From positions 62,001 to 126,000 of the forward strand of contig NZ_KE384018.1 in NCBI RefSeq assembly GCF_000423445.1: DNA of 64,000 bases. The letters are read 5' to 3'. Under the pieces are notes generated by a model. The model ran no database searches. It was not told the DNA's origin and was given only the letters and a program-made list of their open reading frames with translations. Positions 1 to 64,000 of this stretch are shown here, one piece after another (position 1 is the stretch's first letter; each line of letters begins with the position of its first letter). Both the position numbers and the translations under genes were made by a program. This DNA comes from Acidipropionibacterium thoenii DSM 20276 (GTDB lineage: Bacteria; Actinomycetota; Actinomycetes; Propionibacteriales; Propionibacteriaceae).

Positions 1-566
1 ATGGCGCCGGAGAAGATCCCTGCCAGGGTCTCGGAGCTGAGGTTCAGGTCGGTGACACCGTCCACGTTGAAGACCACCGCGATCGGGCCGGCGGCCAGCG
101 GCAGGTGCCATGCGTCATTGGCCGAGCAGCGGGCCTTGGCCTTGTCGACCTCGCCCTTGTCCGCCGACAGCGCGGAGTCGGACCCGGCCCAGTCGATCTG
201 CTTGCCGATGAAGGCGGAGACGCCGGCTCCGGAGCCGCTGATCGAGTAGTTGATCTGGCCCTTGCCCTTGCAGGCGGTCTTGTAGTTGTTGATCACCTGG
301 GTGATGGCATTCGCCTGGGCGGAGGAGCCCGCACCATTGATGGAGCCGCCGGGGCAGGTGGGGGTGTACTTGACGTCGGCAGCGGGGGCCGAGCTGGAGT
401 CGGCGGTCGAGGCGTCGGAGCTGGAGGCCGCGGCGGTCGACGAGGAGCTGGTCTCGGTGGCCGAGGGGCTTGCGCCGCTGCTCGACTCCTGCGAACCGCA
501 GGCGGCCAGTGCGACGCTGCCGAGCAGAGCAGTGGCTGTGATCATGGCGAGACGCGTGGTCTTCAC
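1..566 (-). CDS. pstS: Phosphate ABC transporter substrate-binding lipoprotein PstS (partial, C-terminus outside window)
   Basis: Periplasm-side phosphate-binding lipoprotein feeding the PstCAB importer; about 188 residues are visible and the gene runs off the left edge. The GTG start at 566 is preceded by AAGGA. A signal peptide (residues 1-22) ends in the lipobox LAAC with Cys23, followed by a long Ser/Ala/Thr linker. The mature part starts with a GSSAQ phosphate-binding loop (NGAGSSAQANAI), then SGSGAGVSAFIGKQIDWAGSD split over the usual PstS segments. A PHO-box-like repeat lies 140 nt upstream. Family assignment is firm; pstCAB are presumably just beyond the window edge (inference). Confidence 0.9.
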   Translation of the reverse strand, partial: MKTTRLAMITATALLGSVALAACGSQESSSGASPSATETSSSSTAAASSSDASTADSSSAPAADVKYTPTCPGGSINGAGSSAQANAITQVINNYKTACKGKGQINYSISGSGAGVSAFIGKQIDWAGSDSALSADKGEVDKAKARCSANDAWHLPLAAGPIAVVFNVDGVTDLNLSSETLAGIFSGA

Positions 567-671
567 AAGAATTTCCTTGAGTGCTGGGGATCTGGATCAC
601 GGGGCCCGAAGGGCTTCCGGGCGGCCACTCAGCCGTGACCGGGACGCTCCTCAGTTCCTCGTACGCGGCAC

Positions 672-726
672 ACGCTAAAGGCCCGAGATGTCCTGACGGC
701 CCTCGCTCGGTGAACGCCGGATGAAC
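672..726 (-). promoter_or_regulatory. PHO box and -10 element upstream of pstS
   Basis: On the minus strand two 11-bp direct repeats, GTTCATCCGGC and GTTCACCGAGC, abut at 726-705. They match the GTTCACC-N4 direct-repeat pattern known for actinobacterial PhoP. A TAGCGT hexamer at 677-672 is a plausible -10, leaving the repeats over the -35 region, as expected for an activator. PhoP itself is not in the window. Confidence 0.6.
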
Positions 727-746
727 AGCTGATGGTGGGCCCGAGC

Positions 747-1658
747 TCACACCGACGGCCGGTGCCACTCCTGGCGGATCTGGCGTCCCCTGGCGTCCAG
801 ATGGACGACCAGGCACTCGGCGGTGGCCATCGGATGATTGCCGGCCCTCACCACATCGCCCATCACGGGCAGCACCGGCCGGTGGCCGCAGATCGCCAAC
901 GGCTGGTCCGGTTCGGCCAGCTGCTCGGCGACCAGTTGCCTCATCGCCTGCTTGGCGGGCTTGTGGTGGGACTTGAAGGTCTCCTCGGTGAACTCCTCGT
1001 GAGTGACGATCTCGATCCCGGCGGTCTGCGAGTAGGGGGTCAGGGTCTGCACGCAGCGGGTCGCCGAGGAGCTGGCCAGCCGGGTGACGCCGTAGGCCTC
1101 CAGCATGGCCACCAGCGACTTCGCCTGCTGGTGGCCCCGCCGGTCCAGCGGACGCTCCAGATCGGGTCGGTTCTTGGTCTTGCCGTGGGCCCAGTCCTTG
1201 CGGCTGACCGCCTTGGCGTGGCGCACCAGGATGATCGTGCTGGTCGGAGGGATCTTGGCGGCCTCCTTGAGGACCTGCACATCGGTGGAGTAGGAGAGCT
1301 TCTGGCGTGCCTCGGCCAGGCTCAGCCACATCGCGGTGTCCACCTCCTCGTCGGGCTCGTGGGGCTGTTGGGAGATCACCGTGCCCAACCACCACTGGAC
1401 CAGCTTGGCGCCCTGCTTGGGTACGTCGTACTCGATCGGCTGGAGGCTGGAGCACAGCCGGATCCTCACCCCGGTCTCCTCGCGGACCTCGCGGACCGCC
1501 GTGACCGGGGAGAGCTCGCCGGCCTCCTGGTGGCCCTTGGGCAGGCTGAGGTCGTCGTAGCGCGGACGGTGCACCACCAGCACCTGGGTGAGGCCGTCGG
1601 GTCCCCGTCGCAGCACCACGGCGCCGGCCGCCAGCACCGGGCCCTTGCGCCGGCTCAT
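747..1658 (-). CDS. mutT1: MutT1-like Nudix hydrolase fused to histidine phosphatase
   Basis: Two-domain protein of 303 aa. The N-terminal Nudix domain carries an intact Nudix box ([14 protein letters not shown] then REVREETGV, about residues 38-60). The C-terminal half is a histidine phosphatase with the RHA motif (LVRHAKAV) and a second CGHRP site. The family hydrolyses 8-oxo-purine nucleotides and dinucleoside polyphosphates in mycobacteria. The start chosen is the ATG at 1658, which overlaps the ppk stop as ATGA, so translation is probably coupled to polyphosphate kinase. A ppk-mutT1 pair also occurs in Mycobacterium, which supports the assignment. Confidence 0.9.
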
Positions 1659-3772
1659 CGGCGTCGTCCCCGGGTCCGGGTGTCGGCGATGAGCTGTTCC
1701 TGGAGGTCGGTGAGGATGGTGCCATCGGCGGCCCGGGAGACCTTGGTCCACTCCTTGTCGTGCAGCTTCCACGAGATGGTGCCCTCGTCGAAGGCCAGCG
1801 CGAAGAGATTCTCGATCTCGGTGATGTGGTCCTTGTTCGACAATCGCACGAGCACCTCGACGCGCCGGTCGAGGTTGCGGTGCATCAGGTCCGCCGAGCC
1901 GATCGCCACACTCGGGTTGCCGTCATTGGCGAACCAGTAGATCCGGGAGTGCTCCAGGAACCGGCCCAGGATGGAACGTACCCGGATGTTCTCGCTCAGC
2001 CCGGGGATCCCCGGTCGGATGCTGCAGATGCCGCGCACCCACAGGTCCACCGGTACCCCGGCGCAGGAGGCCCGGTAGAGGGCGTCGATGGTGGCCTCGT
2101 CGACGATCGAGTTCACCTTGATCTTGATCCCGGCCTGCCGGCCGGCCCGCTTGGCGGCGATCTCCCGCTCGATGGCGTCGATGATGCCGCTGCGAATCCC
2201 CTCCGGGGCGACCAGCAGACGCCGGTAGCGCTTCTCGGCGGTCATCCCGGACAGGTGGTTGAACAGCCGGGCGACATCATCGGTGATGATCGGATTGCAG
2301 GTCAGCAGGCCCAGGTCCTCGTACTGCCGGGCCGTCTTCGGGTTGTAGTTCCCGGTGCCGATGTGGGCGTAGCGGCGCAGACTGTCGCCCTCGTCGCGGA
2401 TCGCCAGGGACAGCTTGCAGTGGGTCTTGAGGCCCACCATCCCGTAGACGACATGCACCCCGGCCTTCTCCAGGACCCGGGCCCAGCCGATATTGGCCTG
2501 CTCGTCGAAGCGGGCCTTGATCTCGACCACCGCCAGCACCTGTTTGCCGGCCTGGGCGGCCTCCACCAGGGCGTCGACGATCGGGGAGTCCCCGGAGGTG
2601 CGGTAGAGGGTCTGTTTGATGGCCAGCACCTTGGGATCGGCGGCGGCCTGCTCGATGAACCGCTGGACGCTGGTGGTGAAGGAGTCGTAGGGATGGTGCA
2701 CCAGCACGTCGCGACGCCGGATGGCGGCCAGGATGTTCGCCGGGCGGGCGGTCTCCACCTCCGCCAGATGGGGGTGGGTGATGGGCAGGAAGTTGGGGTA
2801 CTTCAGATCGTCGCGATCGACGTCGCCCAAGGAGAACAGCCCGGTGAGGTCGAGTGGGGCGGGCAGTCGGAAGACCTCCCGCTCGGAGACCCCGAGCTCA
2901 CGGGTGAGCAACTCGAGCATGTCCTCCTGGATGTCGTCCTGCACCTCCAGGCGGACCGGTGGGCGGCCCACCTCGCGGCGCAGCAGCTCCTTCTCCAGGG
3001 CGAACAGCAGGTTCTCGGCGTCGTCCTCCTCGACCTCGACGTCCTCATTGCGGGTCACCCGGAAGGTGGTGTGCTGGATGACGTGCATCCCGGTGAAGAG
3101 CTGGTCGAGGTGTCGGCTGATGACCTCCTCCAACGGAAGGAAGCGGCCGTGGCCGAGGTCGATGAACCGCGGCAGCACCGAGGGCACCTTCACCCGGGCG
3201 AACTGGTTGGTGCCGGTGACCAGGTTGTGCAGCATCACACCCAGGTTGATCGACAGCCCGCGGATGTAGGGAAAGGGGTGGGAGGGATCGACTGCCAGCG
3301 GGGTGAGTACCGGGAAGACCCGCTCGGAGAACAGCGTCCGCATCCGGTCCTTCTCCTCGTCGTCCAGCTCCCCCCAGGTGAGGATGTGGATCCCCTCGGC
3401 GGCCAGCGCCGGGCGCACGTCGTCGGCGAAGACCTCGGCCTGCAGGCCGACCAGTTGATGGGTGCGGTCCAGGATTCTCTCGTGCAGGTCGCGGGGCATC
3501 TGCCCGGTGACGGTGGGCACCGCGACTCCGGCGTCGATGCGGCGTTTCAGGCCGGCCACCCGGACCATGTAGAACTCGTCGAGATTGCTGGAGAAGATCG
3601 CCAGGAATTTCGCCCTCTCCAGCAGGGGGATCCGCTCGGCGTCGCGCGCCAGGTCGAGCACCCGGTTGTTGAAGGCCAGCCAGGACAGCTCCCGGTCTGA
3701 GTACCGATCCGCCGGAAGGGCGTCAGCTTCGGCCTTCTGGGCCGCGGTGGATTGGACGGACTGGTTGGGCAT
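1655..3772 (-). CDS. ppk1: Polyphosphate kinase 1
   Basis: Full-length PPK1 of 705 aa, reversibly polymerising the gamma-phosphate of ATP into polyphosphate. The N domain starts [19 protein letters not shown]. The catalytic C-terminal region has the autophosphorylated histidine in [15 protein letters not shown] (His470) and the second histidine motif LEHSRIYWF. The start ATG at 3772 has AAGGAG nine bases upstream. Its stop overlaps the mutT1 start. The gene sits between pstS and the GlnR-like regulator, a phosphate/nitrogen-themed neighbourhood. Confidence 0.97.
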
Positions 3773-3920
3773 CTGGCTACTCCTTGTGGACCCCGGGACG
3801 CTTGTGGCGGGGACGCCGTCGATGCGGCGCGACGCAGGTCAATCTACCGGATCCGGCGGTCCCGCCCGGGGGTTGGCCTCAGTTGTGGGGAACTGTTCAC
3901 CCACTGGTGCGCAGGTTGTC

Positions 3921-4565
3921 TCAGCGCTGAGCCTGGAATCGGTAGCCCACCGAGCGAACGGTCTGGATGTGGCCCTCGAACTCGGGGCCGATCTTGGCGC
4001 GCAGCCGCCGGATGTGCACGTCGACGGTGCGGGTGCCGCCGTAGTAGTCGTAACCCCAGACCTCCGAGAGCAGCACATCGCGGGTGAGCACCCGGCCCGG
4101 ATGGCCGACCAGGAACTTGAGCAGTTCGAACTCGGTGTAGGTGAGGTCCAGTCCCACTCCACCGACCGATGCGGTGTAGGCGTCCTCGTCGACGGTGAAG
4201 GGGCCGGCCACCAACTCCTTGGTCTCGTGTCCCGAGGTGACGAATCTCAGCCGGGCGTCGGCCTCCAGGGAGGTGGCGGTGTCGGTGAGGAAGTCATCGG
4301 CCCCCCAGTCACGGGTCACCACTGAGAGGGTCTTGGCCGAGGCGAGCAGCATCACCGGTACCGCGGACTCCCGGGAGGACAGCTGCAGGCAGGTCTCGCG
4401 GGCGCGGGCCGGCTCGGTGCGGCAGTCCACCAGGACGATGTCGGTGGTGTCCAGGTGGTCCAGACAGTCCTCGATGTCGTCGTAGCGGATCGTGGTGTGG
4501 GGCAACAGCTCGAGCGCCTCGGGCAACGGCTCGTCAGCCGGACCCACAAGAGCCAGTCTCGACAC
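3921..4565 (-). CDS. glnR: GlnR-like orphan OmpR-family response regulator
   Basis: Protein of 214 aa: degenerate receiver domain (1-115) and OmpR/PhoB winged helix (about 125-214, with LTYTEFELLKFLVGHPGR, WGYDYYGGTRTVDVHIRRLR and TVRSVGYRF). The receiver keeps the Asp in DIVLVD (Asp47), but the usual Lys-Pro of KPF is replaced (GADDFLTDTA), as in GlnR-type orphan regulators. The stretch VVTRDWGADD is typical of GlnR. No histidine kinase is adjacent. An ATG lies 9 bases earlier (4574) but only 1-2 nt from AAGGAG; the GTG at 4565 has correct spacing and gives the GlnR-like N-terminus VSRLALVG. GlnR controls nitrogen assimilation in actinobacteria; GlnR-like sites occur later in this window. 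Confidence 0.75.
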   Translation of the reverse strand: MSRLALVGPADEPLPEALELLPHTTIRYDDIEDCLDHLDTTDIVLVDCRTEPARARETCLQLSSRESAVPVMLLASAKTLSVVTRDWGADDFLTDTATSLEADARLRFVTSGHETKELVAGPFTVDEDAYTASVGGVGLDLTYTEFELLKFLVGHPGRVLTRDVLLSEVWGYDYYGGTRTVDVHIRRLRAKIGPEFEGHIQTVRSVGYRFQAQR

Positions 4566-4797
4566 GATGTGCATTCTCCTTCCCGCGGCCCCTCCCGCCC
4601 GGGGGAGGTTCGCGGCTCAGCATGGAGCGATCAAGCCGTTGTGACACTGAATCGGCCAGTCCCGACCGGGTGGCCTCAGCTTCACCGAACTGTTCCTGAA
4701 CGGAACCGCTTGTGGACCCGCGATCGGCTCTGGTGAGCATTCTGCCCCAGATGGGAGCCCGGTGGCGCATTTTTCACCTGAGTGAACACAGTGCACG

Positions 4798-4803
4798 TAG
4801 CAT
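4798..4803 (+). promoter_or_regulatory. -10 element (TAGCAT), leaderless start of the 4811 gene
   Basis: TAGCAT lies 7 nt before the GTG at 4811. With the usual 6-7 nt from -10 to the transcription start, the mRNA would begin at the start codon. This decides the start of the following gene. Confidence 0.45.
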
Positions 4804-4810
4804 TGCGCAG

Positions 4811-5260
4811 GTGGTGTCGAACCTTCCAGACGACTGGTTCAGGCCCGCGCAGGGCGATCGCGCCGCCGACGCGGGTCGTATCGCCGCACCCCACACCGCT
4901 CCCGGGGGCGGCACTGTCGGCCCCGAGGAGGCGGCCGAGCGGCAGATCTCGTCCGGCCTCCCCGAGGAGCCATCGGAGATCACCACCGACCCGGGCACTA
5001 CTGGACGGTTGAGCCTGGGAGACGTCGATGGGGAGGGCCCGGCGGTCGTGGTCGGCCATACCGCTCCGTTGCGACGCGGCTTCGAGAGGCATCGGATCCG
5101 CTGGTCCTGGTTGCTGCTGGCAGCTGTCATCTGCCTGGTCATCGGCCTGGCGCTGGGGATCACGGTGCGAGGTCACACCAGCCAGGACGAGCCGGCCTCC
5201 CCGGTCGCAGCCACCCGGATGGCTACGACCGGTGGTGCCGGCCCGCAGAGTGAGGGCTGA
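4811..5260 (+). CDS. Hypothetical single-pass membrane protein
   Basis: 149-aa protein, family not recognised. An acidic, Pro/Gly-rich, probably disordered N-terminal segment (1-90) precedes a basic stretch (RRGFERHRIR), one membrane span of about 21 residues beginning WSWLLLAAVICLVIG, and a short polar tail. The positive flank before the span predicts the N-terminal part in the cytoplasm. Third positions are GC-rich as in real genes. A longer reading from 4712 is open, but the start is placed at GTG 4811 because a TAGCAT -10 lies 7 nt upstream and no ribosome site is seen. It is divergent from the GlnR-like gene. Confidence 0.55.
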   Translation: MVSNLPDDWFRPAQGDRAADAGRIAAPHTAPGGGTVGPEEAAERQISSGLPEEPSEITTDPGTTGRLSLGDVDGEGPAVVVGHTAPLRRGFERHRIRWSWLLLAAVICLVIGLALGITVRGHTSQDEPASPVAATRMATTGGAGPQSEG

Positions 5261-5274
5261 CCGGGCCCTGGCCC

Positions 5275-6330
5275 TCAGTCGATCGGGTACCCGACGGCGG
5301 GCCCCTCGGTGTTGGGCTGCCAGCCCAGCGCCGGAGCGACGTGGGTGGCGAAGTTCTCCAGCAGTCGCAGGTTGATCTCCGGTCCCAGCTGGGAGGGGAT
5401 GGTGAGCATCAGGGTGTCGGCGGCCATCACGGCCTCATCGGCCCGCAGTCCCTCGATCAGCTTGTCGGGTTCTCCGGCATAGGTCTTGCCGAAGGTCGAG
5501 ACGTAACCGTCGATCATGCCGATCTGATCCTGCTGCTGATCTCCCATCGGAGCGGCGAACCACAGGTCCTCCTCGCTCAGCACCGGAAAGATCGACCGGC
5601 TCACCGAGACCCGTGGTGTCCGGGTGTGTCCGGCCCTCCTCCAGGCCTGGCGGTAGGCCTCGATCTGACGGGCCTGGATGGTGGCGAAAGCCTCCCCGTT
5701 GGCCTCGGTGAGCAAGGTCGAACTCATCAGGTTCACCCCGAGACCCGCCGCCCACTCGGCGGTCTCGGAGGTTCCCGAACCCCACCAGATCCGCTCATCC
5801 AGACCGGGTGAGAAGGGCTCGACGCGCAGCTTCTGACCGGGTCCGAACTGGCTCGGATCGGCGTCCGCCATCCGTTCGCCGCGTACCGCGCGCAGGAACC
5901 GGTCGAACTTCGTGCGGGCGATGTCGGCGCCGCGCGGGTCCGCCGACTCCCGGTATCCGAAGGCCTCCCAGCCGCGCAGGGCCGGCTCCGGCGATCCCCG
6001 GCTGATGCCCAGAGCGATCCGGTTGTCGGCGATGAGATCCAGTGCGCCGGCCTCCTCGGCCAGGTACAGAGGGTTCTCGTAGCGCATGTCGATGACGCCG
6101 GTGCCGACCTCGATCCGCTCGGTGGTCGCTGCGATGGCCGACAGCAGGGGCATCGGGGAGGACGCCTGCCGGGCGTAGTGATGCACCCGGAAGTAGGCCC
6201 CGTTGACACCGAGCCGATCGGCTCCCTGGGCGATCTCGATCGCCTCGTGGAGAGCCCGACGGCCGTCGGGATCATAGGGCCCTGAGCCACGGCCGTAGTG
6301 GCCGAAGGAGAGGAATCCGAAACTCTTCAT
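5275..6330 (-). CDS. LLM-class flavin-dependent oxidoreductase (luciferase-like)
   Basis: 351-aa TIM-barrel protein of the bacterial luciferase superfamily. It starts MKSFGFLSFGHYG and carries the typical strand/loop motifs ADRLGVNGAYFRVHHYA, ERIEVGTGVIDMRYENP and RIALGISRGSPEPAL, with the C-terminal FMN-binding region ending in a dimer helix. Such enzymes use FMNH2 or F420H2 to oxidise or reduce small substrates; neither cofactor nor substrate can be told from the sequence. GAGGAG precedes the ATG. It stands alone, separated from its neighbours by about 85 nt. Confidence 0.85.
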   Translation of the reverse strand: MKSFGFLSFGHYGRGSGPYDPDGRRALHEAIEIAQGADRLGVNGAYFRVHHYARQASSPMPLLSAIAATTERIEVGTGVIDMRYENPLYLAEEAGALDLIADNRIALGISRGSPEPALRGWEAFGYRESADPRGADIARTKFDRFLRAVRGERMADADPSQFGPGQKLRVEPFSPGLDERIWWGSGTSETAEWAAGLGVNLMSSTLLTEANGEAFATIQARQIEAYRQAWRRAGHTRTPRVSVSRSIFPVLSEEDLWFAAPMGDQQQDQIGMIDGYVSTFGKTYAGEPDKLIEGLRADEAVMAADTLMLTIPSQLGPEINLRLLENFATHVAPALGWQPNTEGPAVGYPID

Positions 6331-6415
6331 GGCTCCTCAAGGTGGTTGATGTGTCAATTATTCCTGCGCTCCTCAGCGGGGGACCCGCGCCGGTCCCCGG
6401 TGAACCACCTGCTGC

Positions 6416-7828
6416 TCATTCTCCCAGTGGGCCCTCCGCGACCGGGATCGACTGCCGTGTGCCGGCATAGTGGGCCGACAGGTTCCGGTACTGCGGGGTG
6501 GTGAACGCCAGTGCCACGGCGACCAGCATGACCAGCCCTGCGAGCAGGAACATGAGCGCGATCCCTCGGGTGTCCCCGCTGCCGAGCAGCCATCCGAGGA
6601 GGCGTTGTCCGGATCCGTCGCGCATCCACGGGATGACCGCGAACTCGGCGATCGGAGCCACCAGGAAGGCGGAGACCGGGGCGGCGGCGGTCTCCAGGCT
6701 CTGGGCGAACCCGAAGACCCGACCCTGCCTCTCGAACGGCACCACCCGCTGCAGGATGGTCTGCTCGGCAGCCTCGGCGGCCGGCATCATGCACATGTAG
6801 ATGAAGATGCCCACCGCGAACAGCAGCCATGACTCCCGGATGGCGAAGCAGGCGCCGACCAGCGCCACCCCGATGTTGACCATCAGCAGGGTTCGCACCG
6901 GATTGTGGCCCAGTCCGGTCCTGGCGATGATCCCTCCGCCCACGATGAACCCGACGCTGGTGACACCCAGCACCAGGCCCCAGGCCTGAGCGCTCATCAG
7001 TTCCAGCCCGTAGGGATCCATCAGTGCCATGTAGACCCCGCCCACCAGGTTGTTGAAGCAGCTGAACAGCAGCAGCGCGATCAGTCCGGGCACTGAGCGG
7101 ATCGCCGCGATCGAGCCGGACAGGTCGATGCGCTGCCGCAGGCTCAAGGCGGGCTCCGGGCTCGCGGCCGGGTCGGGCGTGCGAGCGGGCTCCTGCGGTG
7201 CTGCCCCGGCGGGGGGATCGGCCGGGGCGGCGGTCACGATGGTGTCCTCGGGGATCTCGATGGTCACCAGGTGGACGAAGGCGATTCCGGTCGCCAGCAA
7301 GGCGATCAGCAGGGTGTAGCTCATCCCCAGGTACCCGATGGACAGCCCGGAGAAGACCGAGGTCACCATGAATGCGATCCCCTGCACCATGCCGACCAGA
7401 CCATTGGCCTTGTCCCGCCGGTCGTCGGGAACCAGCAGGGTCACCGTGGTGGACAGCGCGATGTTGCGCATGTTCTCCACCACGCTGCCGGCCAGGATGA
7501 TGCCGATGAATGCCCAGAATGCGGGGGAGGAGATGTGCAGGAATGCGTCATCGGGCAGCGCGAGCCAGATGCCTGCGGCCAGCAGGTAGCTGCACAGGGT
7601 GGTGATCTGCGCGATCACCATGACCTTCTTCTTGCGGTTGTGGTCCACGATGACTCCGAAGGCCATCGAGCACACCGCCACCATCGCCATGTAGCCGCCG
7701 CCGACGATGCCGGTGGCCAGCACCGAGCGTGTCTCGAGGTAGATCCAGAAGGTGAGCGCGAACCACAGGAAACTCGTCGTCACGTTCGCGAGCAGGGTGT
7801 TCACCAGGACGTGATGGAAGTTCTTCAC
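6416..7828 (-). CDS. MFS transporter (macrolide-efflux-like, 12 TM)
   Basis: 470-aa polytopic protein with about 12 hydrophobic helices in two bundles. An extended Pro/Ala-rich cytoplasmic loop lies between them (about residues 205-235, APADPPAGAAPQEPARTPD). The N-terminus (NTLLANVTTSFLWFALTFWI) and the basic DHNRKKKVM after helix 2 resemble MefA/tetracycline-type drug efflux permeases. The start is GTG at 7828 with GAGGAGGG upstream. The substrate is unknown. Confidence 0.85.
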   Translation of the reverse strand: MKNFHHVLVNTLLANVTTSFLWFALTFWIYLETRSVLATGIVGGGYMAMVAVCSMAFGVIVDHNRKKKVMVIAQITTLCSYLLAAGIWLALPDDAFLHISSPAFWAFIGIILAGSVVENMRNIALSTTVTLLVPDDRRDKANGLVGMVQGIAFMVTSVFSGLSIGYLGMSYTLLIALLATGIAFVHLVTIEIPEDTIVTAAPADPPAGAAPQEPARTPDPAASPEPALSLRQRIDLSGSIAAIRSVPGLIALLLFSCFNNLVGGVYMALMDPYGLELMSAQAWGLVLGVTSVGFIVGGGIIARTGLGHNPVRTLLMVNIGVALVGACFAIRESWLLFAVGIFIYMCMMPAAEAAEQTILQRVVPFERQGRVFGFAQSLETAAAPVSAFLVAPIAEFAVIPWMRDGSGQRLLGWLLGSGDTRGIALMFLLAGLVMLVAVALAFTTPQYRNLSAHYAGTRQSIPVAEGPLGE

Positions 7829-7927
7829 TGCGCCCTCCTCGGCAGGGGCCGGCGGATTCCGGAGCGGACTGATCGACCCACAGTATGCAGGCCGGGGTCG
7901 ACGACTCCGTGGACAGCCGGGGGTCGG

Positions 7928-8365
7928 CTACTGCCAGGTGTCGGAGTCGATGATGATGGTCATCGGCCCGTCGTTGACCAGGGCGACCCTCATCTCGGCT
8001 CCGAAGACGCCGGTCTCCACGTGGGCCCCCAGGCTGCGCAGCTGCTCGACGAAGTGCTCGACCAGGGGTTCGGAGACCGGCCCGGGGGCTGCGGCGTTCC
8101 AGGTGGGGCGGCGTCCTTTCCGGGTCCCGGCGTACAGCGTGAACTGACTGATCACCAGCAGCGGAGCGTGGCTGTCGGAGGCCGACCTCTCATCAGCGAG
8201 GATCCTCAGCCCCCAGACCTTCGCAGCCACCTTCTCGACGATCTGAGCGGTGTCGTCGTGGGTGATCCCGGCCAGAATCACCAGCCCCGGGGAGGGCAGC
8301 GCGCCGACGACCTGCCCGTCGACGCTGACCGAGCCCTCCAGGGCTCTCTGGATGACCACCCTCAT
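7928..8365 (-). CDS. dtd: D-aminoacyl-tRNA deacylase
   Basis: 145-aa Dtd that removes D-amino acids from mischarged tRNA. The diagnostic motifs are [15 protein letters not shown] (about residues 77-91) and the Gly-cisPro-type C-terminal loop [11 protein letters not shown], where Met replaces the common Val. The length is normal. The N-terminus [17 protein letters not shown] is family-typical. An AGGGGG stretch lies upstream of the ATG. Confidence 0.95.
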
Positions 8366-8414
8366 CGGCGGTTCCCCCTCATCGACTCGTGTGCTGTCAC
8401 CTGGTCCGGCCTGC

Positions 8415-8570
8415 TCACTTGCTGGGACCGGCGTCGTGCTCCTGCTGGCTGGCGGCCTGGCAGTGGCAGCGATCGGCCAGGGGGACGCCGTCGAGGGCGA
8501 ACTCGATGTGCTCGCCGCAACCCTCCCAGGTGGGCTTGCCGCAGATGGGGCAGGTGATGCGATGGCACAT
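8415..8570 (-). CDS. Small cysteine-rich zinc-ribbon-like protein (51 aa)
   Basis: 51-aa protein below usual size cut-offs. It starts [20 protein letters not shown] and has six cysteines, including CPIC and CGxxxxxGCG spacing that would suit a single zinc site, followed by HCQ. AGGGAG stands 6 nt before the ATG. Similar tiny MCHxxTCxxCGKxTWxGCG proteins are widespread hypothetical proteins in Actinobacteria (from memory). Function unknown; it follows dtd start-to-stop on the same strand. Confidence 0.7.
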
Positions 8571-8816
8571 GGTGATCTCCCTGGAAGGTTCTGGCGGTGG
8601 CGAGGCCCTGGTGGGCGGTGCCCCCTCGGCAGATGTTACGGCGGACTGCGGTGAGGCTGCTGGAGTCGGCAGCTGGCACCCGATGGCATCTCATGAGAAC
8701 ACCGGGAGAGCACCGCGGTATGAGCGGGACACCGCGGCTGCGAGGCGCCAGCGGCCGCCACCTCATCAGCTCCTGGTGGCCGGCTGTCGCTGCCACCCCA
8801 CCGGGTGGCAGGGACA

Positions 8817-8822
8817 TAGAAT
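8817..8822 (+). promoter_or_regulatory. -10 element (TAGAAT) for a leaderless micro-gene
   Basis: TAGAAT is 6 nt before the GTG at 8829, the same layout as at many genes of this window. Confidence 0.4.
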
Positions 8823-8828
8823 CCCTCT

Positions 8829-8939
8829 GTGGCCACTCTTGATCTCGTCGTGCTGGTGGCGGTCAGCCTGTTGACCGCCGTCGGCCTGCTCATTCCGGTC
8901 ACCCGGGAGCTGATGCGCGGTCCGGAGCCCAGGCCCTGA
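8829..8939 (+). CDS. Putative 36-aa single-span membrane peptide
   Basis: GTG-initiated reading frame of 36 aa, consisting of one hydrophobic helix (LDLVVLVAVSLLTAVGLLI, residues 4-22) and a short basic/polar tail. A good -10 hexamer at leaderless distance supports expression; there is no ribosome site. Such a peptide could be a membrane-complex accessory subunit, but no function can be assigned. It could also be a chance frame. The 258 bases upstream (8571-8828) hold nothing else recognisable. Confidence 0.4.
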   Translation: MATLDLVVLVAVSLLTAVGLLIPVTRELMRGPEPRP

Positions 8940-9027
8940 GCTCCTCATTCGGCGTGGACACCACCCGTCGACCGAGCAGGGCTCTCCCCGAGCTGCGGCC
9001 ACAGATCCCAAGCACCCAGGAGGCACG

Positions 9028-9525
9028 ATGCCCTTCCAGATTCCCGATGACCTCAACGATGCCCTGTTCCCGCTGGCCTGGATGATCGGCCACTGGGAGG
9101 GCGAGGGCCACGGCGTCACCCCCGCCGACGGCGAGTTCGAGTTCGGCTGCCAGATCGACTTCGCCGACAACGGCGGGGACTACCTGCACTACCTGTGCCA
9201 GACCTTCACCAAGAATGACGACGGCACACCGAAGGCACCACTGCGGATGGAGGCCGGGTTCTGGCGTCCGGCCGCCGACAAGACGATCGACGTCGTGATG
9301 GCCGCTCCCGAGGGCTGGGCTGAGGTCTGGACCGGGAAGATCGATGGAGCCAGGATCGAGCTGGTGACAGACGCCGTGATGACCACCAGCAACGCCACGG
9401 TGGGCTACACCGGAGGTCAACGGCTCTACGGCCAGGTCGACGGAGACCTGCTGTGGACCTTCGACCGCGCCACCACCGAGCAACCGCTCCAGCCCTACAT
9501 GTGGGCCCGGCTGGCGAGGTCCTGA
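9028..9525 (+). CDS. Nitrobindin-like (THAP4/FABP-type) beta-barrel protein lacking the heme histidine
   Basis: 165-aa protein of the nitrobindin/THAP4-like family: ten-stranded barrel proteins that bind ferric heme and scavenge NO or isomerise peroxynitrite. The N-terminal signature PLAWMIGHWEGEGHG is clear, and the C-terminal LQPYMWARLARS matches the family terminal helix. At the place of the proximal heme histidine (family pattern PHLWARL) there is Tyr157, so heme binding is doubtful. The start ATG at 9028 has AGGAGG nearby. The stop overlaps the next start (TGATG), coupling it to ygfZ. Confidence 0.85.
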   Translation: MPFQIPDDLNDALFPLAWMIGHWEGEGHGVTPADGEFEFGCQIDFADNGGDYLHYLCQTFTKNDDGTPKAPLRMEAGFWRPAADKTIDVVMAAPEGWAEVWTGKIDGARIELVTDAVMTTSNATVGYTGGQRLYGQVDGDLLWTFDRATTEQPLQPYMWARLARS

Positions 9526-10478
9526 TGTCGGCTGTGCTGATGGCCGAGGGCCCCGACGCCGGTCTGGTCTCCCATCTGGTCAACCCGAACCTGGAGCAGC
9601 GGCAGATGGAGTCCGGCTCGGGCTGGCTGCTGCTGGGCAACCGCGAGGTGCTGGCGGTGAGCGGACCCGACCGGCTGGGCTGGCTGCACTCGATCACCAG
9701 CCAGTTCATCGAGGGACTGGCGCCAGGACGCACCGTGACGAGCCTGGTGCTGTCGCCGACGGGTCACATCGAGCATGTCCTGCACGGCGTCGATGACGGC
9801 CGCACCTTCTGGGCATGGACCGAACCGGGCAGGGGGCAGCAGCTGGTCGACTGGCTGGACTCGATGAGGTTCATGATGCGCGTCGAGGTCGCGCTGCGTC
9901 CGGACCGCACGGTGCTGTGGACGGGTCGCGAGGTAACCGTGCCCGACGACTCCGTCGCCCTGGACTCCGAGGTGGCCGGCGGCCACGAGCTGCTGGTCGG
10001 AACCGATGACGCCGATGGGATCGCCGAAGGTCTGGGCGCCGGGCAGGTCGGGGTGCGAGCCTGGGAGGCGCTGCGGATCGCCGCCGGGATTCCCCGGATC
10101 GGTCTGGACACCGACGAACGCACCATCCCCAACGAGATCGGTCTGTATGGCACCCATCTGGAGAAGGGCTGCTACCGGGGCCAGGAGACGGTGGCCCGGG
10201 TCCACACGCTGGGCCGTCCGCCCCGGCGTCTCACCCTGCTGTCGTTGGACGGCTCGACCGGCGAGCTCCCCGATCCCGGCGCCGAGGTGACCCTGGAGGG
10301 CCGGCGGGTCGGAGTACTGGGCTCAGTGGCGATGCATCACGAGGACGGTCCCATCGGGCTGGCCCTGCTGCGCCGGGCGACGCCGGTGGACGCCATCCTG
10401 GCAGTGGCCTCCACCACCGCCAGCCAGGAGTTGCTGGTGGACCCTGAGGTCGGCCTCCATGTCAGGCCGATACTCTGA
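9525..10478 (+). CDS. ygfZ: YgfZ/GcvT-domain folate-binding protein
   Basis: 317-aa member of the YgfZ family, a folate-dependent protein involved in Fe-S cluster assembly and tRNA thiomethylation. The signature KGCYRGQETVARVH is intact, with its conserved Cys216. The N-terminal GcvT-like part has SGPDRLGWLHSITSQF. The start ATG at 9525 overlaps the stop of the preceding gene; a longer in-frame reading from 9453 lies inside that gene and is not preferred. Coupling with a nitrobindin-like gene suggests a shared oxidative/nitrosative stress theme (inference). Confidence 0.9.
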   Translation: MSAVLMAEGPDAGLVSHLVNPNLEQRQMESGSGWLLLGNREVLAVSGPDRLGWLHSITSQFIEGLAPGRTVTSLVLSPTGHIEHVLHGVDDGRTFWAWTEPGRGQQLVDWLDSMRFMMRVEVALRPDRTVLWTGREVTVPDDSVALDSEVAGGHELLVGTDDADGIAEGLGAGQVGVRAWEALRIAAGIPRIGLDTDERTIPNEIGLYGTHLEKGCYRGQETVARVHTLGRPPRRLTLLSLDGSTGELPDPGAEVTLEGRRVGVLGSVAMHHEDGPIGLALLRRATPVDAILAVASTTASQELLVDPEVGLHVRPIL

Positions 10479-10522
10479 GGGAACCTCTCCGGGTTCCGGG
10501 GAAGACGATGAGGAGAACACTC

Positions 10523-11920
10523 GTGTCGCAGAAGGTCGACTTCAACAAGACCCAGAAGCTGTTCACCGCTGTCATTGATGTCGCGGTGTTCGTGGGATGC
10601 CTGTTTCTGTCATTCTATCTGCGGTTCTTCACCTCGGTGGGATTCATTCCCTCACGAAACCTCAACGACGCCAAGGCCGCGATGTTGGTCTCTGCCATCG
10701 GGTTTCTTGTGATCAATGTGTTGTCGGGGGTTTATGTCCTCTACAATAAGACGGTTCTGGACGTCTGGATCATCACGGTGGTCGATCAGGTGCTCATCAC
10801 CGTCCTCATCATGGCGCTCACCTTCGCCGGCCGGTGGTTCGCCTTTCCCCGTTCGGTGCTGCTCATCAATCTTGGTGTCAGCATCGTGGTTCTGGTGCTG
10901 TGGCGATCTCTGGTCTTCCTAGGCTATCAGCGGATTCGCGGTGTGAAGCGGGTGATGGTGCTGGGTCCTCCCGGGCAGATCTCCGGTGCGGTGCTGAACT
11001 ACATGTCCAACCGCAGCCGGCGTCATCGTCTCACCCAGGTCGTCGATGGCCACTATTTGGAGCAGATCAGGGAGCATCTCGACGAGTTCGACACCGCGCA
11101 CGTCTCTGATCTCATTCCCAATCCTGAGCGAAATGCCATCTACGATCTTCTTCTCAGTGAGGAGAAGGAGATCTTCCTGACGACGAGTTTCGAGCACTTG
11201 TTGCTGGTGAATCCGACCATCATGAGTATTGAGGACGAGTCGATCATCGCGGCCAGCCCGTTCAAGATTCCCTCGGAGCTGGACCTCATCAAGAGGTGTT
11301 TCGATTTCCTGACGGCTCTGGTCGGGCTCATCCTCGCCTCCCCGGTGATGCTGGTCACCGCGGTGCTGGTGAAGCTGACCTCGCCGGGCCCGGTGTTCTA
11401 CCGGCAGACCCGGATCACCAAGGGAGGGCGGGAGTTCAAGATCCTCAAGTTCCGCTCGATGGGGGTCACCGCCGAGAAGACCTCGGGCCCGATGCTCGCC
11501 ACCTCGAACGACCCCCGGGTGACGCCGGTCGGCAAGTACCTGCGAAGCCTGCGGATCGACGAGCTGCCGCAGCTGTTCAATGTGCTGATCGGGGACATGT
11601 CGATGGTGGGCCCGCGGCCCGAGAGGCCGTTCTTCGTCGACCAGTTCCAGGCCGCCAATGCTCACTACCGGCTGCGCCACAATGTCCGCGCCGGGCTGAG
11701 CGGATACGCCCAAGTCTACGGAAAGTACGCCTCGGACTTCGCCAGCAAGCTCAACTTCGACCTGATCTACATCAAGGAGTACACCCTCGTCCTCGACGTC
11801 AAGATCATGATTCAGACCATCAAGATCCTGTTCGACAAGGTCTCCTCCCGCGGCGTCGATGAGACCGAGGAGCGCGACACCACCGTCCGGCTGCCCGAGG
11901 GCGTCCTCGAGCTCCACTGA
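10523..11920 (+). CDS. Undecaprenyl-phosphate sugar phosphotransferase (WcaJ/WbaP-type)
   Basis: 465-aa polyprenyl glycosylphosphotransferase that would transfer a sugar-1-phosphate to undecaprenyl phosphate as the first step of exopolysaccharide synthesis. Four or so N-terminal membrane helices (about 15-130), a degenerate nucleotide-binding-like middle region, a fifth helix at about 260-285 (LTALVGLILASPVMLVTAVL) and the catalytic sugar-transferase domain follow, with FYRQTRITKGGREFKILKFRSM, LRIDELPQLFNVLIGDMSMVGPRPER split over two motifs, and RAGLSGYAQVYGK. The start is GTG 10523 with AGGAG 7 nt upstream; ATG 10508 is less well placed. The first 700 bases use more A/T-ending codons than their neighbours. 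No other polysaccharide genes are nearby. Confidence 0.9.
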   Translation: MSQKVDFNKTQKLFTAVIDVAVFVGCLFLSFYLRFFTSVGFIPSRNLNDAKAAMLVSAIGFLVINVLSGVYVLYNKTVLDVWIITVVDQVLITVLIMALTFAGRWFAFPRSVLLINLGVSIVVLVLWRSLVFLGYQRIRGVKRVMVLGPPGQISGAVLNYMSNRSRRHRLTQVVDGHYLEQIREHLDEFDTAHVSDLIPNPERNAIYDLLLSEEKEIFLTTSFEHLLLVNPTIMSIEDESIIAASPFKIPSELDLIKRCFDFLTALVGLILASPVMLVTAVLVKLTSPGPVFYRQTRITKGGREFKILKFRSMGVTAEKTSGPMLATSNDPRVTPVGKYLRSLRIDELPQLFNVLIGDMSMVGPRPERPFFVDQFQAANAHYRLRHNVRAGLSGYAQVYGKYASDFASKLNFDLIYIKEYTLVLDVKIMIQTIKILFDKVSSRGVDETEERDTTVRLPEGVLELH

Positions 11921-11930
11921 TCGGCGGCCC

Positions 11931-12476
11931 TCAGACGAACTCCACCTGGTCGGCCGGGATGGCGGTGCCGCGGGCATCCGGGTAGATGCTCCCCCATGTG
12001 GCGTACATATTGGTGTGGGCGATGGTGGCCCTCGCCGGCAGCTCGACCCCGTCGAACTCGATGTCCTCGGTGGTGTGCGCGTCGGAGACCAGCACTGTGT
12101 CATAGCCGCGCATCAGAGCGCTGTGCCAGGTGCTTCGAATGCACTGGTCGGTCTGCGCGCCCGCCATCACCAGCCGCCTCACGCCGAGTCTCTCCAGCAG
12201 CGCCGGGAGCTCCGGGTTCGAGAAGGAGTCTCCATAGGTCTTGTCGATGCGCGCATCATCGTCGGCAGGTACCAGGCGGTCGTCAAGAGCCCACTGGTCG
12301 CTGCCGAGCGGCATCCCCTCGTCATTGTGCTGAACCCAGATGACGGGCACGTTCCCGCGATGTGCGCGGTCGACCAGTCCGACGACTCGGGAGACGACGC
12401 CATCGGCGTCGTGGGCGTTGCGCAGTACATCCTTCTGCAGATCGATGACGAGGAGTGCGGTGCTGTGCTGTGTCAT
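11931..12476 (-). CDS. Isochorismatase-family cysteine hydrolase
   Basis: 181-aa cysteine hydrolase with the catalytic triad Asp12 (LLVIDLQKDV), Lys79 (IDKTYGDSF) and Cys112 (TDQCIRST), and a cis-peptide region just before the Cys. The family covers nicotinamidase, isochorismatase, N-carbamoylsarcosine amidase and ureidoacrylate hydrolase; the substrate is not determinable. A TAGCAT hexamer 6 nt before the ATG predicts a leaderless transcript. Confidence 0.88.
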   Translation of the reverse strand: MTQHSTALLVIDLQKDVLRNAHDADGVVSRVVGLVDRAHRGNVPVIWVQHNDEGMPLGSDQWALDDRLVPADDDARIDKTYGDSFSNPELPALLERLGVRRLVMAGAQTDQCIRSTWHSALMRGYDTVLVSDAHTTEDIEFDGVELPARATIAHTNMYATWGSIYPDARGTAIPADQVEFV

Positions 12477-12482
12477 GATTGC

Positions 12483-12488
12483 ATGCTA
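12483..12488 (-). promoter_or_regulatory. -10 element (TAGCAT) of the cysteine hydrolase gene
   Basis: TAGCAT on the minus strand, 6 nt before the ATG at 12476; leaderless layout. Confidence 0.45.
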
Positions 12489-12568
12489 TTCAGCAGCGGT
12501 GTCGCCGCGGCCACGATCACGGCGGCGGCTCGCGGGGAGGGGGGCCGCTCCCGCTGGCCGGACGGCAA

Positions 12569-12610
12569 CAGTCCCGGGATCGGGAGGAATGCTCTCGACA
12601 CCCGGGACTG
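12569..12610 (-). terminator. Hairpin downstream of the first L,D-transpeptidase gene
   Basis: Perfect 10-bp inverted repeat CAGTCCCGGG (12569-12578) / CCCGGGACTG (12601-12610) with a 22-nt loop, about 50 nt after the stop of the 12661-13731 gene. No T tract, as is common in GC-rich actinobacteria. Confidence 0.5.
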
Positions 12611-12660
12611 CTGGGATTGTTTCCAGGACCTCTGGTCCGATGGAGGTCGGTGGTGCTGGC

Positions 12661-13731
12661 TCAGCGGTAGACGACCACCTTGGTGCCCACTGGGGAGTGG
12701 TTCCACAGGTAGGTGATTCCGTTCCAGTCACGGATGTTGACACAACCGTGGGAGTGGCCGGCCCAGCCCCGGTTGTGGAAGTCGGAGGAGTAGTGCACCG
12801 CCTGGCCGCCACTGAAGAACATCGAGAAGGGCATCTTCGAGCCGTACAGCCCGGAGACGTGGTTGCGGTCCTTGTAGTAGACCTTGAAGGTGCCCTCGCG
12901 GGTGGGATTGAACTCGCTGCCGAATCGCGCGTCAAGAGTGATGAGAATCTTGCCGTTGCTCACCAGTCGGAGCTTGTGGCTGTTCTTGGAGATGCAGATC
13001 ACCAGTCCGCTCAGGCACCGGTTGTCGAGCCGCTGGGGATTGGCCACCGGCTTGGTACGCGACAGGTAGCTGGTCTGCACCCAGGCGGTGCGTCCCTTGT
13101 AGCTGACCGGGGTGAAGCCGCGCTGAGCGATGCCGACGGCCGCAACCCGGTCGCCGCGCTTCATATTTGCAAAGCCTCGTGAGGCCAGGCTCGGCTTGGG
13201 CCGGACCGGCACGGTGGTGGTGGCGTACACCAGGTACTTCTTGAACACCGGCTTCGGTGCCGGAGCAGGCTTCGGCTTGGTGGTCGACAGGTAGCGGGCG
13301 TCGATCCAGCCTGCCTTGCCCTTGAACTTGACTGCGGTCCAGCCGCTTCTGGTGGCGGTGCCATTGCCGGAGTCCCGGGTGCCGACGTACTGGCCGCGCT
13401 TGAGCAGTCCCAGGTTCTTCGAGGTCTTGCTGGCTGCGCCGCGGACGGTGACGTCGGTGGTGGCGTAGCGCAGGCTGGTCTTGAAGACCGGCTTGGCAGG
13501 CTGGGTCGGCTTGGTGGTGGTCGAGGTGGAGGGTGCCGGCGTCGGCGTCGGCGTCGGGGAGGTGGTCGAGGCGGAGGGTGCCGGCGTCGGTGTCGGGGAG
13601 GTGGTCGACACGGCGGGAGTCGGTGTCGGCGTGGGAGTCGGCCCCGCGGCCTGAGCAGTCAGCGGTCCGGTCATCGCCAGGGCAGCAGTGGTGATGATGG
13701 CTGCACACCACCGGAGTCGTTTCGAGCTCAT
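12661..13731 (-). CDS. Secreted L,D-transpeptidase with two SH3-like repeats
   Basis: 356-aa exported protein. A Sec signal peptide ends near TAQA-AG (residue 29). A 50-residue Thr/Pro/Ser low-complexity wall-spanning linker follows, then two bacterial SH3-like repeats (about 95-160 and 165-230, each ending in WIDARYLSTTKP-like or WVQTSYLSRTKP-like sequence), and a YkuD catalytic domain. The active site HSHGCVNIRDW contains Cys330. It would make 3-3 peptidoglycan cross-links or attach partners to the wall. It is a close tandem paralogue of the next gene. Confidence 0.9.
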   Translation of the reverse strand: MSSKRLRWCAAIITTAALAMTGPLTAQAAGPTPTPTPTPAVSTTSPTPTPAPSASTTSPTPTPTPAPSTSTTTKPTQPAKPVFKTSLRYATTDVTVRGAASKTSKNLGLLKRGQYVGTRDSGNGTATRSGWTAVKFKGKAGWIDARYLSTTKPKPAPAPKPVFKKYLVYATTTVPVRPKPSLASRGFANMKRGDRVAAVGIAQRGFTPVSYKGRTAWVQTSYLSRTKPVANPQRLDNRCLSGLVICISKNSHKLRLVSNGKILITLDARFGSEFNPTREGTFKVYYKDRNHVSGLYGSKMPFSMFFSGGQAVHYSSDFHNRGWAGHSHGCVNIRDWNGITYLWNHSPVGTKVVVYR

Positions 13732-13747
13732 CGCTCAGCCTTTCAGA

Positions 13748-13767
13748 GATCCTGGCTCTCCAGGATC
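13748..13767 (-). promoter_or_regulatory. 5' leader hairpin of the first L,D-transpeptidase gene
   Basis: Perfect 8-bp stem GATCCTGG/CCAGGATC with a 4-nt loop, 17 nt upstream of the ATG at 13731. It could hide the translation start region or act as the end of the upstream paralogue's transcript. Confidence 0.35.
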
Positions 13768-13936
13768 GGAGCGCCGCCAGCAGACGGTCCACACAGGAGG
13801 CGCCAGCACTGGACAAGGTAACCCACTGCAGGCTCAGGAACGAAACCGACCGCCATCCAGTCATCCGGCGCCTTGGGCAACCGCCGTTGCCAGCCCTGAG
13901 GCGGAATGCGGCGGTGTCCCCGGCACAGGGGACAGC

Positions 13937-15037
13937 TCAGCGGTAGACGACCACCGTGGTGCCGACCGGGGCGTGGTCCCACAGATACTGCAGGCCGCTC
14001 ATCGACCGGATGTTGACGCATCCGTGGGAGTTGCCGGCATAGCCGCGAGCGGCGAAGTCGGAGGAGTAGTGAATCGCCTCACCACCGCTGAAGAACATCG
14101 CGTAGGGCATCTTGGAGCCGTACATCTTGGAGACCCAGTCCTTGTCGCGCCACTCGATCTTGAAGGTCCCCTCACGAGTCGGGCCGGCCTCCGAACCGAA
14201 CCGGGCGTCAAGGCTGAGAACGATCTTCCCGTCCTGGACCAGACGCAGCTGTCGGTCCGCCTTGGAGATGCAGATCACCAGCCCGGTGGTGCACCGCTTG
14301 TCGAGGGTGACCCCGGCGGTCGAGGCCGTCTTGGGCTTCGGCTTGGTGGCGGTGAGGTACTTCGAGACCACCCAGCCGGTCTGGCCGCGGTACTTGACCA
14401 GGGTGAAGTTGCCGGCCACCGATCCCGCCGTGGTGACCTGCTCGCCGCTGGCCAGCACCCCCAGCACACCGCCGCCGAGCAGCGGAGTGGTGCGGACGTT
14501 GAGCTCGGTGGTGGCCCACATGGTGGTCACCGGGGCCTTGACGGCGGTCGGCAGCGGCTCCGGTTTGGTGGTCGACAGGAATCCGGTGGTCACCCAGTAC
14601 TTCTCCCCGTCGCGACTGACAGGGGTGTACCCGTTGACGTCGTCGCCGGTCACCTGCACCCTGTCACCGCGCTTCAGCTCGCTGCTGGCCTGGGCATCGG
14701 CGCTGGCGGCCGACCGGAGGTCCAGGGCCACGGTGGCATAGGCCCGGTACGCGTCGAAGGGCTCCGGGGTCGGGGTGGGGGTCGGCGTCGGGGTGCTGGA
14801 CTGGCTGGGTGACGCCGTGGCGGTCGAGTCCGCAGGGGTGGAGGGGTCCGAGGCTGCCTGGCTGGGTGCCGCAGAAGAGGTCGAGGGGGCCGCCGCCGAG
14901 CTCGAGGGGACCGGCACCGGCGTCCCGGAGCCGGCCGGATGAGCGGGTGCACAACCGGCCACCAGGACTCCCAGGGTTGCCATTGCCGCAGTGAGGACCA
15001 TCCTCACGGCAGCCGTGTGCAAACTTGCTCTCTTCAT
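13937..15037 (-). CDS. L,D-transpeptidase lipoprotein with SH3-like repeats
   Basis: 366-aa lipoprotein paralogue of the preceding protein. The signal peptide ends in the lipobox LVAGC (Cys29). A Ser/Thr/Pro linker (30-100), two SH3-like repeats (about 100-165 and 170-235, ending in TTGFLSTTKP and VVSKYLTATKP) and a YkuD domain with active site NSHGCVNIRSM (Cys340) follow. The domain order matches its neighbour, but this copy is membrane-anchored. Three in-frame ATGs (15052, 15046, 15037) compete; the last is chosen for its GAGG spacing and the typical MKR start. Confidence 0.88.
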   Translation of the reverse strand: MKRASLHTAAVRMVLTAAMATLGVLVAGCAPAHPAGSGTPVPVPSSSAAAPSTSSAAPSQAASDPSTPADSTATASPSQSSTPTPTPTPTPEPFDAYRAYATVALDLRSAASADAQASSELKRGDRVQVTGDDVNGYTPVSRDGEKYWVTTGFLSTTKPEPLPTAVKAPVTTMWATTELNVRTTPLLGGGVLGVLASGEQVTTAGSVAGNFTLVKYRGQTGWVVSKYLTATKPKPKTASTAGVTLDKRCTTGLVICISKADRQLRLVQDGKIVLSLDARFGSEAGPTREGTFKIEWRDKDWVSKMYGSKMPYAMFFSGGEAIHYSSDFAARGYAGNSHGCVNIRSMSGLQYLWDHAPVGTTVVVYR

Positions 15038-15245
15038 CGACCTCATCCTCATCAGGTGGCCTCCCCCAGGCGTACAGAAGGCGGCGGGCATCCGCCCAGC
15101 GAACCTCGGGCCACGCTAACCGATGGATCAGCCAACTCCCAACAGCAACTGCCGACCGTTGTCGAATTGATACCGAGGGCCGCCAGCGGATCAGCTCCAC
15201 CCGAGGGGGCGGACGCCGCAACCGACGGCTGCGGCGTCGGACGGA

Positions 15246-17108
15246 TCAGGAGTGCTTGGCACGCAGCCGGGCCTTGGCGCGGTCGTGGGCGTTCAGCGAG
15301 GTCTTGCGGATCCGCACCACATCGGGGGTCACCTCGAGGCACTCGTCGGCGCGGCAGAACTCCAGCTGCTGCTCCATCGACATCTTGGTGGCCGGGATGA
15401 GCCGCTCCAGCTCGTCACCGGTGGAGGAGCGCACATTGGTGAGGTGCTTCTCCTTGGTGGGGTTGACGTCCATGTCGTCGGGGCGGGAGTTCTCCCCGAC
15501 CACCATGCCCTCGTAGACCTCGTCGCCGGGGGAGACGAACATCGTGCCGCGCTCCTGGAGATTGAACAGTGCGAAGGAGGTGACGACCCCCTCGCGGTCG
15601 GCCACCATCGAACCCGACAGCCGGGTGCGCAGCTCACCGACCCAGGGCTGGTAGTTCTCGAAGACCTGGTTCATGATGCCCTGGCCGCGGGTCTGGGTGA
15701 GGAACTCGGTGCGGAAGCCGATCAGGCCGCGGGCCGGCACCACGAACTCCATCCGGACCCATCCGGAACCGTGGTTGACCATGTGCATCATCTGGCCCTT
15801 GCGCAGCCCCATCATCTGGGTGACGGTGCCCATGAACTCCTCGGGGGCGTCGACGGTGACCCGCTCGAAGGGCTCGTTGAGCTTGCCGTCGATCTCCCGG
15901 GTGACGACCTGGGGCTTGCCGATGGTGAGCTCGAATCCCTCACGGCGCATCATCTCGACCAGCACGGCCAGCTGCAGCTCGCCACGGCCCTGGACCTCCC
16001 ACATGTCGGGACGTCCGGCCTCCTTGACCTGGATCGAGACGTTGCCGATCAGCTCCTGGTCCAGTCGGGCCTTCAGCAGCCGGGCGGTGAGCTTGGTGCC
16101 CGAACGGCCCGACAGCGGGGAGGTGTTGATACCGATGGTCATCGACATCGACGGCTCGTCGACGTGGATCAGCGGCAGCGGCTTGGGATTCTCGGGGTCG
16201 GTGATCGTCTCGCCGATGGTGATGTCGGGGATACCGGCCACCGCGACGATGTCGCCGGGGCCGGCGCTCTGGGTGGGGACCCGCTCGAGGGCCTCGGTGA
16301 TGAGGACCTCGGTGAGCTTGACGTTCTCGATCGAGCCGTCCCGCCGACACAGGGCGACCGGTTCGCCCTTGTGGAGCTCACCGGAGACGATCCGGCACAG
16401 CGCCAGACGGCCCAGGTAGGGGGAGGCGTCGAGGTTGGTGACGTGGGCCTGCAGGACCCCGCCCTCCTCGTAGTGGGGGGCCGGGATGTTCTCCAGGATG
16501 CAGTCGAACAGCGGCTGCAGATCCGGGGAGTCGGGCATCTCGCCGTCGGCGGGCTGGGTCATCGAGGCCCGGCCGGCCTTGGCGGAGGCGTAGACCACCG
16601 GCACCTCCAGCAGCGAGGCGTCATCGTCGTCGGACAGATCCATGAAGAGTTCGTAGGTCTCCTCGACGACCTCGGAGATCCGGGCGTCGGGGCGGTCGAC
16701 CTTGTTGATCACCAGCACGATCGGCAGTTTCTTGGCGAGCGCCTTGCGCAGCACGAAACGGGTCTGGGGCAGTGGCCCCTCGGAGGCGTCGACCAACAGG
16801 ATGACGCCGTCGACCATCTCCAGGCCACGCTCCACCTCGCCGCCGAAGTCGGCGTGACCGGGGGTGTCGATGATGTTGAGGGTGATCACCTCGCCGTCGC
16901 TCATGGTGTGCTTGACGGCGGTGTTCTTGGCGAGAATGGTGATCCCCTTCTCGCGCTCCAGATCCATCGAGTCCATCACACGCTTCGCGACGTCGGCGCC
17001 CTCCCGGAAGGCTCCGGACTGCCACAGCATCGCGTCCACGAGGGTGGTCTTCCCGTGGTCGACGTGGGCCACGATGGCGATATTGCGCAGGTCTTTGCGA
17101 ACGGGCAT
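15246..17108 (-). CDS. typA: Ribosome-associated GTPase TypA/BipA
   Basis: 620-aa translational GTPase related to EF-G, which binds 70S ribosomes and aids assembly under stress. G-domain motifs: AHVDHGKTTL (G1), DTPGHADFGGEVERG (G3) and NKVDRPDAR (G4). The TypA-specific C-terminal part is present with EFLTQTRGQGIMN and GEDSRPDDMDVN-type sequence (here GENSRPDDMDVNP). The start is ATG 17108 (MPVRKDLRNIAIVAHVD) with GGAG 8 nt upstream; the open frame runs further back but is not family-like there. Confidence 0.96.
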   Translation of the reverse strand: MPVRKDLRNIAIVAHVDHGKTTLVDAMLWQSGAFREGADVAKRVMDSMDLEREKGITILAKNTAVKHTMSDGEVITLNIIDTPGHADFGGEVERGLEMVDGVILLVDASEGPLPQTRFVLRKALAKKLPIVLVINKVDRPDARISEVVEETYELFMDLSDDDDASLLEVPVVYASAKAGRASMTQPADGEMPDSPDLQPLFDCILENIPAPHYEEGGVLQAHVTNLDASPYLGRLALCRIVSGELHKGEPVALCRRDGSIENVKLTEVLITEALERVPTQSAGPGDIVAVAGIPDITIGETITDPENPKPLPLIHVDEPSMSMTIGINTSPLSGRSGTKLTARLLKARLDQELIGNVSIQVKEAGRPDMWEVQGRGELQLAVLVEMMRREGFELTIGKPQVVTREIDGKLNEPFERVTVDAPEEFMGTVTQMMGLRKGQMMHMVNHGSGWVRMEFVVPARGLIGFRTEFLTQTRGQGIMNQVFENYQPWVGELRTRLSGSMVADREGVVTSFALFNLQERGTMFVSPGDEVYEGMVVGENSRPDDMDVNPTKEKHLTNVRSSTGDELERLIPATKMSMEQQLEFCRADECLEVTPDVVRIRKTSLNAHDRAKARLRAKHS

Positions 17109-17319
17109 GCAGGTAACTCCGGATCGGTCTGGGGGGAGAAGAATGTGGTGGATGCCGAAGGGCATCCTGACCGATTGTAGTCGCTGTGGCGTGGTGTCAG
17201 AAACCGTCGGCTGCCGCATGCGGTGGGGCGGGGGTATCCTCGTGCTCCGTCATGTCCCCTGACGTCTCCCCAGAACCCGGATCCATTGCCGGTGCTGTCC
17301 CCGGGCAGGAGGGCTCGGA

Positions 17320-18555
17320 ATGAGCAGCAAGGTGAGTCCAGCAGTCTGGGCGGTCACGGTGGCCTGCGCCTTCTCCTACATGGGCATCGGGCTCGTCGAC
17401 CCGATTCTTCCCGAGATCTCCGCCTCGCTGAACGCCTCCCCGGGTCAGACCGAGTTGCTGTTCAGCACCTATCTCATCGTCTCGGCGATCGTGATGTTCT
17501 TCGCCTCCTGGGTCTCCTCGCGGATCGGCCGCAGGACCACCCTGCTGCTCGGCCTGGCGATCGTCGTGGCCTTCGCCACCGCCTGCGCGTTGTCCCAGGA
17601 GGTCAACCAGGTGATCGGCTTTCGCGGCGGCTGGGGGATCGGCAATGCGCTGTTCGTCTCCACCGCGCTGGCCACCGTGCTGGGGGCGGCTGCCGACCCG
17701 CGCAGCGCCATCCGCCTCTACGAGGGGGCGCTCGGTGCCGGAATGGCGCTGGGTCCGCTGGTCGGAGGGCTACTGGGCGGGATCTCCTGGCGCGGGCCGT
17801 TCGCCGGGACCGCGGTGCTGATGGGAGTCGGTCTGGTGCTGATCGCCGTCCTGGTGCCGCACCAGAGGGGCGGGATCCGCACTCCCAGCCCGCTGTCGGC
17901 GCCGTTCAAGGCGCTGGGGGATCCGCGGCTGCGACTGTTGATGGTGGCGGCGCTGTTCTACAACTACGGCTACTTCACCCTGCTGGCCTACGCCCCCTTC
18001 CCGCTGCACGCGGCCTCGGCCAGGGCCGGGCGGGCCTTCACCCCCTTGGATCTGGGTCTGGTGTTCTTCGGTTGGGGGCTGTGCCTGGCGATCGGATCGG
18101 TGTGGGGTGCGGCCCACCTGTCGCAGCGTCATGGCACCCGCCACACCCTGGTCTGGGTGCTCATCGGACTGGCCGTCGTGGAGACCGCGCTGGCTGCCAG
18201 CCTCGACCTGCGTGTCCAGATCGTCGGGGTGATCCTCGGTGGCGCGATGATCGGCGTCCTCAACACCTTGATGACCGAGATCGCGATGGCGGCCTCCGAT
18301 CTGCCGGGGGAGGTGGTCTCCTCCAGCTACTCGGGGGTCCGCTTCGTCGGTGGCGCGATCGCCCCCACGATGACCGGTTCGCTGGCCGCCGCCTGGGGGG
18401 GTGGGCGGACCGTACTGGGTCGGGGCACCCTGCCTGCTCATCACCGTGGTGCTGCTGTGGCTGGACCACCGTGCGGCGATGAGACGCCGTTCACCAGCGG
18501 TCCGAGTGGTCCCCACCCCCTGATCCAGGACCGTCCCGGCAGACCGCCCGACTGA
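17320..18555 (+). CDS. MFS transporter with a C-terminal frameshift at a G7 tract
   Basis: 411-aa reading frame of a 12-helix major-facilitator (DHA1-like) exporter: VDPILPEISASLNASPGQTE, then SSRIGRRTTLLLGLA after helix 2. The sequence is normal up to AAWGG, then turns into non-membrane sequence. The last helix is intact in the +1 frame (YWVGAPCLLITVVLLWLDHR), ending at a stop at 18521-18523. Removing one G from the run at 18395-18401 restores a single protein of about 400 aa ending in VVPTP. The shift is either a sequencing error or a real recent mutation. The function of the resulting frame is doubtful; the substrate is unknown. Confidence 0.75.
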   Translation: MSSKVSPAVWAVTVACAFSYMGIGLVDPILPEISASLNASPGQTELLFSTYLIVSAIVMFFASWVSSRIGRRTTLLLGLAIVVAFATACALSQEVNQVIGFRGGWGIGNALFVSTALATVLGAAADPRSAIRLYEGALGAGMALGPLVGGLLGGISWRGPFAGTAVLMGVGLVLIAVLVPHQRGGIRTPSPLSAPFKALGDPRLRLLMVAALFYNYGYFTLLAYAPFPLHAASARAGRAFTPLDLGLVFFGWGLCLAIGSVWGAAHLSQRHGTRHTLVWVLIGLAVVETALAASLDLRVQIVGVILGGAMIGVLNTLMTEIAMAASDLPGEVVSSSYSGVRFVGGAIAPTMTGSLAAAWGGGRTVLGRGTLPAHHRGAAVAGPPCGDETPFTSGPSGPHPLIQDRPGRPPD

Positions 18556-18563
18556 GGGAGCCG

Positions 18564-18569
18564 TAGGGT
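18564..18569 (+). promoter_or_regulatory. -10 element (TAGGGT) of the DUF3151 gene
   Basis: TAGGGT, 7 nt before the ATG at 18577; leaderless layout. Confidence 0.45.
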
Positions 18570-18576
18570 TGGTCCC

Positions 18577-19158
18577 ATGGCAGATGATCAGATGCAGTCG
18601 GGCCCGGGGGCTGTCGATGAGCTGGTGGACGCTGACGAGCCCCTGGCCGATGGCCAGGTCGGCGAGGTTGGACAGCCGGGGGACGCCGCGGTCGAGGATG
18701 GTGGGACCCGTCTGCCGGCCGACCCGGCGATCGCCGAACTGGCCGACCACGGCCGCAACGACTTCATCTCGGTGGTGCGCGACCACCCCGAGTCCAGCCT
18801 CTGCTGGGCGCTGCTGGCCGAGGGGGCGTTGCTGGCCGGCACCGAGGAGGCCGACATCGCCGGCTACTCCTATGCGGTGACCGGTTTCCACGCTGGGATC
18901 AGCGCGCTGCGTGCGGCCGGCTGGCAGGGCCGCGGCGGGATCGCCTGGGAGCACCTCACCAACCAGGGTTTCCTCCGCTGCGTCTGGGCCCGTTCGGTGG
19001 CCGCCGACCGGATCGGGCAGGCCGACGAGTCCACCCGCTGCGAGCAGTTCCTGCACCGGGCCAGTGAATCGGCCTGGCAGCAGTTGCACACCACCCTGGT
19101 CCCAGCCGATCCCTCCGATCCGGCTGACACTGCGGAGGGCCCGGGGGATGATGAGTGA
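18577..19158 (+). CDS. DUF3151 family protein
   Basis: 193-aa actinobacterial protein resembling the DUF3151 family (Rv0360c-like in M. tuberculosis, from memory). An acidic N-terminal extension (1-45) is followed by the conserved part: FISVVRDHPESSLCWALLAE, YAVTGFHAGISALRAAGW, GIAWEHLTNQGFLRCVWA. No catalytic motif or membrane span is visible. In mycobacteria the family lies near fba and purA; purA is also close here, which supports the assignment. Function unknown. Confidence 0.8.
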   Translation: MADDQMQSGPGAVDELVDADEPLADGQVGEVGQPGDAAVEDGGTRLPADPAIAELADHGRNDFISVVRDHPESSLCWALLAEGALLAGTEEADIAGYSYAVTGFHAGISALRAAGWQGRGGIAWEHLTNQGFLRCVWARSVAADRIGQADESTRCEQFLHRASESAWQQLHTTLVPADPSDPADTAEGPGDDE

Positions 19159-19230
19159 GGCCGGCACGGTGGAGCCGTTTGGCGGCGTGATCCAGGGTTG
19201 AGTCAACGGCGCAGACCTCAAGGAGGAGTC

Positions 19231-20106
19231 ATGACCGACCATGTGGAGTTCCGGGACTTCCAGCCCTCCGACGTCACCAGGATCGACTTCGGCGAACCCG
19301 GCTCGCTGGAGGATCTCGGCGGACCGCCTGACGACGCCGCCGCCGAGCCCGGCATCCCCGACCCCATCATCATCGTGGCGACCTGGCGGGGCGACATCGT
19401 CGGATACATCTCCAGCTGGCTGGCCCAGGTGCATCGCACCCGCCGATTCTTCGACGTCCAGGTGGCCCCGCGGTCCCAGGGACGGCGGATAGCCACCCGG
19501 CTGGTCGCCCAACTGAAGGCCCGCTCGGACCGTCCGCTGGCCGCCAGGGCGGTGGAGGGTTCCGACTCGGCCGGATTTCTCCGAGGTCTGGGCGCCAGGC
19601 CCTATGCCTGGTGCCCGCCGATGGAACTGCCCCGGCGTCAGTTCGGCAGGGCGATCGAGATCCTGGGCGGCCATCGCGACGTCATCCCGGCCTCGTCCCT
19701 GTCACCAGGGGAACCCGAGCATCTGTGGATGCAGTTCTACCGATGGACCCACCAGGACTGGTCCCCGGTCTACGACTCCGACCAGGCCCGCGAGGCGCTG
19801 CGCGCCGAGGCCGGCGAACTGGACCTGGACCGCACCGCGATCGCCCTGGTGGACGGTCAACCGGGCGCGGCGGCCTTCGTCTTCGACGACCCGGGGGCCC
19901 CGACGGTGTGCGCCGAGACGCTGGCCCCGGAGGTGCCCGATGGAGATGATGCGCTGGCCCGGGCGGTCTGCCAGGTGGTGCGAGACGCCCGTGACAACGG
20001 GGTGCGCAAGCTGGCCTTCGACGGCCGCGAGCAGGACCCACACTTCGGGCCGTTGGCCCAGCGGCTGCCCTTCGAGGGATCCCGGATGCTGCTGCTGGAG
20101 CTGTGA
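19231..20106 (+). CDS. GNAT-family N-acetyltransferase
   Basis: 291-aa protein with an N-terminal GNAT fold: IIIVATWRGDIVGYISSWLA, then the acetyl-CoA pyrophosphate loop region VAPRSQGRRIATRLV (about 88-102). The C-terminal half (150-291) may be a second, degenerate GNAT-like domain (AAFVFDDPG...LARAVCQVVRDARDNG). AGGAGG stands 6 nt before the ATG at 19231, deciding the start over the earlier in-frame ATG. The substrate is unknown. Confidence 0.8.
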   Translation: MTDHVEFRDFQPSDVTRIDFGEPGSLEDLGGPPDDAAAEPGIPDPIIIVATWRGDIVGYISSWLAQVHRTRRFFDVQVAPRSQGRRIATRLVAQLKARSDRPLAARAVEGSDSAGFLRGLGARPYAWCPPMELPRRQFGRAIEILGGHRDVIPASSLSPGEPEHLWMQFYRWTHQDWSPVYDSDQAREALRAEAGELDLDRTAIALVDGQPGAAAFVFDDPGAPTVCAETLAPEVPDGDDALARAVCQVVRDARDNGVRKLAFDGREQDPHFGPLAQRLPFEGSRMLLLEL

Positions 20107-20145
20107 GCCCGCTGGAACTGCGAGGGCGGGGCGGGACTGATCCCC

Positions 20146-20151
20146 TACAAT
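20146..20151 (+). promoter_or_regulatory. Candidate -10 element (TACAAT) for purA
   Basis: TACAAT about 88 nt before the purA ATG would give a leader of roughly 80 nt. No clear -35 is seen and no riboswitch fold was recognised in the leader. Confidence 0.35.
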
Positions 20152-20235
20152 GCCGATGGTGTGCCGCTGTCCGGTCGTCGGTCGCGGTAGCAGCGATCGA
20201 CGTCCACCAGCAGGGACGGTCGAGGAAGCGAGTGA

Positions 20236-21525
<1,290 letters not shown>

Positions 21526-21526
21526 G

Positions 21527-21553
21527 CCGGGCCGGGCAGAAGTCCCGGCCCGG
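21527..21553 (+). terminator. purA terminator hairpin
   Basis: Perfect 10-bp stem CCGGGCCGGG (21527-21536) / CCCGGCCCGG (21544-21553), 7-nt loop, 1 nt after the purA stop. GC-only stem without T tract. Confidence 0.65.
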
Positions 21554-21574
21554 GGCTCGTCCGCGGGTTGTGGC

Positions 21575-21650
21575 TGCGCAGATCACTCCGCAGACCGGGG
21601 TTCGTGCAGCGGGGAGTGCACAGACCCCCGTCTGCGGAGTGATCTGCGCA
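21575..21650. repeat. 76-nt inverted-repeat element between convergent genes
   Basis: Perfect 21-bp arms, 21575-21595 and 21630-21650 (arm starts TGCGCAGATCACTCCGCAGA), with a 34-nt centre that itself holds an inner GTGCA/TGCAC pair and CGGGG/CCCCG blocks. It lies between convergent purA and the EamA gene, in addition to the purA hairpin. It could be a bidirectional terminator or a REP/MITE-like repeat; no second copy was noticed in the window. Confidence 0.75.
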
Positions 21651-21674
21651 CTCGACCGATCGCCTCGGCGCCGA

Positions 21675-22610
21675 TCAGGCGGCGACCCGGTCCACCGGGT
21701 CGGTGTCCTCGGCGGGTCCTGCCGTCCGGCTCTGGGCGACGGCGCTGAGTACGATCCCCAGCCCCACCAGGGCCAGACCGATCCAGCCGGCAGCGGTGAG
21801 GGTCTCGCCCAGCACCGAGGTCGCCAGCAGGGTCGCCGTCATCGGCTCGGTGAGAGCCAGGGTGGTCGATCTGGACGCCCGGACACGTCTGAGCCCGTAG
21901 CCGTAGAGCAGGTAGCCGATCGCCATCGGGACCACCGCCAGGTATCCCAGCACCGCCATTCCGCGGGGTTCCAGCAGTGGCCCCGGGCCGGCCAGGATGA
22001 ACCACGGCACCAGGACCACCGAGGCCAGGGTGAACATCGCCGCCATCACGGTCCCCGAGTCAGCGGTCGGCCTGCTGGGGTCGGAGATCACCCGGGCGCC
22101 GGCCCATGAGTACAGCGCCCAGCCGAACCCGGCTCCCAGCCCCAGCGCCGCACCGGCGATCGGATGACCGGCCGGAGCCGACCCGCCGGAGGCCACCAGC
22201 AGGCAGATCCCGGCCACCGGCACCATCACGGTGAGCAGCCAGGCCCCTCCGGGGAAGCGATGATCGACCACCATCTCCAGAACCCCGGCCCAGACCGGCC
22301 CGGAGGCCAGCGCCAGGGCGTCACCGACCGCCACCCCGATGAGATCCAGTGACCAGTAGTACATGCTGGCGTAGCCCAGCACGCCGACCGCTCCGACCGC
22401 CAGGATCGCCAGGGTGCGGCGGTCGGCCAACTGGGCCAGGGTGCGCCTGGGCCGGGTGGCCAGCAGGATCAGCCCGCCGAAGCCGAAGGTGGACAGTCCG
22501 ATGAGCATCTGATCGGAACCCGTCGGGGCGTGGTGGGCCATCGTCCCGGTGGTGCCCCACAGGATGCCGGCCAGCACCACGGCCGCGACGTGGCCGCCCA
22601 TGCTCTTCAC
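21675..22610 (-). CDS. EamA/DMT-family transporter (10 TM)
   Basis: 311-aa drug/metabolite transporter with two EamA repeats of five helices each. WGTTGTMAHHAPTGSDQMLIG starts the first repeat, and FGWALYSWAGARVI the second, which ends in the LALTEPMTATLLATSVLGE motif typical of RhaT/EamA carriers. The start is GTG 22610: a TAGCCT hexamer lies 6 nt upstream and no ribosome site is seen. It is transcribed divergently from purD. Likely exports amino acids or metabolites; the substrate is unknown. Confidence 0.88.
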   Translation of the reverse strand: MKSMGGHVAAVVLAGILWGTTGTMAHHAPTGSDQMLIGLSTFGFGGLILLATRPRRTLAQLADRRTLAILAVGAVGVLGYASMYYWSLDLIGVAVGDALALASGPVWAGVLEMVVDHRFPGGAWLLTVMVPVAGICLLVASGGSAPAGHPIAGAALGLGAGFGWALYSWAGARVISDPSRPTADSGTVMAAMFTLASVVLVPWFILAGPGPLLEPRGMAVLGYLAVVPMAIGYLLYGYGLRRVRASRSTTLALTEPMTATLLATSVLGETLTAAGWIGLALVGLGIVLSAVAQSRTAGPAEDTDPVDRVAA

Positions 22611-22616
22611 CCCGGC

Positions 22617-22622
22617 AGGCTA
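22617..22622 (-). promoter_or_regulatory. -10 element (TAGCCT) of the EamA gene
   Basis: Minus-strand TAGCCT, 6 nt before GTG 22610; leaderless layout. Confidence 0.45.
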
Positions 22623-22684
22623 TCCCCGCAGCACCGCCCGCCCCGACCCGGTCCACTGCCACCTCCGCTGTTCCCCACGTCATC

Positions 22685-22690
22685 TAGTGT
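22685..22690 (+). promoter_or_regulatory. -10 element (TAGTGT) of purD
   Basis: TAGTGT, 7 nt before GTG 22698; decides that start over the ATG three codons later. Confidence 0.45.
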
Positions 22691-22697
22691 TGTCCCC

Positions 22698-24032
22698 GTG
22701 ACCGAGATGACTGTCCTCGTCCTGGGTTCGGGTGGCCGCGAGCACGCGATCGCCCTGGCCATTTCCAGAGACCCGCAGGTGCGCGACCTGCACGTGGCCC
22801 CGGGCAACCCCGGCACGGCGTCATTCGCCACCAATCATCCGGTCGCCCTCACCGATCCTGACGCGGTGGTCGCGCTGGCCCAGCAGGTCGGGGCCGACCT
22901 GGTCGTGGTCGGGCCCGAGGCGCCACTGGTGGCAGGGGTCGCCGACGCGGTGCGGGCCGCCGGTATCGACTGCTTCGGACCGGGCGCGCAGGCGGCCCGG
23001 TTGGAGGGCTCCAAGGCCTTCGCCAAGGAGGTGATGGCAGCCGCCGGGGTGCCCACCGCCGATGCCGTCAACTGCGTCGACCTGGACGAGGTCGAGGTCG
23101 CACTCACCCGGTTCGGCGCACCTCACGTCGTCAAGGACGACGGGCTGGCAGCGGGCAAGGGAGTGGTCGTCACCAGCGACCGCAAGGCCGCCGTCGAGCA
23201 CGCCCGGCGCTGCCTGGAGGCCGGCCATCCGGTGGTCATCGAGGACTACCTCAAAGGTTCCGAGGTGAGCCTGTTCGCGATCTGCGACGGGACCAGAGCC
23301 CTTCCCCTTCAGCCAGCCCAGGACTTCAAGCGGGTCGGCAACGGCGGCACCGGCCCCAACACCGGCGGGATGGGCGCCTACACCCCGCTGCCATGGGCCC
23401 CCACCGATCTGGTCGAGCAGGTCTCCCGCGAGGTCATCGCCCCCACCCTGGCCGAGATGAACAGGCGCGACACTCCCTTCCAGGGACTGCTCTACGTGGG
23501 CCTGGCACTGACCGCGGAGGGCCCCAAGGTCGTCGAGTTCAACGTCCGCTTCGGCGACCCGGAGACCGAGCCGCTGCTGTCCCTTCTCACCACCCCGCTG
23601 GCCCAGGTGATGCGTGCCGCGGCCCGTGGCGACCTGTCGCAGTTCGGTGAGGGCCTGGAGTTCCGCACCGGCTTCGCTGTCGGGGTGGTGCTGGCCTCCG
23701 AGGGTTATCCGGGGACGCCGGAGACCGGCCGACCGATCACCGGGGCCGAGTCGCCAGACGGTGGCCCCGATCCCGACGTCATCCATGCCGGCACCGCGCT
23801 GGACCCCGAAGGTCGGCTGGTCTCGGCCGGCGGGCGGGTGCTGGTGGCTCTGGGCCACGGCGAGACGCTGACCGGGGCCCGGCAGGCCGCCTACACCCGA
23901 CTGTCGCGCATCGAGCTGCCAGGCGGCTTCCATCGCGATGACATCGCCCTGACCGCCGCCGAGGAGGAGGCCTTCACCGCGATGTCGGAGCCCACCTCTC
24001 CCTCGCCGTCCGACCCGGCGCAGTCCGAGTAG
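22698..24032 (+). CDS. purD: Phosphoribosylamine-glycine ligase
   Basis: 444-aa GAR synthetase of the ATP-grasp superfamily, joining glycine to phosphoribosylamine. Motifs: MTVLVLGSGGREHAIA (N domain), VVVGPEAPLVAGVAD, HVVKDDGLAAGKGVVV (ATP loop), GGMGAYTPLPWAP and VEFNVRFGDPETE (metal/ATP site). The C-terminal tail is Ser/Pro-rich. The GTG start at 22698 follows a -10 box at leaderless distance. purB follows 55 nt downstream. Confidence 0.96.
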   Translation: MTEMTVLVLGSGGREHAIALAISRDPQVRDLHVAPGNPGTASFATNHPVALTDPDAVVALAQQVGADLVVVGPEAPLVAGVADAVRAAGIDCFGPGAQAARLEGSKAFAKEVMAAAGVPTADAVNCVDLDEVEVALTRFGAPHVVKDDGLAAGKGVVVTSDRKAAVEHARRCLEAGHPVVIEDYLKGSEVSLFAICDGTRALPLQPAQDFKRVGNGGTGPNTGGMGAYTPLPWAPTDLVEQVSREVIAPTLAEMNRRDTPFQGLLYVGLALTAEGPKVVEFNVRFGDPETEPLLSLLTTPLAQVMRAAARGDLSQFGEGLEFRTGFAVGVVLASEGYPGTPETGRPITGAESPDGGPDPDVIHAGTALDPEGRLVSAGGRVLVALGHGETLTGARQAAYTRLSRIELPGGFHRDDIALTAAEEEAFTAMSEPTSPSPSDPAQSE

Positions 24033-24087
24033 ACCCGGCCCGCCGAACGACGTCGCCAGTTTCCCTCAACCCCTCAGGAGAGCGCCC

Positions 24088-25521
24088 GTGAGCGTGCCCA
24101 ATGTCCTCGCCAACCGTTACGCCTCGGCCCAGATGCGCGAGATCTGGTCCCCGGAGAACAAGATCAGGGCCGAACGGCGGCTGTGGATCGCGGTGCTGGC
24201 CGAGCAGATCGCACTGGGCGTGCCACTGGGCGGAGACGATCCCGAGCAGGTGCTCGATGACTACCGCAAGGTGGTCGACCGGGTCGACCTGGAGTCCATC
24301 GCCGCCCGCGAGCGGATCACCCGACACGATGTCAAGGCCCGGATCGAGGAGTTCAACGCGCTGGCCGGCCACGAGCACATCCACAAGGGGATGACCAGCC
24401 GGGACCTCACCGAGAACATCGAGCAGCACCAGGTGCTGGTCTCGCTGAACCTGATCCGCGACCGGATGGTCGCCGCCCTGGCCCAGCTGGCCCGGCTGGC
24501 TGCGCAGTACTCCGACCAGCCGATCGCCGGGCGCTCGCACAACGTCGCCGCCCAGGTCACCACCCTGGGCAAGCGGTTCGCCACCATCATCGACGAAATG
24601 CTGGTGGCCTACCGGCGGGTGGAGGAACTCATCCAGCGCTACCCGGCTCGCGGCATCAAAGGGCCGATGGGCACCTCCCAGGACATGCTCGACCTGCTCG
24701 GGGGCGACGCCGCCAAGCTCGCCACCCTTGAGTCGGCCATCGCCGAGCACCTGGGGTTCAACCACGTGCTCACCTCGACCGGCCAGATCTACCCCCGGTC
24801 ACTGGACTTCGACGTCATCTCGGCCCTGGTGCAGGTGGCCTGCGGGCCCTCCGACCTGGCCACCGCGATTCGGCTGATGGCCGGTAACGAGCTGGTCACC
24901 GAGGGTTTCAAGCCGGGTCAGGTGGGCTCCTCGGCGATGCCCCACAAGATGAATGCGCGTTCCTGCGAGCGGGTGAACGGCTTCCTGGTGGTGCTGCGCG
25001 GCTACCTCACGATGGCCACCGGGCTGGCCGGGGTGCAGTGGAACGAGGGAGATGTCTCCTGTTCGGTGGTCCGCCGGGTCGCGCTGCCCGATGCTTTCTA
25101 CGCCACCGATGGGATGTTCGAGACCTTCCTCACCATCCTCACCGACTTCGGGGCCTTCCCGGCCGTCATCGAGGCCGAGCTCCAGCGCTATCTGCCCTTC
25201 CTCACCACCACGAAGGTGCTGATGGCCTGCGTGCGCGCCGGGGTGGGCCGCGAGGACGCCCACGAGGCGATCAAGGAGAACGCCGTCTCGCTGGCCCTTC
25301 AGATGCGCGAGACCGGAAGCACCCGCAACGACCTGTTCGACCGGTTGGCCGCCGACGACCGGATCCCGCTGAGTTCTTCCGAGTTGGCCGATCTGGTGAC
25401 CTCCCCGATCGAGCTGACCGGGGCGGCCCGCGACCAGGTCGCCGCCCTGGTGGGACAGGTGGAGACGATCGTGGCCACCCATCCCGAGGCGGCCCGCTAC
25501 CTGCCGGGTCAGGTGCTCTGA
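24088..25521 (+). CDS. purB: Adenylosuccinate lyase
   Basis: 477-aa fumarase-superfamily lyase that cleaves adenylosuccinate and SAICAR. It has HKGMTSRDLTENIEQHQVL, the catalytic histidine region PIAGRSHNVAAQ and the flexible signature loop GSSAMPHKMNARSCERV. The start GTG at 24088 has AGGAG 8 nt upstream. The N-terminus (VPNVLANRYASAQMREIWS) is family-typical. Confidence 0.96.
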   Translation: MSVPNVLANRYASAQMREIWSPENKIRAERRLWIAVLAEQIALGVPLGGDDPEQVLDDYRKVVDRVDLESIAARERITRHDVKARIEEFNALAGHEHIHKGMTSRDLTENIEQHQVLVSLNLIRDRMVAALAQLARLAAQYSDQPIAGRSHNVAAQVTTLGKRFATIIDEMLVAYRRVEELIQRYPARGIKGPMGTSQDMLDLLGGDAAKLATLESAIAEHLGFNHVLTSTGQIYPRSLDFDVISALVQVACGPSDLATAIRLMAGNELVTEGFKPGQVGSSAMPHKMNARSCERVNGFLVVLRGYLTMATGLAGVQWNEGDVSCSVVRRVALPDAFYATDGMFETFLTILTDFGAFPAVIEAELQRYLPFLTTTKVLMACVRAGVGREDAHEAIKENAVSLALQMRETGSTRNDLFDRLAADDRIPLSSSELADLVTSPIELTGAARDQVAALVGQVETIVATHPEAARYLPGQVL

Positions 25522-25546
25522 CCCGTTCAGCCGAATGAGGGCTTCT

Positions 25547-25583
25547 GCCTCACGGGGCCGTCACATCCAGTCCTTCGTGAGGC
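25547..25583. terminator. Candidate hairpin between convergent purB and oxyR
   Basis: 8-bp inverted repeat GCCTCACG/CGTGAGGC with a 21-nt loop; weak, but placed in the 74-nt gap between convergent genes. Confidence 0.35.
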
Positions 25584-25595
25584 GGACTCGTCGGC

Positions 25596-26531
25596 TCACA
25601 GGCTGACGGCTTCGAGGGAGGGCTCGGCCCCAAGGGGCTCGACCAGGCCGCCGGGCAGATCTCGCAGCACTCCGATCAGCGCTTTGACGGCACGCCGCTC
25701 CAGCACCGGGGCCCGCCCGCACACCACCACGTCGCGATGGGGTCGGGGCTCGGTGAACTCGCGCAGCGCGATCCGGGGATCGGGGGCCATCGGCGGACTC
25801 ACCGCCATCCGGGGCATCAGAGTGCGTCCCGAACCCGCGGCCACCAGCTGGGAGAGGGTCGCCACCGACCCGGGCCGGATGTCCTTGCGGACACCGGAAC
25901 CCGAGTCCGCGCACACCTCGAGCACCTGGTCGCGCAGGCAGTGGCCCTCCGACATCAGGATCAGATCCGTGCCGCGCAGCTCAGCCGGATCGAGCGGCCC
26001 GGCTGCACGCCCCAGCGGGTCATCAGCCGGGGTGGCCAGCAGGAACTCCTCGCGGAACACCGGCACGCTGCTCAGCCCGGCGGGTACCGCCGAGGCCAGC
26101 AGGGCGATGTCGAGCTCGCCGGCGTCCAGCAGCCGCAGCAGGGTGGCGGACTTCTCCTCGACCACCGACAGGCTCACCCCTGGTGCGTCATGCTCCAGGC
26201 CGGCGATGAGGTGGGGCAGCAGGTAGGCGGCCAGGGTCGGGAAGATCCCGACCCGTACCTCCCCGGTGACCGGCCCCTCCTGGTCGCGCCCGGCCCAGCT
26301 GATGTCCTCGGCGAGGGACAGCATCTGACGCGCCGGGCCGATCACCCGACGCCCCAGCTCGGTGAGCTCGATCCGCGGACCGCGCAGCACCAGGGGGCCG
26401 CCGAGCTCCTCCTCGAAACGGCGCAGCTGCGCCGAGAGGGTCGGCTGGCTGACCCCGCACCTGGCCGCGGCCCGACCGAAATGACGCTCATCGGCCAGCG
26501 CGACCAGGTACTCCACCCATCGCAGGTTCAT
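25596..26531 (-). CDS. oxyR: Hydrogen-peroxide sensor OxyR (LysR family)
   Basis: 311-aa LysR-type regulator: N-terminal winged helix (MNLRWVEYLVALADERHFGRAA...VSQPTLSAQLRRFE) and a substrate-like domain containing the redox pair Cys198 and Cys207 in GHCLRDQVLEVC, the hallmark of OxyR. The start is ATG 26531; TTG 26543 is an alternative. It lies 18 nt after ahpF on the same strand, so it is probably the last gene of an ahpC-ahpF-oxyR unit. An ATAG-N7-CTAT site precedes ahpC. Confidence 0.93.
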   Translation of the reverse strand: MNLRWVEYLVALADERHFGRAAARCGVSQPTLSAQLRRFEEELGGPLVLRGPRIELTELGRRVIGPARQMLSLAEDISWAGRDQEGPVTGEVRVGIFPTLAAYLLPHLIAGLEHDAPGVSLSVVEEKSATLLRLLDAGELDIALLASAVPAGLSSVPVFREEFLLATPADDPLGRAAGPLDPAELRGTDLILMSEGHCLRDQVLEVCADSGSGVRKDIRPGSVATLSQLVAAGSGRTLMPRMAVSPPMAPDPRIALREFTEPRPHRDVVVCGRAPVLERRAVKALIGVLRDLPGGLVEPLGAEPSLEAVSL

Positions 26532-26549
26532 GACTCCAGTCAACCGCGC

Positions 26550-28154
26550 TCAGGAGGCATTCGCCAGGGTCCTGGCGGCCCCGGCGGTACGGATGATGTG
26601 ATCGAAGGCGCCCAGTGCCGCGGTGGCACCCGATCCCATCGAGATGATGATCTGCTTGTAGGGCTGGGTGGTGCAGTCGCCGGCGGCGAAGACGCCGGGC
26701 ACCGAGGTGGCGCCGCGGGTGTTGACGACGATCTCCCCGCGCTTGGTGAGGTTGACCGCCCCCTCCAGCCACTCGGTATTGGGCAGCAGACCGATCTGGA
26801 CGAAGATCCCGCGCACCGGCACGGTGCGCAGCTCCCCGGAGTTGCGGTCGCGGTACTCCAGGCCGGTGACGTGCGAGCCGTCACCGATCACCTGGGTCGA
26901 CTGGGCCGAGGTGATGACATCGACATTGGGCAGCGACTCCAGGGTCGCCAGCAGCACGGCGTCGGCCTTGAGGGAGTCCATGAACTCGAAGACGGTGACA
27001 TGCCGGGTGACACCGGCCAGGTCGATGGCCGCCTCGATGCCGGAGTTGCCGCCGCCGACCACAGCGACGTCCTGACCCTTGAACAGCGGTCCGTCGCAGT
27101 GCGGGCAGTAGGTGACCCCCTTGGTCTTGTACTCCTGCTCGCCGGGCACCCCGAGCTGACGCCAGCGGGCGCCGGTGGCCAGCACCACGGCCTTGGCGCG
27201 CAGCTCGCCGCCATTGAAGCGGACGCCGGTCAGGCCGTCGGCACCGGCCTCGATGAGCTCGGCGGCATGCTGACCCTCGATCGCATCGATCTGGTAGTCG
27301 GCGACGTGGGCGCCCAGCGCGGCACCGAGCTGGGGGCCGGTGGTGTGGGGCACCGAGATGAGGTTCTCGATGGACTCGGTGTCGAGCACCTGGCCACCGA
27401 TCCGCTCGCCGACCATCGCGGTGCGGATCCCCTTGCGAGCCGCGTAGACGGCGGCGGCAGCTCCGGCCGGGCCCGAGCCCACCACCAGGACGTCGTAGGG
27501 ATCGCGCTGGGACAGGTCCTCGGCGGCCTGCTCGGCGGCCGAGGAGTCCAGCTTCGCGAGGATGTCGGCCATCGTCATCCGCCCCGAACCCCACTCCTTG
27601 CCGTCCAGGTAGATGGCGGGCACCGACTGGATGCCCTTGGCCTTGACCTCGTCGGCGAACGCTCCGCCCTCCACGGCGGTGTGCCTGATGCGGGGGTTGG
27701 TGATGCTCATGGCGTTGAGGGCCTGGACCACGGTGGGGCAGTTCTGGCAGGTCAGCGACATGTAGGTGGTGAACTCGTGGTCGCCGGACAGGCCGCGGAC
27801 GGCGTCCAGCAGGGCGGCGTCGGCCTTGACCGGGACCCCGCCGACCTGCAGCAGGGCCAGCACCAGGGAGTTGAACTCGTGACCCATCGGCAGGCCCGCG
27901 AAGCGCACCGAGATCTCGGTGCCGGGGCGGGTGATGGCGAAGGAGGGGGTGCGGTCATCGGCCACCGGGTCGGCGACGGTGACCCGCTGGCCGGCAGCGG
28001 CGATCTCGCCGAGGAGCTCCATCATCTGGGCGGACTTCCTGGCGGTGGCGGGGTCGGTGGCCGGATCGCTGGCGGGGGAGGGGACCAGGACGACGTCCTC
28101 GGTGGTCATCGCCAGGTAGGTCTTGAGCTGTTGGACGAGTGCGGGTTCCAGCAT
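26550..28154 (-). CDS. ahpF: Alkyl hydroperoxide reductase subunit F
   Basis: 534-aa flavoprotein disulfide reductase that recycles AhpC. The N-terminal tandem thioredoxin-fold domain keeps CQNCP. The FAD domain has VVGSGPAGAAAAVYAARKG, the redox pair is in CPHCDGPLFKG, the NAD-binding motif is VAVVGGGNSGIEAAIDLAG, and the C-terminal FAD motif is VPGVFAAGDCTTQPYKQI. AAGGAG precedes the ATG. A hairpin separates it from ahpC. Confidence 0.96.
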   Translation of the reverse strand: MLEPALVQQLKTYLAMTTEDVVLVPSPASDPATDPATARKSAQMMELLGEIAAAGQRVTVADPVADDRTPSFAITRPGTEISVRFAGLPMGHEFNSLVLALLQVGGVPVKADAALLDAVRGLSGDHEFTTYMSLTCQNCPTVVQALNAMSITNPRIRHTAVEGGAFADEVKAKGIQSVPAIYLDGKEWGSGRMTMADILAKLDSSAAEQAAEDLSQRDPYDVLVVGSGPAGAAAAVYAARKGIRTAMVGERIGGQVLDTESIENLISVPHTTGPQLGAALGAHVADYQIDAIEGQHAAELIEAGADGLTGVRFNGGELRAKAVVLATGARWRQLGVPGEQEYKTKGVTYCPHCDGPLFKGQDVAVVGGGNSGIEAAIDLAGVTRHVTVFEFMDSLKADAVLLATLESLPNVDVITSAQSTQVIGDGSHVTGLEYRDRNSGELRTVPVRGIFVQIGLLPNTEWLEGAVNLTKRGEIVVNTRGATSVPGVFAAGDCTTQPYKQIIISMGSGATAALGAFDHIIRTAGAARTLANAS

Positions 28155-28244
28155 GGGATTTCTCCTTCGAGTGGGAAGAGAGGGGCTGAGCCGGCCGCCG
28201 GGGCGGCCGTGGGAGGTGGGGGATGCTGCCTGGGAAACAGCACG

Positions 28245-28275
28245 GCCCCCGGCAGGTCGGGTCCCTGCCGGGGGC
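28245..28275 (-). terminator. Intra-operon hairpin between ahpC and ahpF
   Basis: Perfect 12-bp stem GCCCCCGGCAGG (28245-28256) / CCTGCCGGGGGC (28264-28275), loop 7. It lies 31 nt after the ahpC stop and about 90 nt before ahpF. Likely a partial terminator or mRNA end stabiliser favouring AhpC over AhpF. Confidence 0.65.
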
Positions 28276-28306
28276 TCGTGGGGTGTGTCTCAGGTGAGCG
28301 GGTGGA

Positions 28307-28870
28307 TCAGATCATGCCGACGAGGTCGATGGACGGGGCGAGGGTGTCATCGCCCTCCTCCCACTTGGCCGGGCAGACCTCGCCGGGATGGGCGGCGATG
28401 TACTGGGCGGCCTTGACCTTGCGGACCAGCTCCTCGGCATTGCGGCCGATCCCCTCGGCGGTCAGCTCGTAGAACTGGATGACTCCCTGCGGGTCGACCA
28501 GGAAGGTGGCCCGGTCGGCTTGGCCGGCGCCCACCCTCTCGACGTCGAAGTTGCGGGTGAGCTGCAGGCTCGGGTCACCGATCATCGTGTACTGGACCTT
28601 GCTCACGGTGTCGGACTCGGTGTGCCAGGCCTTGTGGACGAAGTGCGAGTCGGTGGAGACCGAGAACACCTCGACGCCGAGCTTCTGCAGCTCGTCGTAG
28701 TGGTCGGCCAGATCGCCCAGCTCGGTGGGGCACACGAAGGTGAAGTCGCCCGGGTAGAAGAAGAAGATGGCCCACTTGCCGGCCACGTCGGCCTCCGAGA
28801 CGTCGATGAACTCACCGTTCCGGTAGGCGTGCTCCTGGAAGGGGAGGATCTTGGTGTTGATCAGACTCAT
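28307..28870 (-). CDS. ahpC: Alkyl hydroperoxide reductase subunit C (2-Cys peroxiredoxin)
   Basis: 187-aa AhpC/Prx1-type peroxiredoxin. The peroxidatic Cys47 is in [11 protein letters not shown] and the resolving Cys166 in GEVCPAKW; length and motifs match the enterobacterial type rather than mycobacterial AhpC. It reduces H2O2 and organic peroxides with electrons from AhpF. The ATG start at 28870 has AAGGT upstream. An OxyR-type operator lies 33 nt upstream. Confidence 0.97.
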
Positions 28871-28902
28871 CAGTGACCTTCTTGGTTGGTGTTCTCGACA
28901 AC

Positions 28903-28921
28903 TGATAGACGCAGACTATCA
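28903..28921 (-). promoter_or_regulatory. OxyR-type operator upstream of ahpC
   Basis: TGATAG-N7-CTATCA inverted repeat; the core ATAG-N7-CTAT matches the known OxyR half-motif. It sits 33-51 nt upstream of the ahpC start and a gene encoding OxyR is in the same cluster. Confidence 0.6.
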
Positions 28922-29022
28922 CGAATGGTCGGACCAATAGAGGTCGCGTATCGAGATGCGACCCCGGCCCCTGGCTTGGCGAGGCCGCTGTCCACCTCGG
29001 ACAACGGTGGCGTGGGCCGTGA

Positions 29023-29028
29023 CAGAAT
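29023..29028 (+). promoter_or_regulatory. -10 element (CAGAAT) of purC
   Basis: CAGAAT, 6 nt before ATG 29035; leaderless layout, first base off consensus. Confidence 0.35.
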
Positions 29029-29034
29029 GACCGC

Positions 29035-30183
29035 ATGGCCAGCTCCACCGATGATCTCGGGCTTCCACTGCTCAGCGAGGGCAAGGTGCGTCGCATCTAC
29101 CGGCTGCCCGATCAGCCAGGACGGCTGCTGATGGTCGCCACCGATCGGATCAGCGCCTACGACCACATCCTGTCCCCCGACATCCCCGACAAGGGCAAGG
29201 TGCTCACCGGTATCTCGCTGTGGTGGTTCGACCAGTTGGGCGACATCGTCCCCAACCACCTCATCTCCACCGATGTCCCCGAGGCGGTCGCGGGCCGGGC
29301 GATGGTCGTCGAGGAGCTCTCCATGTTCCCCGTGGAGTGCGTGGTGCGCGGATATCTCACCGGGTCGGGATGGGCCGAGTACCAGGACCACGGCCAGGTG
29401 TGCGGCATCCCGCTTCCGGAGGGTCTCCAGGACGGCTCGCGGCTTCCCGAGCCGATCTTCACCCCGGCCACCAAGGCCGAGTACGGCGAGCACGACGAGA
29501 ACATCGACTTCGACACCCTGGTCACCATCGTCGGCCCCCAGGTGGCTGGCGAGCTGCGGCGGCTGTCCCTGGCGATCTACTCCCGTGCCGAGCAGATCGC
29601 CCGTGACCACGGCATCATCCTGGCCGACACCAAGGTCGAGTTCGGGGCCCGCGCCGACGGCACCATCGTGCTGGGCGATGAGGTCCTCACCCCCGACTCC
29701 TCCCGATTCTGGGACGCCGACCAGTGGGCCCCCGGTGGTGCCAATCCCTCCTACGACAAGCAGTTCGTCCGTGACTGGCTGACCCAGGAGTCCGGCTGGG
29801 ACCGGCACGGCGACCAGCAGCCCCCGGCACTGCCGGCCGAGATCGTGGCCGCCACCCGGGACCGCTACCTGGAGGCCTGGACCGCGATGACCGGCCTCGA
29901 CGACCCGTTGGGCGCCGCGGCCACCGATGCCGATAGGATCACGCCCATGGCACGTGTTGTGGTGGACGTCATGCCGAAGCCCGAGATCCTCGACCCGCAG
30001 GGGAAGGCCATCACCGGCGCCCTGGGACGGCGGTCTCACGAGGGGCTGACGGTCCGGCAGGGTAAGCGTTTCGAGATCACCGGTGAGGGAGTCGAGGACC
30101 GGCTCGAGGAGATCAGGCAGATCGCCGACGAGATGCTGGCCAATACCGTCATCGAGTCCTATGACATCCACGTGGAGCGCTGA
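29035..30183 (+). CDS. purC: SAICAR synthetase fused in frame to PurS
   Basis: 382-aa reading frame. Residues 1-300 are Pur[77 protein letters not shown]. Residues 305-382 are a complete PurS subunit of FGAM synthetase ([20 protein letters not shown]..., [16 protein letters not shown]). No stop codon separates them; the junction is a short [12 protein letters not shown] segment. Normally two genes. A promoter-like TAGGAT stands 7 nt before the PurS methionine, so PurS might also be made alone. purQ follows after 1 nt. The start ATG 29035 follows a -10-like box. Confidence 0.9.
29934..29939 (+). promoter_or_regulatory. Internal -10 element (TAGGAT) before the PurS methionine
   Basis: TAGGAT inside the purC-purS frame, 7 nt before ATG 29947. 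It has the same geometry as the other leaderless starts in the window, predicting a separate purS-purQ transcript. Confidence 0.45.
29947..30183 (+). CDS. purS: PurS segment (FGAM synthetase small subunit), possible independent product
   Basis: 78-aa PurS-like segment starting [13 protein letters not shown] and ending [10 protein letters not shown]. It has the normal length of a free PurS, which bridges PurL and PurQ in the three-component FGAM synthetase. It lies in frame inside the longer purC-purS reading. Independent initiation at ATG 29947 is suggested by the TAGGAT box 7 nt upstream. PurL (small type) and PurQ are both encoded in this window, so PurS is required. Confidence 0.7.
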
Positions 30184-30184
30184 G

Positions 30185-30862
30185 ATGGCCCCACGGATCG
30201 GTGTGGTCACCTTCCCGGGCACCCTCGATGATCAGGACGCCGTCCGCGCGATCCGGCTGGGAGGCGGCGAGCCGGTGCAGCTGTGGCACGCCTCGGCCGA
30301 CCTCAAGGGGGTCGACGCCGTCATCCTTCCCGGTGGCTTCTCCTACGGCGACTACCTGCGTGCCGGTGCCATCGCGGCGCTGTCGCCGGTGATGACCTCG
30401 GTGCGGGCCGCGGCCGGCAAGGGCCTGCCGGTGCTGGGGATCTGCAACGGCTTCCAGGTGTTGTGCGAGGCACGGCTGCTGCCGGGCACCCTGATGCGCA
30501 ATGAGCAGCAGCGATTCAAGTGCTCGGTCCAGGAGCTGGTCGTCGAGAGCATCGACACGGTGTGGACCTGCGACTTCGCCCCCCGGCAGGCGATCCGGAT
30601 CCCCGCCAAGCACGGCGAGGGGAACTACGTCGCCGATGCCGCGACGCTGGCGGCCATCGAGGCCAACAACCAGGTGGTCTTCCGCTACCTCCACAACCCC
30701 AACGGATCCGAGCACGACATCGCCGGGGTCACCAACGAGACCGGAAATGTCGTCGGCCTGATGCCCCACCCCGAACACGCTGTCGAGGGGTTGACCGGCG
30801 GCAGCACCGACGGTCTGGGATTCCTCTCCTCGGTACGTCGATTCCTCAGCGTCCAGGTCTGA
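30185..30862 (+). CDS. purQ: FGAM synthetase glutaminase subunit
   Basis: 225-aa class I glutamine amidotransferase delivering ammonia to PurL. The nucleophile elbow GICNGFQVL contains Cys87; [18 protein letters not shown] and the terminal [11 protein letters not shown] (catalytic His/Glu) are intact. The ATG is 1 nt after the purS stop (TGAGATG). Confidence 0.96.
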
Positions 30863-30984
30863 GAGGTCGGGCCGGTCTGTCGCCCACCGGGACGTGTCTC
30901 ATGATGTGGAAGGTGTGAGGGCGCCCTGACAGCACACGCCGGCGCCCGCGGCCAATGGTGGTCGGGGCAGCGGTGCGGCGGGGC

Positions 30985-30990
30985 CATACT
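30985..30990 (+). promoter_or_regulatory. -10 element (CATACT) of the amino-acid permease
   Basis: CATACT, 6 nt before GTG 30997; leaderless layout with one mismatch to TAnnnT. Confidence 0.35.
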
Positions 30991-30996
30991 TACCCC

Positions 30997-32463
30997 GTGA
31001 ATTCGGAAGAGGACACCCGGGTCGTCGACAAGGCCGACGAGGGGTACCAGAAGGGTCTCAAGACCCGCCACATCAGGATGATCGCGATCGGCGGTTCGAT
31101 CGGTACCGGGCTGTTCCTGGGTGCCGGCGGCCGGCTGGCGAACGGCGGGCCGGCACTGGCCATCGCCTACGCGATCTGCGGGTTGTTCGCCTTCATCATG
31201 GTCCGGGCGCTCGGCGAGCTGTCCATCCACCGGCCCTCCTCGGGAGCCTTCGTCTCCTACGCCCGTGAGTTCATGGGGGAGAAGGGTGCCTACATCACCG
31301 GCTGGCTGTTCTTCCTCGACTGGGCGACCTCGGTGATGGCCGACATCACAGCCGTCGCCCTCTACCTGCACTTCTGGACCTTCTTCCAGCCTATGCCCCA
31401 GTGGCTCCTGGCGATGATCGCCCTGGTGCTGGTCTTCACCCTCAACATGTTCTCGGTGAAGTACTTCGGTGAGGCGGAGTTCTGGTTCGCCGCGATCAAG
31501 GTGACGGCCATCGTGGTCTTCATGGCGGTGGCCATCTGGGCCATCATCACCGGTCACGCGGTCGGTAACGACCACGCCGGGCTCTCCAACCTCACCCAGC
31601 ACGGCGGGTTCTTCCCGATGGGCGTCGCCCCGCTGCTCACCCTGTCGCTGGGCGTCATCTTCGCCTTCGGCGGCACCGAGATGGTCGGCGTGGCCGCCGG
31701 CGAGGCCGCCGAGGCCCGCAAGATCCTGCCCAAGGCGGTGAACTCGATGATTCTGCGGATCTTCGTGTTCTACGTCGGCTCGGTGGTCCTGATGACCCTG
31801 GTGCTGCCATGGACCGCGTACTCCGGCGATGAGTCCCCCTTCGTCACCTTCTTCGCCCGGATCGGGGTGCCCTATGCCGGCGACATCATGCAGGTGGTGG
31901 TGCTGACCGCGGCGCTGTCCTCCCTCAATGCCGGTCTCTACGCCACCGGCCGCACGCTGCGGTCGATGGCTGTGGCCGGGGAGGCCCCGAGGATGGCGGC
32001 CAGGTTGAACAGGCACCAGGTTCCGGCCGGGGGCATCGTCATCACCGCCTCGCTGGGACTGATCGGCGTCCTCATCAACTACGTCTACCCCAGCGGCGCC
32101 TTCGACATCGTGATGAACCTGGCCGGTATCGGCATCGCGGGCACCTGGATCTCGATCCTGGCCTCCCACGTGATCTTCGTCCGCCGGGCCAGGCGGGGAG
32201 ACGTCGAGCGCCCCGACTTCCGGCTGCGCGGGGCCCCGGTCACCAATATCGTGGCCATCGTCTTCCTGCTGGTGGTGATCGTGTCGATGTGGTTCGACCC
32301 GAAGGTGGGTCGCCCCACGATCTACATGTTCCTGGGCGTCGTCGCACTCCTGGTGATCGGCTGGTTCGCAGTGCGCAATCGCATCAAGGGGGACCTGCTC
32401 GACAACATCCTGGACTCCGACGCGACCGACCAGGCCGGCCAGGAGCCCCAGAAGCAGGAATGA
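30997..32463 (+). CDS. ansP: Amino-acid permease, probably for asparagine
   Basis: 488-aa APC-superfamily (AAT) permease with 12 helices. The family start is clear: GLKTRHIRMIAIGGSIGTGLFLGAGG, followed by GELSIHRPSSGAFVSYAREF and FGGTEMVGVAAGEA. Immediately downstream (13 nt) lies an L-asparaginase gene, so asparagine is the likely substrate; GABA or another amide is possible. The GTG start at 30997 is chosen from the -10 box 6 nt upstream; an earlier in-frame start at 30955 is less likely. Confidence 0.82.
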   Translation: MNSEEDTRVVDKADEGYQKGLKTRHIRMIAIGGSIGTGLFLGAGGRLANGGPALAIAYAICGLFAFIMVRALGELSIHRPSSGAFVSYAREFMGEKGAYITGWLFFLDWATSVMADITAVALYLHFWTFFQPMPQWLLAMIALVLVFTLNMFSVKYFGEAEFWFAAIKVTAIVVFMAVAIWAIITGHAVGNDHAGLSNLTQHGGFFPMGVAPLLTLSLGVIFAFGGTEMVGVAAGEAAEARKILPKAVNSMILRIFVFYVGSVVLMTLVLPWTAYSGDESPFVTFFARIGVPYAGDIMQVVVLTAALSSLNAGLYATGRTLRSMAVAGEAPRMAARLNRHQVPAGGIVITASLGLIGVLINYVYPSGAFDIVMNLAGIGIAGTWISILASHVIFVRRARRGDVERPDFRLRGAPVTNIVAIVFLLVVIVSMWFDPKVGRPTIYMFLGVVALLVIGWFAVRNRIKGDLLDNILDSDATDQAGQEPQKQE

Positions 32464-32476
32464 GGAGGAGAGTCGG

Positions 32477-33475
32477 ATGAGGGTGGAGATCCTGTACACC
32501 GGTGGCACCCTGGGGATGGTCGACACCCCGCAGGGGCTGGCCCCCGGGGCTGATCTGGAGGGCTGGCTGCGCCGGCTCCTGAGCGGCACCGAGCTCGATC
32601 GGGGGGTCGAGCTGGTGACCTTCGAGCACCTCATCGACTCGGCCAACGCGACCCCCGAGGACTGGCAGCACATCGTCGATGAGCTGTGGGCGCGGCGCGA
32701 GGACGCCGACGCCTTCGTCGTCCTGCACGGCACCGACACGATGGCCTATGCCGCGGCGGCACTGTCCTACGCACTCACCGGGTTCGACAAGCCGGTGGTG
32801 CTCACCGGCGCCCAGTACCCGCTGGGAGTGGTGGGCACCGACGCCGCCCCCAATGTCACCGGGGCGCTACGGGCAGCGATGGCCGGGCGGTCCTTCGGGG
32901 TGGCGATCTTCTTCGGCCACAAGCTGCTGCGGGGCACCCGGGTCACCAAGACCTCATCGTGGGCCTTCCAGGGTTTCGGCTCCCCGAGCGTTCCCGAGCT
33001 GGCGCGGACCGGGGCCCCCTGGCAGTGGACCGCTCCCGGTCCGCGCGGATGCGGCTGGGAGGGCCCTGAGGCCTACCGCCGGTGCGACGTCGCGGTGCTG
33101 GACCTCGCCCCGGGGATCACCGCCGACCGGCTGGCCGCGATGCTGGATCCCCGTCCGGAGGCCGTGGTGCTGAGGGCCTTCGGGGTGGGCAACGCGCCGA
33201 GCGACGAGCCCGGACTGGTCGACGTGATCGCCGGAACCATCTCCGCCGGAGTGCCGGTGGTGGTCACCTCCCAGTGCCACCAGGCCGATGTGCTGCTGGG
33301 ACACTACGAGGCCGGCTGGCAGCTGGCCCGGGCAGGGGCGATCGGATCGGCGGACATGACCCTGGAGGCGGTCTACGCCAAGCTGGTGTTCCTGCTCTCC
33401 CAAGGCCTGGACGCCGAGCAGGTGGCCCGCTGGATGGGCACCAGCATCGCCGGGGAGCTCACCGTCAGGAGCTGA
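32477..33475 (+). CDS. ansA: L-asparaginase (type I-like)
   Basis: 332-aa cytoplasmic asparaginase that releases ammonia from asparagine. The nucleophile motif YTGGTLGM (TGGT at residues 8-11) and second motif VVLHGTDTMAYAAAALSY are intact, and GAQYPLG follows. GGAGAG precedes the ATG. Together with the permease it forms an asparagine-uptake and deamidation pair, fitting the nitrogen-source theme of the next 20 kb. Confidence 0.92.
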   Translation: MRVEILYTGGTLGMVDTPQGLAPGADLEGWLRRLLSGTELDRGVELVTFEHLIDSANATPEDWQHIVDELWARREDADAFVVLHGTDTMAYAAAALSYALTGFDKPVVLTGAQYPLGVVGTDAAPNVTGALRAAMAGRSFGVAIFFGHKLLRGTRVTKTSSWAFQGFGSPSVPELARTGAPWQWTAPGPRGCGWEGPEAYRRCDVAVLDLAPGITADRLAAMLDPRPEAVVLRAFGVGNAPSDEPGLVDVIAGTISAGVPVVVTSQCHQADVLLGHYEAGWQLARAGAIGSADMTLEAVYAKLVFLLSQGLDAEQVARWMGTSIAGELTVRS

Positions 33476-33507
33476 GCCCGGATGGGTCGCGGATCACCGG
33501 CCGCGGC

Positions 33508-34841
33508 TCAGCCCTGCTGGTCCAGTCGGGCGCTCTGGCGGGTGATGACGTCGTGCCAGGGCGGCAGCTCGATGCCCTCGGCGGTCATTCTGCGCCGCAG
33601 CCGACGTCGGCAGTCCAGGATGCCGACGATCCCGACGGCGAAGAGGACCAGCTGGCTGCTCATCGCCCAGCGGAAGCCCGTCAAGGTGTAGGCCCCGCCG
33701 GGGCACAGCCAGTCCAGCAGCACGCCGATCGCCTGGATGAGGATCAGAGCCGCGGTGAACCCGCCCATGATGGCGATTCCGGTGGCGGCCCCCAGCCGGT
33801 GCGGCTGGTGCTCGGTGCGCAGCACGTCGATCCCCACCGATCCACCGGGGATCGACAGTCCCAGGCACACCGAGAGCACCATCAGCAGCCACAGCGGTGC
33901 CCGCCCCGGCCACAGCAGCACCGCGATCCACGGCGCGACCGACAGGCTCACCATGAGCACCACCAGGCTGGCGCGGTTGAGCGGGTTCTGTCTGGTGAGC
34001 CGGGCGGCGATCGGTCCTGACATCGCCGAGGCCAGCACGTAGCAGGTCATCAGAGTGGATGCGGCAGCCGTCGAGCGGCCCTCGGCGCGGGTGAGATAGG
34101 GCATCCCCCACATCATCGAGTAGACGATCCCGGCGAAGTTGGTGGACCAGTGGCACCAGAGGCGACGCCGGTGGCAGGATGCCTGATCACCTCGAGGAGA
34201 TCCTGCGGCATCTCCCGCAGCGGGATGGTGGAACGCTGACCGGTGGCCCCGGCCGGGGCGTCGCGCAGCAGCACCGCGCTGGTGACGATGCCCACCGCGG
34301 CGATGCCGGCCGCCACCAGGCAGGTGGTGCGCCATCCCCGGTTCTCCACCAGGGCGACCAGCCCGACGGTCGAGCCGATCTGTCCGACCTGGCCCAGCAG
34401 CGCGGTGATCTGGGTCAGCATCGGCACCTGTCTCGGTGGGAACCACACCGGCAGGAGCCTGATGGCCGCACCGAAGGTGCAGGCATCCCCGGCACCCACC
34501 AGGACGCGGGCCAGGATGGCCATCGGGATCTGGTCCGAGACGGCGATCAGCAGCTGTCCGATCGTCATCAGGACCGCTCCCAGGGTGATCACCAGGCGGG
34601 GCCCCACCCGGTCGAGGAGCATCCCGGCCGGCAGCTGGGCCACCGCGTAGACCGCCAGCTGCAGCACCATGAAGGTGGCCACGATGCCGGCCGAGGCGTG
34701 GAAGTGGGTGGAGGCGGTCAGCCCCATCACGCCCAGCGAGCTGCGCTGCAGCACCGCGAACATATAGGCGAGAGCGGCGGCTCCCAGAACGATCCAACTT
34801 CGAGTCGACGCTTCTGGCATCACAGATCGGGGGGCGGACAC
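33508..34841 (-). pseudogene. MFS transporter split by a single-base frameshift
   Basis: Two overlapping frames make one 12-helix MFS protein of about 444 aa. The upstream frame (start GTG 34841) runs VLGAAALAYMFAVLQRSSLGV to HPATGVAS and then goes out of frame. The downstream frame continues LWCHWSTNFAGIVYSMMWGM to LPPWHDVITRQ and stops at 33508. One base, probably a C of GCCCTC read here as GCCTC, is missing near 34160-34163. A TAGGCT box lies 8 nt before the start. It is either an error in the sequence or a recent inactivation. The substrate is unknown. Confidence 0.75.
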
Positions 34842-34987
34842 GAGGGACGAGCCTAATCCTGCCCGGTCGGCGGGGCCGCGATGGCGAGCCGGTGTTCAGA
34901 TCGGCTGCCGGGAGGCTGCAAGAGGGTGCAGCGCCGCTGCCGGCACCCGGCTGGCACGCAGAGCCGGCACCGCGCAGCCAGCTGGCA

Positions 34988-36368
34988 TCACTCGGCCAGG
35001 GCACCGGCGGCCAGGACCGCGGCGATGTCGTCGATGTGGACCCCGCGCAGCGCTCCCAGGCTCACCCGGATATGGCCGGGCCCGGGCTGCCCGGCACCAC
35101 CGGACCGCTCGGCGAGCATGAACTGGCTGCCCACCGAGACCCGGATCCCGGCGGCCAGCAGCTGGTTGGCGGCGGTCGCCTCGTCACCTACCGGGATCCA
35201 CATGGTCAGCCCGTCGCCGGGCAGCACCCTCACGCCGTGCTCCGACAGGCTGGCGGCCAGCGCGATACGGCGACGCCGGTACTCGGCGGCGGCCCGGCCC
35301 ACCTGGGCCTGGGAACCGGGGTCGGTGAGCAGATGGGCCAGCAGCACCTGGAGGAGGTGACTGGTCCACCCCGGGCCCAGCAACCGACGGGCCACCACGG
35401 CGTCGATGATCCGGGCCGGCCCGGAGACCGCCGCGACCCTCAGATCGGGCCCGTGGGTCTTCGAGTAGGAGCGGATGTAGACGACGTCGTCCGGCAGGTA
35501 GCTGCCGAGGCTGACCGATCTCGCCTGGGTGATCGGCCCGGAGTGGTCGTCCTCGATGACCACCGGGTGGCTGCTGCCAGGCGCCTCCTTGATGGTCTGG
35601 GCCAATGCGCGGATCCGGGTGGTCCGCATCGAGACCCCGGTGGGGTTCTGGGCCCGGGGTTGGATGACGACGGCGCGCACCCGGTTCCTCAGAGCACTGT
35701 GCAAGGAGTCGGGGGTGACTCCCGAGGAGTCCATGTCCAGCGGGACGGCCACCAGGCCCAGGGCATCCAGGGTGTCGAAGAGGGGGGGGGTAGCCCGGGC
35801 TCTCCACCGCCACCTTGTCGCCGAAATGGGTGGTCACCACCAGGGTGCGGAACAAGGCGTCCATCGCACCATTGACCACGGTGATCCGCTGCGGCCGGTA
35901 GGGCCAGTCCTCGGTGAGCAGGTGCTCCAGCTCCGGGAGCAGTGGAGGGCTGAAGTAGGAGTCGACATGGAGCGTGGGGTTGTCTCTGGAGACCGCCTGG
36001 AGAGCCTCGCTGATGTCGGGCAGTAGATTGGGATCGGGGGTCCCCTCCGACAGATTGAGGGAGACCACCGCGGCCGGGTCGGACTCCCCGCGATAGCGCG
36101 GCGGCAGCCAGTTGTTGGGAGGCGGCAGAACGACGGTGCCGGCCCGTCCGCGTGATTCCAGCAGTCCCAGACCGGCCAGGATCTTCCACGCGGAGGCCAC
36201 GGTGCCGGCACTGACGGAGAGGTTCTCGGCGACCTTCTGGATGACCGGCATCCGGTCCCCGGCACCGATGGTGCCCTGGTAGACCAGCCGGGCGACGCCG
36301 GCCGCGATCTGCGCGGGGGCCGTGCCATCGGCGGCCCCCGTGATCTGTTCAACCGAGATTTGAACCAT
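34988..36368 (-). pseudogene. MocR/GntR-aminotransferase-type regulator split at a G9 tract
   Basis: GntR winged helix (about 15-85, IQKVAENLSVSAGTVASAWK) followed by a PLP-dependent aminotransferase-fold effector domain with the Lys in IRSYSKTHGPDLR. The frame breaks at the 9-base G run 35782-35790 (C9 in the message). With one base fewer the protein reads VESPGYPPLFDTLDALGL and continues without interruption to the stop at 34988 (about 460 aa). MocR proteins often control adjacent transporters, PLP enzymes or nitrogen catabolic genes. A TAGCAT box lies 5 nt before the ATG. The SDR gene of the pyrimidine block lies just upstream on the same strand. Confidence 0.8.
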
Positions 36369-36428
36369 GCCGCATGCTATCGCCGGGGGGCGGGTCCGGA
36401 GGGCGACTCCCGGACCCGCCCGCAGGGT

Positions 36429-37217
36429 TCAGATCGTGGCTCTCCTGGCGATCTTGGTGTTGCTGGCCTGGTCGCGGGGGCGGACGATGACCAGGTCGAG
36501 GTTGACATGCTGGGGGCGGGTCAGCGCATACGAGATGACATCGGCGATGTCCTCGGCCAGCAGCGGCTGGTAGCCGGCGTAGACCGCCGCGGCCCGCTCG
36601 GCGTCCCCGTCGAAGCGCACCATCGAGAAGTCGGTCTCGACATTTCCCGGTGAGATCTCGATCACCCGGATCGGCTCCCCGACGATCTCCCAGCGAAGAG
36701 TGGTGGTGAGCATCCGCTCGGCGTGCTTGACCCCGGTGTACCCGGCGCCACCCTCGTAGGGAGCGTGGGCGGCGGTGGAGGTGACCACCAGAATGTCTCC
36801 TCCGGTGCCCTTCTGTCCGGCCGCGCGCAGCAGCGGCAGCACCGCCTTGGTGACCCTGAGGGTGCCCAGCACGTTGAGCTGGTACATTCTCAGCCAGCCC
36901 TCCAGATCGGCGTCCTCCACCTTGTCCAGGCCCAGTGCCCCGCCGGCATTGTTGACCACCGCGTCCAGCCCGCCGGTCCGGCCCAGGAGCTCGACCAGGG
37001 CGGCGACCTCCTCGTCGGAGGTGACGTCGAGCTGGTAGGCCTCGCACCCGGTCTCGGAGGCGAGCTCCTCGAGCCGGTCCGTCCGGCGGGCCGCTGCGAT
37101 CACGGCGAACCCGTCGGCGGCCAGCCGGCGAACGGTGGCCGCTCCGATACCGGAGGATCCTCCGGTGACCAGAACGCGACGCCGCACGGCGTCATCGGTG
37201 AGTGATTCTGCCGACAT
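36429..37217 (-). CDS. SDR oxidoreductase, candidate malonate-semialdehyde (3-hydroxy acid) dehydrogenase
   Basis: 262-aa classical short-chain dehydrogenase with the cofactor loop VTGGSSGIGAATV, NNAGG, catalytic Ser in VTSTAAH, and Tyr160-Lys164 (YTGVK). The ISPGNVETDFSMVRFDGD region resembles the YdfG/serine-3-dehydrogenase group, whose E. coli member reduces malonate semialdehyde to 3-hydroxypropionate. It shares a 33-bp upstream motif with the amidase, aminotransferase and preTA genes, which supports that role in pyrimidine breakdown (inference). The start ATG 37217 has AAGGAG 5 nt upstream. Confidence 0.8.
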   Translation of the reverse strand: MSAESLTDDAVRRRVLVTGGSSGIGAATVRRLAADGFAVIAAARRTDRLEELASETGCEAYQLDVTSDEEVAALVELLGRTGGLDAVVNNAGGALGLDKVEDADLEGWLRMYQLNVLGTLRVTKAVLPLLRAAGQKGTGGDILVVTSTAAHAPYEGGAGYTGVKHAERMLTTTLRWEIVGEPIRVIEISPGNVETDFSMVRFDGDAERAAAVYAGYQPLLAEDIADVISYALTRPQHVNLDLVIVRPRDQASNTKIARRATI

Positions 37218-37262
37218 CGGCACTCCTTCTCCAGGTCCATCTGCTCGGGCTCGTGCGGCAGG

Positions 37263-37278
37263 CCGGAGCCGGCTCCGG
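37263..37278. promoter_or_regulatory. 16-bp perfect palindrome in the SDR leader
   Basis: CCGGAGCCGGCTCCGG, self-complementary, between the shared 33-bp motif and the SDR start. It could be a repressor operator or a leader hairpin; no regulator is assigned. Confidence 0.35.
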
Positions 37279-37310
37279 GCCGACATCAGTGAGGTCCCGC
37301 ACGCTTCATT

Positions 37311-37343
37311 ACTGTCGGTGTTGAATATTTCCTCGATGTTTCC
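37311..37343 (-). promoter_or_regulatory. Shared 33-bp motif, copy 1 (SDR promoter), GlnR-box-like
   Basis: Minus strand: GGAAAC-N6-GAAAT-ATTCAA-CA-CCGACAGT. GAAAC-N6-GAAAT fits a GlnR half-box pair. It lies about 95 nt upstream of the SDR start and is near-identical to three other copies in this window. Confidence 0.65.
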
Positions 37344-37399
37344 ATGGACTGTCAAGGGCGGTACACAGTGCCGGATCTGTTACGCGGACGCGCTCGCAC

Positions 37400-37432
37400 G
37401 GAAACCCTTCAGAAATTTTCAACCACGAGGGT
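37400..37432 (+). promoter_or_regulatory. Shared 33-bp motif, copy 4 (amidase promoter), more divergent
   Basis: Plus strand: GGAAAC-N6-GAAAT-TTTCAA, then CCACGAGGGT in place of the CCGACAGT block. It is divergently arranged with copy 1, 56 nt apart, and precedes the amidase start by about 75 nt. Confidence 0.5.
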
Positions 37433-37505
37433 AACGAAAAAGGATGCCGGTGGATCTGGTCCTCCCCGGCATCTCCAGGACGGCAGAGTGGGAGTAGGGG
37501 AGCCG

Positions 37506-38969
37506 ATGAGTGGAACTGGCACGGTGAGTACCCAGGCGGGCGAGCTGAGCGGGATGAGTGCTGTCGATCTGGTGGCCGGCTACCGCGACGGGTCGCTCAG
37601 CCCGGTCGAGGTGGTCCAGGACGGGTTGGCCCTGATCGAGGATGCCGACCCCACCCTGCACGCCATGGAGAGGCTCTATCCCGACCGGGCGCTGGCAGCC
37701 GCGAGGGCCTCCGAGCGGCGGTACCGTGACGGGACGCCGATCTCCCCGGTCGATGGGGTGCCGGCCACCATCAAGGAGAACCAGCAGGTCACCGGGGATC
37801 CGAACCAGTGGGGCTCGGCCGCCGTCGACCCGGTTGCGGCCCAGCAGAACTCGCCTCTGGTCGACAAGCTGCTGGCCGCCGGGGTGCCGATCCTGGGGCG
37901 CACCGTGATGCCGGAGCTGGGGATGCTGTCGTCCGGGCTGTCGACCCTCCACCCGATGGCGGTCAATGCGCAGAATGCCGCCTGGAACCCCGGAGGATCG
38001 ACCGCCGGAGGGGGTGCCGCGGCGACCGCCGGGTACGCCCCATTCAACTTCGGCAGCGACATCGGGGGCTCGGTGCGGCTGCCGGCCTCCTGGAACGGTT
38101 GTGCCGGTTTCAAGCCGACCTTTGGCAGGATCCCCGTCGATCCGCCCTACTTCGGCCGCCACATCGGCCCACTCGGTCGTCATGTCGCCGACTTCTCGCT
38201 GGTGATGACATCGTGCACCGGTCCGGACTACCGGGACCCCTACAGCCTGCCGGCCCAGGATCTGCCGTGGACCACCGCCGCCCCCTTCGACCCCAGGGGA
38301 GCCCGGATCGGTCTGGTCCTGGACGTCGGCGACGGCGCCGAGGTCGACCCCGAGGTGAGAGACGCCGTCGCGGCGGCAGCCGGCCTCTTCGAGGCGGCCG
38401 GGGCCGTCGTCGAGGAGATCGCCCCCTACCTGGAGCCGGGAGAGATCACTCTCATCGACCTGTTCTGGCGGATCGGCCACTGGAACGACTACCGGAAGAT
38501 GGATCCCGAACGGCGCAAGCTGATGCTGCCCTTCATCTCCGAGTGGTGCCGGGCGGGGGCGGGGATCGACGGTCCGCAGGCCGTCCACAGTGCCGACGAG
38601 CAGCTCAGGATGGCCCGTCGTACCATCGCGGTGACGCACCCCTATGACATCATCCTGTCCCCGGTCTCGCCAGGACCGACCTATCCGGCGGAGTGGCCGA
38701 TGCCTTCCAATGACGTCCACGACCCGATGAGCCACATCGGATTCTGCGTGGTCTACAACATGTCCGGTCAGCCCGCCGTCTCGGTCAACTGCGGATACAC
38801 CCGCGACGGGCGCCCGATCGGCCTGCAGGTGGCTGCGGCCCGCTACCAGGATGTCCTGGCGCTGTCGGCCGCCTCCTTCTACGAGGCCAACCGGCCGGCC
38901 GCCGCCCAACGCCCCTGGCCACGAATCTGGGAGGATGCCGCCGGTTCCTCCTCCACTCCCACCGACTAG
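37506..38969 (+). CDS. Amidase-signature enzyme
   Basis: 487-aa amidase of the Ser-cisSer-Lys family: Lys90 (VPATIKENQQ), cis-Ser165 (NPGGSTAGGG) and nucleophile Ser189 (FGSDIGGSVRLPA), followed by NGCAGFKPTFG. It hydrolyses an amide bond, releasing ammonia or an amine; substrates in this family are diverse. The start ATG 37506 has AGGGGAG upstream; an open frame extends back to 37344 through the promoter. It lies directly before an ABC importer gene set and shares a GlnR-like site with the pyrimidine genes, so a nitrogen-scavenging role is inferred. Confidence 0.9.
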   Translation: MSGTGTVSTQAGELSGMSAVDLVAGYRDGSLSPVEVVQDGLALIEDADPTLHAMERLYPDRALAAARASERRYRDGTPISPVDGVPATIKENQQVTGDPNQWGSAAVDPVAAQQNSPLVDKLLAAGVPILGRTVMPELGMLSSGLSTLHPMAVNAQNAAWNPGGSTAGGGAAATAGYAPFNFGSDIGGSVRLPASWNGCAGFKPTFGRIPVDPPYFGRHIGPLGRHVADFSLVMTSCTGPDYRDPYSLPAQDLPWTTAAPFDPRGARIGLVLDVGDGAEVDPEVRDAVAAAAGLFEAAGAVVEEIAPYLEPGEITLIDLFWRIGHWNDYRKMDPERRKLMLPFISEWCRAGAGIDGPQAVHSADEQLRMARRTIAVTHPYDIILSPVSPGPTYPAEWPMPSNDVHDPMSHIGFCVVYNMSGQPAVSVNCGYTRDGRPIGLQVAAARYQDVLALSAASFYEANRPAAAQRPWPRIWEDAAGSSSTPTD

Positions 38970-39037
38970 GTCCCACCGGCCGAAGGCCATCAGCGGTACG
39001 TCCGACAGGGCACAGCCCTCAGGAAAGGAAACACCCC

Positions 39038-40570
39038 ATGCAACTCACATCTCGCAGACATTTCCTCGGACTGGTCGGTCTGGGTGCAGCTGCAGTCTCC
39101 CTGTCGGCCTGCAGCGCCGGCGCTCCGACCTCCAACAGCTCGACCTCCGGCTCGGCCGGCGGGTCCTCCACCGCGACCCTGAAGGTGGGCTTCGCGGCGA
39201 TACCCCAGAGCCTCGACTTCACCACCACCGCCGGTGCCGCCATCATCCAGGCCCTGGTCGGCAATGTCTACGAGGGTCTGGTCCAGCTGGCCGATGACGG
39301 TTCCATCAAGCCACTGCTGGCCAAGTCGTGGAAGATCAGTGACGACGGGTTGAGCTACGACTTCACCCTCCAGGAGGGGGTCACCTTCCACAACGGCACC
39401 ACGTTCGACGCCGAGGTCGTGAAGTTCTCCCTGGAACGGATCCCCAAGTGGACGGCCAACACACCCGGCAATCTGGCCGCCATCGACCATGTCGACGTCG
39501 TCTCGGCCAGCGAGGCGAAGGTCGTCCTCAAGCAGGCCGACTTCTCCGCCCTGTTCTGGTTGGCCGGCCCGCTCGGTGCGATGTTCGACAAGGGAGCGAT
39601 CTCGGCGCTGTCGACCAAGCCGGTGGGCACCGGGCCCTTCACCTTCGGCTCCTACGCCCGAAACTCCAAGATGATCCTCGACCGCAACGACTCCTACTGG
39701 GGTACCAAGGCACTGGTGAGGACCGCCGAGTTCGACTACTTCGCCGACGCCACCGCCGCCGCCAATGCGCTGCGCTCGGGCGGGGTGGACGCCCTCTACC
39801 AGGCCGAGGCGCTCGACCAGGTCGCCTCCTTCCAGAGCGACTCCAGGTTCGAGGTCACCAAGGGCACCACCCAGGGTGTCGTGGTGATGTCGATGAACAC
39901 CATGAAGGGGCTGTTCAGCAATCCCAAGCTGCGCCAGGCCGTGATGTACGGGGTTGACCGCAAGGCTGTGCTGGCCGCCGCCGCCAGCGGCTACGGCACC
40001 GTCCTCGGCGGACCGGCGGTGCCGACCGATCCGTACTTCGTCGACTACGCCGACAAATATCCCTTCGACGCCGCGAAGGCCAAGCAGCTGGTCGCCGAGT
40101 CCGGCGTCACCGATCTCAACGTCAACTTCACCGTGCCGGTGCGGCCCTACGCCCAGGCCGTCGCCCAGGTCGCCCAGCAGCAGCTCAACGCCATCGGCTT
40201 CACCGTCAAGCTGGTGCCCCAGGAGTTCCCGGCCGTCTGGCTGGACAAGACGCTGACCCAGCACCAGTTCGACCTGACGGTGACCAACCACGTCGAGCCC
40301 CGCTCGGTCACCAATTACGCGAACCCGAAGTACTACTGGTCCTACGACAACGCGGCTGTCCAGAAGCTCTTCGCCGACGCCGCTGCGGCCAAGGACGATG
40401 CGGCCTTCGTCGATGACACCAAGAAGGCGGTCGCCCAGATCGTCACCGATGCGCCCGGCAACTGGCTGTACAACCCGCCGAACATCGTCATCACCCGCAA
40501 GGGGGTCAGCGGGTTCTCGAAGAATTACATGGGGGTCGGCATCAACCTCGCCGGGGTCTCGGCCAGCTGA
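39038..40570 (+). CDS. ABC importer substrate-binding lipoprotein (peptide/opine/nickel family 5)
   Basis: 510-aa family-5 binding protein. The signal has a twin-arginine-like motif (SRRHFLG, residues 5-11) and the lipobox LSAC with Cys25, then a Ser/Gly/Thr linker. Mature-domain motifs include NVYEGLVQLADDGSIKPLLA, WKISDDGLSYDFTLQEGVTFHNG, and RQAVMYGVDRKAVL. The AGGAAAGG before the ATG is a good ribosome site. Dipeptides, oligopeptides or an amide compound are possible ligands; the adjacent amidase hints at the latter. Confidence 0.92.
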   Translation: MQLTSRRHFLGLVGLGAAAVSLSACSAGAPTSNSSTSGSAGGSSTATLKVGFAAIPQSLDFTTTAGAAIIQALVGNVYEGLVQLADDGSIKPLLAKSWKISDDGLSYDFTLQEGVTFHNGTTFDAEVVKFSLERIPKWTANTPGNLAAIDHVDVVSASEAKVVLKQADFSALFWLAGPLGAMFDKGAISALSTKPVGTGPFTFGSYARNSKMILDRNDSYWGTKALVRTAEFDYFADATAAANALRSGGVDALYQAEALDQVASFQSDSRFEVTKGTTQGVVVMSMNTMKGLFSNPKLRQAVMYGVDRKAVLAAAASGYGTVLGGPAVPTDPYFVDYADKYPFDAAKAKQLVAESGVTDLNVNFTVPVRPYAQAVAQVAQQQLNAIGFTVKLVPQEFPAVWLDKTLTQHQFDLTVTNHVEPRSVTNYANPKYYWSYDNAAVQKLFADAAAAKDDAAFVDDTKKAVAQIVTDAPGNWLYNPPNIVITRKGVSGFSKNYMGVGINLAGVSAS

Positions 40571-40577
40571 GCCGATC

Positions 40578-40617
40578 CCGGTCCGGGTACGGGGTCGCGA
40601 CCCCGTCCCCGGACCGG
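40578..40617 (+). terminator. Nested hairpin between binding-protein and permease genes
   Basis: Outer 10-bp stem CCGGTCCGGG/CCCGGACCGG encloses a self-complementary 18-mer (40589-40606, ACGGGGTCGCGACCCCGT). It is placed 7 nt after the binding-protein stop. Probable attenuator or mRNA stabiliser raising binding-protein output over the permeases. Confidence 0.6.
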
Positions 40618-40657
40618 CCGGTGGCCCTGATGCGTGCCCCCAACGACAGGAGTTCAG

Positions 40658-41601
40658 ATGGCAGTCAATCTGCTGAGGCGGATCGGGATCTTCATCCTGA
40701 CCGCCTTCGTCGCCTCGATACTGGTGTTCCTGCTGCTCAGCGTGGTGCCCGGCGACCCGGCCCGCGCCCAGCTGGGCACCGACGCCAGCCAGGCCGAGGT
40801 CGACGCCCTGCAGCAGCGGCTCGGCCTCAACCGGCCGGTACCGCTGAGATACCTGTTATGGCTCGGTGGGCTGCTGCACGGTGATCTGGGCACCTCATTC
40901 GTCACCCGCCAGTCGGTGACCCCCGAGGTGATGAACGCCCTCCAGGTCTCCCTGCTGCTGGTGGTGGCCGGCATGCTGGTGGCCGTCATCATCGCCATCC
41001 CACTCGGCACCATGTCGGCGATGCGTCAGGGCAGGGCCGACGGGGTGGTGCTGTCCGCCCTCTCCCAGATCGGTATCTCCATCCCCAACTTCCTGATGGC
41101 CCTGCTGCTGGTGGTGGTCCTCGCGGTGAGGTGGGGGGTGGCCCCGGCCTCCGGATGGGTCGCCCCGGCGATCAGCCCCGGTGGATTCCTGGCCCATCTG
41201 ATACTCCCGGCACTGGCGCTGGGGATCGTCCGCGGTGCCATCCTCAGCCGCTACACCCGTTCGGCGGTGCTCGACATCCAGCGCGACGACTTCATGCGGA
41301 CCGCACGGGCCAAGGGCCTCACCTCGGGCAGGGCGCTGTGGCGTCACGGTCTGCGCAACGCCCTGATCCCGGTGGTGACGGTGACCGGCGTCGAGTTCTC
41401 CGGACTGCTGGTCGGTGCGGTGGTCATCGAGACCGTCTTCGTCATCCCGGGGCTGGGCTCGCTGCTGCTGCAATCGGTGGCCAACCGTGACATGGCCGAG
41501 GTGCAGGCGGTCGTGATGGTCATCGTCTTCATGGTGCTGCTGATCAATCTGCTGGTCGACCTCGCCTACACCATCATCGACCCACGTCTGAGGAGTGCCC
41601 G

Positions 41602-41605
<4 letters not shown>
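40658..41605 (+). CDS. ABC importer permease (DppB-like)
   Basis: 315-aa inner-membrane permease with six helices. The N-terminal part has the DppB/OppB signature LLLSVVPGDPARAQLG and LGLNRPVPLRYLLWLGGLLHGDLG (split over two motifs), and the EAA loop reads ARAKGLTSGRALWRHGLRNA. AGGAG lies 6 nt before the ATG 40658. The stop overlaps the next gene as ATGA. Confidence 0.93.
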
Positions 41606-42494
<889 letters not shown>

Positions 42495-42498
<4 letters not shown>

Positions 42499-44333
42499 CC
42501 CTCAGCGGCAATCCCTCAGGAGCCCCACTCGAGCCGGACACTCGAATCGATCCGGGCGGCTCACAGCCGACGCCGGTGCTGACCGTTCGCGACCTGCGGG
42601 TCGGCACCGCCCACACCGAGATCCTGCACGGGCTGAACCTCACCATCAACGGCGGCGAGCGGGTCGGGCTGATCGGGGAGTCCGGCTCGGGCAAGTCGAT
42701 CACCTGCCTGTCGGCGATGGGGCTGCTGCCCGACAACCTGTCGACCGGCGGATCGATCCGGCTGGCCGGGATCGAGGAGAATCTCCTGGAGATGCCGGAG
42801 GCCGCCCTCGCGCCGCTGCGCGGATCGCGGATGTCGATGGTCTTCCAGGAGCCGATGACCGCCCTCAACCCGCTGCAGAGGGTGGGCCGTCAGGTCGCCG
42901 AGGTCATCGACATCCACGGTCACGGACAGTCCCATCAGTCCTCCTCCGCACGGGCCGTCGAACTGCTCGACAGCGTCGGGATCCCCGATCCGGGTCGTGC
43001 CGCCCAGGCCTTTCCCCATCAGCTGTCGGGGGGCCAGCGCCAGCGGGTGATGCTGGCGATGGCGATGGCCAACACCCCCGACCTGCTGTTCGCCGACGAG
43101 CCGACCACCGCCCTGGACGTCACCGTCCAGGCCCAGGTGCTGGAGCTGATGCGTCGCCAGGTGCGTGAGGCGGGGTCCAGCCTGTTGTTCATCACCCACG
43201 ACCTGGCGATCGTCGCCGAGATCTGTGAGCGGGTGCTCATCATGCGCCACGGCGAGCTGGTTGAGCAGGGCCCGATAGACCGGGTCTTCTCCGACCCGCA
43301 GCACCCCTACACCAAGGCCCTGCTGGCGGCCTCCGGTCTGGAGGTCAACCCGAGCACCGGGCGGCTGGTGACACTGGCCGACCTCACTGCCGGGCCGGTG
43401 GTCGACCCGCAGCCAGGCAGCGAGGGCGAGGCCGCGCCGAGAGATCCGGCGGACCGGCCCGAGCGGACTCCTTTCAGGATTCACGAGAGCCTTCCCGATG
43501 GCCACCAGGGCACCATCGTGTTCAACCGGGCTCCGGCCAGCTCGGGACTGGCGCCGGCCATGGTGCAGGTCACCGAGCTCACCAGGACGTATCTGCGGCC
43601 GGGACGCGGTCTCAAGGGTCCGACCAAGGTCCCCGCGCTGCGCGGCGTCTCCTTCGACGTGCGCGAGGGCCAGCACTTCGGGATCGTGGGGGAGTCGGGG
43701 TGCGGCAAGTCCACCCTGCTGCGGATGCTCACCGGATTGGAGCGGGACGGCAGCGGGTCGGTCCAGATCGGCGGTCGGGAGGTGGTCGGCCAGCGCGAGC
43801 GCAACCTGAGATGGCTGCGTCAGGAGGTGCAGATCGTCTTCCAGGATCCGATGGGTTCACTCGACCCGAGGATGCGCGTCGAGGACATCGTCACCGAGTC
43901 GCTGATCGGGGTGCCCCGGTCGGAACGCCGCGAACGGGCCCAGAAGATCCTGCTGGACGTCGACCTGCCCGCCGACGCGGTGGACCGCTATCCCCACGAG
44001 TTCTCCGGGGGTCAGCGACAGCGGATCGCGATCGCCCGGGCGCTGGTCAACTCGCCGCGCATCCTGGTGGCCGATGAGGCGGTCTCGGCCCTGGATGTCT
44101 CGGTCCGGGCCCAGGTCCTCAACCTGCTCTCCGACCTGGTCGATGCCTACGGTCTCACCCTGCTGTTCGTCTCCCATGACCTGCACGTGGTGCGCCACGT
44201 CTGCGACACGGTGGCGGTGATGAAGGCCGGCCGGATCATCGAGTGCGGCCCCACCGATGAGGTCTACGACTCCCCGCAGCACCCCTACACGGCCTCCCTG
44301 ATCCGGGCGGTGCCCACCCTCCAGGTGGCCTGA
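42495..44333 (+). CDS. Fused double ABC ATPase (DppD-DppF type)
   Basis: 612-aa protein with two complete nucleotide-binding domains in one chain. Domain 1 (about 20-300): [31 protein letters not shown]. Domain 2 (about 350-600): [44 protein letters not shown]. Each is followed by the family-typical HPYTKALL / [12 protein letters not shown] tail. Many organisms encode these as two genes. The linker (300-350) is acidic/Pro-rich. The start ATG 42495 overlaps the permease stop. Confidence 0.94.
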
Positions 44334-44387
44334 CCGGGTCCGGTGCCGCCCGGCCGGGTCCACGGCGTCACCCAGGTGTGTGTGGAC

Positions 44388-44420
44388 GGTAACGGTGCAG
44401 AAATATTCAGAACCGACAGT
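44388..44420 (+). promoter_or_regulatory. Shared 33-bp motif, copy 2 (aminotransferase promoter), GlnR-box-like
   Basis: GGTAAC-N6-GAAAT-ATTCAG-AA-CCGACAGT. GTAAC-N6-GAAAT matches the GlnR pattern GTnAC-N6-GAAAC at all but one informative base. It stands 138 nt before the aminotransferase start. Confidence 0.7.
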
Positions 44421-44557
44421 AATGAATGTCGGGAGCGGGACCGCACCAGGCCCTCACCTCCCAGAACGGCGAAGCGCAGACCATGCCGGTGTGCTGGTCA
44501 TCCCGGCGCCGCGGCGTCAGTCGGACCCACGCAGGACAGAACCGGAAGAAGGCATCG

Positions 44558-45973
44558 ATGTCCACCACGATGAGCAGCGAGACCGAAATCAGCAACGAGA
44601 CCCCGGCCGAGCGGATCGTCGGCTGGGAGGAGGACTGCGGTGCGGCTGCGGTCGGCCATGACCTGAGCGGTGCCGATCTGGACGCCGCGGTGATCGAGGC
44701 CGATCACTCCCGGGTCTTCCACTCCTGGAGCGCCCAGGCCCACCTGCCCTCCTTCTCGGTGGCGGGCGGCTCGGGAGCCAGGCTGTGGGACTACGCCGGT
44801 AACAGCTGGATCGACTTCTCCAGCCAGCTCATCAACGTCAACATCGGCTACCAGCATCCCCGCGTGATCGCCGCGATCCGCAAGCAGGCCGAGGTGATCA
44901 CCATGATCGCCCCCTCGACATCCAACAAGCAGCGCGCCGAGGCCGCCGGCAAGATCCTGGAGCATGCCCCGGAGGGATTCGAGAAGGTCTTCTTCACCAA
45001 TGCCGGAGCCGATGCCAATGAGAACGCGATGCGGCTGGCCCGGCTCTACACCGGCCGCGACAAGATCATCTCCCGGTACCGCTCCTACCACGGCAACACC
45101 GGTGCGGCGATCGTGGCCACCGGTGACTGGCGGCGGATCCCCAACGAGTTCGCCCGTGGGCACGTCCACGTCTTCGGCCCCTATCTCTACCGCTCGGAGT
45201 TCTGGGCCACCACCCCCGAGCAGGAGTGCGAGCGAGCCCTGGAGCACCTGGAGCACACCGTGATCGCCGAGGGCCCCGAGACGATTGCCGGAATCCTGCT
45301 GGAGTCGGTGCCCGGCACCGCCGGCATCATGGTTCCCCCGCCCGGCTATCTGGCCGGCGTCCGCAGGATCGCCGACAAGTACGGCATCGTGATGATCTGC
45401 GACGAGGTGATGGCCGGTTTCGGCCGCACCGGTTCCTGGTTCGCCTTCCAGAAGCAGGACGTCGTCCCCGACCTCATCACCTTCGCCAAGGGGGTCAACT
45501 CCGGATATGTGCCGGCCGGCGGGATCATCCTCAGCTCGAGGATCGCTCACTCCTTCGACGACCGGGTCTTCCCCGGCGGCCTGACCTACTCCGGTCACCC
45601 GCTGGCGATGGCGGCGATCGTCGCCACCATCACCGCGATGGAGGACGAGGGGATCGTCGAGAATGCCGACCGGATCGGTGAGAAGGTCCTGGGGCCCGGG
45701 CTCGGCGCGCTGGCCTCCAACCCGCTGGTCGGGGAGGTGCGCGGCACCGGCGTGTTCTGGGCCGTCGAACTGGTCGCCGACAAGTCCACCAGGCAGCGGC
45801 TGGACGGATCGCGGCTGGCCGCGATCTCGGCCCGCTGCCAGGAGCTGGGGCTCATCCTGCCGGTCCACGACAACCGGATCCACGTCGTCCCGCCCTGCGT
45901 CATCACTGCCGACGAGGCCTCTCGCGGGATCGAGATCCTCGGCACGGCGCTCGCCGAGGAGGCCGCCAAGTAG
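44558..45973 (+). CDS. Class III aminotransferase, candidate beta-alanine aminotransferase
   Basis: 471-aa PLP enzyme of the omega-amino acid:pyruvate group. Motifs: FTNAGADANENAMRLARLYTGR, SYHGNTGAA, ICDEVMAGFGRTG (PLP Asp), and the Schiff-base Lys311 in ITFAKGVNSGYVPAGG. The length fits taurine/beta-alanine:pyruvate aminotransferases. Encoded beside preTA, dihydropyrimidinase and ureidopropionase, it would take beta-alanine (or beta-aminoisobutyrate) to malonate semialdehyde (inference). The start ATG 44558 has AGAAGG upstream. A strong terminator follows. Confidence 0.87.
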   Translation: MSTTMSSETEISNETPAERIVGWEEDCGAAAVGHDLSGADLDAAVIEADHSRVFHSWSAQAHLPSFSVAGGSGARLWDYAGNSWIDFSSQLINVNIGYQHPRVIAAIRKQAEVITMIAPSTSNKQRAEAAGKILEHAPEGFEKVFFTNAGADANENAMRLARLYTGRDKIISRYRSYHGNTGAAIVATGDWRRIPNEFARGHVHVFGPYLYRSEFWATTPEQECERALEHLEHTVIAEGPETIAGILLESVPGTAGIMVPPPGYLAGVRRIADKYGIVMICDEVMAGFGRTGSWFAFQKQDVVPDLITFAKGVNSGYVPAGGIILSSRIAHSFDDRVFPGGLTYSGHPLAMAAIVATITAMEDEGIVENADRIGEKVLGPGLGALASNPLVGEVRGTGVFWAVELVADKSTRQRLDGSRLAAISARCQELGLILPVHDNRIHVVPPCVITADEASRGIEILGTALAEEAAK

Positions 45974-46001
45974 CACCGCCCACACCATCCCACCGCTCCA
46001 C

Positions 46002-46040
46002 CGGCGAGGGCCGGGGCTCCACAGGCCCCGGCCCTCGCCG
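46002..46040 (+). terminator. Aminotransferase terminator
   Basis: Perfect 16-bp stem around GGCGAGGGCCGGGGC (46003-46017) / GCCCCGGCCCTCGCC (46025-46039), loop 7. The same stem sequence with one wobble recurs at 53219-53252. Confidence 0.75.
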
Positions 46041-46087
46041 TCTCCGGTGGGTCCTCCGGCCGATCTGTCACAAGGGCGTGGACGTCT

Positions 46088-46120
46088 GGTAACCGAGCGG
46101 AAATATTCAACTCCGACAGT
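46088..46120 (+). promoter_or_regulatory. Shared 33-bp motif, copy 3 (preTA promoter), GlnR-box-like
   Basis: GGTAAC-N6-GAAAT-ATTCAA-CT-CCGACAGT, same spacing as copies 1 and 2. It lies 104 nt before the short upstream ORF and 277 nt before preT. Confidence 0.7.
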
Positions 46121-46191
46121 GTGTAGCAGAGGATCTCAATACCGGCGAGAGTTATGTGTGGCAGCAGGGCTGTCAATGAGAGAAGGCATGA

Positions 46192-46368
46192 ATGTCATCC
46201 ACGATGAGCAGTCGGATCGAACGCCAAAATCGAGGCCTTGATCAGGACTGGGCCGTCCTGAGTATCTCTCTCAGAGGCCCGCGCGACGCACCCACCGATG
46301 CCGACGACGGCATGTCGGGACGGCTCTGTGACCGCCATGATGCGGTCGCCCCGGAGGGTGCACTGTGA
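46192..46368 (+). CDS. Short upstream ORF (58 aa) overlapping the preT start
   Basis: Frame of 58 codons starting MSSTMSSRIERQNRG and ending with a TGA that overlaps the preT GTG start (GTGA). Its first seven codons and the AGAAGGCAT ribosome-site region copy the start of the aminotransferase gene (MSTTMSS), suggesting a duplicated promoter-plus-5'-end segment. The rest is unlike the aminotransferase and matches nothing recognised. It may serve as a translational-coupling leader for preT, or be a relic without function. Confidence 0.4.
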   Translation: MSSTMSSRIERQNRGLDQDWAVLSISLRGPRDAPTDADDGMSGRLCDRHDAVAPEGAL

Positions 46369-47690
46369 CTGTCCGCAATCCTCCCGAGCTGCCGGAGCTC
46401 GGATCGGCCATGACCACCCCGCAGGCCGTCATCGAGGCTCAGCGATGCCTCTACTGCTATGCCGCCCCGTGCCAGCAGGCCTGCCCCACCCATATCGAGA
46501 TCCCCACTTTCATCCGGCGGATCTCCAACCATGACGACCGGGGCGCGGCCCAGACGATCCTGGATGCCAATGTGCTGGGGGCCAGCTGTGCTCGGGTCTG
46601 TCCGGTCGAGGAGCTGTGCGAGGGCGCCTGCGTGCTCAACGACACCGAGGACCCGATCCAGATCGGACGCCTGCAGAGGTACGCCACCGACACCTTCAGC
46701 GCCAGCGGTCTGCCGATCATCGAGCCGGGCCCCGACACCGGCAGAAAGGTCCTCATCGTCGGATCCGGCCCGGCGGGACTGAGCGCTGCCGCCGAGCTGC
46801 GGCGGGAGGGACATCGGGTGGTGATCTGGGAGTCCCGCCAGCGGGCCGGCGGGTTGTCGACCTACGGCATCCTGCCGATCCGCGAACCCTTGCAGATCGC
46901 CCAGCACGAGGTGGACGAGGTCGCCCGAAGCGGGGTCGAGATCCTCACCGGTCACCCGCTGAGCTCGCATGCGGAGCTGATCGACGCCAGCGCCGAGTTC
47001 GACGCCGTGCTGCTGGCCACCGGGCTGGGCGCCACCACGCCGCTCGGGCTGGACCATGAGGAACTGGCCCTCGACGGACTGGACTACATCGCCACCGCCA
47101 AGCTGGATCCCGACTCCCTTCCCCGGTTCGGCCGGGTGGCGGTGATCGGGGCCGGGAACACCGCCATCGACGCGGCCACCATCGCCCAGCGGTTCGGCTC
47201 CCGGACCGTGATCGTCTACCGGCGCGGCGAGCAGCAGGCGCCCTGCTACCCGGCCGAGCGCCAGTTCGCGCTGGCCGAGGGGATCACCTTCAGCTACCTC
47301 TCCCAGCCGGTCGGGGTGGTGGCCGACCAGGGCGTGGTCACCGGTGTGAGATGCCTGCGCACCGCGCTGGGGCCGACCGACCTGTCCGGTCGTGCCTCCT
47401 TCGCCACGGTGCCCGGCTCGGACTTCGTGATCGGCTGCGATGCCGTGATCAAGGCCAATGGTCAGGGCAGGCCCCAGGACTCGATGGGTGATCTCGAGAT
47501 GGCCACCAGTCGCGGGTTCATCGCCGTCGACGCCGACTACGCGACCTCGATCCCAGGTGTCTGGGCCGCCGGCGACGCGGTGCGCTCGGTGGGCCAGGCC
47601 AGCACCGTGATGGCCGTCCAGGACGGCACACTCGCCGCCCGTTGCATTGACCGGGCCCTGATGGGCGTCACCGGCCGGAAGGGAGCCTGA
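46365..47690 (+). CDS. preT: Dihydropyrimidine dehydrogenase, NAD(P)H-oxidising subunit PreT
   Basis: 441-aa Fe-S flavoprotein. The N-terminal domain has two cysteine clusters (CLYCYAAPCQQACPTHIEIP; GASCARVCPVEELCEGACV) like the N-terminus of glutamate synthase small chains. The FAD motif is VLIVGSGPAGLSAAAELRR, the NAD(P)H motif VAVIGAGNTAIDAATIAQ, and GVWAAGDAVRSVGQAST closes the fold. It passes electrons to PreA. GGAGGG lies 7 nt before GTG 46365. A GlnR-like site stands upstream. Confidence 0.92.
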   Translation: MTVRNPPELPELGSAMTTPQAVIEAQRCLYCYAAPCQQACPTHIEIPTFIRRISNHDDRGAAQTILDANVLGASCARVCPVEELCEGACVLNDTEDPIQIGRLQRYATDTFSASGLPIIEPGPDTGRKVLIVGSGPAGLSAAAELRREGHRVVIWESRQRAGGLSTYGILPIREPLQIAQHEVDEVARSGVEILTGHPLSSHAELIDASAEFDAVLLATGLGATTPLGLDHEELALDGLDYIATAKLDPDSLPRFGRVAVIGAGNTAIDAATIAQRFGSRTVIVYRRGEQQAPCYPAERQFALAEGITFSYLSQPVGVVADQGVVTGVRCLRTALGPTDLSGRASFATVPGSDFVIGCDAVIKANGQGRPQDSMGDLEMATSRGFIAVDADYATSIPGVWAAGDAVRSVGQASTVMAVQDGTLAARCIDRALMGVTGRKGA

Positions 47691-47691
47691 G

Positions 47692-49071
47692 ATGGCTGAT
47701 CTGACATCGACCTTCTGCGGGGTCAGCGCGCCCAACCCGTTCTGGCTGGCCTCCGCACCGCCCACCAACTCGGCCTACCAGATCAACAAGGCCTTCGAGG
47801 CCGGCTGGGGAGGTGTGGTGTGGAAGACCATCGGCGCCCCGGTGCTCAACATCTCCAACCGCTACGGATCGCTGCGGCACGAGGGCCGCCAGCTGGTCGG
47901 GATCAACAACATCGAGCTGGTCTCCGACCGCAGCCTGGACATCAGTCTCAAGGAGATCGCCGAGGTCAAGAAGGAGTGGCCCGACCGGGCGGTCTGGGTC
48001 TCGGCGATGGTCGACGCCAGCCCGAAGGCCTGGCGTGAGATCGTCGACGCCATCGAGCAGACCGGCGCCGACGGGATCGAGCTCAACTTCGGATGCCCCC
48101 AGGGGATGTCTGAGCGGGGCATGGGTGCGGCCGTCGGCCAGGTCCCCGAACTGTGCGGCCAGAACACCGCTTGGGTGCGCGAGTGCACCAGTCTTCCGGT
48201 GATCTCCAAGCTCACCCCCAATGTCACCGACATCAAGGAGCCGGCGCTGGCGGCCCTGCAGGCCGGTGCCGATGCGCTCAGCCTGATCAACACCATCAAC
48301 TCGATCGCCTCGGTCGACCTGGACACCGTCCATGTGCTGCCCGATGTCGGCGGTCGCGCCAGTCACGGTGGCTATGCCGGCCCCGCGGTGCGCCCGATCG
48401 CGTTGTACATGCTCTCGGAGCTGATGACCGATCCCAGGATCGCCGGCTTCGGCAGGCCGATCAGCGGCATCGGCGGAGTGCAGAGCTGGCAGGACGCCGC
48501 GGAGTTCCTCTGTCTGGGCGCCTCCTCGGTGCAGGTCTGCACCGCGGCGATGCACTACGGCTTCCGGATCGTCGGTGACCTGATCTCCGGACTGTCGAAC
48601 TGGATGGATGAGCACGGCTTCGCCACCATCGAGGACTTCCGCGGCAGGGCCCTGGCGGGGCTGGGCACCTACAACGACCTGGATCTGTCCTACAAGGCGG
48701 TGGCCCACATCGACCCGGCGAGGTGCATCACGTGCAATCTGTGCTGGGAGGCCTGCGAGGACACCGCTCACCAGTGCATCGACCTGGTGACTCCCGATGG
48801 CGAGGTGGTGCGGGCCGGCATCGACGAGTCCGTCAGTGGTGCCGCGAGCCGGCTGGGTCGGCCCCTCCCGCAGGTCCGGGAGGCCGATTGTGTCGGATGC
48901 GCGCTGTGCGCCAACGTCTGCCCCGTCGATGACTGCATCACGATGCAGACCCGAGACTCCGGCCGAGCTCCGGTGACCTGGCAGCAGATCACCGCCGAGC
49001 GGCCGGAAGTGACCGACAACTGGCTGGCCATGGATGCCTACCGGGACGAGGTGGGAATTCATATTCACTAG
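47692..49071 (+). CDS. preA: Dihydropyrimidine dehydrogenase, catalytic subunit PreA
   Basis: 459-aa subunit that reduces uracil/thymine to the 5,6-dihydro forms. An FMN TIM barrel (1-330; FCGVSAPNPFWLASAPPTNS, GWGGVVWKTIG, NFGCPQGMSERGMG, PISGIGGVQSWQDAAEFL) is followed by a C-terminal two-cluster ferredoxin (CITCNLCWEAC and CVGCALCANVCPVDDC). In the active-site loop, the place of the mammalian catalytic Cys (GLACGQ) reads GAAVGQ. Starts 1 nt after preT (TGAGATG). Length and order match E. coli preTA. Confidence 0.92.
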   Translation: MADLTSTFCGVSAPNPFWLASAPPTNSAYQINKAFEAGWGGVVWKTIGAPVLNISNRYGSLRHEGRQLVGINNIELVSDRSLDISLKEIAEVKKEWPDRAVWVSAMVDASPKAWREIVDAIEQTGADGIELNFGCPQGMSERGMGAAVGQVPELCGQNTAWVRECTSLPVISKLTPNVTDIKEPALAALQAGADALSLINTINSIASVDLDTVHVLPDVGGRASHGGYAGPAVRPIALYMLSELMTDPRIAGFGRPISGIGGVQSWQDAAEFLCLGASSVQVCTAAMHYGFRIVGDLISGLSNWMDEHGFATIEDFRGRALAGLGTYNDLDLSYKAVAHIDPARCITCNLCWEACEDTAHQCIDLVTPDGEVVRAGIDESVSGAASRLGRPLPQVREADCVGCALCANVCPVDDCITMQTRDSGRAPVTWQQITAERPEVTDNWLAMDAYRDEVGIHIH

Positions 49072-49182
49072 CATTCCCTTGCCATTCCCATCACATTGAC
49101 AGCTGTTGACATTCGGATTCCATCGGCATCAATGCCTTCATTCCCAGAAGGCGACCCCAGACCCTCCCAGAAAGGCTCAGTC

Positions 49183-50799
49183 ATGAGCGTCACAAGACAA
49201 GGCTACGGCCAGCTGATACATGAGGACGGACGCGTTTCCGTCGACGACGTCAGCACCCTGGCCGACTCCACCCTCGCCAATCGCGACCTCGACCCGGTCC
49301 CGATCGAGAAGCGAACCTGGGGCACCTACAACTTCACCGCGCTGTGGGTCGGCATGGCCCACAACATCCCCTCCTGGACGCTGGCCTCCGGTCTGGTGGC
49401 CATCGGGATGGACTGGAAGCAGTCGGTGCTGACCATCGTGGTCGCCAACATCATCGTGCTCATCCCGATCCTGCTCAATGGCCATGCCGGCACCAAGTAC
49501 GGCATCCCCTTCCCGGTCTTCGTGAGGTCCTCCTTCGGTGTCCGCGGGGCCAACCTTCCGGCCATCCTGAGGGCCCTGGTCGCCTGTGCCTGGTTCGGCA
49601 TCAACACCTGGATCGGCGGCTCCGGCATCTACCTGCTGGCCGGCAAGCTGATCGGCAACTGGTGGGTCAACGCCGCGGCCGTCGGCGGCCACCCGTGGAC
49701 GATGTGGTTCTCCTTCGCGGTCTTCCTGGCCCTGGAGGTCTTCATCATCCTGCACGGGATGGAGGCGGTGCGGAGGTTCGAGAACTGGGCCGCCCCGGTC
49801 GTCATCGCCGCCGCGCTGGCACTGCTGATCTGGATCACCGTCAAGGCCGGCGGCTTCGGCAGCATCCTCAGCGAGCCCGGCACCCTGCACGGTGCCGCCT
49901 TCTGGAAGGTCTTCTTCCCCTCCCTGATGGGCATGATCGGGTTCTGGGCCACCCTGAGCCTCAACATCTCGGACTTCACCCGTTTCGGCGGTTCCCAGAA
50001 GGCTCAGATCAAGGGCCAGGCGCTCGGCCTTCCCACCACCATGACGCTGTTCGCTCTGCTGTCGGTGCTGGTCACCGCCGCCGGTGAGCGGGTCTGGGGC
50101 ACCGCGATCTGGGATCCCATCGAGCTGACCGCCAAGATCGAGAACCCGATCGGCATCCTGGTCGCGCTGTTCACCGTTCTGGTGGCCTCGCTGTCGGTCA
50201 ACATCGCTGCCAACCTGGTGAGCCCGGCCTACGACTTCGCCAATGCGCTTCCGAAGTACATCACCTTCAAGCGCGGAGCCATCGTGGCCATCATCATCGG
50301 TGTCCTCATCCAGCCCTGGCGCCTGATTGCCAACCCGGACATGTACATCTTCACCTGGTTGGGCTTCTACGGCGGCATCCTCGGACCGATCGCCGGCATC
50401 CTCATCGGCGACTACTGGATCGTGCGCCAGAAGTTCCTGGTGGTTCCCGACCTGTACTCCTCCCGCAAGGACGGCGCGTACTGGTTCACCGGTGGCTGGA
50501 ACTGGCGCGGAGTGGTCACCCTCGTGGTGTCTGCGCTGCTGGCCATCGGAGGGTCCTACTCCGGGGTCGACGCCAAGGGTGTCAAGAGCGGCCCCTTCCC
50601 GGTCGACGGCCTGATCCCCTTCCTCAAGCCGCTGGCCGATTTCGGATGGCTGATCGGCATCATCGCCGCGATCGTCCTGCAGGTGGCCTTCAACAAGATC
50701 TTCCCGCCGGCCCATCTGAAGGACTCGCTGCTCGATGAGTCCAGGCTGACGGTCCCCGAGCCGGTCGGCCCGAGGAATGTCCCCGACACCGTGGCCTGA
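49183..50799 (+). CDS. NCS1-family nucleobase/allantoin/hydantoin permease
   Basis: 538-aa transporter with 12 helices. NCS1 motifs: PVPIEKRTWGTYNFTALWVGMAHNI near the start (split), GTKYGIPFPVFVRSSFGVRGANLPAI, LNISDFTRFGGS. Family substrates are uracil, cytosine, allantoin or hydantoins; the flanking genes make uracil/thymine or dihydropyrimidines most likely. The ATG 49183 follows AGAAAGG. The 110-nt gap before it is relatively AT-rich, with repeated CATTCCC words, and may hold its own promoter. Confidence 0.9.
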   Translation: MSVTRQGYGQLIHEDGRVSVDDVSTLADSTLANRDLDPVPIEKRTWGTYNFTALWVGMAHNIPSWTLASGLVAIGMDWKQSVLTIVVANIIVLIPILLNGHAGTKYGIPFPVFVRSSFGVRGANLPAILRALVACAWFGINTWIGGSGIYLLAGKLIGNWWVNAAAVGGHPWTMWFSFAVFLALEVFIILHGMEAVRRFENWAAPVVIAAALALLIWITVKAGGFGSILSEPGTLHGAAFWKVFFPSLMGMIGFWATLSLNISDFTRFGGSQKAQIKGQALGLPTTMTLFALLSVLVTAAGERVWGTAIWDPIELTAKIENPIGILVALFTVLVASLSVNIAANLVSPAYDFANALPKYITFKRGAIVAIIIGVLIQPWRLIANPDMYIFTWLGFYGGILGPIAGILIGDYWIVRQKFLVVPDLYSSRKDGAYWFTGGWNWRGVVTLVVSALLAIGGSYSGVDAKGVKSGPFPVDGLIPFLKPLADFGWLIGIIAAIVLQVAFNKIFPPAHLKDSLLDESRLTVPEPVGPRNVPDTVA

Positions 50800-50816
50800 T
50801 CGTCCACACCCTGGCA

Positions 50817-50840
50817 GGCGGCCGCTGGGAAGCGGCCGCC
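50817..50840 (+). terminator. Hairpin between permease and ureidopropionase genes
   Basis: Perfect 10-bp stem GGCGGCCGCT/AGCGGCCGCC with loop GGGA, 17 nt after the permease stop; partial terminator or mRNA processing element. Confidence 0.55.
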
Positions 50841-50892
50841 CCAGGACCTGCCCCGAGAGTTTTGTACCGCAACAGATAAGGAATCTCGAACA

Positions 50893-51741
50893 ATGTCTGT
50901 AGTGAAAGCAGCGATCACCCAGTGCACCTGGACCGGTGACAAGCAGTCGATGATCGACAAGCATGTCTCCTACGTCGAGAAGGCCGCCGCCGAGGGCGTC
51001 CAGGTGATCTGCTTCCAAGAACTGTTCTTCGGGCCCTACTTCGGCATCGTCCAGGACAAGAAGTACTACGACTACGCCGAGTCGATCCCCGGCCCGACCA
51101 CTGACACCTTCTGCGAACTGGCCAGGAAGTACCACATGGTCATCATCCTTCCGATCTACGAGGAGGAGATGACCGGGGTGTACTACAACACCGCAGTCGT
51201 CATCGACGCCGACGGTTCGATTCTCGGCAAGTACCGCAAGTCCCAGATCCCGCACGTGAACGCCTTCTGGGAGAAGTTCTACTTCCGCCCCGGCAACACC
51301 GGCTTCAAGGTGTGGAACACCGCCGTCGGCAAGGTCGGCGTCTGTATCTGTTACGACCGTCACTTCCCGGAGAGCTGGAGATGCCTGGGACTGGCCGGAG
51401 CGGAGATCGTCTTCAACCCGAACGCCTCGGCCCCGGGCCTGTCGAACCGGCTGTGGGAGCTGGAGCAGTGCGCCGCCGCCGGTGCCAACGGCTACTTCGT
51501 GCTGGTGCCCAACCGGGTCGGCTTGGAGTCCGACGAGTTCGGCGAGGAGGCGGTCGACTTCTACGGCAGCTCCTTCGTGGCCGACCCGCGCGGCAACTAT
51601 GTCGGTGAGGTCGGTTCCACCGACACCGAGGAGATGCTGGTGCGCGACCTGGACCTGGACATGATCGAGGACACCCGCCGTGACTGGCAGTTCTACCGGG
51701 ACCGTCGTCCCGATCTCTACTCCCCGATCGTGGCGGGCTGA
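50893..51741 (+). CDS. Beta-ureidopropionase (N-carbamoyl-beta-alanine amidohydrolase)
   Basis: 282-aa nitrilase-superfamily enzyme with the triad Glu43 (ICFQELFFGPYFG), Lys116 (YRKSQIP) and Cys153 (VGVCICYDRHFPESWR). The motifs FYFRPGNTGF and PNRVG fit the beta-ureidopropionase branch. It would convert N-carbamoyl-beta-alanine to beta-alanine, CO2 and ammonia. AAGGAATC precedes the ATG. Dihydropyrimidinase follows after 9 nt. Confidence 0.9.
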   Translation: MSVVKAAITQCTWTGDKQSMIDKHVSYVEKAAAEGVQVICFQELFFGPYFGIVQDKKYYDYAESIPGPTTDTFCELARKYHMVIILPIYEEEMTGVYYNTAVVIDADGSILGKYRKSQIPHVNAFWEKFYFRPGNTGFKVWNTAVGKVGVCICYDRHFPESWRCLGLAGAEIVFNPNASAPGLSNRLWELEQCAAAGANGYFVLVPNRVGLESDEFGEEAVDFYGSSFVADPRGNYVGEVGSTDTEEMLVRDLDLDMIEDTRRDWQFYRDRRPDLYSPIVAG

Positions 51742-51750
51742 GGCGGCATC

Positions 51751-53169
51751 ATGGCTATCACACTCATCAAGGGCGGAACCGTCGTCAGCTCCACCGGACG
51801 CAGCAAGCAGGACGTCCTGATCGACGGCCAGACCATCGCCGCGGTGCTCGATCCCGCCGACACCAGCCTCGCGGCCGACCTGACGGAGCGGGCCGACACG
51901 GTCGTCGACGCCACCGGGAAGTACGTCATCCCCGGCGGGATCGACGCCCACACCCACATGGAGATGCCCTTCGGCGGCACCTTCGCCAGCGACACCTTCG
52001 AGACCGGCACCCGGGCCGCGGCATGGGGCGGGACCACCACCATCATCGACTTCGCGGTCCAGAACAAGGGCGGGTCGGTCAAGGACGCCATCGAGCAGTG
52101 GCACCAGAAGGCCGCCGGTGAATGCGCGATCGACTACGCCTTTCACCAGATCCTCGGGGACATCAACGAGCAATCGCTGATCGACCTGAGGTCGCTGGCG
52201 GCCGAGGGGGTCACCAGCTTCAAGATGTTCACCGCGTACCCGGGGGTGTTCTACAGCACCGACGACCAGATCTTCCGCGCCATGCAGGTCGCCGCCGAGG
52301 AGGGCCTGCTGCCGATGATGCACGCCGAGAACGGCCCGGTCATCGACGTCATCGCCGAGCAGCTGGTCAAGGAGGGCAAGACCTCGCCGTACTACCACGG
52401 CATCGCCCGGCCCTGGGAGATGGAGGAGGAGGCCACTCACCGCACCATCATGTTGAGCCGGGTGGCCCACAGCCCGGTCTACATCGTGCACGTCACCGCC
52501 AAGCAGGCGATGCGTCAGGTGCAGGCCGCCCGTGCCGATGGCCACCTGGTGTTCGGCGAATCCTGCCCGCAGTACCTCTATCAGTCCCTGGAGGAGCAGC
52601 TCGGGGCTCCCGGCTTCGAGGGCGCCAAGTACGTCTGCAGCCCGCCGCTGCGCTCGAAGGAGGAGGGCCATCAGGAGGATCTGTGGATGGCCCTTCGGAC
52701 CGATGCGCTGTCCGTGGTGGCCACCGACCACTGCCCCTTCTGCATGAAGCAGAAGCAGATGGGAGCCAACGACTTCCGCAAGATCCCCAATGGGATGGGT
52801 CTGGTCGAGCACCGGATGGACCTGATGTACCAGGGCACCGTCAACGGCAGGATCAGCCTGGAGAGGTTCGTCGACATCACCAGCACAGGACCGGCCCGGA
52901 TCTTCGGGCTCTACGGCAGGAAGGGGGTCATCACCCCCGGAGCCGACGGCGATGTGGTGGTCTACGACCCCAATGGCACCACGACCATCGGGATCAACGA
53001 CACCCACCACATGAATCTCGACTACTCCAACTTCGAGGGCTGGCACATCGACGGCCACGTGGACACCGTGCTGAGCCGCGGCAAGGTGGTGGTCGACGAG
53101 ACCGGCTACGTCGGCACCAAGGGAGACGGCGAGTTCGTCGCCTGCAAGCCGAGCCAGATGATCGGCTGA
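51751..53169 (+). CDS. hydA: Dihydropyrimidinase / D-hydantoinase
   Basis: 472-aa binuclear-zinc cyclic amidohydrolase opening the dihydropyrimidine ring. His67 and His69 (GGIDAHTHMEMPFGG), the carbamylated Lys158 (VTSFKMFTAYPG), MMHAENG and ATDHCPF provide the metal ligands. It sits 9 nt after ureidopropionase with GAGGCGG as ribosome site, completing the three-step ring-reduction and ring-opening pathway. A terminator follows. Confidence 0.93.
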   Translation: MAITLIKGGTVVSSTGRSKQDVLIDGQTIAAVLDPADTSLAADLTERADTVVDATGKYVIPGGIDAHTHMEMPFGGTFASDTFETGTRAAAWGGTTTIIDFAVQNKGGSVKDAIEQWHQKAAGECAIDYAFHQILGDINEQSLIDLRSLAAEGVTSFKMFTAYPGVFYSTDDQIFRAMQVAAEEGLLPMMHAENGPVIDVIAEQLVKEGKTSPYYHGIARPWEMEEEATHRTIMLSRVAHSPVYIVHVTAKQAMRQVQAARADGHLVFGESCPQYLYQSLEEQLGAPGFEGAKYVCSPPLRSKEEGHQEDLWMALRTDALSVVATDHCPFCMKQKQMGANDFRKIPNGMGLVEHRMDLMYQGTVNGRISLERFVDITSTGPARIFGLYGRKGVITPGADGDVVVYDPNGTTTIGINDTHHMNLDYSNFEGWHIDGHVDTVLSRGKVVVDETGYVGTKGDGEFVACKPSQMIG

Positions 53170-53218
53170 GTCGCCCGTGGCACCGGCGGCGTCGCGGTCG
53201 ACCGGTGGAGGTGGTGGC

Positions 53219-53252
53219 GGCGAGGGTCGGGGTGGAAGCCCCGGCCCTCGCC
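53219..53252 (+). terminator. Terminator after the pyrimidine-degradation genes
   Basis: 14-bp stem GGCGAGGGTCGGGG/CCCCGGCCCTCGCC with one T-G wobble and a 6-nt loop; near copy of the 46003 terminator stem. Confidence 0.7.
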
Positions 53253-53383
53253 GTGCCCGCCAGCCCCTCCCGAGTGAGCTGTGCAGCGGAGCCGTAGGCT
53301 CAGCACCGGGGCAACGGGGCAGGGCGACGATCCAGCCCAGCCCCACGATGCCGAGAACGGTGCCGAGACGGAGGAGTCGAACA

Positions 53384-54406
53384 GTGGTGGCAGTCGATGT
53401 CAACGAGCTCGTCGAGCAGGTGGTCGCGGGAAGCCGGCCGCAGATCGCCCGGGCACTGACCCTGGTGGAGTCCAGCAGGCCGGCGGACCGGGAACGCACC
53501 CGCGAGATGCTGAGGCTGCTGGCCCCCTACACCGGCAAGGCCATCCGGGTCGGCATCTCGGGGGTGCCCGGAGCCGGCAAGTCCACCTTCATCGACGCGA
53601 TGGGCTGCCGGCTGGTCGACGAGTACCACCACAAGGTCGCGGTGCTGGCCATCGATCCCTCCTCGGCCAATACTGGCGGGTCGATCCTCGGCGACCGGAC
53701 CCGGATGGCGGCCCTCGCCGAGCGGGAGGACGCCTTCGTGCGTCCCTCACCCTCTGGGGGCTCACTGGGAGGGGTGGCACGGGCCACCCGCGAGGCGATC
53801 GTGGTGATGGAGGCGGCCGGCTACGACGTCGTGATGATCGAGACGGTCGGCGTCGGTCAGTCCGAGGTGGCGGTGGCGGGGATGGTCGACACCTTCCTGC
53901 TGCTGTCGGTGGCCGGTACCGGCGACCAGTTGCAGGGCATCAAGAAGGGGATCCTCGAGCTGGCCGATGTCGTGGCGGTCAACAAGGCCGACGGCGAGAA
54001 CGCCCCCAACGCCCGGGAGGCGGCCCGCAACCTGCGCCAGGCGATGCGAATGGTGTCCTCGGCCGAGGACGGCCGCAAGGTGCCGGTGGTCACCTGCTCG
54101 GCGGTCACCGGGGAGGGGCTGGACGACGTCTGGAAGGCGGTCCTCGACCATCGCGAGTGGCTGTCCGGCAACGGATCCCTGGAAGCCCGCCGGATCGCCC
54201 AGCAGCACGAGTGGATGTGGTCGATCATCCGCAATCAGATCATGGACTCCTTGGACGGAGATCCGCGGGTCCGGGCTCGCGCCGAGGAGGTGGGCCGGCT
54301 GATCGACGACGGCCGGACCGACGCCTTGGATGCCGCCGAACAGGTGCTGGGGGTGTTCGCCGAACAGCTGCCCGAGTTCGGATGGGCACGAGCCGGCCAG
54401 AAGTAG
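53384..54406 (+). CDS. meaB: Methylmalonyl-CoA mutase chaperone GTPase MeaB
   Basis: 340-aa G3E P-loop GTPase (ArgK/MeaB family) that loads and protects the cobalamin cofactor of methylmalonyl-CoA mutase, the key enzyme of propionic fermentation. Walker A is GVPGAGKSTF; other motifs are VLAIDPSSANTGGSILGDRTRM, ETVGVGQSE and NKADGENA. The GTG at 53384 has GGAGGAG 6 nt upstream. No mutase gene is in the window, so it is separated from mutAB here or serves another mutase. Confidence 0.93.
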   Translation: MVAVDVNELVEQVVAGSRPQIARALTLVESSRPADRERTREMLRLLAPYTGKAIRVGISGVPGAGKSTFIDAMGCRLVDEYHHKVAVLAIDPSSANTGGSILGDRTRMAALAEREDAFVRPSPSGGSLGGVARATREAIVVMEAAGYDVVMIETVGVGQSEVAVAGMVDTFLLLSVAGTGDQLQGIKKGILELADVVAVNKADGENAPNAREAARNLRQAMRMVSSAEDGRKVPVVTCSAVTGEGLDDVWKAVLDHREWLSGNGSLEARRIAQQHEWMWSIIRNQIMDSLDGDPRVRARAEEVGRLIDDGRTDALDAAEQVLGVFAEQLPEFGWARAGQK

Positions 54407-54511
54407 CGGCCCGGGCGGCGTCGCGCAGATGGTCCCCGAACCGCCGACCGGTCATCGCCCCGGCAGGTGACCACCGATCAACTCCCCTGTCACACCGATG
54501 ATCCGAACCGG

Positions 54512-54517
54512 TAGATT
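54512..54517 (+). promoter_or_regulatory. -10 element (TAGATT) of purL
   Basis: TAGATT, 6 nt before GTG 54524; leaderless layout. Confidence 0.45.
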
Positions 54518-54523
54518 GTCCTC

Positions 54524-56782
54524 GTGGCCGACACTGTAGAAAATGCCCGCAACACCCCAGACCTCGACCAGCCCTGGGCTGAGCTGGGGCTGGCTGAGGA
54601 TGAATACCGCAGCATCCGTGAGATCCTGGGGCGCCGCCCAACCGGCGGCGAGCTGGCGATGTACTCGGTGATGTGGTCGGAGCACTGCTCCTACAAATCC
54701 TCGAAGATCTACCTCAAGAAGTTCGCCGCGCTGCCCCAGACCACCCCCCGCGGCCCGCTGCTGGCAGGTATCGGCGACAACGCAGGGGTGGTGGACATCG
54801 GCAACGGGTTGGCAGTGACCTTCAAGGCCGAGTCCCACAACCACCCCTCCTATGTGGAGCCTCATCAGGGGGCGGCCACCGGCGTCGGCGGCATCGTGCG
54901 GGACATCATGGCGATGGGAGCCCGTCCGATCGGCGTCATGAACGCACTGGGATTCGGCCCTCTGGAGGCCCCCGACACCGCTCGGGTGCTGCCCGGAGTG
55001 GTCTCGGGGATCGGCGACTACGGCAACTGCCTCGGGCTGCCGACGATCGGCGGGCAGACCCTGTTCGACCCCACCTTCTACGGCAATCCGCTGGTGAACG
55101 CGCTGTGCGTGGGCCTGCTGCGCCACGAGGACCTGCAGTTCGCCAAGGCCTCCGGTGAGGGCAATCTGGTCATCCTGTTCGGCGCGGCCACCGGCGGCGA
55201 CGGCATCGGCGGGGCCTCCATCCTGGCCTCGGAGTCCTTCGAGGCGGCGGGGGAGTCCAAGCGGCCCAGCGTCCAGGTCGGCGACCCGTTCATGGAGAAG
55301 CTGCTCATCGAGTGCACCCTCGACCTGTTCAATGCCGGGGTCTGCGAGGCGCTCCAGGACTTCGGCGCAGCCGGGATCTCCTGCGCCACCTCCGAGCTGG
55401 CCAGCGCCGGCGACGGCGGGATGCATGTCGAGCTGGACCTGGTGCCGCTGCGCGACCCGAACCTGGCTCCCGAGGAGATCCTGATGAGCGAGTCCCAGGA
55501 GCGGATGGCGGCGGTCGTCACCCCCGCCAACCTGGCCCGGTTCATGGAGATCTGCGAGCACTGGGAGGTCCAGGCGACCGTCATCGGCGAGGTCACCGAG
55601 GACGACCGACTCATCATCGACTGGCACGGCGAGAGGATCGTCGACGTCGACCCGCACACCGTGGCCCATGACTCCCCGGAGTTGCACATGCCGGTGGCCC
55701 GGCCCGACTGGATCGACCCGCTCAACGCCGATCACGCCAACAACCTGCCTCGATCCAATGACGGCGCTGCCCTGGCGGGCCAGATGGTGGCGCTGGCCGG
55801 TTCGTCGAATCTGTGCGACAAGTCCTGGATCACCGATCAGTACGACCGCTTCGTGCGCGGCAACACGGTGCTCGCCCAGCCCGCCGATGCCGGGATAATC
55901 CGCGTCGACGAGCAGACCGGGCTGGGAATCGCGCTGTCCCTGGACGCCAACCCGCGCTACACCATGCTCAACCCCTACCTGGGTGCTCAGCTGGCGCTGG
56001 CGGAGTCCTTCCGCAATGTCGCCGTCACCGGGGCGACGCCGGTCGCGATCACCGACTGCCTCAACTACGGCTCGCCCTACGACCCGAATGTGATGTGGCA
56101 GTTCTCCGAGACCATCCTCGGCCTGGTCGATGGCTGCCGGGAGCTCGGCGTCCCGGTCACCGGGGGCAATGTCAGCCTGCACAACCGCACCGGCGAGCAG
56201 TCGATCCGGCCCACCCCGCTGGTGGGGATGCTCGGCATCATCGACGACGTGCGGACCCGGATCCCGACCGGTTTCGCCCACTCCGGAGACGCCGTGCTGC
56301 TGCTCGGCGAGACGAAGTTCGAGCTGGGCGGGTCGGCCTGGGAGGACGTCGTCCACGACGGCCACCTCGGCGGGATGCCCCCGATGCCCAACCTGCCCGC
56401 CGAGAAGGCGCTCGGACAGGTGCTGGCCGCCGCAGCGGCCGACGGACTGCTCAGCTCCGCCCACGACCTGTCCGAGGGAGGACTGTCCCAGGCTCTGGTG
56501 GAGGCCTGCCTCGATCACGGCATCGGCGTCAGTCTCACCCTTCCCGAGGGGGAGCCCGCGGTGACGCTGTTCTCCGAGAGCCCGGCCCGCGCCCTGGTGT
56601 CCCTGTCGGGGGCCGACTACCAGCGGTTCACCGACCTGTGCGCCGAGCACGGGGTGCCGGTTGCCCGGCTGGGCGAGGTGGTCGACTCCGGGGAGATCGA
56701 GATCCAGGATCTGCTCAGCCTCGACCTCGCCACTCTGCGCAAGACCTGGCAGGCGCCGATCCCGGCAGCCATGGAGATCTGA
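54524..56782 (+). CDS. purL: FGAM synthetase II, small-type PurL
   Basis: 752-aa PurL of the three-component system (with PurS and PurQ). Motifs: [30 protein letters not shown] (ATP/Mg site), [20 protein letters not shown] and [12 protein letters not shown]. It lacks the glutaminase domain of large PurL, consistent with separate purQ and purS in the window. It starts at GTG 54524 after a -10 box. It is separated from purQ by about 24 kb. Confidence 0.97.
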
Positions 56783-56831
56783 GTCGACGGTTCCGGTACT
56801 CGTCGGGAACTGGTCATGGACAGTTATCGGG

Positions 56832-56855
56832 ATTGAGTCCTCAATAATCTAGAGT
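56832..56855 (+). promoter_or_regulatory. norB promoter: palindromic operator plus -10 (TAGAGT)
   Basis: Palindrome ATTGAG-TC-CTCAAT (56832-56845) just upstream of TAGAGT (56850-56855), which is 7 nt before ATG 56863. A dyad between -35 and -10 is the expected place for a repressor such as an NO sensor (inference). Confidence 0.5.
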
Positions 56856-56862
56856 CCTGCCC

Positions 56863-59232
56863 ATGACCAGAACTTCGAAGGCGCGCTCGCAGGACACACC
56901 GCAGCGCCGGCCGATGGTGGTGGGCAAGGGCTGGGTGCAGGGCGTGGTCCTGGTGATGCTCTTCGGCTTCACCATCATGGGGGCCGTCACATGGAGCACC
57001 TACACCGACTCCATGCCGATTCCCCAGAAAGTCACCACCACGTCCGGCCAGGAGCTGTTCAGCCAGGCCGACATCACCGCTGGACAGGTGATCTTCCAGA
57101 ACCGTGGCCTGATGGAGTACGGCTCGATCGTCGGTCACGGCGGCTACCTCGGCCCCGACTTCACCGCCGACTACCTGCGGCGGGCGGCCGACCACACCCT
57201 CCAGCTGCGCCAGAAGTCCGGCGTCCACGACCCGACCGAGGCCAACAAGGCCGACTGGCGGACCAACCGGTACGACGAGAAGACCGGGGTCCTCGTGTTC
57301 TCCCCGGAACAGGCCTCCGCCTACTCCTACCTGGTCGGCTACTACACCGACTACTTCGGCAAGAACTCCCACAACCTGGGCCTGCTCGCCGACAACATCA
57401 CCGACCCGGTGCAGGCCAAGCAGCTCACCAGCTTCTTCGCCTGGACCGCCTGGGCGGCGGCTGCCAACCGGCCCGGCCACGACTACTCCTACACCAACAA
57501 CTGGCCCTCCGAGTCGCGGGTGAACAACGGGCCGACAGCCGACATGGTGCTGTGGTCGGCACTGTCGCTCATCGTCCTGATCGGCGGCACCGGCATCATG
57601 TTCGCGATCTACGGCCGATGGAGCCGGAAGATCGGCTGGCACGAGTCCGAGGTGCCGACGCTGTCGTTCATCCGACCGCGCGATGTCGGCCTGACGAAGT
57701 CCCAGCGGGTCTGCTCCTGGTTCTTCCTGGTGATCGCCGCGCTCTTCCTGATGCAGACGATCTGCGGGGCAGCCGCCGAGCACTACCGCTCCGATCTCAC
57801 CAGCTTCTTCGGTTTCGACCTGGCCAGCTGGTTCCCTTACAACCTGGCCCGCACCTGGCACGTCCAGCTCTCCCTGTTCTGGACGGCAGCGGCCTTCCTG
57901 GCCGGTGGCATCTTCCTGGCGCCGTTCATCTCCGGTCGCGAGCCCAGGCACCAGGGCCGGTGGGCCGGGGTACTGCTCGGCGCAGTGGCCATCGTCGTCT
58001 TCGGCTCCCTGGCGGCCGAGATGCTGTCCATCTACGGGGTGTCCTGGGCGCGCGGCCCGCTCTTCGGCCAGCAGTGGGAGTACCTCGACCTGCCCAGAGT
58101 GTTCCAGACCCTGCTGACGGTCGGGATGTTCCTGTGGGTGTTCATCATCTGGAGGTCGATCCGCGGCCGCCTCAAGGGGGAGTCGCGCGGCAACATGCCC
58201 TGGGTCTTCTTCTTCTCGGCGCTGTCGATCCCGATGTTCTACGCGGTCGGTCAGCTCGCCAGCTCCGGCACCCACCTGTCGGTGGCGGAGTTCTGGCGGT
58301 TCTGGGTGGTCCACCTGTGGGTGGAGGACTTCCTCGAGCTGTTCACCACCGTCCTGGTCGCCTACATCTTCGTGATGCTCGGCGTGGTCCGGGAGAAGGT
58401 GGCCCTGGCCATCATCTACATGGACGTCATCCTGTACTCGGCCGGCGGGGTGCTGGGCACCATGCACCACCTGTACTTCTCGGGCACACCCAGCTCGAGC
58501 ATGGCGGTCGGCGCCTTCTTCTCGGCGGCCGAGGTGATCCCGCTGACCTTCCTCACCGTGGAGGCCTGGGCCTTCATGCAGCTGGGAGCACGACAGGAGT
58601 CCCGGTCGAGGACCCCCTTCCCGCACCGCTGGTGCGTGATGTTCCTGGTCGCGGTCGGCTTCTGGAACTTCGTCGGGGCCGGCGTCTTCGGGTTCATCAT
58701 CAACCTGCCGATCGTGTCCTACTACGAGATCGGCACCGCGCTCACCGCCAACCACGCCCACGGCGCCATGATGGGCGTCTACGGGATGCTCGCCCTGGCG
58801 CTGGGGATGTTCGCGCTGAGGTACCTGATCCCCGAGGAGAAGTGGAACGACCGGCTCGCCAAGATCTCCTTCTGGTCGACCAACATCGGCCTGGTCTGGA
58901 TGGTCTTCGTGACCCTGCTCCCGCTCGGCCTGCTGCAGCTCTACCACGCAGTCGGTGCCGGGTACTTCGAGGCCCGTTCCCTCAACTACATCACCGATCA
59001 CCGCAACTCGGTCCTGGAGTGGATGCGGATGCCCGGGGACATCATCTTCATCGTGGGCGGCGTCCTGCCGTTCCTGTGGATAGCCTTCCAGGGCTGGCGG
59101 TACCGCAATCACGGCAAGACCGTCGACGAGCTGCCGGTGGAGAGCCTGTTCACCGTCGACAAGCCCGAGGGCGGACCGGCCGGACCGGTGGCCGATCCGG
59201 CTCCGACCGGTCCCGGCGGGGCGCAGTCATGA
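56863..59232 (+). CDS. norB: Quinol-dependent nitric oxide reductase (qNOR)
   Basis: 789-aa single-chain quinol:NO oxidoreductase that reduces 2 NO to N2O at the membrane. After the first helix comes an extracytoplasmic domain (about 45-220; QVIFQNRGLMEYGSIVGHGGYLG), then about 13 more helices of the heme-copper oxidase fold. Conserved histidines: His333 (TWHVQL), His535/536 (MHHLYFSG), His631 and His633 (NHAHGAMMG). HLWVEDFLELF holds the conserved Glu. The C-terminal tail is Gly/Pro-rich. It heads a three-gene overlapping operon and is likely for NO detoxification or denitrification; no nitrite reductase gene is in the window. Confidence 0.94.
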   Translation: MTRTSKARSQDTPQRRPMVVGKGWVQGVVLVMLFGFTIMGAVTWSTYTDSMPIPQKVTTTSGQELFSQADITAGQVIFQNRGLMEYGSIVGHGGYLGPDFTADYLRRAADHTLQLRQKSGVHDPTEANKADWRTNRYDEKTGVLVFSPEQASAYSYLVGYYTDYFGKNSHNLGLLADNITDPVQAKQLTSFFAWTAWAAAANRPGHDYSYTNNWPSESRVNNGPTADMVLWSALSLIVLIGGTGIMFAIYGRWSRKIGWHESEVPTLSFIRPRDVGLTKSQRVCSWFFLVIAALFLMQTICGAAAEHYRSDLTSFFGFDLASWFPYNLARTWHVQLSLFWTAAAFLAGGIFLAPFISGREPRHQGRWAGVLLGAVAIVVFGSLAAEMLSIYGVSWARGPLFGQQWEYLDLPRVFQTLLTVGMFLWVFIIWRSIRGRLKGESRGNMPWVFFFSALSIPMFYAVGQLASSGTHLSVAEFWRFWVVHLWVEDFLELFTTVLVAYIFVMLGVVREKVALAIIYMDVILYSAGGVLGTMHHLYFSGTPSSSMAVGAFFSAAEVIPLTFLTVEAWAFMQLGARQESRSRTPFPHRWCVMFLVAVGFWNFVGAGVFGFIINLPIVSYYEIGTALTANHAHGAMMGVYGMLALALGMFALRYLIPEEKWNDRLAKISFWSTNIGLVWMVFVTLLPLGLLQLYHAVGAGYFEARSLNYITDHRNSVLEWMRMPGDIIFIVGGVLPFLWIAFQGWRYRNHGKTVDELPVESLFTVDKPEGGPAGPVADPAPTGPGGAQS

Positions 59233-59972
59233 CCGCTCCGGTCCAGATCTTCCTGGTGTGCGGCTACGCCGTCCTGCTCATCGCGGTGGCCTGGCTGCTC
59301 GATCTGTTCGGACGGCGCAGCGCCAGGCGCTCCCGGGAGTGGAAGACGGCCAATTTCGTCTTTCACGACTCCCACGGCGCCTGGAAGTGCCACGAGGACC
59401 ACTGGCTGTGGCCGGCCAGTTTCGACCCGGTCAAACGAGTGATCCGATACCGCGGTCAGCACGAGATCTGTGGACGCTGCCCGGTCAAGGACTCCTGCGC
59501 ACCGGGGGTCAGCGCCAGGGAGATCACCGCTCCGGTGGATCCCTGGCCCTACTCGGAGGCCGGCACCTTCCACCGCGGCATGAGCCTGTGCATCCTGATC
59601 GCCGGGCTCGCGCTGCCGGCCGGGATGCTCCTGATGGCCCGCACCACCGCCGAGTACGTGGCCCTGCTGGCGACCATCGCGGTGGTGGGGCTGGCCGCCT
59701 GGCCGATGGTCAGATCGTTGCGGACCCGTCCCGTCGACATCCCCGATGAGATCCCGATCGAGTCCTCGGTGCCGTTGGACGCCGGCTTCGACGAGATTCC
59801 CGGGCCGCGCTCGCGGGCGGTGACCCGAGGGGTGCACGGGCAGCCGCTCACCGACCGTGCCTCCGACGAGGCCGAGCAGTTGATCAGGCGCTACAGCTCG
59901 CGGTGGTCCACCGGGAGTACTCGACAGGGTGGCTCCCGGGCCACCCGGACACGGATCGGAGGCCCGCGATGA
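59229..59972 (+). CDS. Membrane protein with WhiB-like four-cysteine motif, NO-reductase operon
   Basis: 247-aa protein, not a recognised family. Helix 1 (about 5-26) is followed by RRSARRSREWK, a cytoplasmic loop (28-117), helices 2 and 3 (about 118-138 and 143-163), and an acidic then Arg-rich tail. The loop carries Cys54, Cys81, Cys84 and Cys90 (WKCHEDHWLWP ... ICGRCPVKDSC), i.e. C-X26-C-X2-C-X5-C. CxxC-P-V-[KR]-xx-C is the hallmark of WhiB-type [4Fe-4S] proteins, which react with NO. The ATG overlaps the norB stop (ATGA) and its own stop overlaps the slipin start. A role as NO sensor or electron donor for qNOR is inference. Confidence 0.75.
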   Translation: MTAPVQIFLVCGYAVLLIAVAWLLDLFGRRSARRSREWKTANFVFHDSHGAWKCHEDHWLWPASFDPVKRVIRYRGQHEICGRCPVKDSCAPGVSAREITAPVDPWPYSEAGTFHRGMSLCILIAGLALPAGMLLMARTTAEYVALLATIAVVGLAAWPMVRSLRTRPVDIPDEIPIESSVPLDAGFDEIPGPRSRAVTRGVHGQPLTDRASDEAEQLIRRYSSRWSTGSTRQGGSRATRTRIGGPR

Positions 59973-60772
59973 ATCACACGGAATGGCTGTTCACCACCAT
60001 CGCCCTGGTGGTGCTGGTGGTCGGGATACTGGTGACCTGCCTGAAGATCATCCCCGAGTACGAGCGTGCCGTGGTGTTCCGGCTCGGCAGACTGCGGCCC
60101 CTGCACGGGGCAGGGCTGGTCTTCATCGTCCCCGGTCTGGACAAGCTGGTCCGGGTCGACACCCGGACCGTCACCCTGACCATCCCGCCCCAGGAGATCA
60201 TCACCCAGGACAATGTTCCGGCCAGGGTGAATGCGGTGGTCCTGTTCAACGTCACCGACTCCCGGGACGCCGTGATGAATGTCGAGAACTACGCGGTGGC
60301 GACCAGTCAGATCGCTCAGACCACCCTGCGGAGCGTGCTCGGACGGGCGGACCTGGACACTCTCCTGGCCCATCGCGAGCAGCTCAACCACGATCTGCGC
60401 GAGATCATCGAGGTTCAGACCAGGCCCTGGGGGGTCGACGTCTCGGTGGTGGAGATCAAGGACGTCGAGATCCCCGAGGCGATGCAGCGAGCGATGGCCC
60501 GCCAGGCCGAGGCCGAGCGCGAGAGGCGCGCCAAGGTGATCAATGCCCGCGGTGAGCTCCAGGCCTCCGGGGAGCTCAAGCAGGCTGCCGATGTGCTCTC
60601 CCAGAGCCCGGCCTCGCTGCAGTTGCGCTATCTCCAGACCCTGTTGGAACTCGGGGCCGACCAGAACTCCACGGTGGTCTTCCCGCTGCCGATGGACATC
60701 ATCACTCCGCTGCTGAACGCGATGGGAGGAGATCGCAGGTCCGCAGAGCCCACCGGCGACCAGGCTCACTGA
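59969..60772 (+). CDS. SPFH/Band-7 protein (slipin)
   Basis: 267-aa stomatin-like protein. One N-terminal membrane helix (TIALVVLVVGILVTCLKII) precedes the SPFH domain (YERAVVFRLGRL...GAGLVFIVPGLDKLVRVD) and a coiled coil (ARQAEAERERRAKVINARGE). Slipins form oligomeric membrane scaffolds. Its ATG overlaps the stop of the preceding gene, so it is co-translated with norB and may organise the NO-reductase complex (inference). Confidence 0.9.
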   Translation: MNHTEWLFTTIALVVLVVGILVTCLKIIPEYERAVVFRLGRLRPLHGAGLVFIVPGLDKLVRVDTRTVTLTIPPQEIITQDNVPARVNAVVLFNVTDSRDAVMNVENYAVATSQIAQTTLRSVLGRADLDTLLAHREQLNHDLREIIEVQTRPWGVDVSVVEIKDVEIPEAMQRAMARQAEAERERRAKVINARGELQASGELKQAADVLSQSPASLQLRYLQTLLELGADQNSTVVFPLPMDIITPLLNAMGGDRRSAEPTGDQAH

Positions 60773-60852
60773 GCAGTAGTTTCCGACCGGCCCGGCCGGT
60801 TGCGGGTTCGGCCCGGGAAGGCTCCGGGCTCGACCGGTCGGCGGTCGGTTCC

Positions 60853-60877
60853 GGCCACCGGAGTCCTTCCGGTGGCC
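60853..60877 (+). terminator. Candidate terminator of the norB operon
   Basis: 9-bp stem GGCCACCGG/CCGGTGGCC, 7-nt loop, about 80 nt after the slipin stop and before the next promoter. Confidence 0.45.
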
Positions 60878-60896
60878 GTGGCCGAGGCCGGACTTC

Positions 60897-60902
60897 TAGG
60901 CT
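60897..60902 (+). promoter_or_regulatory. -10 element (TAGGCT) of the M20 peptidase gene
   Basis: TAGGCT, 6 nt before ATG 60909; it overlaps so closely with GTG 60903 that the latter cannot be the start of a transcript made here. Confidence 0.45.
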
Positions 60903-60908
60903 GTGGCC

Positions 60909-62249
60909 ATGAATCTTGCCGAGCACAGCAGTGAGCTGGAGGCCAGGGTCGACGCCGTGATGGAGTCGGCCGTCGAGGAGCTGACCCGGCTGGTCGCGAT
61001 CCCCTCCGTCAGCTCCCTGAACCCCGACCACGTGGTCGCCAATGCCGAGCACATCGCCGACCTTGCCTCCCGGGCAGGGGCCGCCGACGTCGCCGTGGTC
61101 ACCGAGGGCCAGGGGCTGCCCGTCGTCATCGCCCACTGGCCGGCCCCCGAGGGTGCGCCGACCGTGCTGCTCTACTCCCACGGCGACGTCCAGCCCACCG
61201 GGGACCTGTCGGCCTGGGGATCCGAGCCGTTCACCGCAACCCGCAGGGGAGACCGGCTCTACGGTCGCGGCACCGCCGACGACAAGGGCGGGGTCGCCGC
61301 TCATCTGGCGGCGATCCGCGCCCTGGGCGACCGCCCGCCGGTGGGGATCACCCTGCTCATCGAGGGGGAGGAGGAGATCGGCTCCCCGTCGATGGCCGCC
61401 ATCATCGCGGCGCACCGCAGCGAGCTGGCCGCCGACGTCATCGTCATCGCCGACTCGGTGAACTGGGAACAGGGCATCCCCTCCCTGACCACCAGCCTTC
61501 GTGGCGTCGCCGACTGCGTCGTGGAGGTGCGGACCCTGGACCACCCGCTGCACTCCGGGCAGTTCGGCGGCATCGCCCCCGACGCCCTCACCACCTTGTG
61601 CCGACTGCTGGCCACCCTCCACGACGCCCATGGCGACGTCGCCGTGGAGGGGCTGAAGTCCTTGCCCGGGCCGACCCTGGACTACCCGGAGGACCGGCTG
61701 CGCGAGGAGACCGCGATCCTGGACGGGGTGCAGTGGACCGGGACCGGCTCCCTGGTCGAGAGGATGTGGACCCGCCCCTCGGTCTCGGTGCTGGCGGTGG
61801 ATGCCACCCCGGTCGACCAGGCCATCAACATCCTGCCGGCGGTGGCCCGGGCCAAGGTGGGACTGCGCGTCGCCCCCGGCGATGACGCGGCCCAGGCGCT
61901 GGAAGCCCTCACTCGTCACCTCGAGAGCCATGTCGACTACGGCGCCCATGTCACCGTCACTCCGGGCCAGATCGGGGCCCCCGGGATCATCGAGATCACC
62001 GGTAGGGCGGCCGAGGTCGCCGACGAGGCCTTCCGGATCGCGTGGGGACGGTCGCCGGTGCGGGTCGGCTGCGGAGGGGCGATTCCGCTGGTCACCGACC
62101 TCCAGCGGGCATTCCCCGGGGCCGCAGTGCTGGTCACCGCGGTCACCGATCCCGACTCCCGGATGCACGGCATCGATGAGTCGCTGCATCTGGGAGATTT
62201 CCGCAGGGCCATCCTCACCGAGGCTCTGCTGCTCGCCGGACTGGCCTGA
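60909..62249 (+). CDS. M20-family metallo-(di)peptidase
   Basis: 446-aa dinuclear-zinc peptidase of the M20 family (dipeptidase/CNDP-like). Metal motifs: LLYSHGDVQPTGD, GRGTADDKGGVAAHL, IEGEEEIGSP, and a C-terminal His in MHGIDESLHLGDF. The middle dimerisation domain contains LDHPLHSGQFGG. It would cleave dipeptides or deacylate N-acyl amino acids. The start is ATG 60909, since the TAGGCT box is 6 nt upstream. Confidence 0.92.
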   Translation: MNLAEHSSELEARVDAVMESAVEELTRLVAIPSVSSLNPDHVVANAEHIADLASRAGAADVAVVTEGQGLPVVIAHWPAPEGAPTVLLYSHGDVQPTGDLSAWGSEPFTATRRGDRLYGRGTADDKGGVAAHLAAIRALGDRPPVGITLLIEGEEEIGSPSMAAIIAAHRSELAADVIVIADSVNWEQGIPSLTTSLRGVADCVVEVRTLDHPLHSGQFGGIAPDALTTLCRLLATLHDAHGDVAVEGLKSLPGPTLDYPEDRLREETAILDGVQWTGTGSLVERMWTRPSVSVLAVDATPVDQAINILPAVARAKVGLRVAPGDDAAQALEALTRHLESHVDYGAHVTVTPGQIGAPGIIEITGRAAEVADEAFRIAWGRSPVRVGCGGAIPLVTDLQRAFPGAAVLVTAVTDPDSRMHGIDESLHLGDFRRAILTEALLLAGLA

Positions 62250-62416
62250 CCCGGCAGGCACAAGCAGCTCCATCGCGGCGCCCCGGCGGCTCGGGAGCAG
62301 CCCTCGGGACTGTCGCCGGACACGCGGGGTAGGCTGACCTCACGCCGAAAGGCAGGGGTGGTTCGCGTCTCAGAAGGGTGGGGGGACGCGCACGACGTCA
62401 TACCCCGAGGAGCCCG

Positions 62417-63700
62417 ATGGCAGCGATCACCTACCGCAGTCTGTTCAGTCACTCCGGTGCCACCTTCGTGGCGGTCGGTTTCGTGGCCCGGCTGCCGCTC
62501 GCGATGAGCCAGCTCGGCACCATGCTGCTGGTCTCCAGTCCGCTGGTGGCCGGACACATCGGACCCGGCGGGATCGCAGCCGGGGCGCTGGCGCTGTCCA
62601 ATGCGATCGGGTCGCCCATCTTCGGCAACCTCACCGACCGCCGGGGCCAGCGCGGCCTGATGATCATCCAGGCGGTGGTCGGCGGGCTCGGGCTGATCGC
62701 CGAGGCGCTGGCTGCGATGGCCGGCGCATCCTGGCCGGTCGTCGCCGCCATCGGCGCCCTGGCCGGTTTCTTCCTTCCCCAGACCGGCACCATGGCCCGG
62801 GTCCGCTGGCGGGCGATCGGGGCGGCCCATCGCGACCTGCAGGCAGGCATTCTGGAGACCTCCTTCGCCTGGGAGGGGTCGGCCGACGAGGCCTCCTTCG
62901 CGCTGGGCCCGGCGCTGACCGGGCTACTGGCGGTGGCACTCGGCGCGATCTGGGCGATCATCACCGCCGGGATCATGCTGCTGGTCTTCGGGATCTGGTT
63001 CGCGGTCCATCCCACCGTGAGGTTGGTGACGCCCTCGCGGCCACCGCGTCGAGCCCCGGCCCGCCCCGGGCACACCGCCGACCCAGTCGTCAGTACCGAA
63101 GTGGCACCCCGCCCCGAGCCGCTGCTGACCCCGGGGGTGGCCTCCGCGATCGCCGGACTGCTGATGATCGGGGTGATCTTCGGCTCGGTGCAGGCCGGCA
63201 CCACCAGCCTGTCCACCGCCGCGGGCCGGCCCGGACTGGCAGGTCTGCTGCTGGCGGCGATGTCGGTGGGAAGTGCCACCGCGGGCCTGCTGCTGCCCCA
63301 TATCGCCCGCCGGGTCGGGCTGGTGACCCGCTGGCGGATCTTCGCCTCCGCGCTGGCCGTTCTCACCGCCCCGCTGGTGGCGGTGAACTCGCTGGGGATG
63401 CTGCTGGTCGAGCTGGTGGTCCTCGGCCTGGCCCTGGCGCCCTATCTCATCACCTTGTACTCGGTGGCGGAGCGGGCGGCCAGGCCGTCGCGGATCGGGG
63501 CGGTGATGACCCTGCTGGCGGCCACCACCAGCCTGGGGTACTCGGTGGGTACCACCATCGCGGGTCGGCTGGCCGATCAGTCGGGCCACACCGGGGCCTA
63601 CTCGGTGACGGCCGGTGCCGCGGTGATCGCCTGTCTGCTGGGGTGGCTGCTGGCCGCTCGCGTCACCCCACCGCAGTCCCAGCTGGGAACTCGACTCTGA
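62417..63700 (+). CDS. MFS transporter
   Basis: 427-aa major-facilitator protein with about 12 helices: SHSGATFVAVGFVARLPLAM, then the loop FGNLTDRRGQRGLMIIQ after helix 2 and a central loop of about 35 polar residues (RPPRRAPARPGHTADPV). Helices 10-12 are intact (ATTSLGYSVGTTIAGRLAD). GAGGAG lies 5 nt before ATG 62417. The substrate is unknown. A possible -10 (TAGGCT) stands at 62330-62335. Confidence 0.87.
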   Translation: MAAITYRSLFSHSGATFVAVGFVARLPLAMSQLGTMLLVSSPLVAGHIGPGGIAAGALALSNAIGSPIFGNLTDRRGQRGLMIIQAVVGGLGLIAEALAAMAGASWPVVAAIGALAGFFLPQTGTMARVRWRAIGAAHRDLQAGILETSFAWEGSADEASFALGPALTGLLAVALGAIWAIITAGIMLLVFGIWFAVHPTVRLVTPSRPPRRAPARPGHTADPVVSTEVAPRPEPLLTPGVASAIAGLLMIGVIFGSVQAGTTSLSTAAGRPGLAGLLLAAMSVGSATAGLLLPHIARRVGLVTRWRIFASALAVLTAPLVAVNSLGMLLVELVVLGLALAPYLITLYSVAERAARPSRIGAVMTLLAATTSLGYSVGTTIAGRLADQSGHTGAYSVTAGAAVIACLLGWLLAARVTPPQSQLGTRL

Positions 63701-63767
63701 GGCCCTTGCCGGGGCGGGCCGTGGCCATCCCCGGTGAACGGATGACAACGGCATCTGGAAGCTGGGG

Positions 63768-63773
63768 TAGCGT
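63768..63773 (+). promoter_or_regulatory. -10 element (TAGCGT) of purF
   Basis: TAGCGT, 6 nt before GTG 63780; leaderless layout. Confidence 0.45.
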
Positions 63774-63779
63774 GTCGGT

Positions 63780-64000
63780 GTGACCCGCGCTGACGGACTT
63801 CTCACCGCCGACCTCAATCCCCAGGACCATGGTCCCCAGGATGCCTGTGGTGTCATCGGGATCTATGCCCCTGGCGAGGAGGTCGCCAAGCTCACCTACT
63901 TCGGGATGTACGCCCTCCAGCACCGCGGCCAGGAATCGGCTGGTATGGCGGTCTCCGACGGCCACCGGACGATGGTCTTCAAGGACATGGGGCTGGTCTC
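63780..64000 (+). CDS. purF: Amidophosphoribosyltransferase PurF (partial, N-terminus only)
   Basis: The first 73 residues of PurF are visible before the window ends. A short propeptide-like segment precedes the N-terminal nucleophile Cys in DACGVIGIYAPGEEVA, then the glutaminase motif YALQHRGQESAGMAVSDG. The enzyme makes phosphoribosylamine from PRPP and glutamine, the first step of purine synthesis. The GTG start follows a -10 box at leaderless distance. Confidence 0.93.
   Translation, partial: MTRADGLLTADLNPQDHGPQDACGVIGIYAPGEEVAKLTYFGMYALQHRGQESAGMAVSDGHRTMVFKDMGLV

Follow-up and report, generated by a model that had tools for sequence, protein, structure and literature searches.

In Propionibacterium acnes the mapped vegetative -10 element was shown to read TAnnnT and leaderless mRNAs are common (PMC3848588), a survey of bacterial leaderless genes placed TANNNT about 12 bp upstream of the start codon (PMC3160421), and in Mycobacterium tuberculosis many mapped promoters carry CGN before the -10 element (PMC3898074). 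The purC-purS locus of Acidipropionibacterium thoenii DSM 20276 described here shares with these actinobacterial leaderless genes the -10 consensus, the distance to the start codon and the often present CGN (PMC3848588, PMC3898074, PMC3160421), but its predicted promoter lies inside the frame of another, fused enzyme and constrains the codons of that frame. An internal transcription start was also mapped in a two-domain desaturase gene of M. tuberculosis, upstream of one of the domains (PMC3898074). It likewise lies within a longer frame and would set one domain free; however, it is known from the transcript map of one genome, whereas the element before purS is conserved in a family, in which fused and unfused gene pairs can be compared.

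Fusions of purine enzymes were reported as eukaryotic PurCE, halobacterial PurN-PurH1 and methanobacterial PurE-PurE' (PMC3261824). These also carry enzymes of the purine pathway in one polypeptide, while PurC-PurS joins an enzyme to the small subunit of the enzyme of another step. A PurC-PurS fusion was not found in the literature searched, which left most subscription journals outside, and it may be noted elsewhere.

In-frame nested genes are found in lysC (alpha and beta), infB and cheA, where a long and a short product are made from one mRNA by internal translation starts. The likeness to the locus studied here is that one frame gives two products with a common C-terminal part; the difference is that those genes serve one function through internal translation, whereas the present frame joins two different enzymes and its short product is predicted to come from an internal promoter. 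Both halves of the fusion are ordinary members of known families and leaderless genes and internal starts are already known; to judge from the literature searched, their combination is new.

The fused frame and its predicted products

The window, i.e., the whole stretch of 64,000 nucleotides that was analysed, contains on its plus strand a purC-purS reading frame (29035-30183, 382 aa, 42.0 kDa) with 382 open codons and no stop. The original prediction, that the PurC frame runs without a stop into a complete PurS through a short linker, was borne out, with both domains at full length. Residues 1-287 (29035-29895, plus strand) form the PurC domain, SAICAR synthetase, as assigned from profile matches, structure matches and an AlphaFold2 (AF2) model. 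The profile match covers a complete PurC at residues 5-287 with scores above the curated cut-offs (PRK13961, 402.7 bits, cut-off 251; TIGR00081, 224.6 bits, cut-off 189.9; PF01259, 262.6 bits, cut-off 20), and the solved PurC structures 3r9r and 6yvq are matched with approximately 315 bits. An in-frame linker of 17 residues follows (residues 288-304, 29896-29946, plus strand), which is predicted to be disordered. The remaining part encodes PurS, the small subunit of FGAM synthase, either as residues 305-382 of the fusion or as a free protein of 78 residues and 8.8 kDa (29947-30183, plus strand). A complete PurS is matched at residues 305-381, with PF02700 covered from position 2 to 77 of 77 (69.7 bits, cut-off 22.2). 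The scores for NF004630 (positions 1-80, 74.9 bits, cut-off 75) and TIGR00302 (35.3 bits, cut-off 39) lie just under the NCBIfam cut-offs, which may have hidden PurS from annotation.

The assignment as PurS agrees with the presence of PurQ and a small PurL in the window. The gene purQ, encoding the glutaminase subunit of FGAM synthase (30185-30862, plus strand), begins 1 nt past the purS stop and would ride on the same internal transcript as purS, and purL of the small type, encoding the third FGAM synthase subunit, lies at 54524-56782 on the plus strand (TIGR01736, 790.7 bits). Small PurL requires PurS and PurQ, and the steps of the purine pathway to which PurC and PurS belong are not adjacent. 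The 2.94-Mb genome (45 contigs) has one copy of purC and one copy of purS, both of them in the fused frame. In the AF2 model of the monomer the PurC domain has a pLDDT mostly above 90, residues 295-304 are disordered (pLDDT below 50) and the PurS part shows a PurS-like succession strand-helix-strand-helix-strand at a moderate pLDDT of about 62-76, from a shallow alignment. The computed masses are 42.0 kDa for the fusion, 31.9 kDa for PurC residues 1-290 and 8.8 kDa for PurS; those proposed earlier were 42, 33 and 8.5 kDa, respectively. An Rfam scan of the whole window matched no family.

The hexamer TAGGAT, predicted as the -10 element of an internal leaderless promoter, is located at 29934-29939 on the plus strand, directly preceded by CGA (CGN-TAnnnT) and, as claimed originally, 7 nt upstream of the PurS ATG at 29947. 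The A of this ATG (29947, plus strand) is the predicted transcription start, with an uncertainty of one base, according to published spacing rules (PMC3848588, PMC3160421, PMC3898074). We consider it highly likely that the two genes are truly fused and that the fusion contains a nested gene, with PurC made solely as PurC-PurS and a leaderless internal transcript giving free PurS and PurQ. Transcripts from the purC promoter can yield the PurC-linker-PurS polypeptide only: no stop separates purC and purS, so that a ribosome on purC necessarily reads through into purS. A second transcript, leaderless and beginning at the internal ATG, with TAGGAT in the linker codons as its -10 element, would encode free PurS and then PurQ. 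Two forms of PurS would be present, one tethered to SAICAR synthetase and one free for the FGAM synthase with small PurL, and the leaderless purS-purQ mRNA would uncouple the FGAM synthase subunits from purC expression. Transcription and both protein products are what we infer from sequence.

The purC start also looks leaderless (29019-29034 in the window, and in the relatives of the same and the sister genus). A weak -10-like element, CAGAAT (29023-29028, plus strand), stands 6 nt upstream of the purC ATG, and most of these relatives have a degenerate CAnnnT at the same place, while unfused relatives of the genera g22 and g4 have TAnnnT 6-7 nt before the purC start. Given the degenerate purC element, free PurS may exceed the fusion.

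The fusion among related genomes

In a survey of the Propionibacteriaceae 198 genomes were searched and 110 purC/purS junctions were read. The related genomes were checked for the same open junction, as originally suggested, and it is present in all five genomes of the genus of the window's genome (g1) and in all nine of the sister genus (g8), with linkers of 17-108 residues; across all fused relatives the linkers have 13-108 residues. The 14 fused genomes form one clade on the PurC tree (SH-aLRT 99), and in this clade 12 different linker lengths occur with the frame intact throughout and no stop in 674 codons. That about 11 length changes were all in frame has by our estimate a chance near (1/3)^11 if indels could shift the frame freely and the changes are treated as independent. 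Elsewhere in the family fusions were found in both genomes of g2, in one of the two of g19 and in one of the ten read of g22, and also in g7, g21 and g28, showing that the open junction is present in related species of several genera. Fused and unfused states require eight changes on the PurC tree, at least two of which are forced by well-supported branches, and on this tree gain and loss of the fusion are not distinguishable. The original prediction had allowed either a genuine fusion or a lost purC stop codon; comparison with relatives supports a genuine, inherited fusion. Its probable origin is that the purC stop disappeared in front of a leaderless purS promoter already in place. In the loop following FEI (FEIT--G-E), the PurS proteins of the two genera (e.g., 29947-30183 in the window) are two residues shorter than those of nearly all other family members, a marker of this clade.

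Among the best matches in 392 genomes of the order (family included) and 297 genomes of the class, no stop-free match spanning PurC and PurS was found outside the family; in this search a fusion whose linker is very long would give two matches and could be missed. Long open frames beside PurS in G442, G616, G503, G497, G423, G480 and G612, suspected at first to be long-linker fusions, turned out to be shadow frames and not PurC.

It is possible, though we lean against it, that the fusion is a neutral by-product, with free PurS still being made and the PurS tethered to PurC doing nothing useful. Most fusions retain the promoter, the linkers are poorly conserved in sequence and length, and relatives beyond the two genera are often unfused, as would fit this explanation. 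Linker substitutions are distributed over the codon positions with a weak bias (122 at position 3 vs. 91 and 106 at the others), suggesting little constraint on the linker residues as such. It counts against the true fusion with a nested gene that open linkers are partly expected in high-GC DNA: the frame shifted by +1 meets only 3 stops over 660 codons, and with one shifted and one antisense frame nearly stop-free as well, the stop-free linker is weakened as sole proof. Against a neutral by-product stand the 14 genomes with their 12 linker lengths, all in frame, and the eight changes on the tree, by which the fusion arose or persisted several times. A further argument comes from relatives in which the fusion is all that is left, as described in the following.

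The related loci show several arrangements of the two genes and the promoter. In adjacent but unfused purC/purS pairs the promoter mostly lies in a gap of about 10-240 bases. In G127 (locus L007) and G180 (L118) the purC stop TAG forms the first three bases of TAGGAT (TAG-GAT), in G166 (L183) the purC stop TAA opens TAAGGT (TAA-GGT) and in G267 (L208) the purC stop TAG likewise forms the first three bases of the purS -10 box (TAG-AAT); in these four genomes a single hexamer serves as purC stop and as purS -10 element. In G132 the purC stop falls between the -10 element and the purS ATG. The fused frame passes through a retained promoter and start in g1, g8, g2 and g7 and in G116, G126 and G181. 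In six genomes (G121 and the five g28 genomes G182-185 and G187) the genes are fused and both the internal start and the element are absent, a joint loss that is expected if the element is the promoter for that start. As no internal start is recognisable in these six genomes, the fusion must supply all PurS. That the sole PurS of some relatives is the fused one strongly suggests that fused PurS is functional. Unfused relatives have the predicted purS promoter between purC and purS or partly within the end of purC, which makes it older than the fusion. Once the purC stop was lost, the frames would have been joined without cost to free PurS, and some relatives would later have lost the internal start and kept the fusion alone.

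A triple fusion PurC-PurS-PurQ was considered for g28 and rejected, as the frame ends in a tail rich in Pro/Ala or Gly/Ser, with its stop ahead of purQ. These long low-complexity tails follow the fused PurS before purQ in L023, L025, L026 and L113 (G183, G185, G187 and G184, respectively) and contain a conserved, helix-like motif of approximately L[DN]G..LS.LS.DLA.AL.AL.ATA.A...LSG, a third module on the PurC-PurS fusion. PurS of the start-less L015 in G121 departs from the other sequences at positions that are conserved elsewhere (MPRADALDPQGRA, LANAATEVYD) and is perhaps relaxed or specialised.

Beyond the true fusion with a nested gene, a wider picture can be offered tentatively, in which a strong leaderless promoter just ahead of a downstream gene acts as a ratchet for fusion. 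With a separate transcript retained for the downstream protein, an upstream stop could be freely lost, and fusions would then arise repeatedly; in this family the gene pair would have gone through every stage, from stop codons within the -10 box to fusions without the internal start, and tethered PurS would join SAICAR synthetase to FGAM synthase. A more specific proposal, which we regard as rather unlikely, is that mixed PurS dimers of fused and free subunits dock SAICAR synthetase on FGAM synthase as a small bacterial purinosome. PurS was proposed earlier as a protein-protein interaction module (PMC3261824), the genome carries small PurL and PurQ, and two PurS forms are predicted; however, direct channelling is not expected between enzymes of non-adjacent steps.

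The element upstream of purS

Within the window the pattern TAnnnT-N7-ATG occurs at chance level (three seen vs. 2.5 expected), so the promoter is unsupported by the window sequence alone and is accepted on comparative evidence. Two further occurrences lie at 56850-56865, before the start of a gene for a NorB-type nitric oxide reductase (56863-59232), and at 18564-18579, before an uncharacterised possible gene start; both are likely further leaderless genes. Among the family loci with an alignable purS start, all 60 scored, fused or unfused, have TAnnnT 6 or 7 nt before the start (13 at 6 and 47 at 7), and none has it elsewhere when spacings of 0 to 39 are considered. With a background frequency of 0.0013 per position, this is far more than chance would give. 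In G006, G180 and G166, which are beyond these 60 and whose purS starts the alignment had misplaced, the element fits on inspection. The first T of TAGGAT in the window lies at -13, in line with the spacing in all 60 loci, as expected for a leaderless gene. CGN stands directly upstream of the hexamer in 35 of the 60 loci. As a point against the promoter, a conserved -35 element was not seen in these loci. TAGGAT was counted 34 times, TAAGAT, TAGACT and TAGGCT five times each, TAAGCT three times and TAGCAT twice, besides others, with TACACT and TACCAT also occurring among relatives.

In fused genes the element is part of the coding sequence. At spacing 7 it reads nnT Ann nTn with the purS start in frame, i.e., GAT AGG ATC here and GAT AAG ATC in some relatives. 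Within the PurC cores of these genomes, 5 of 556 Arg codons are AGG and 134 of 633 Asp codons are GAT, whereas every Arg at the element is AGG and every Asp is GAT; these counts come from related sequences and no combined probability is given. Spacing 7 is found in each of the 19 fused loci scored, while the unfused loci have spacing 6 (13) or 7 (28). In a fused gene, a TAG or TAA would fall in frame at spacing 6; this restriction is a geometric rule and not independent proof. The position kept by TAnnnT, the rare codons and its absence from start-less fusions support the internal leaderless-type promoter of the original prediction, and the conserved internal start signal very probably still makes PurS on its own.

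The hexamer could instead be a Shine-Dalgarno sequence (AGGA) for internal initiation on the long mRNA, an explanation to which we give little credence. AGGA is located 8 nt before the ATG, a workable distance, and in most of the outgroup purS genes read a Shine-Dalgarno sequence of the AGGAG or AGGAA type is found at this place. In the family, however, the T and A that open the hexamer and the T that closes it are invariant in all 60 loci and the GGA core changes (TAAGAT, TACCAT, TACACT, TAGACT), in agreement with the mapped -10 element of P. acnes (PMC3848588). As no AGGAG core is conserved, the Shine-Dalgarno sequence was rejected as the main reading.

That PurC and PurS are normally separate and were joined in this genome alone, through an assembly error or a recent loss of the stop, has practically no chance of being correct: although the genome is a draft of 45 contigs, the same open junction is found in the other four genomes of the genus and in nine of the sister genus, among them the single-contig genomes G001, G004, G059, G061 and G062, and refutes both.

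Consequences for annotation and for purine enzymes

The promoter predicted here fixes codons of the linker and hence residues of a protein. Many stages on the way from two genes to one are seen among the relatives, in a clear graded series: separate genes, a purC stop within the purS -10 element, a fusion that retains the promoter inside its frame, and a fusion without a separate product. For annotation, caution is advised, as a name like 'PurC' could conceal PurS and the start of free PurS lies inside an annotated gene. Whether bacterial purine enzymes from non-adjacent steps assemble is directly testable in culturable species.
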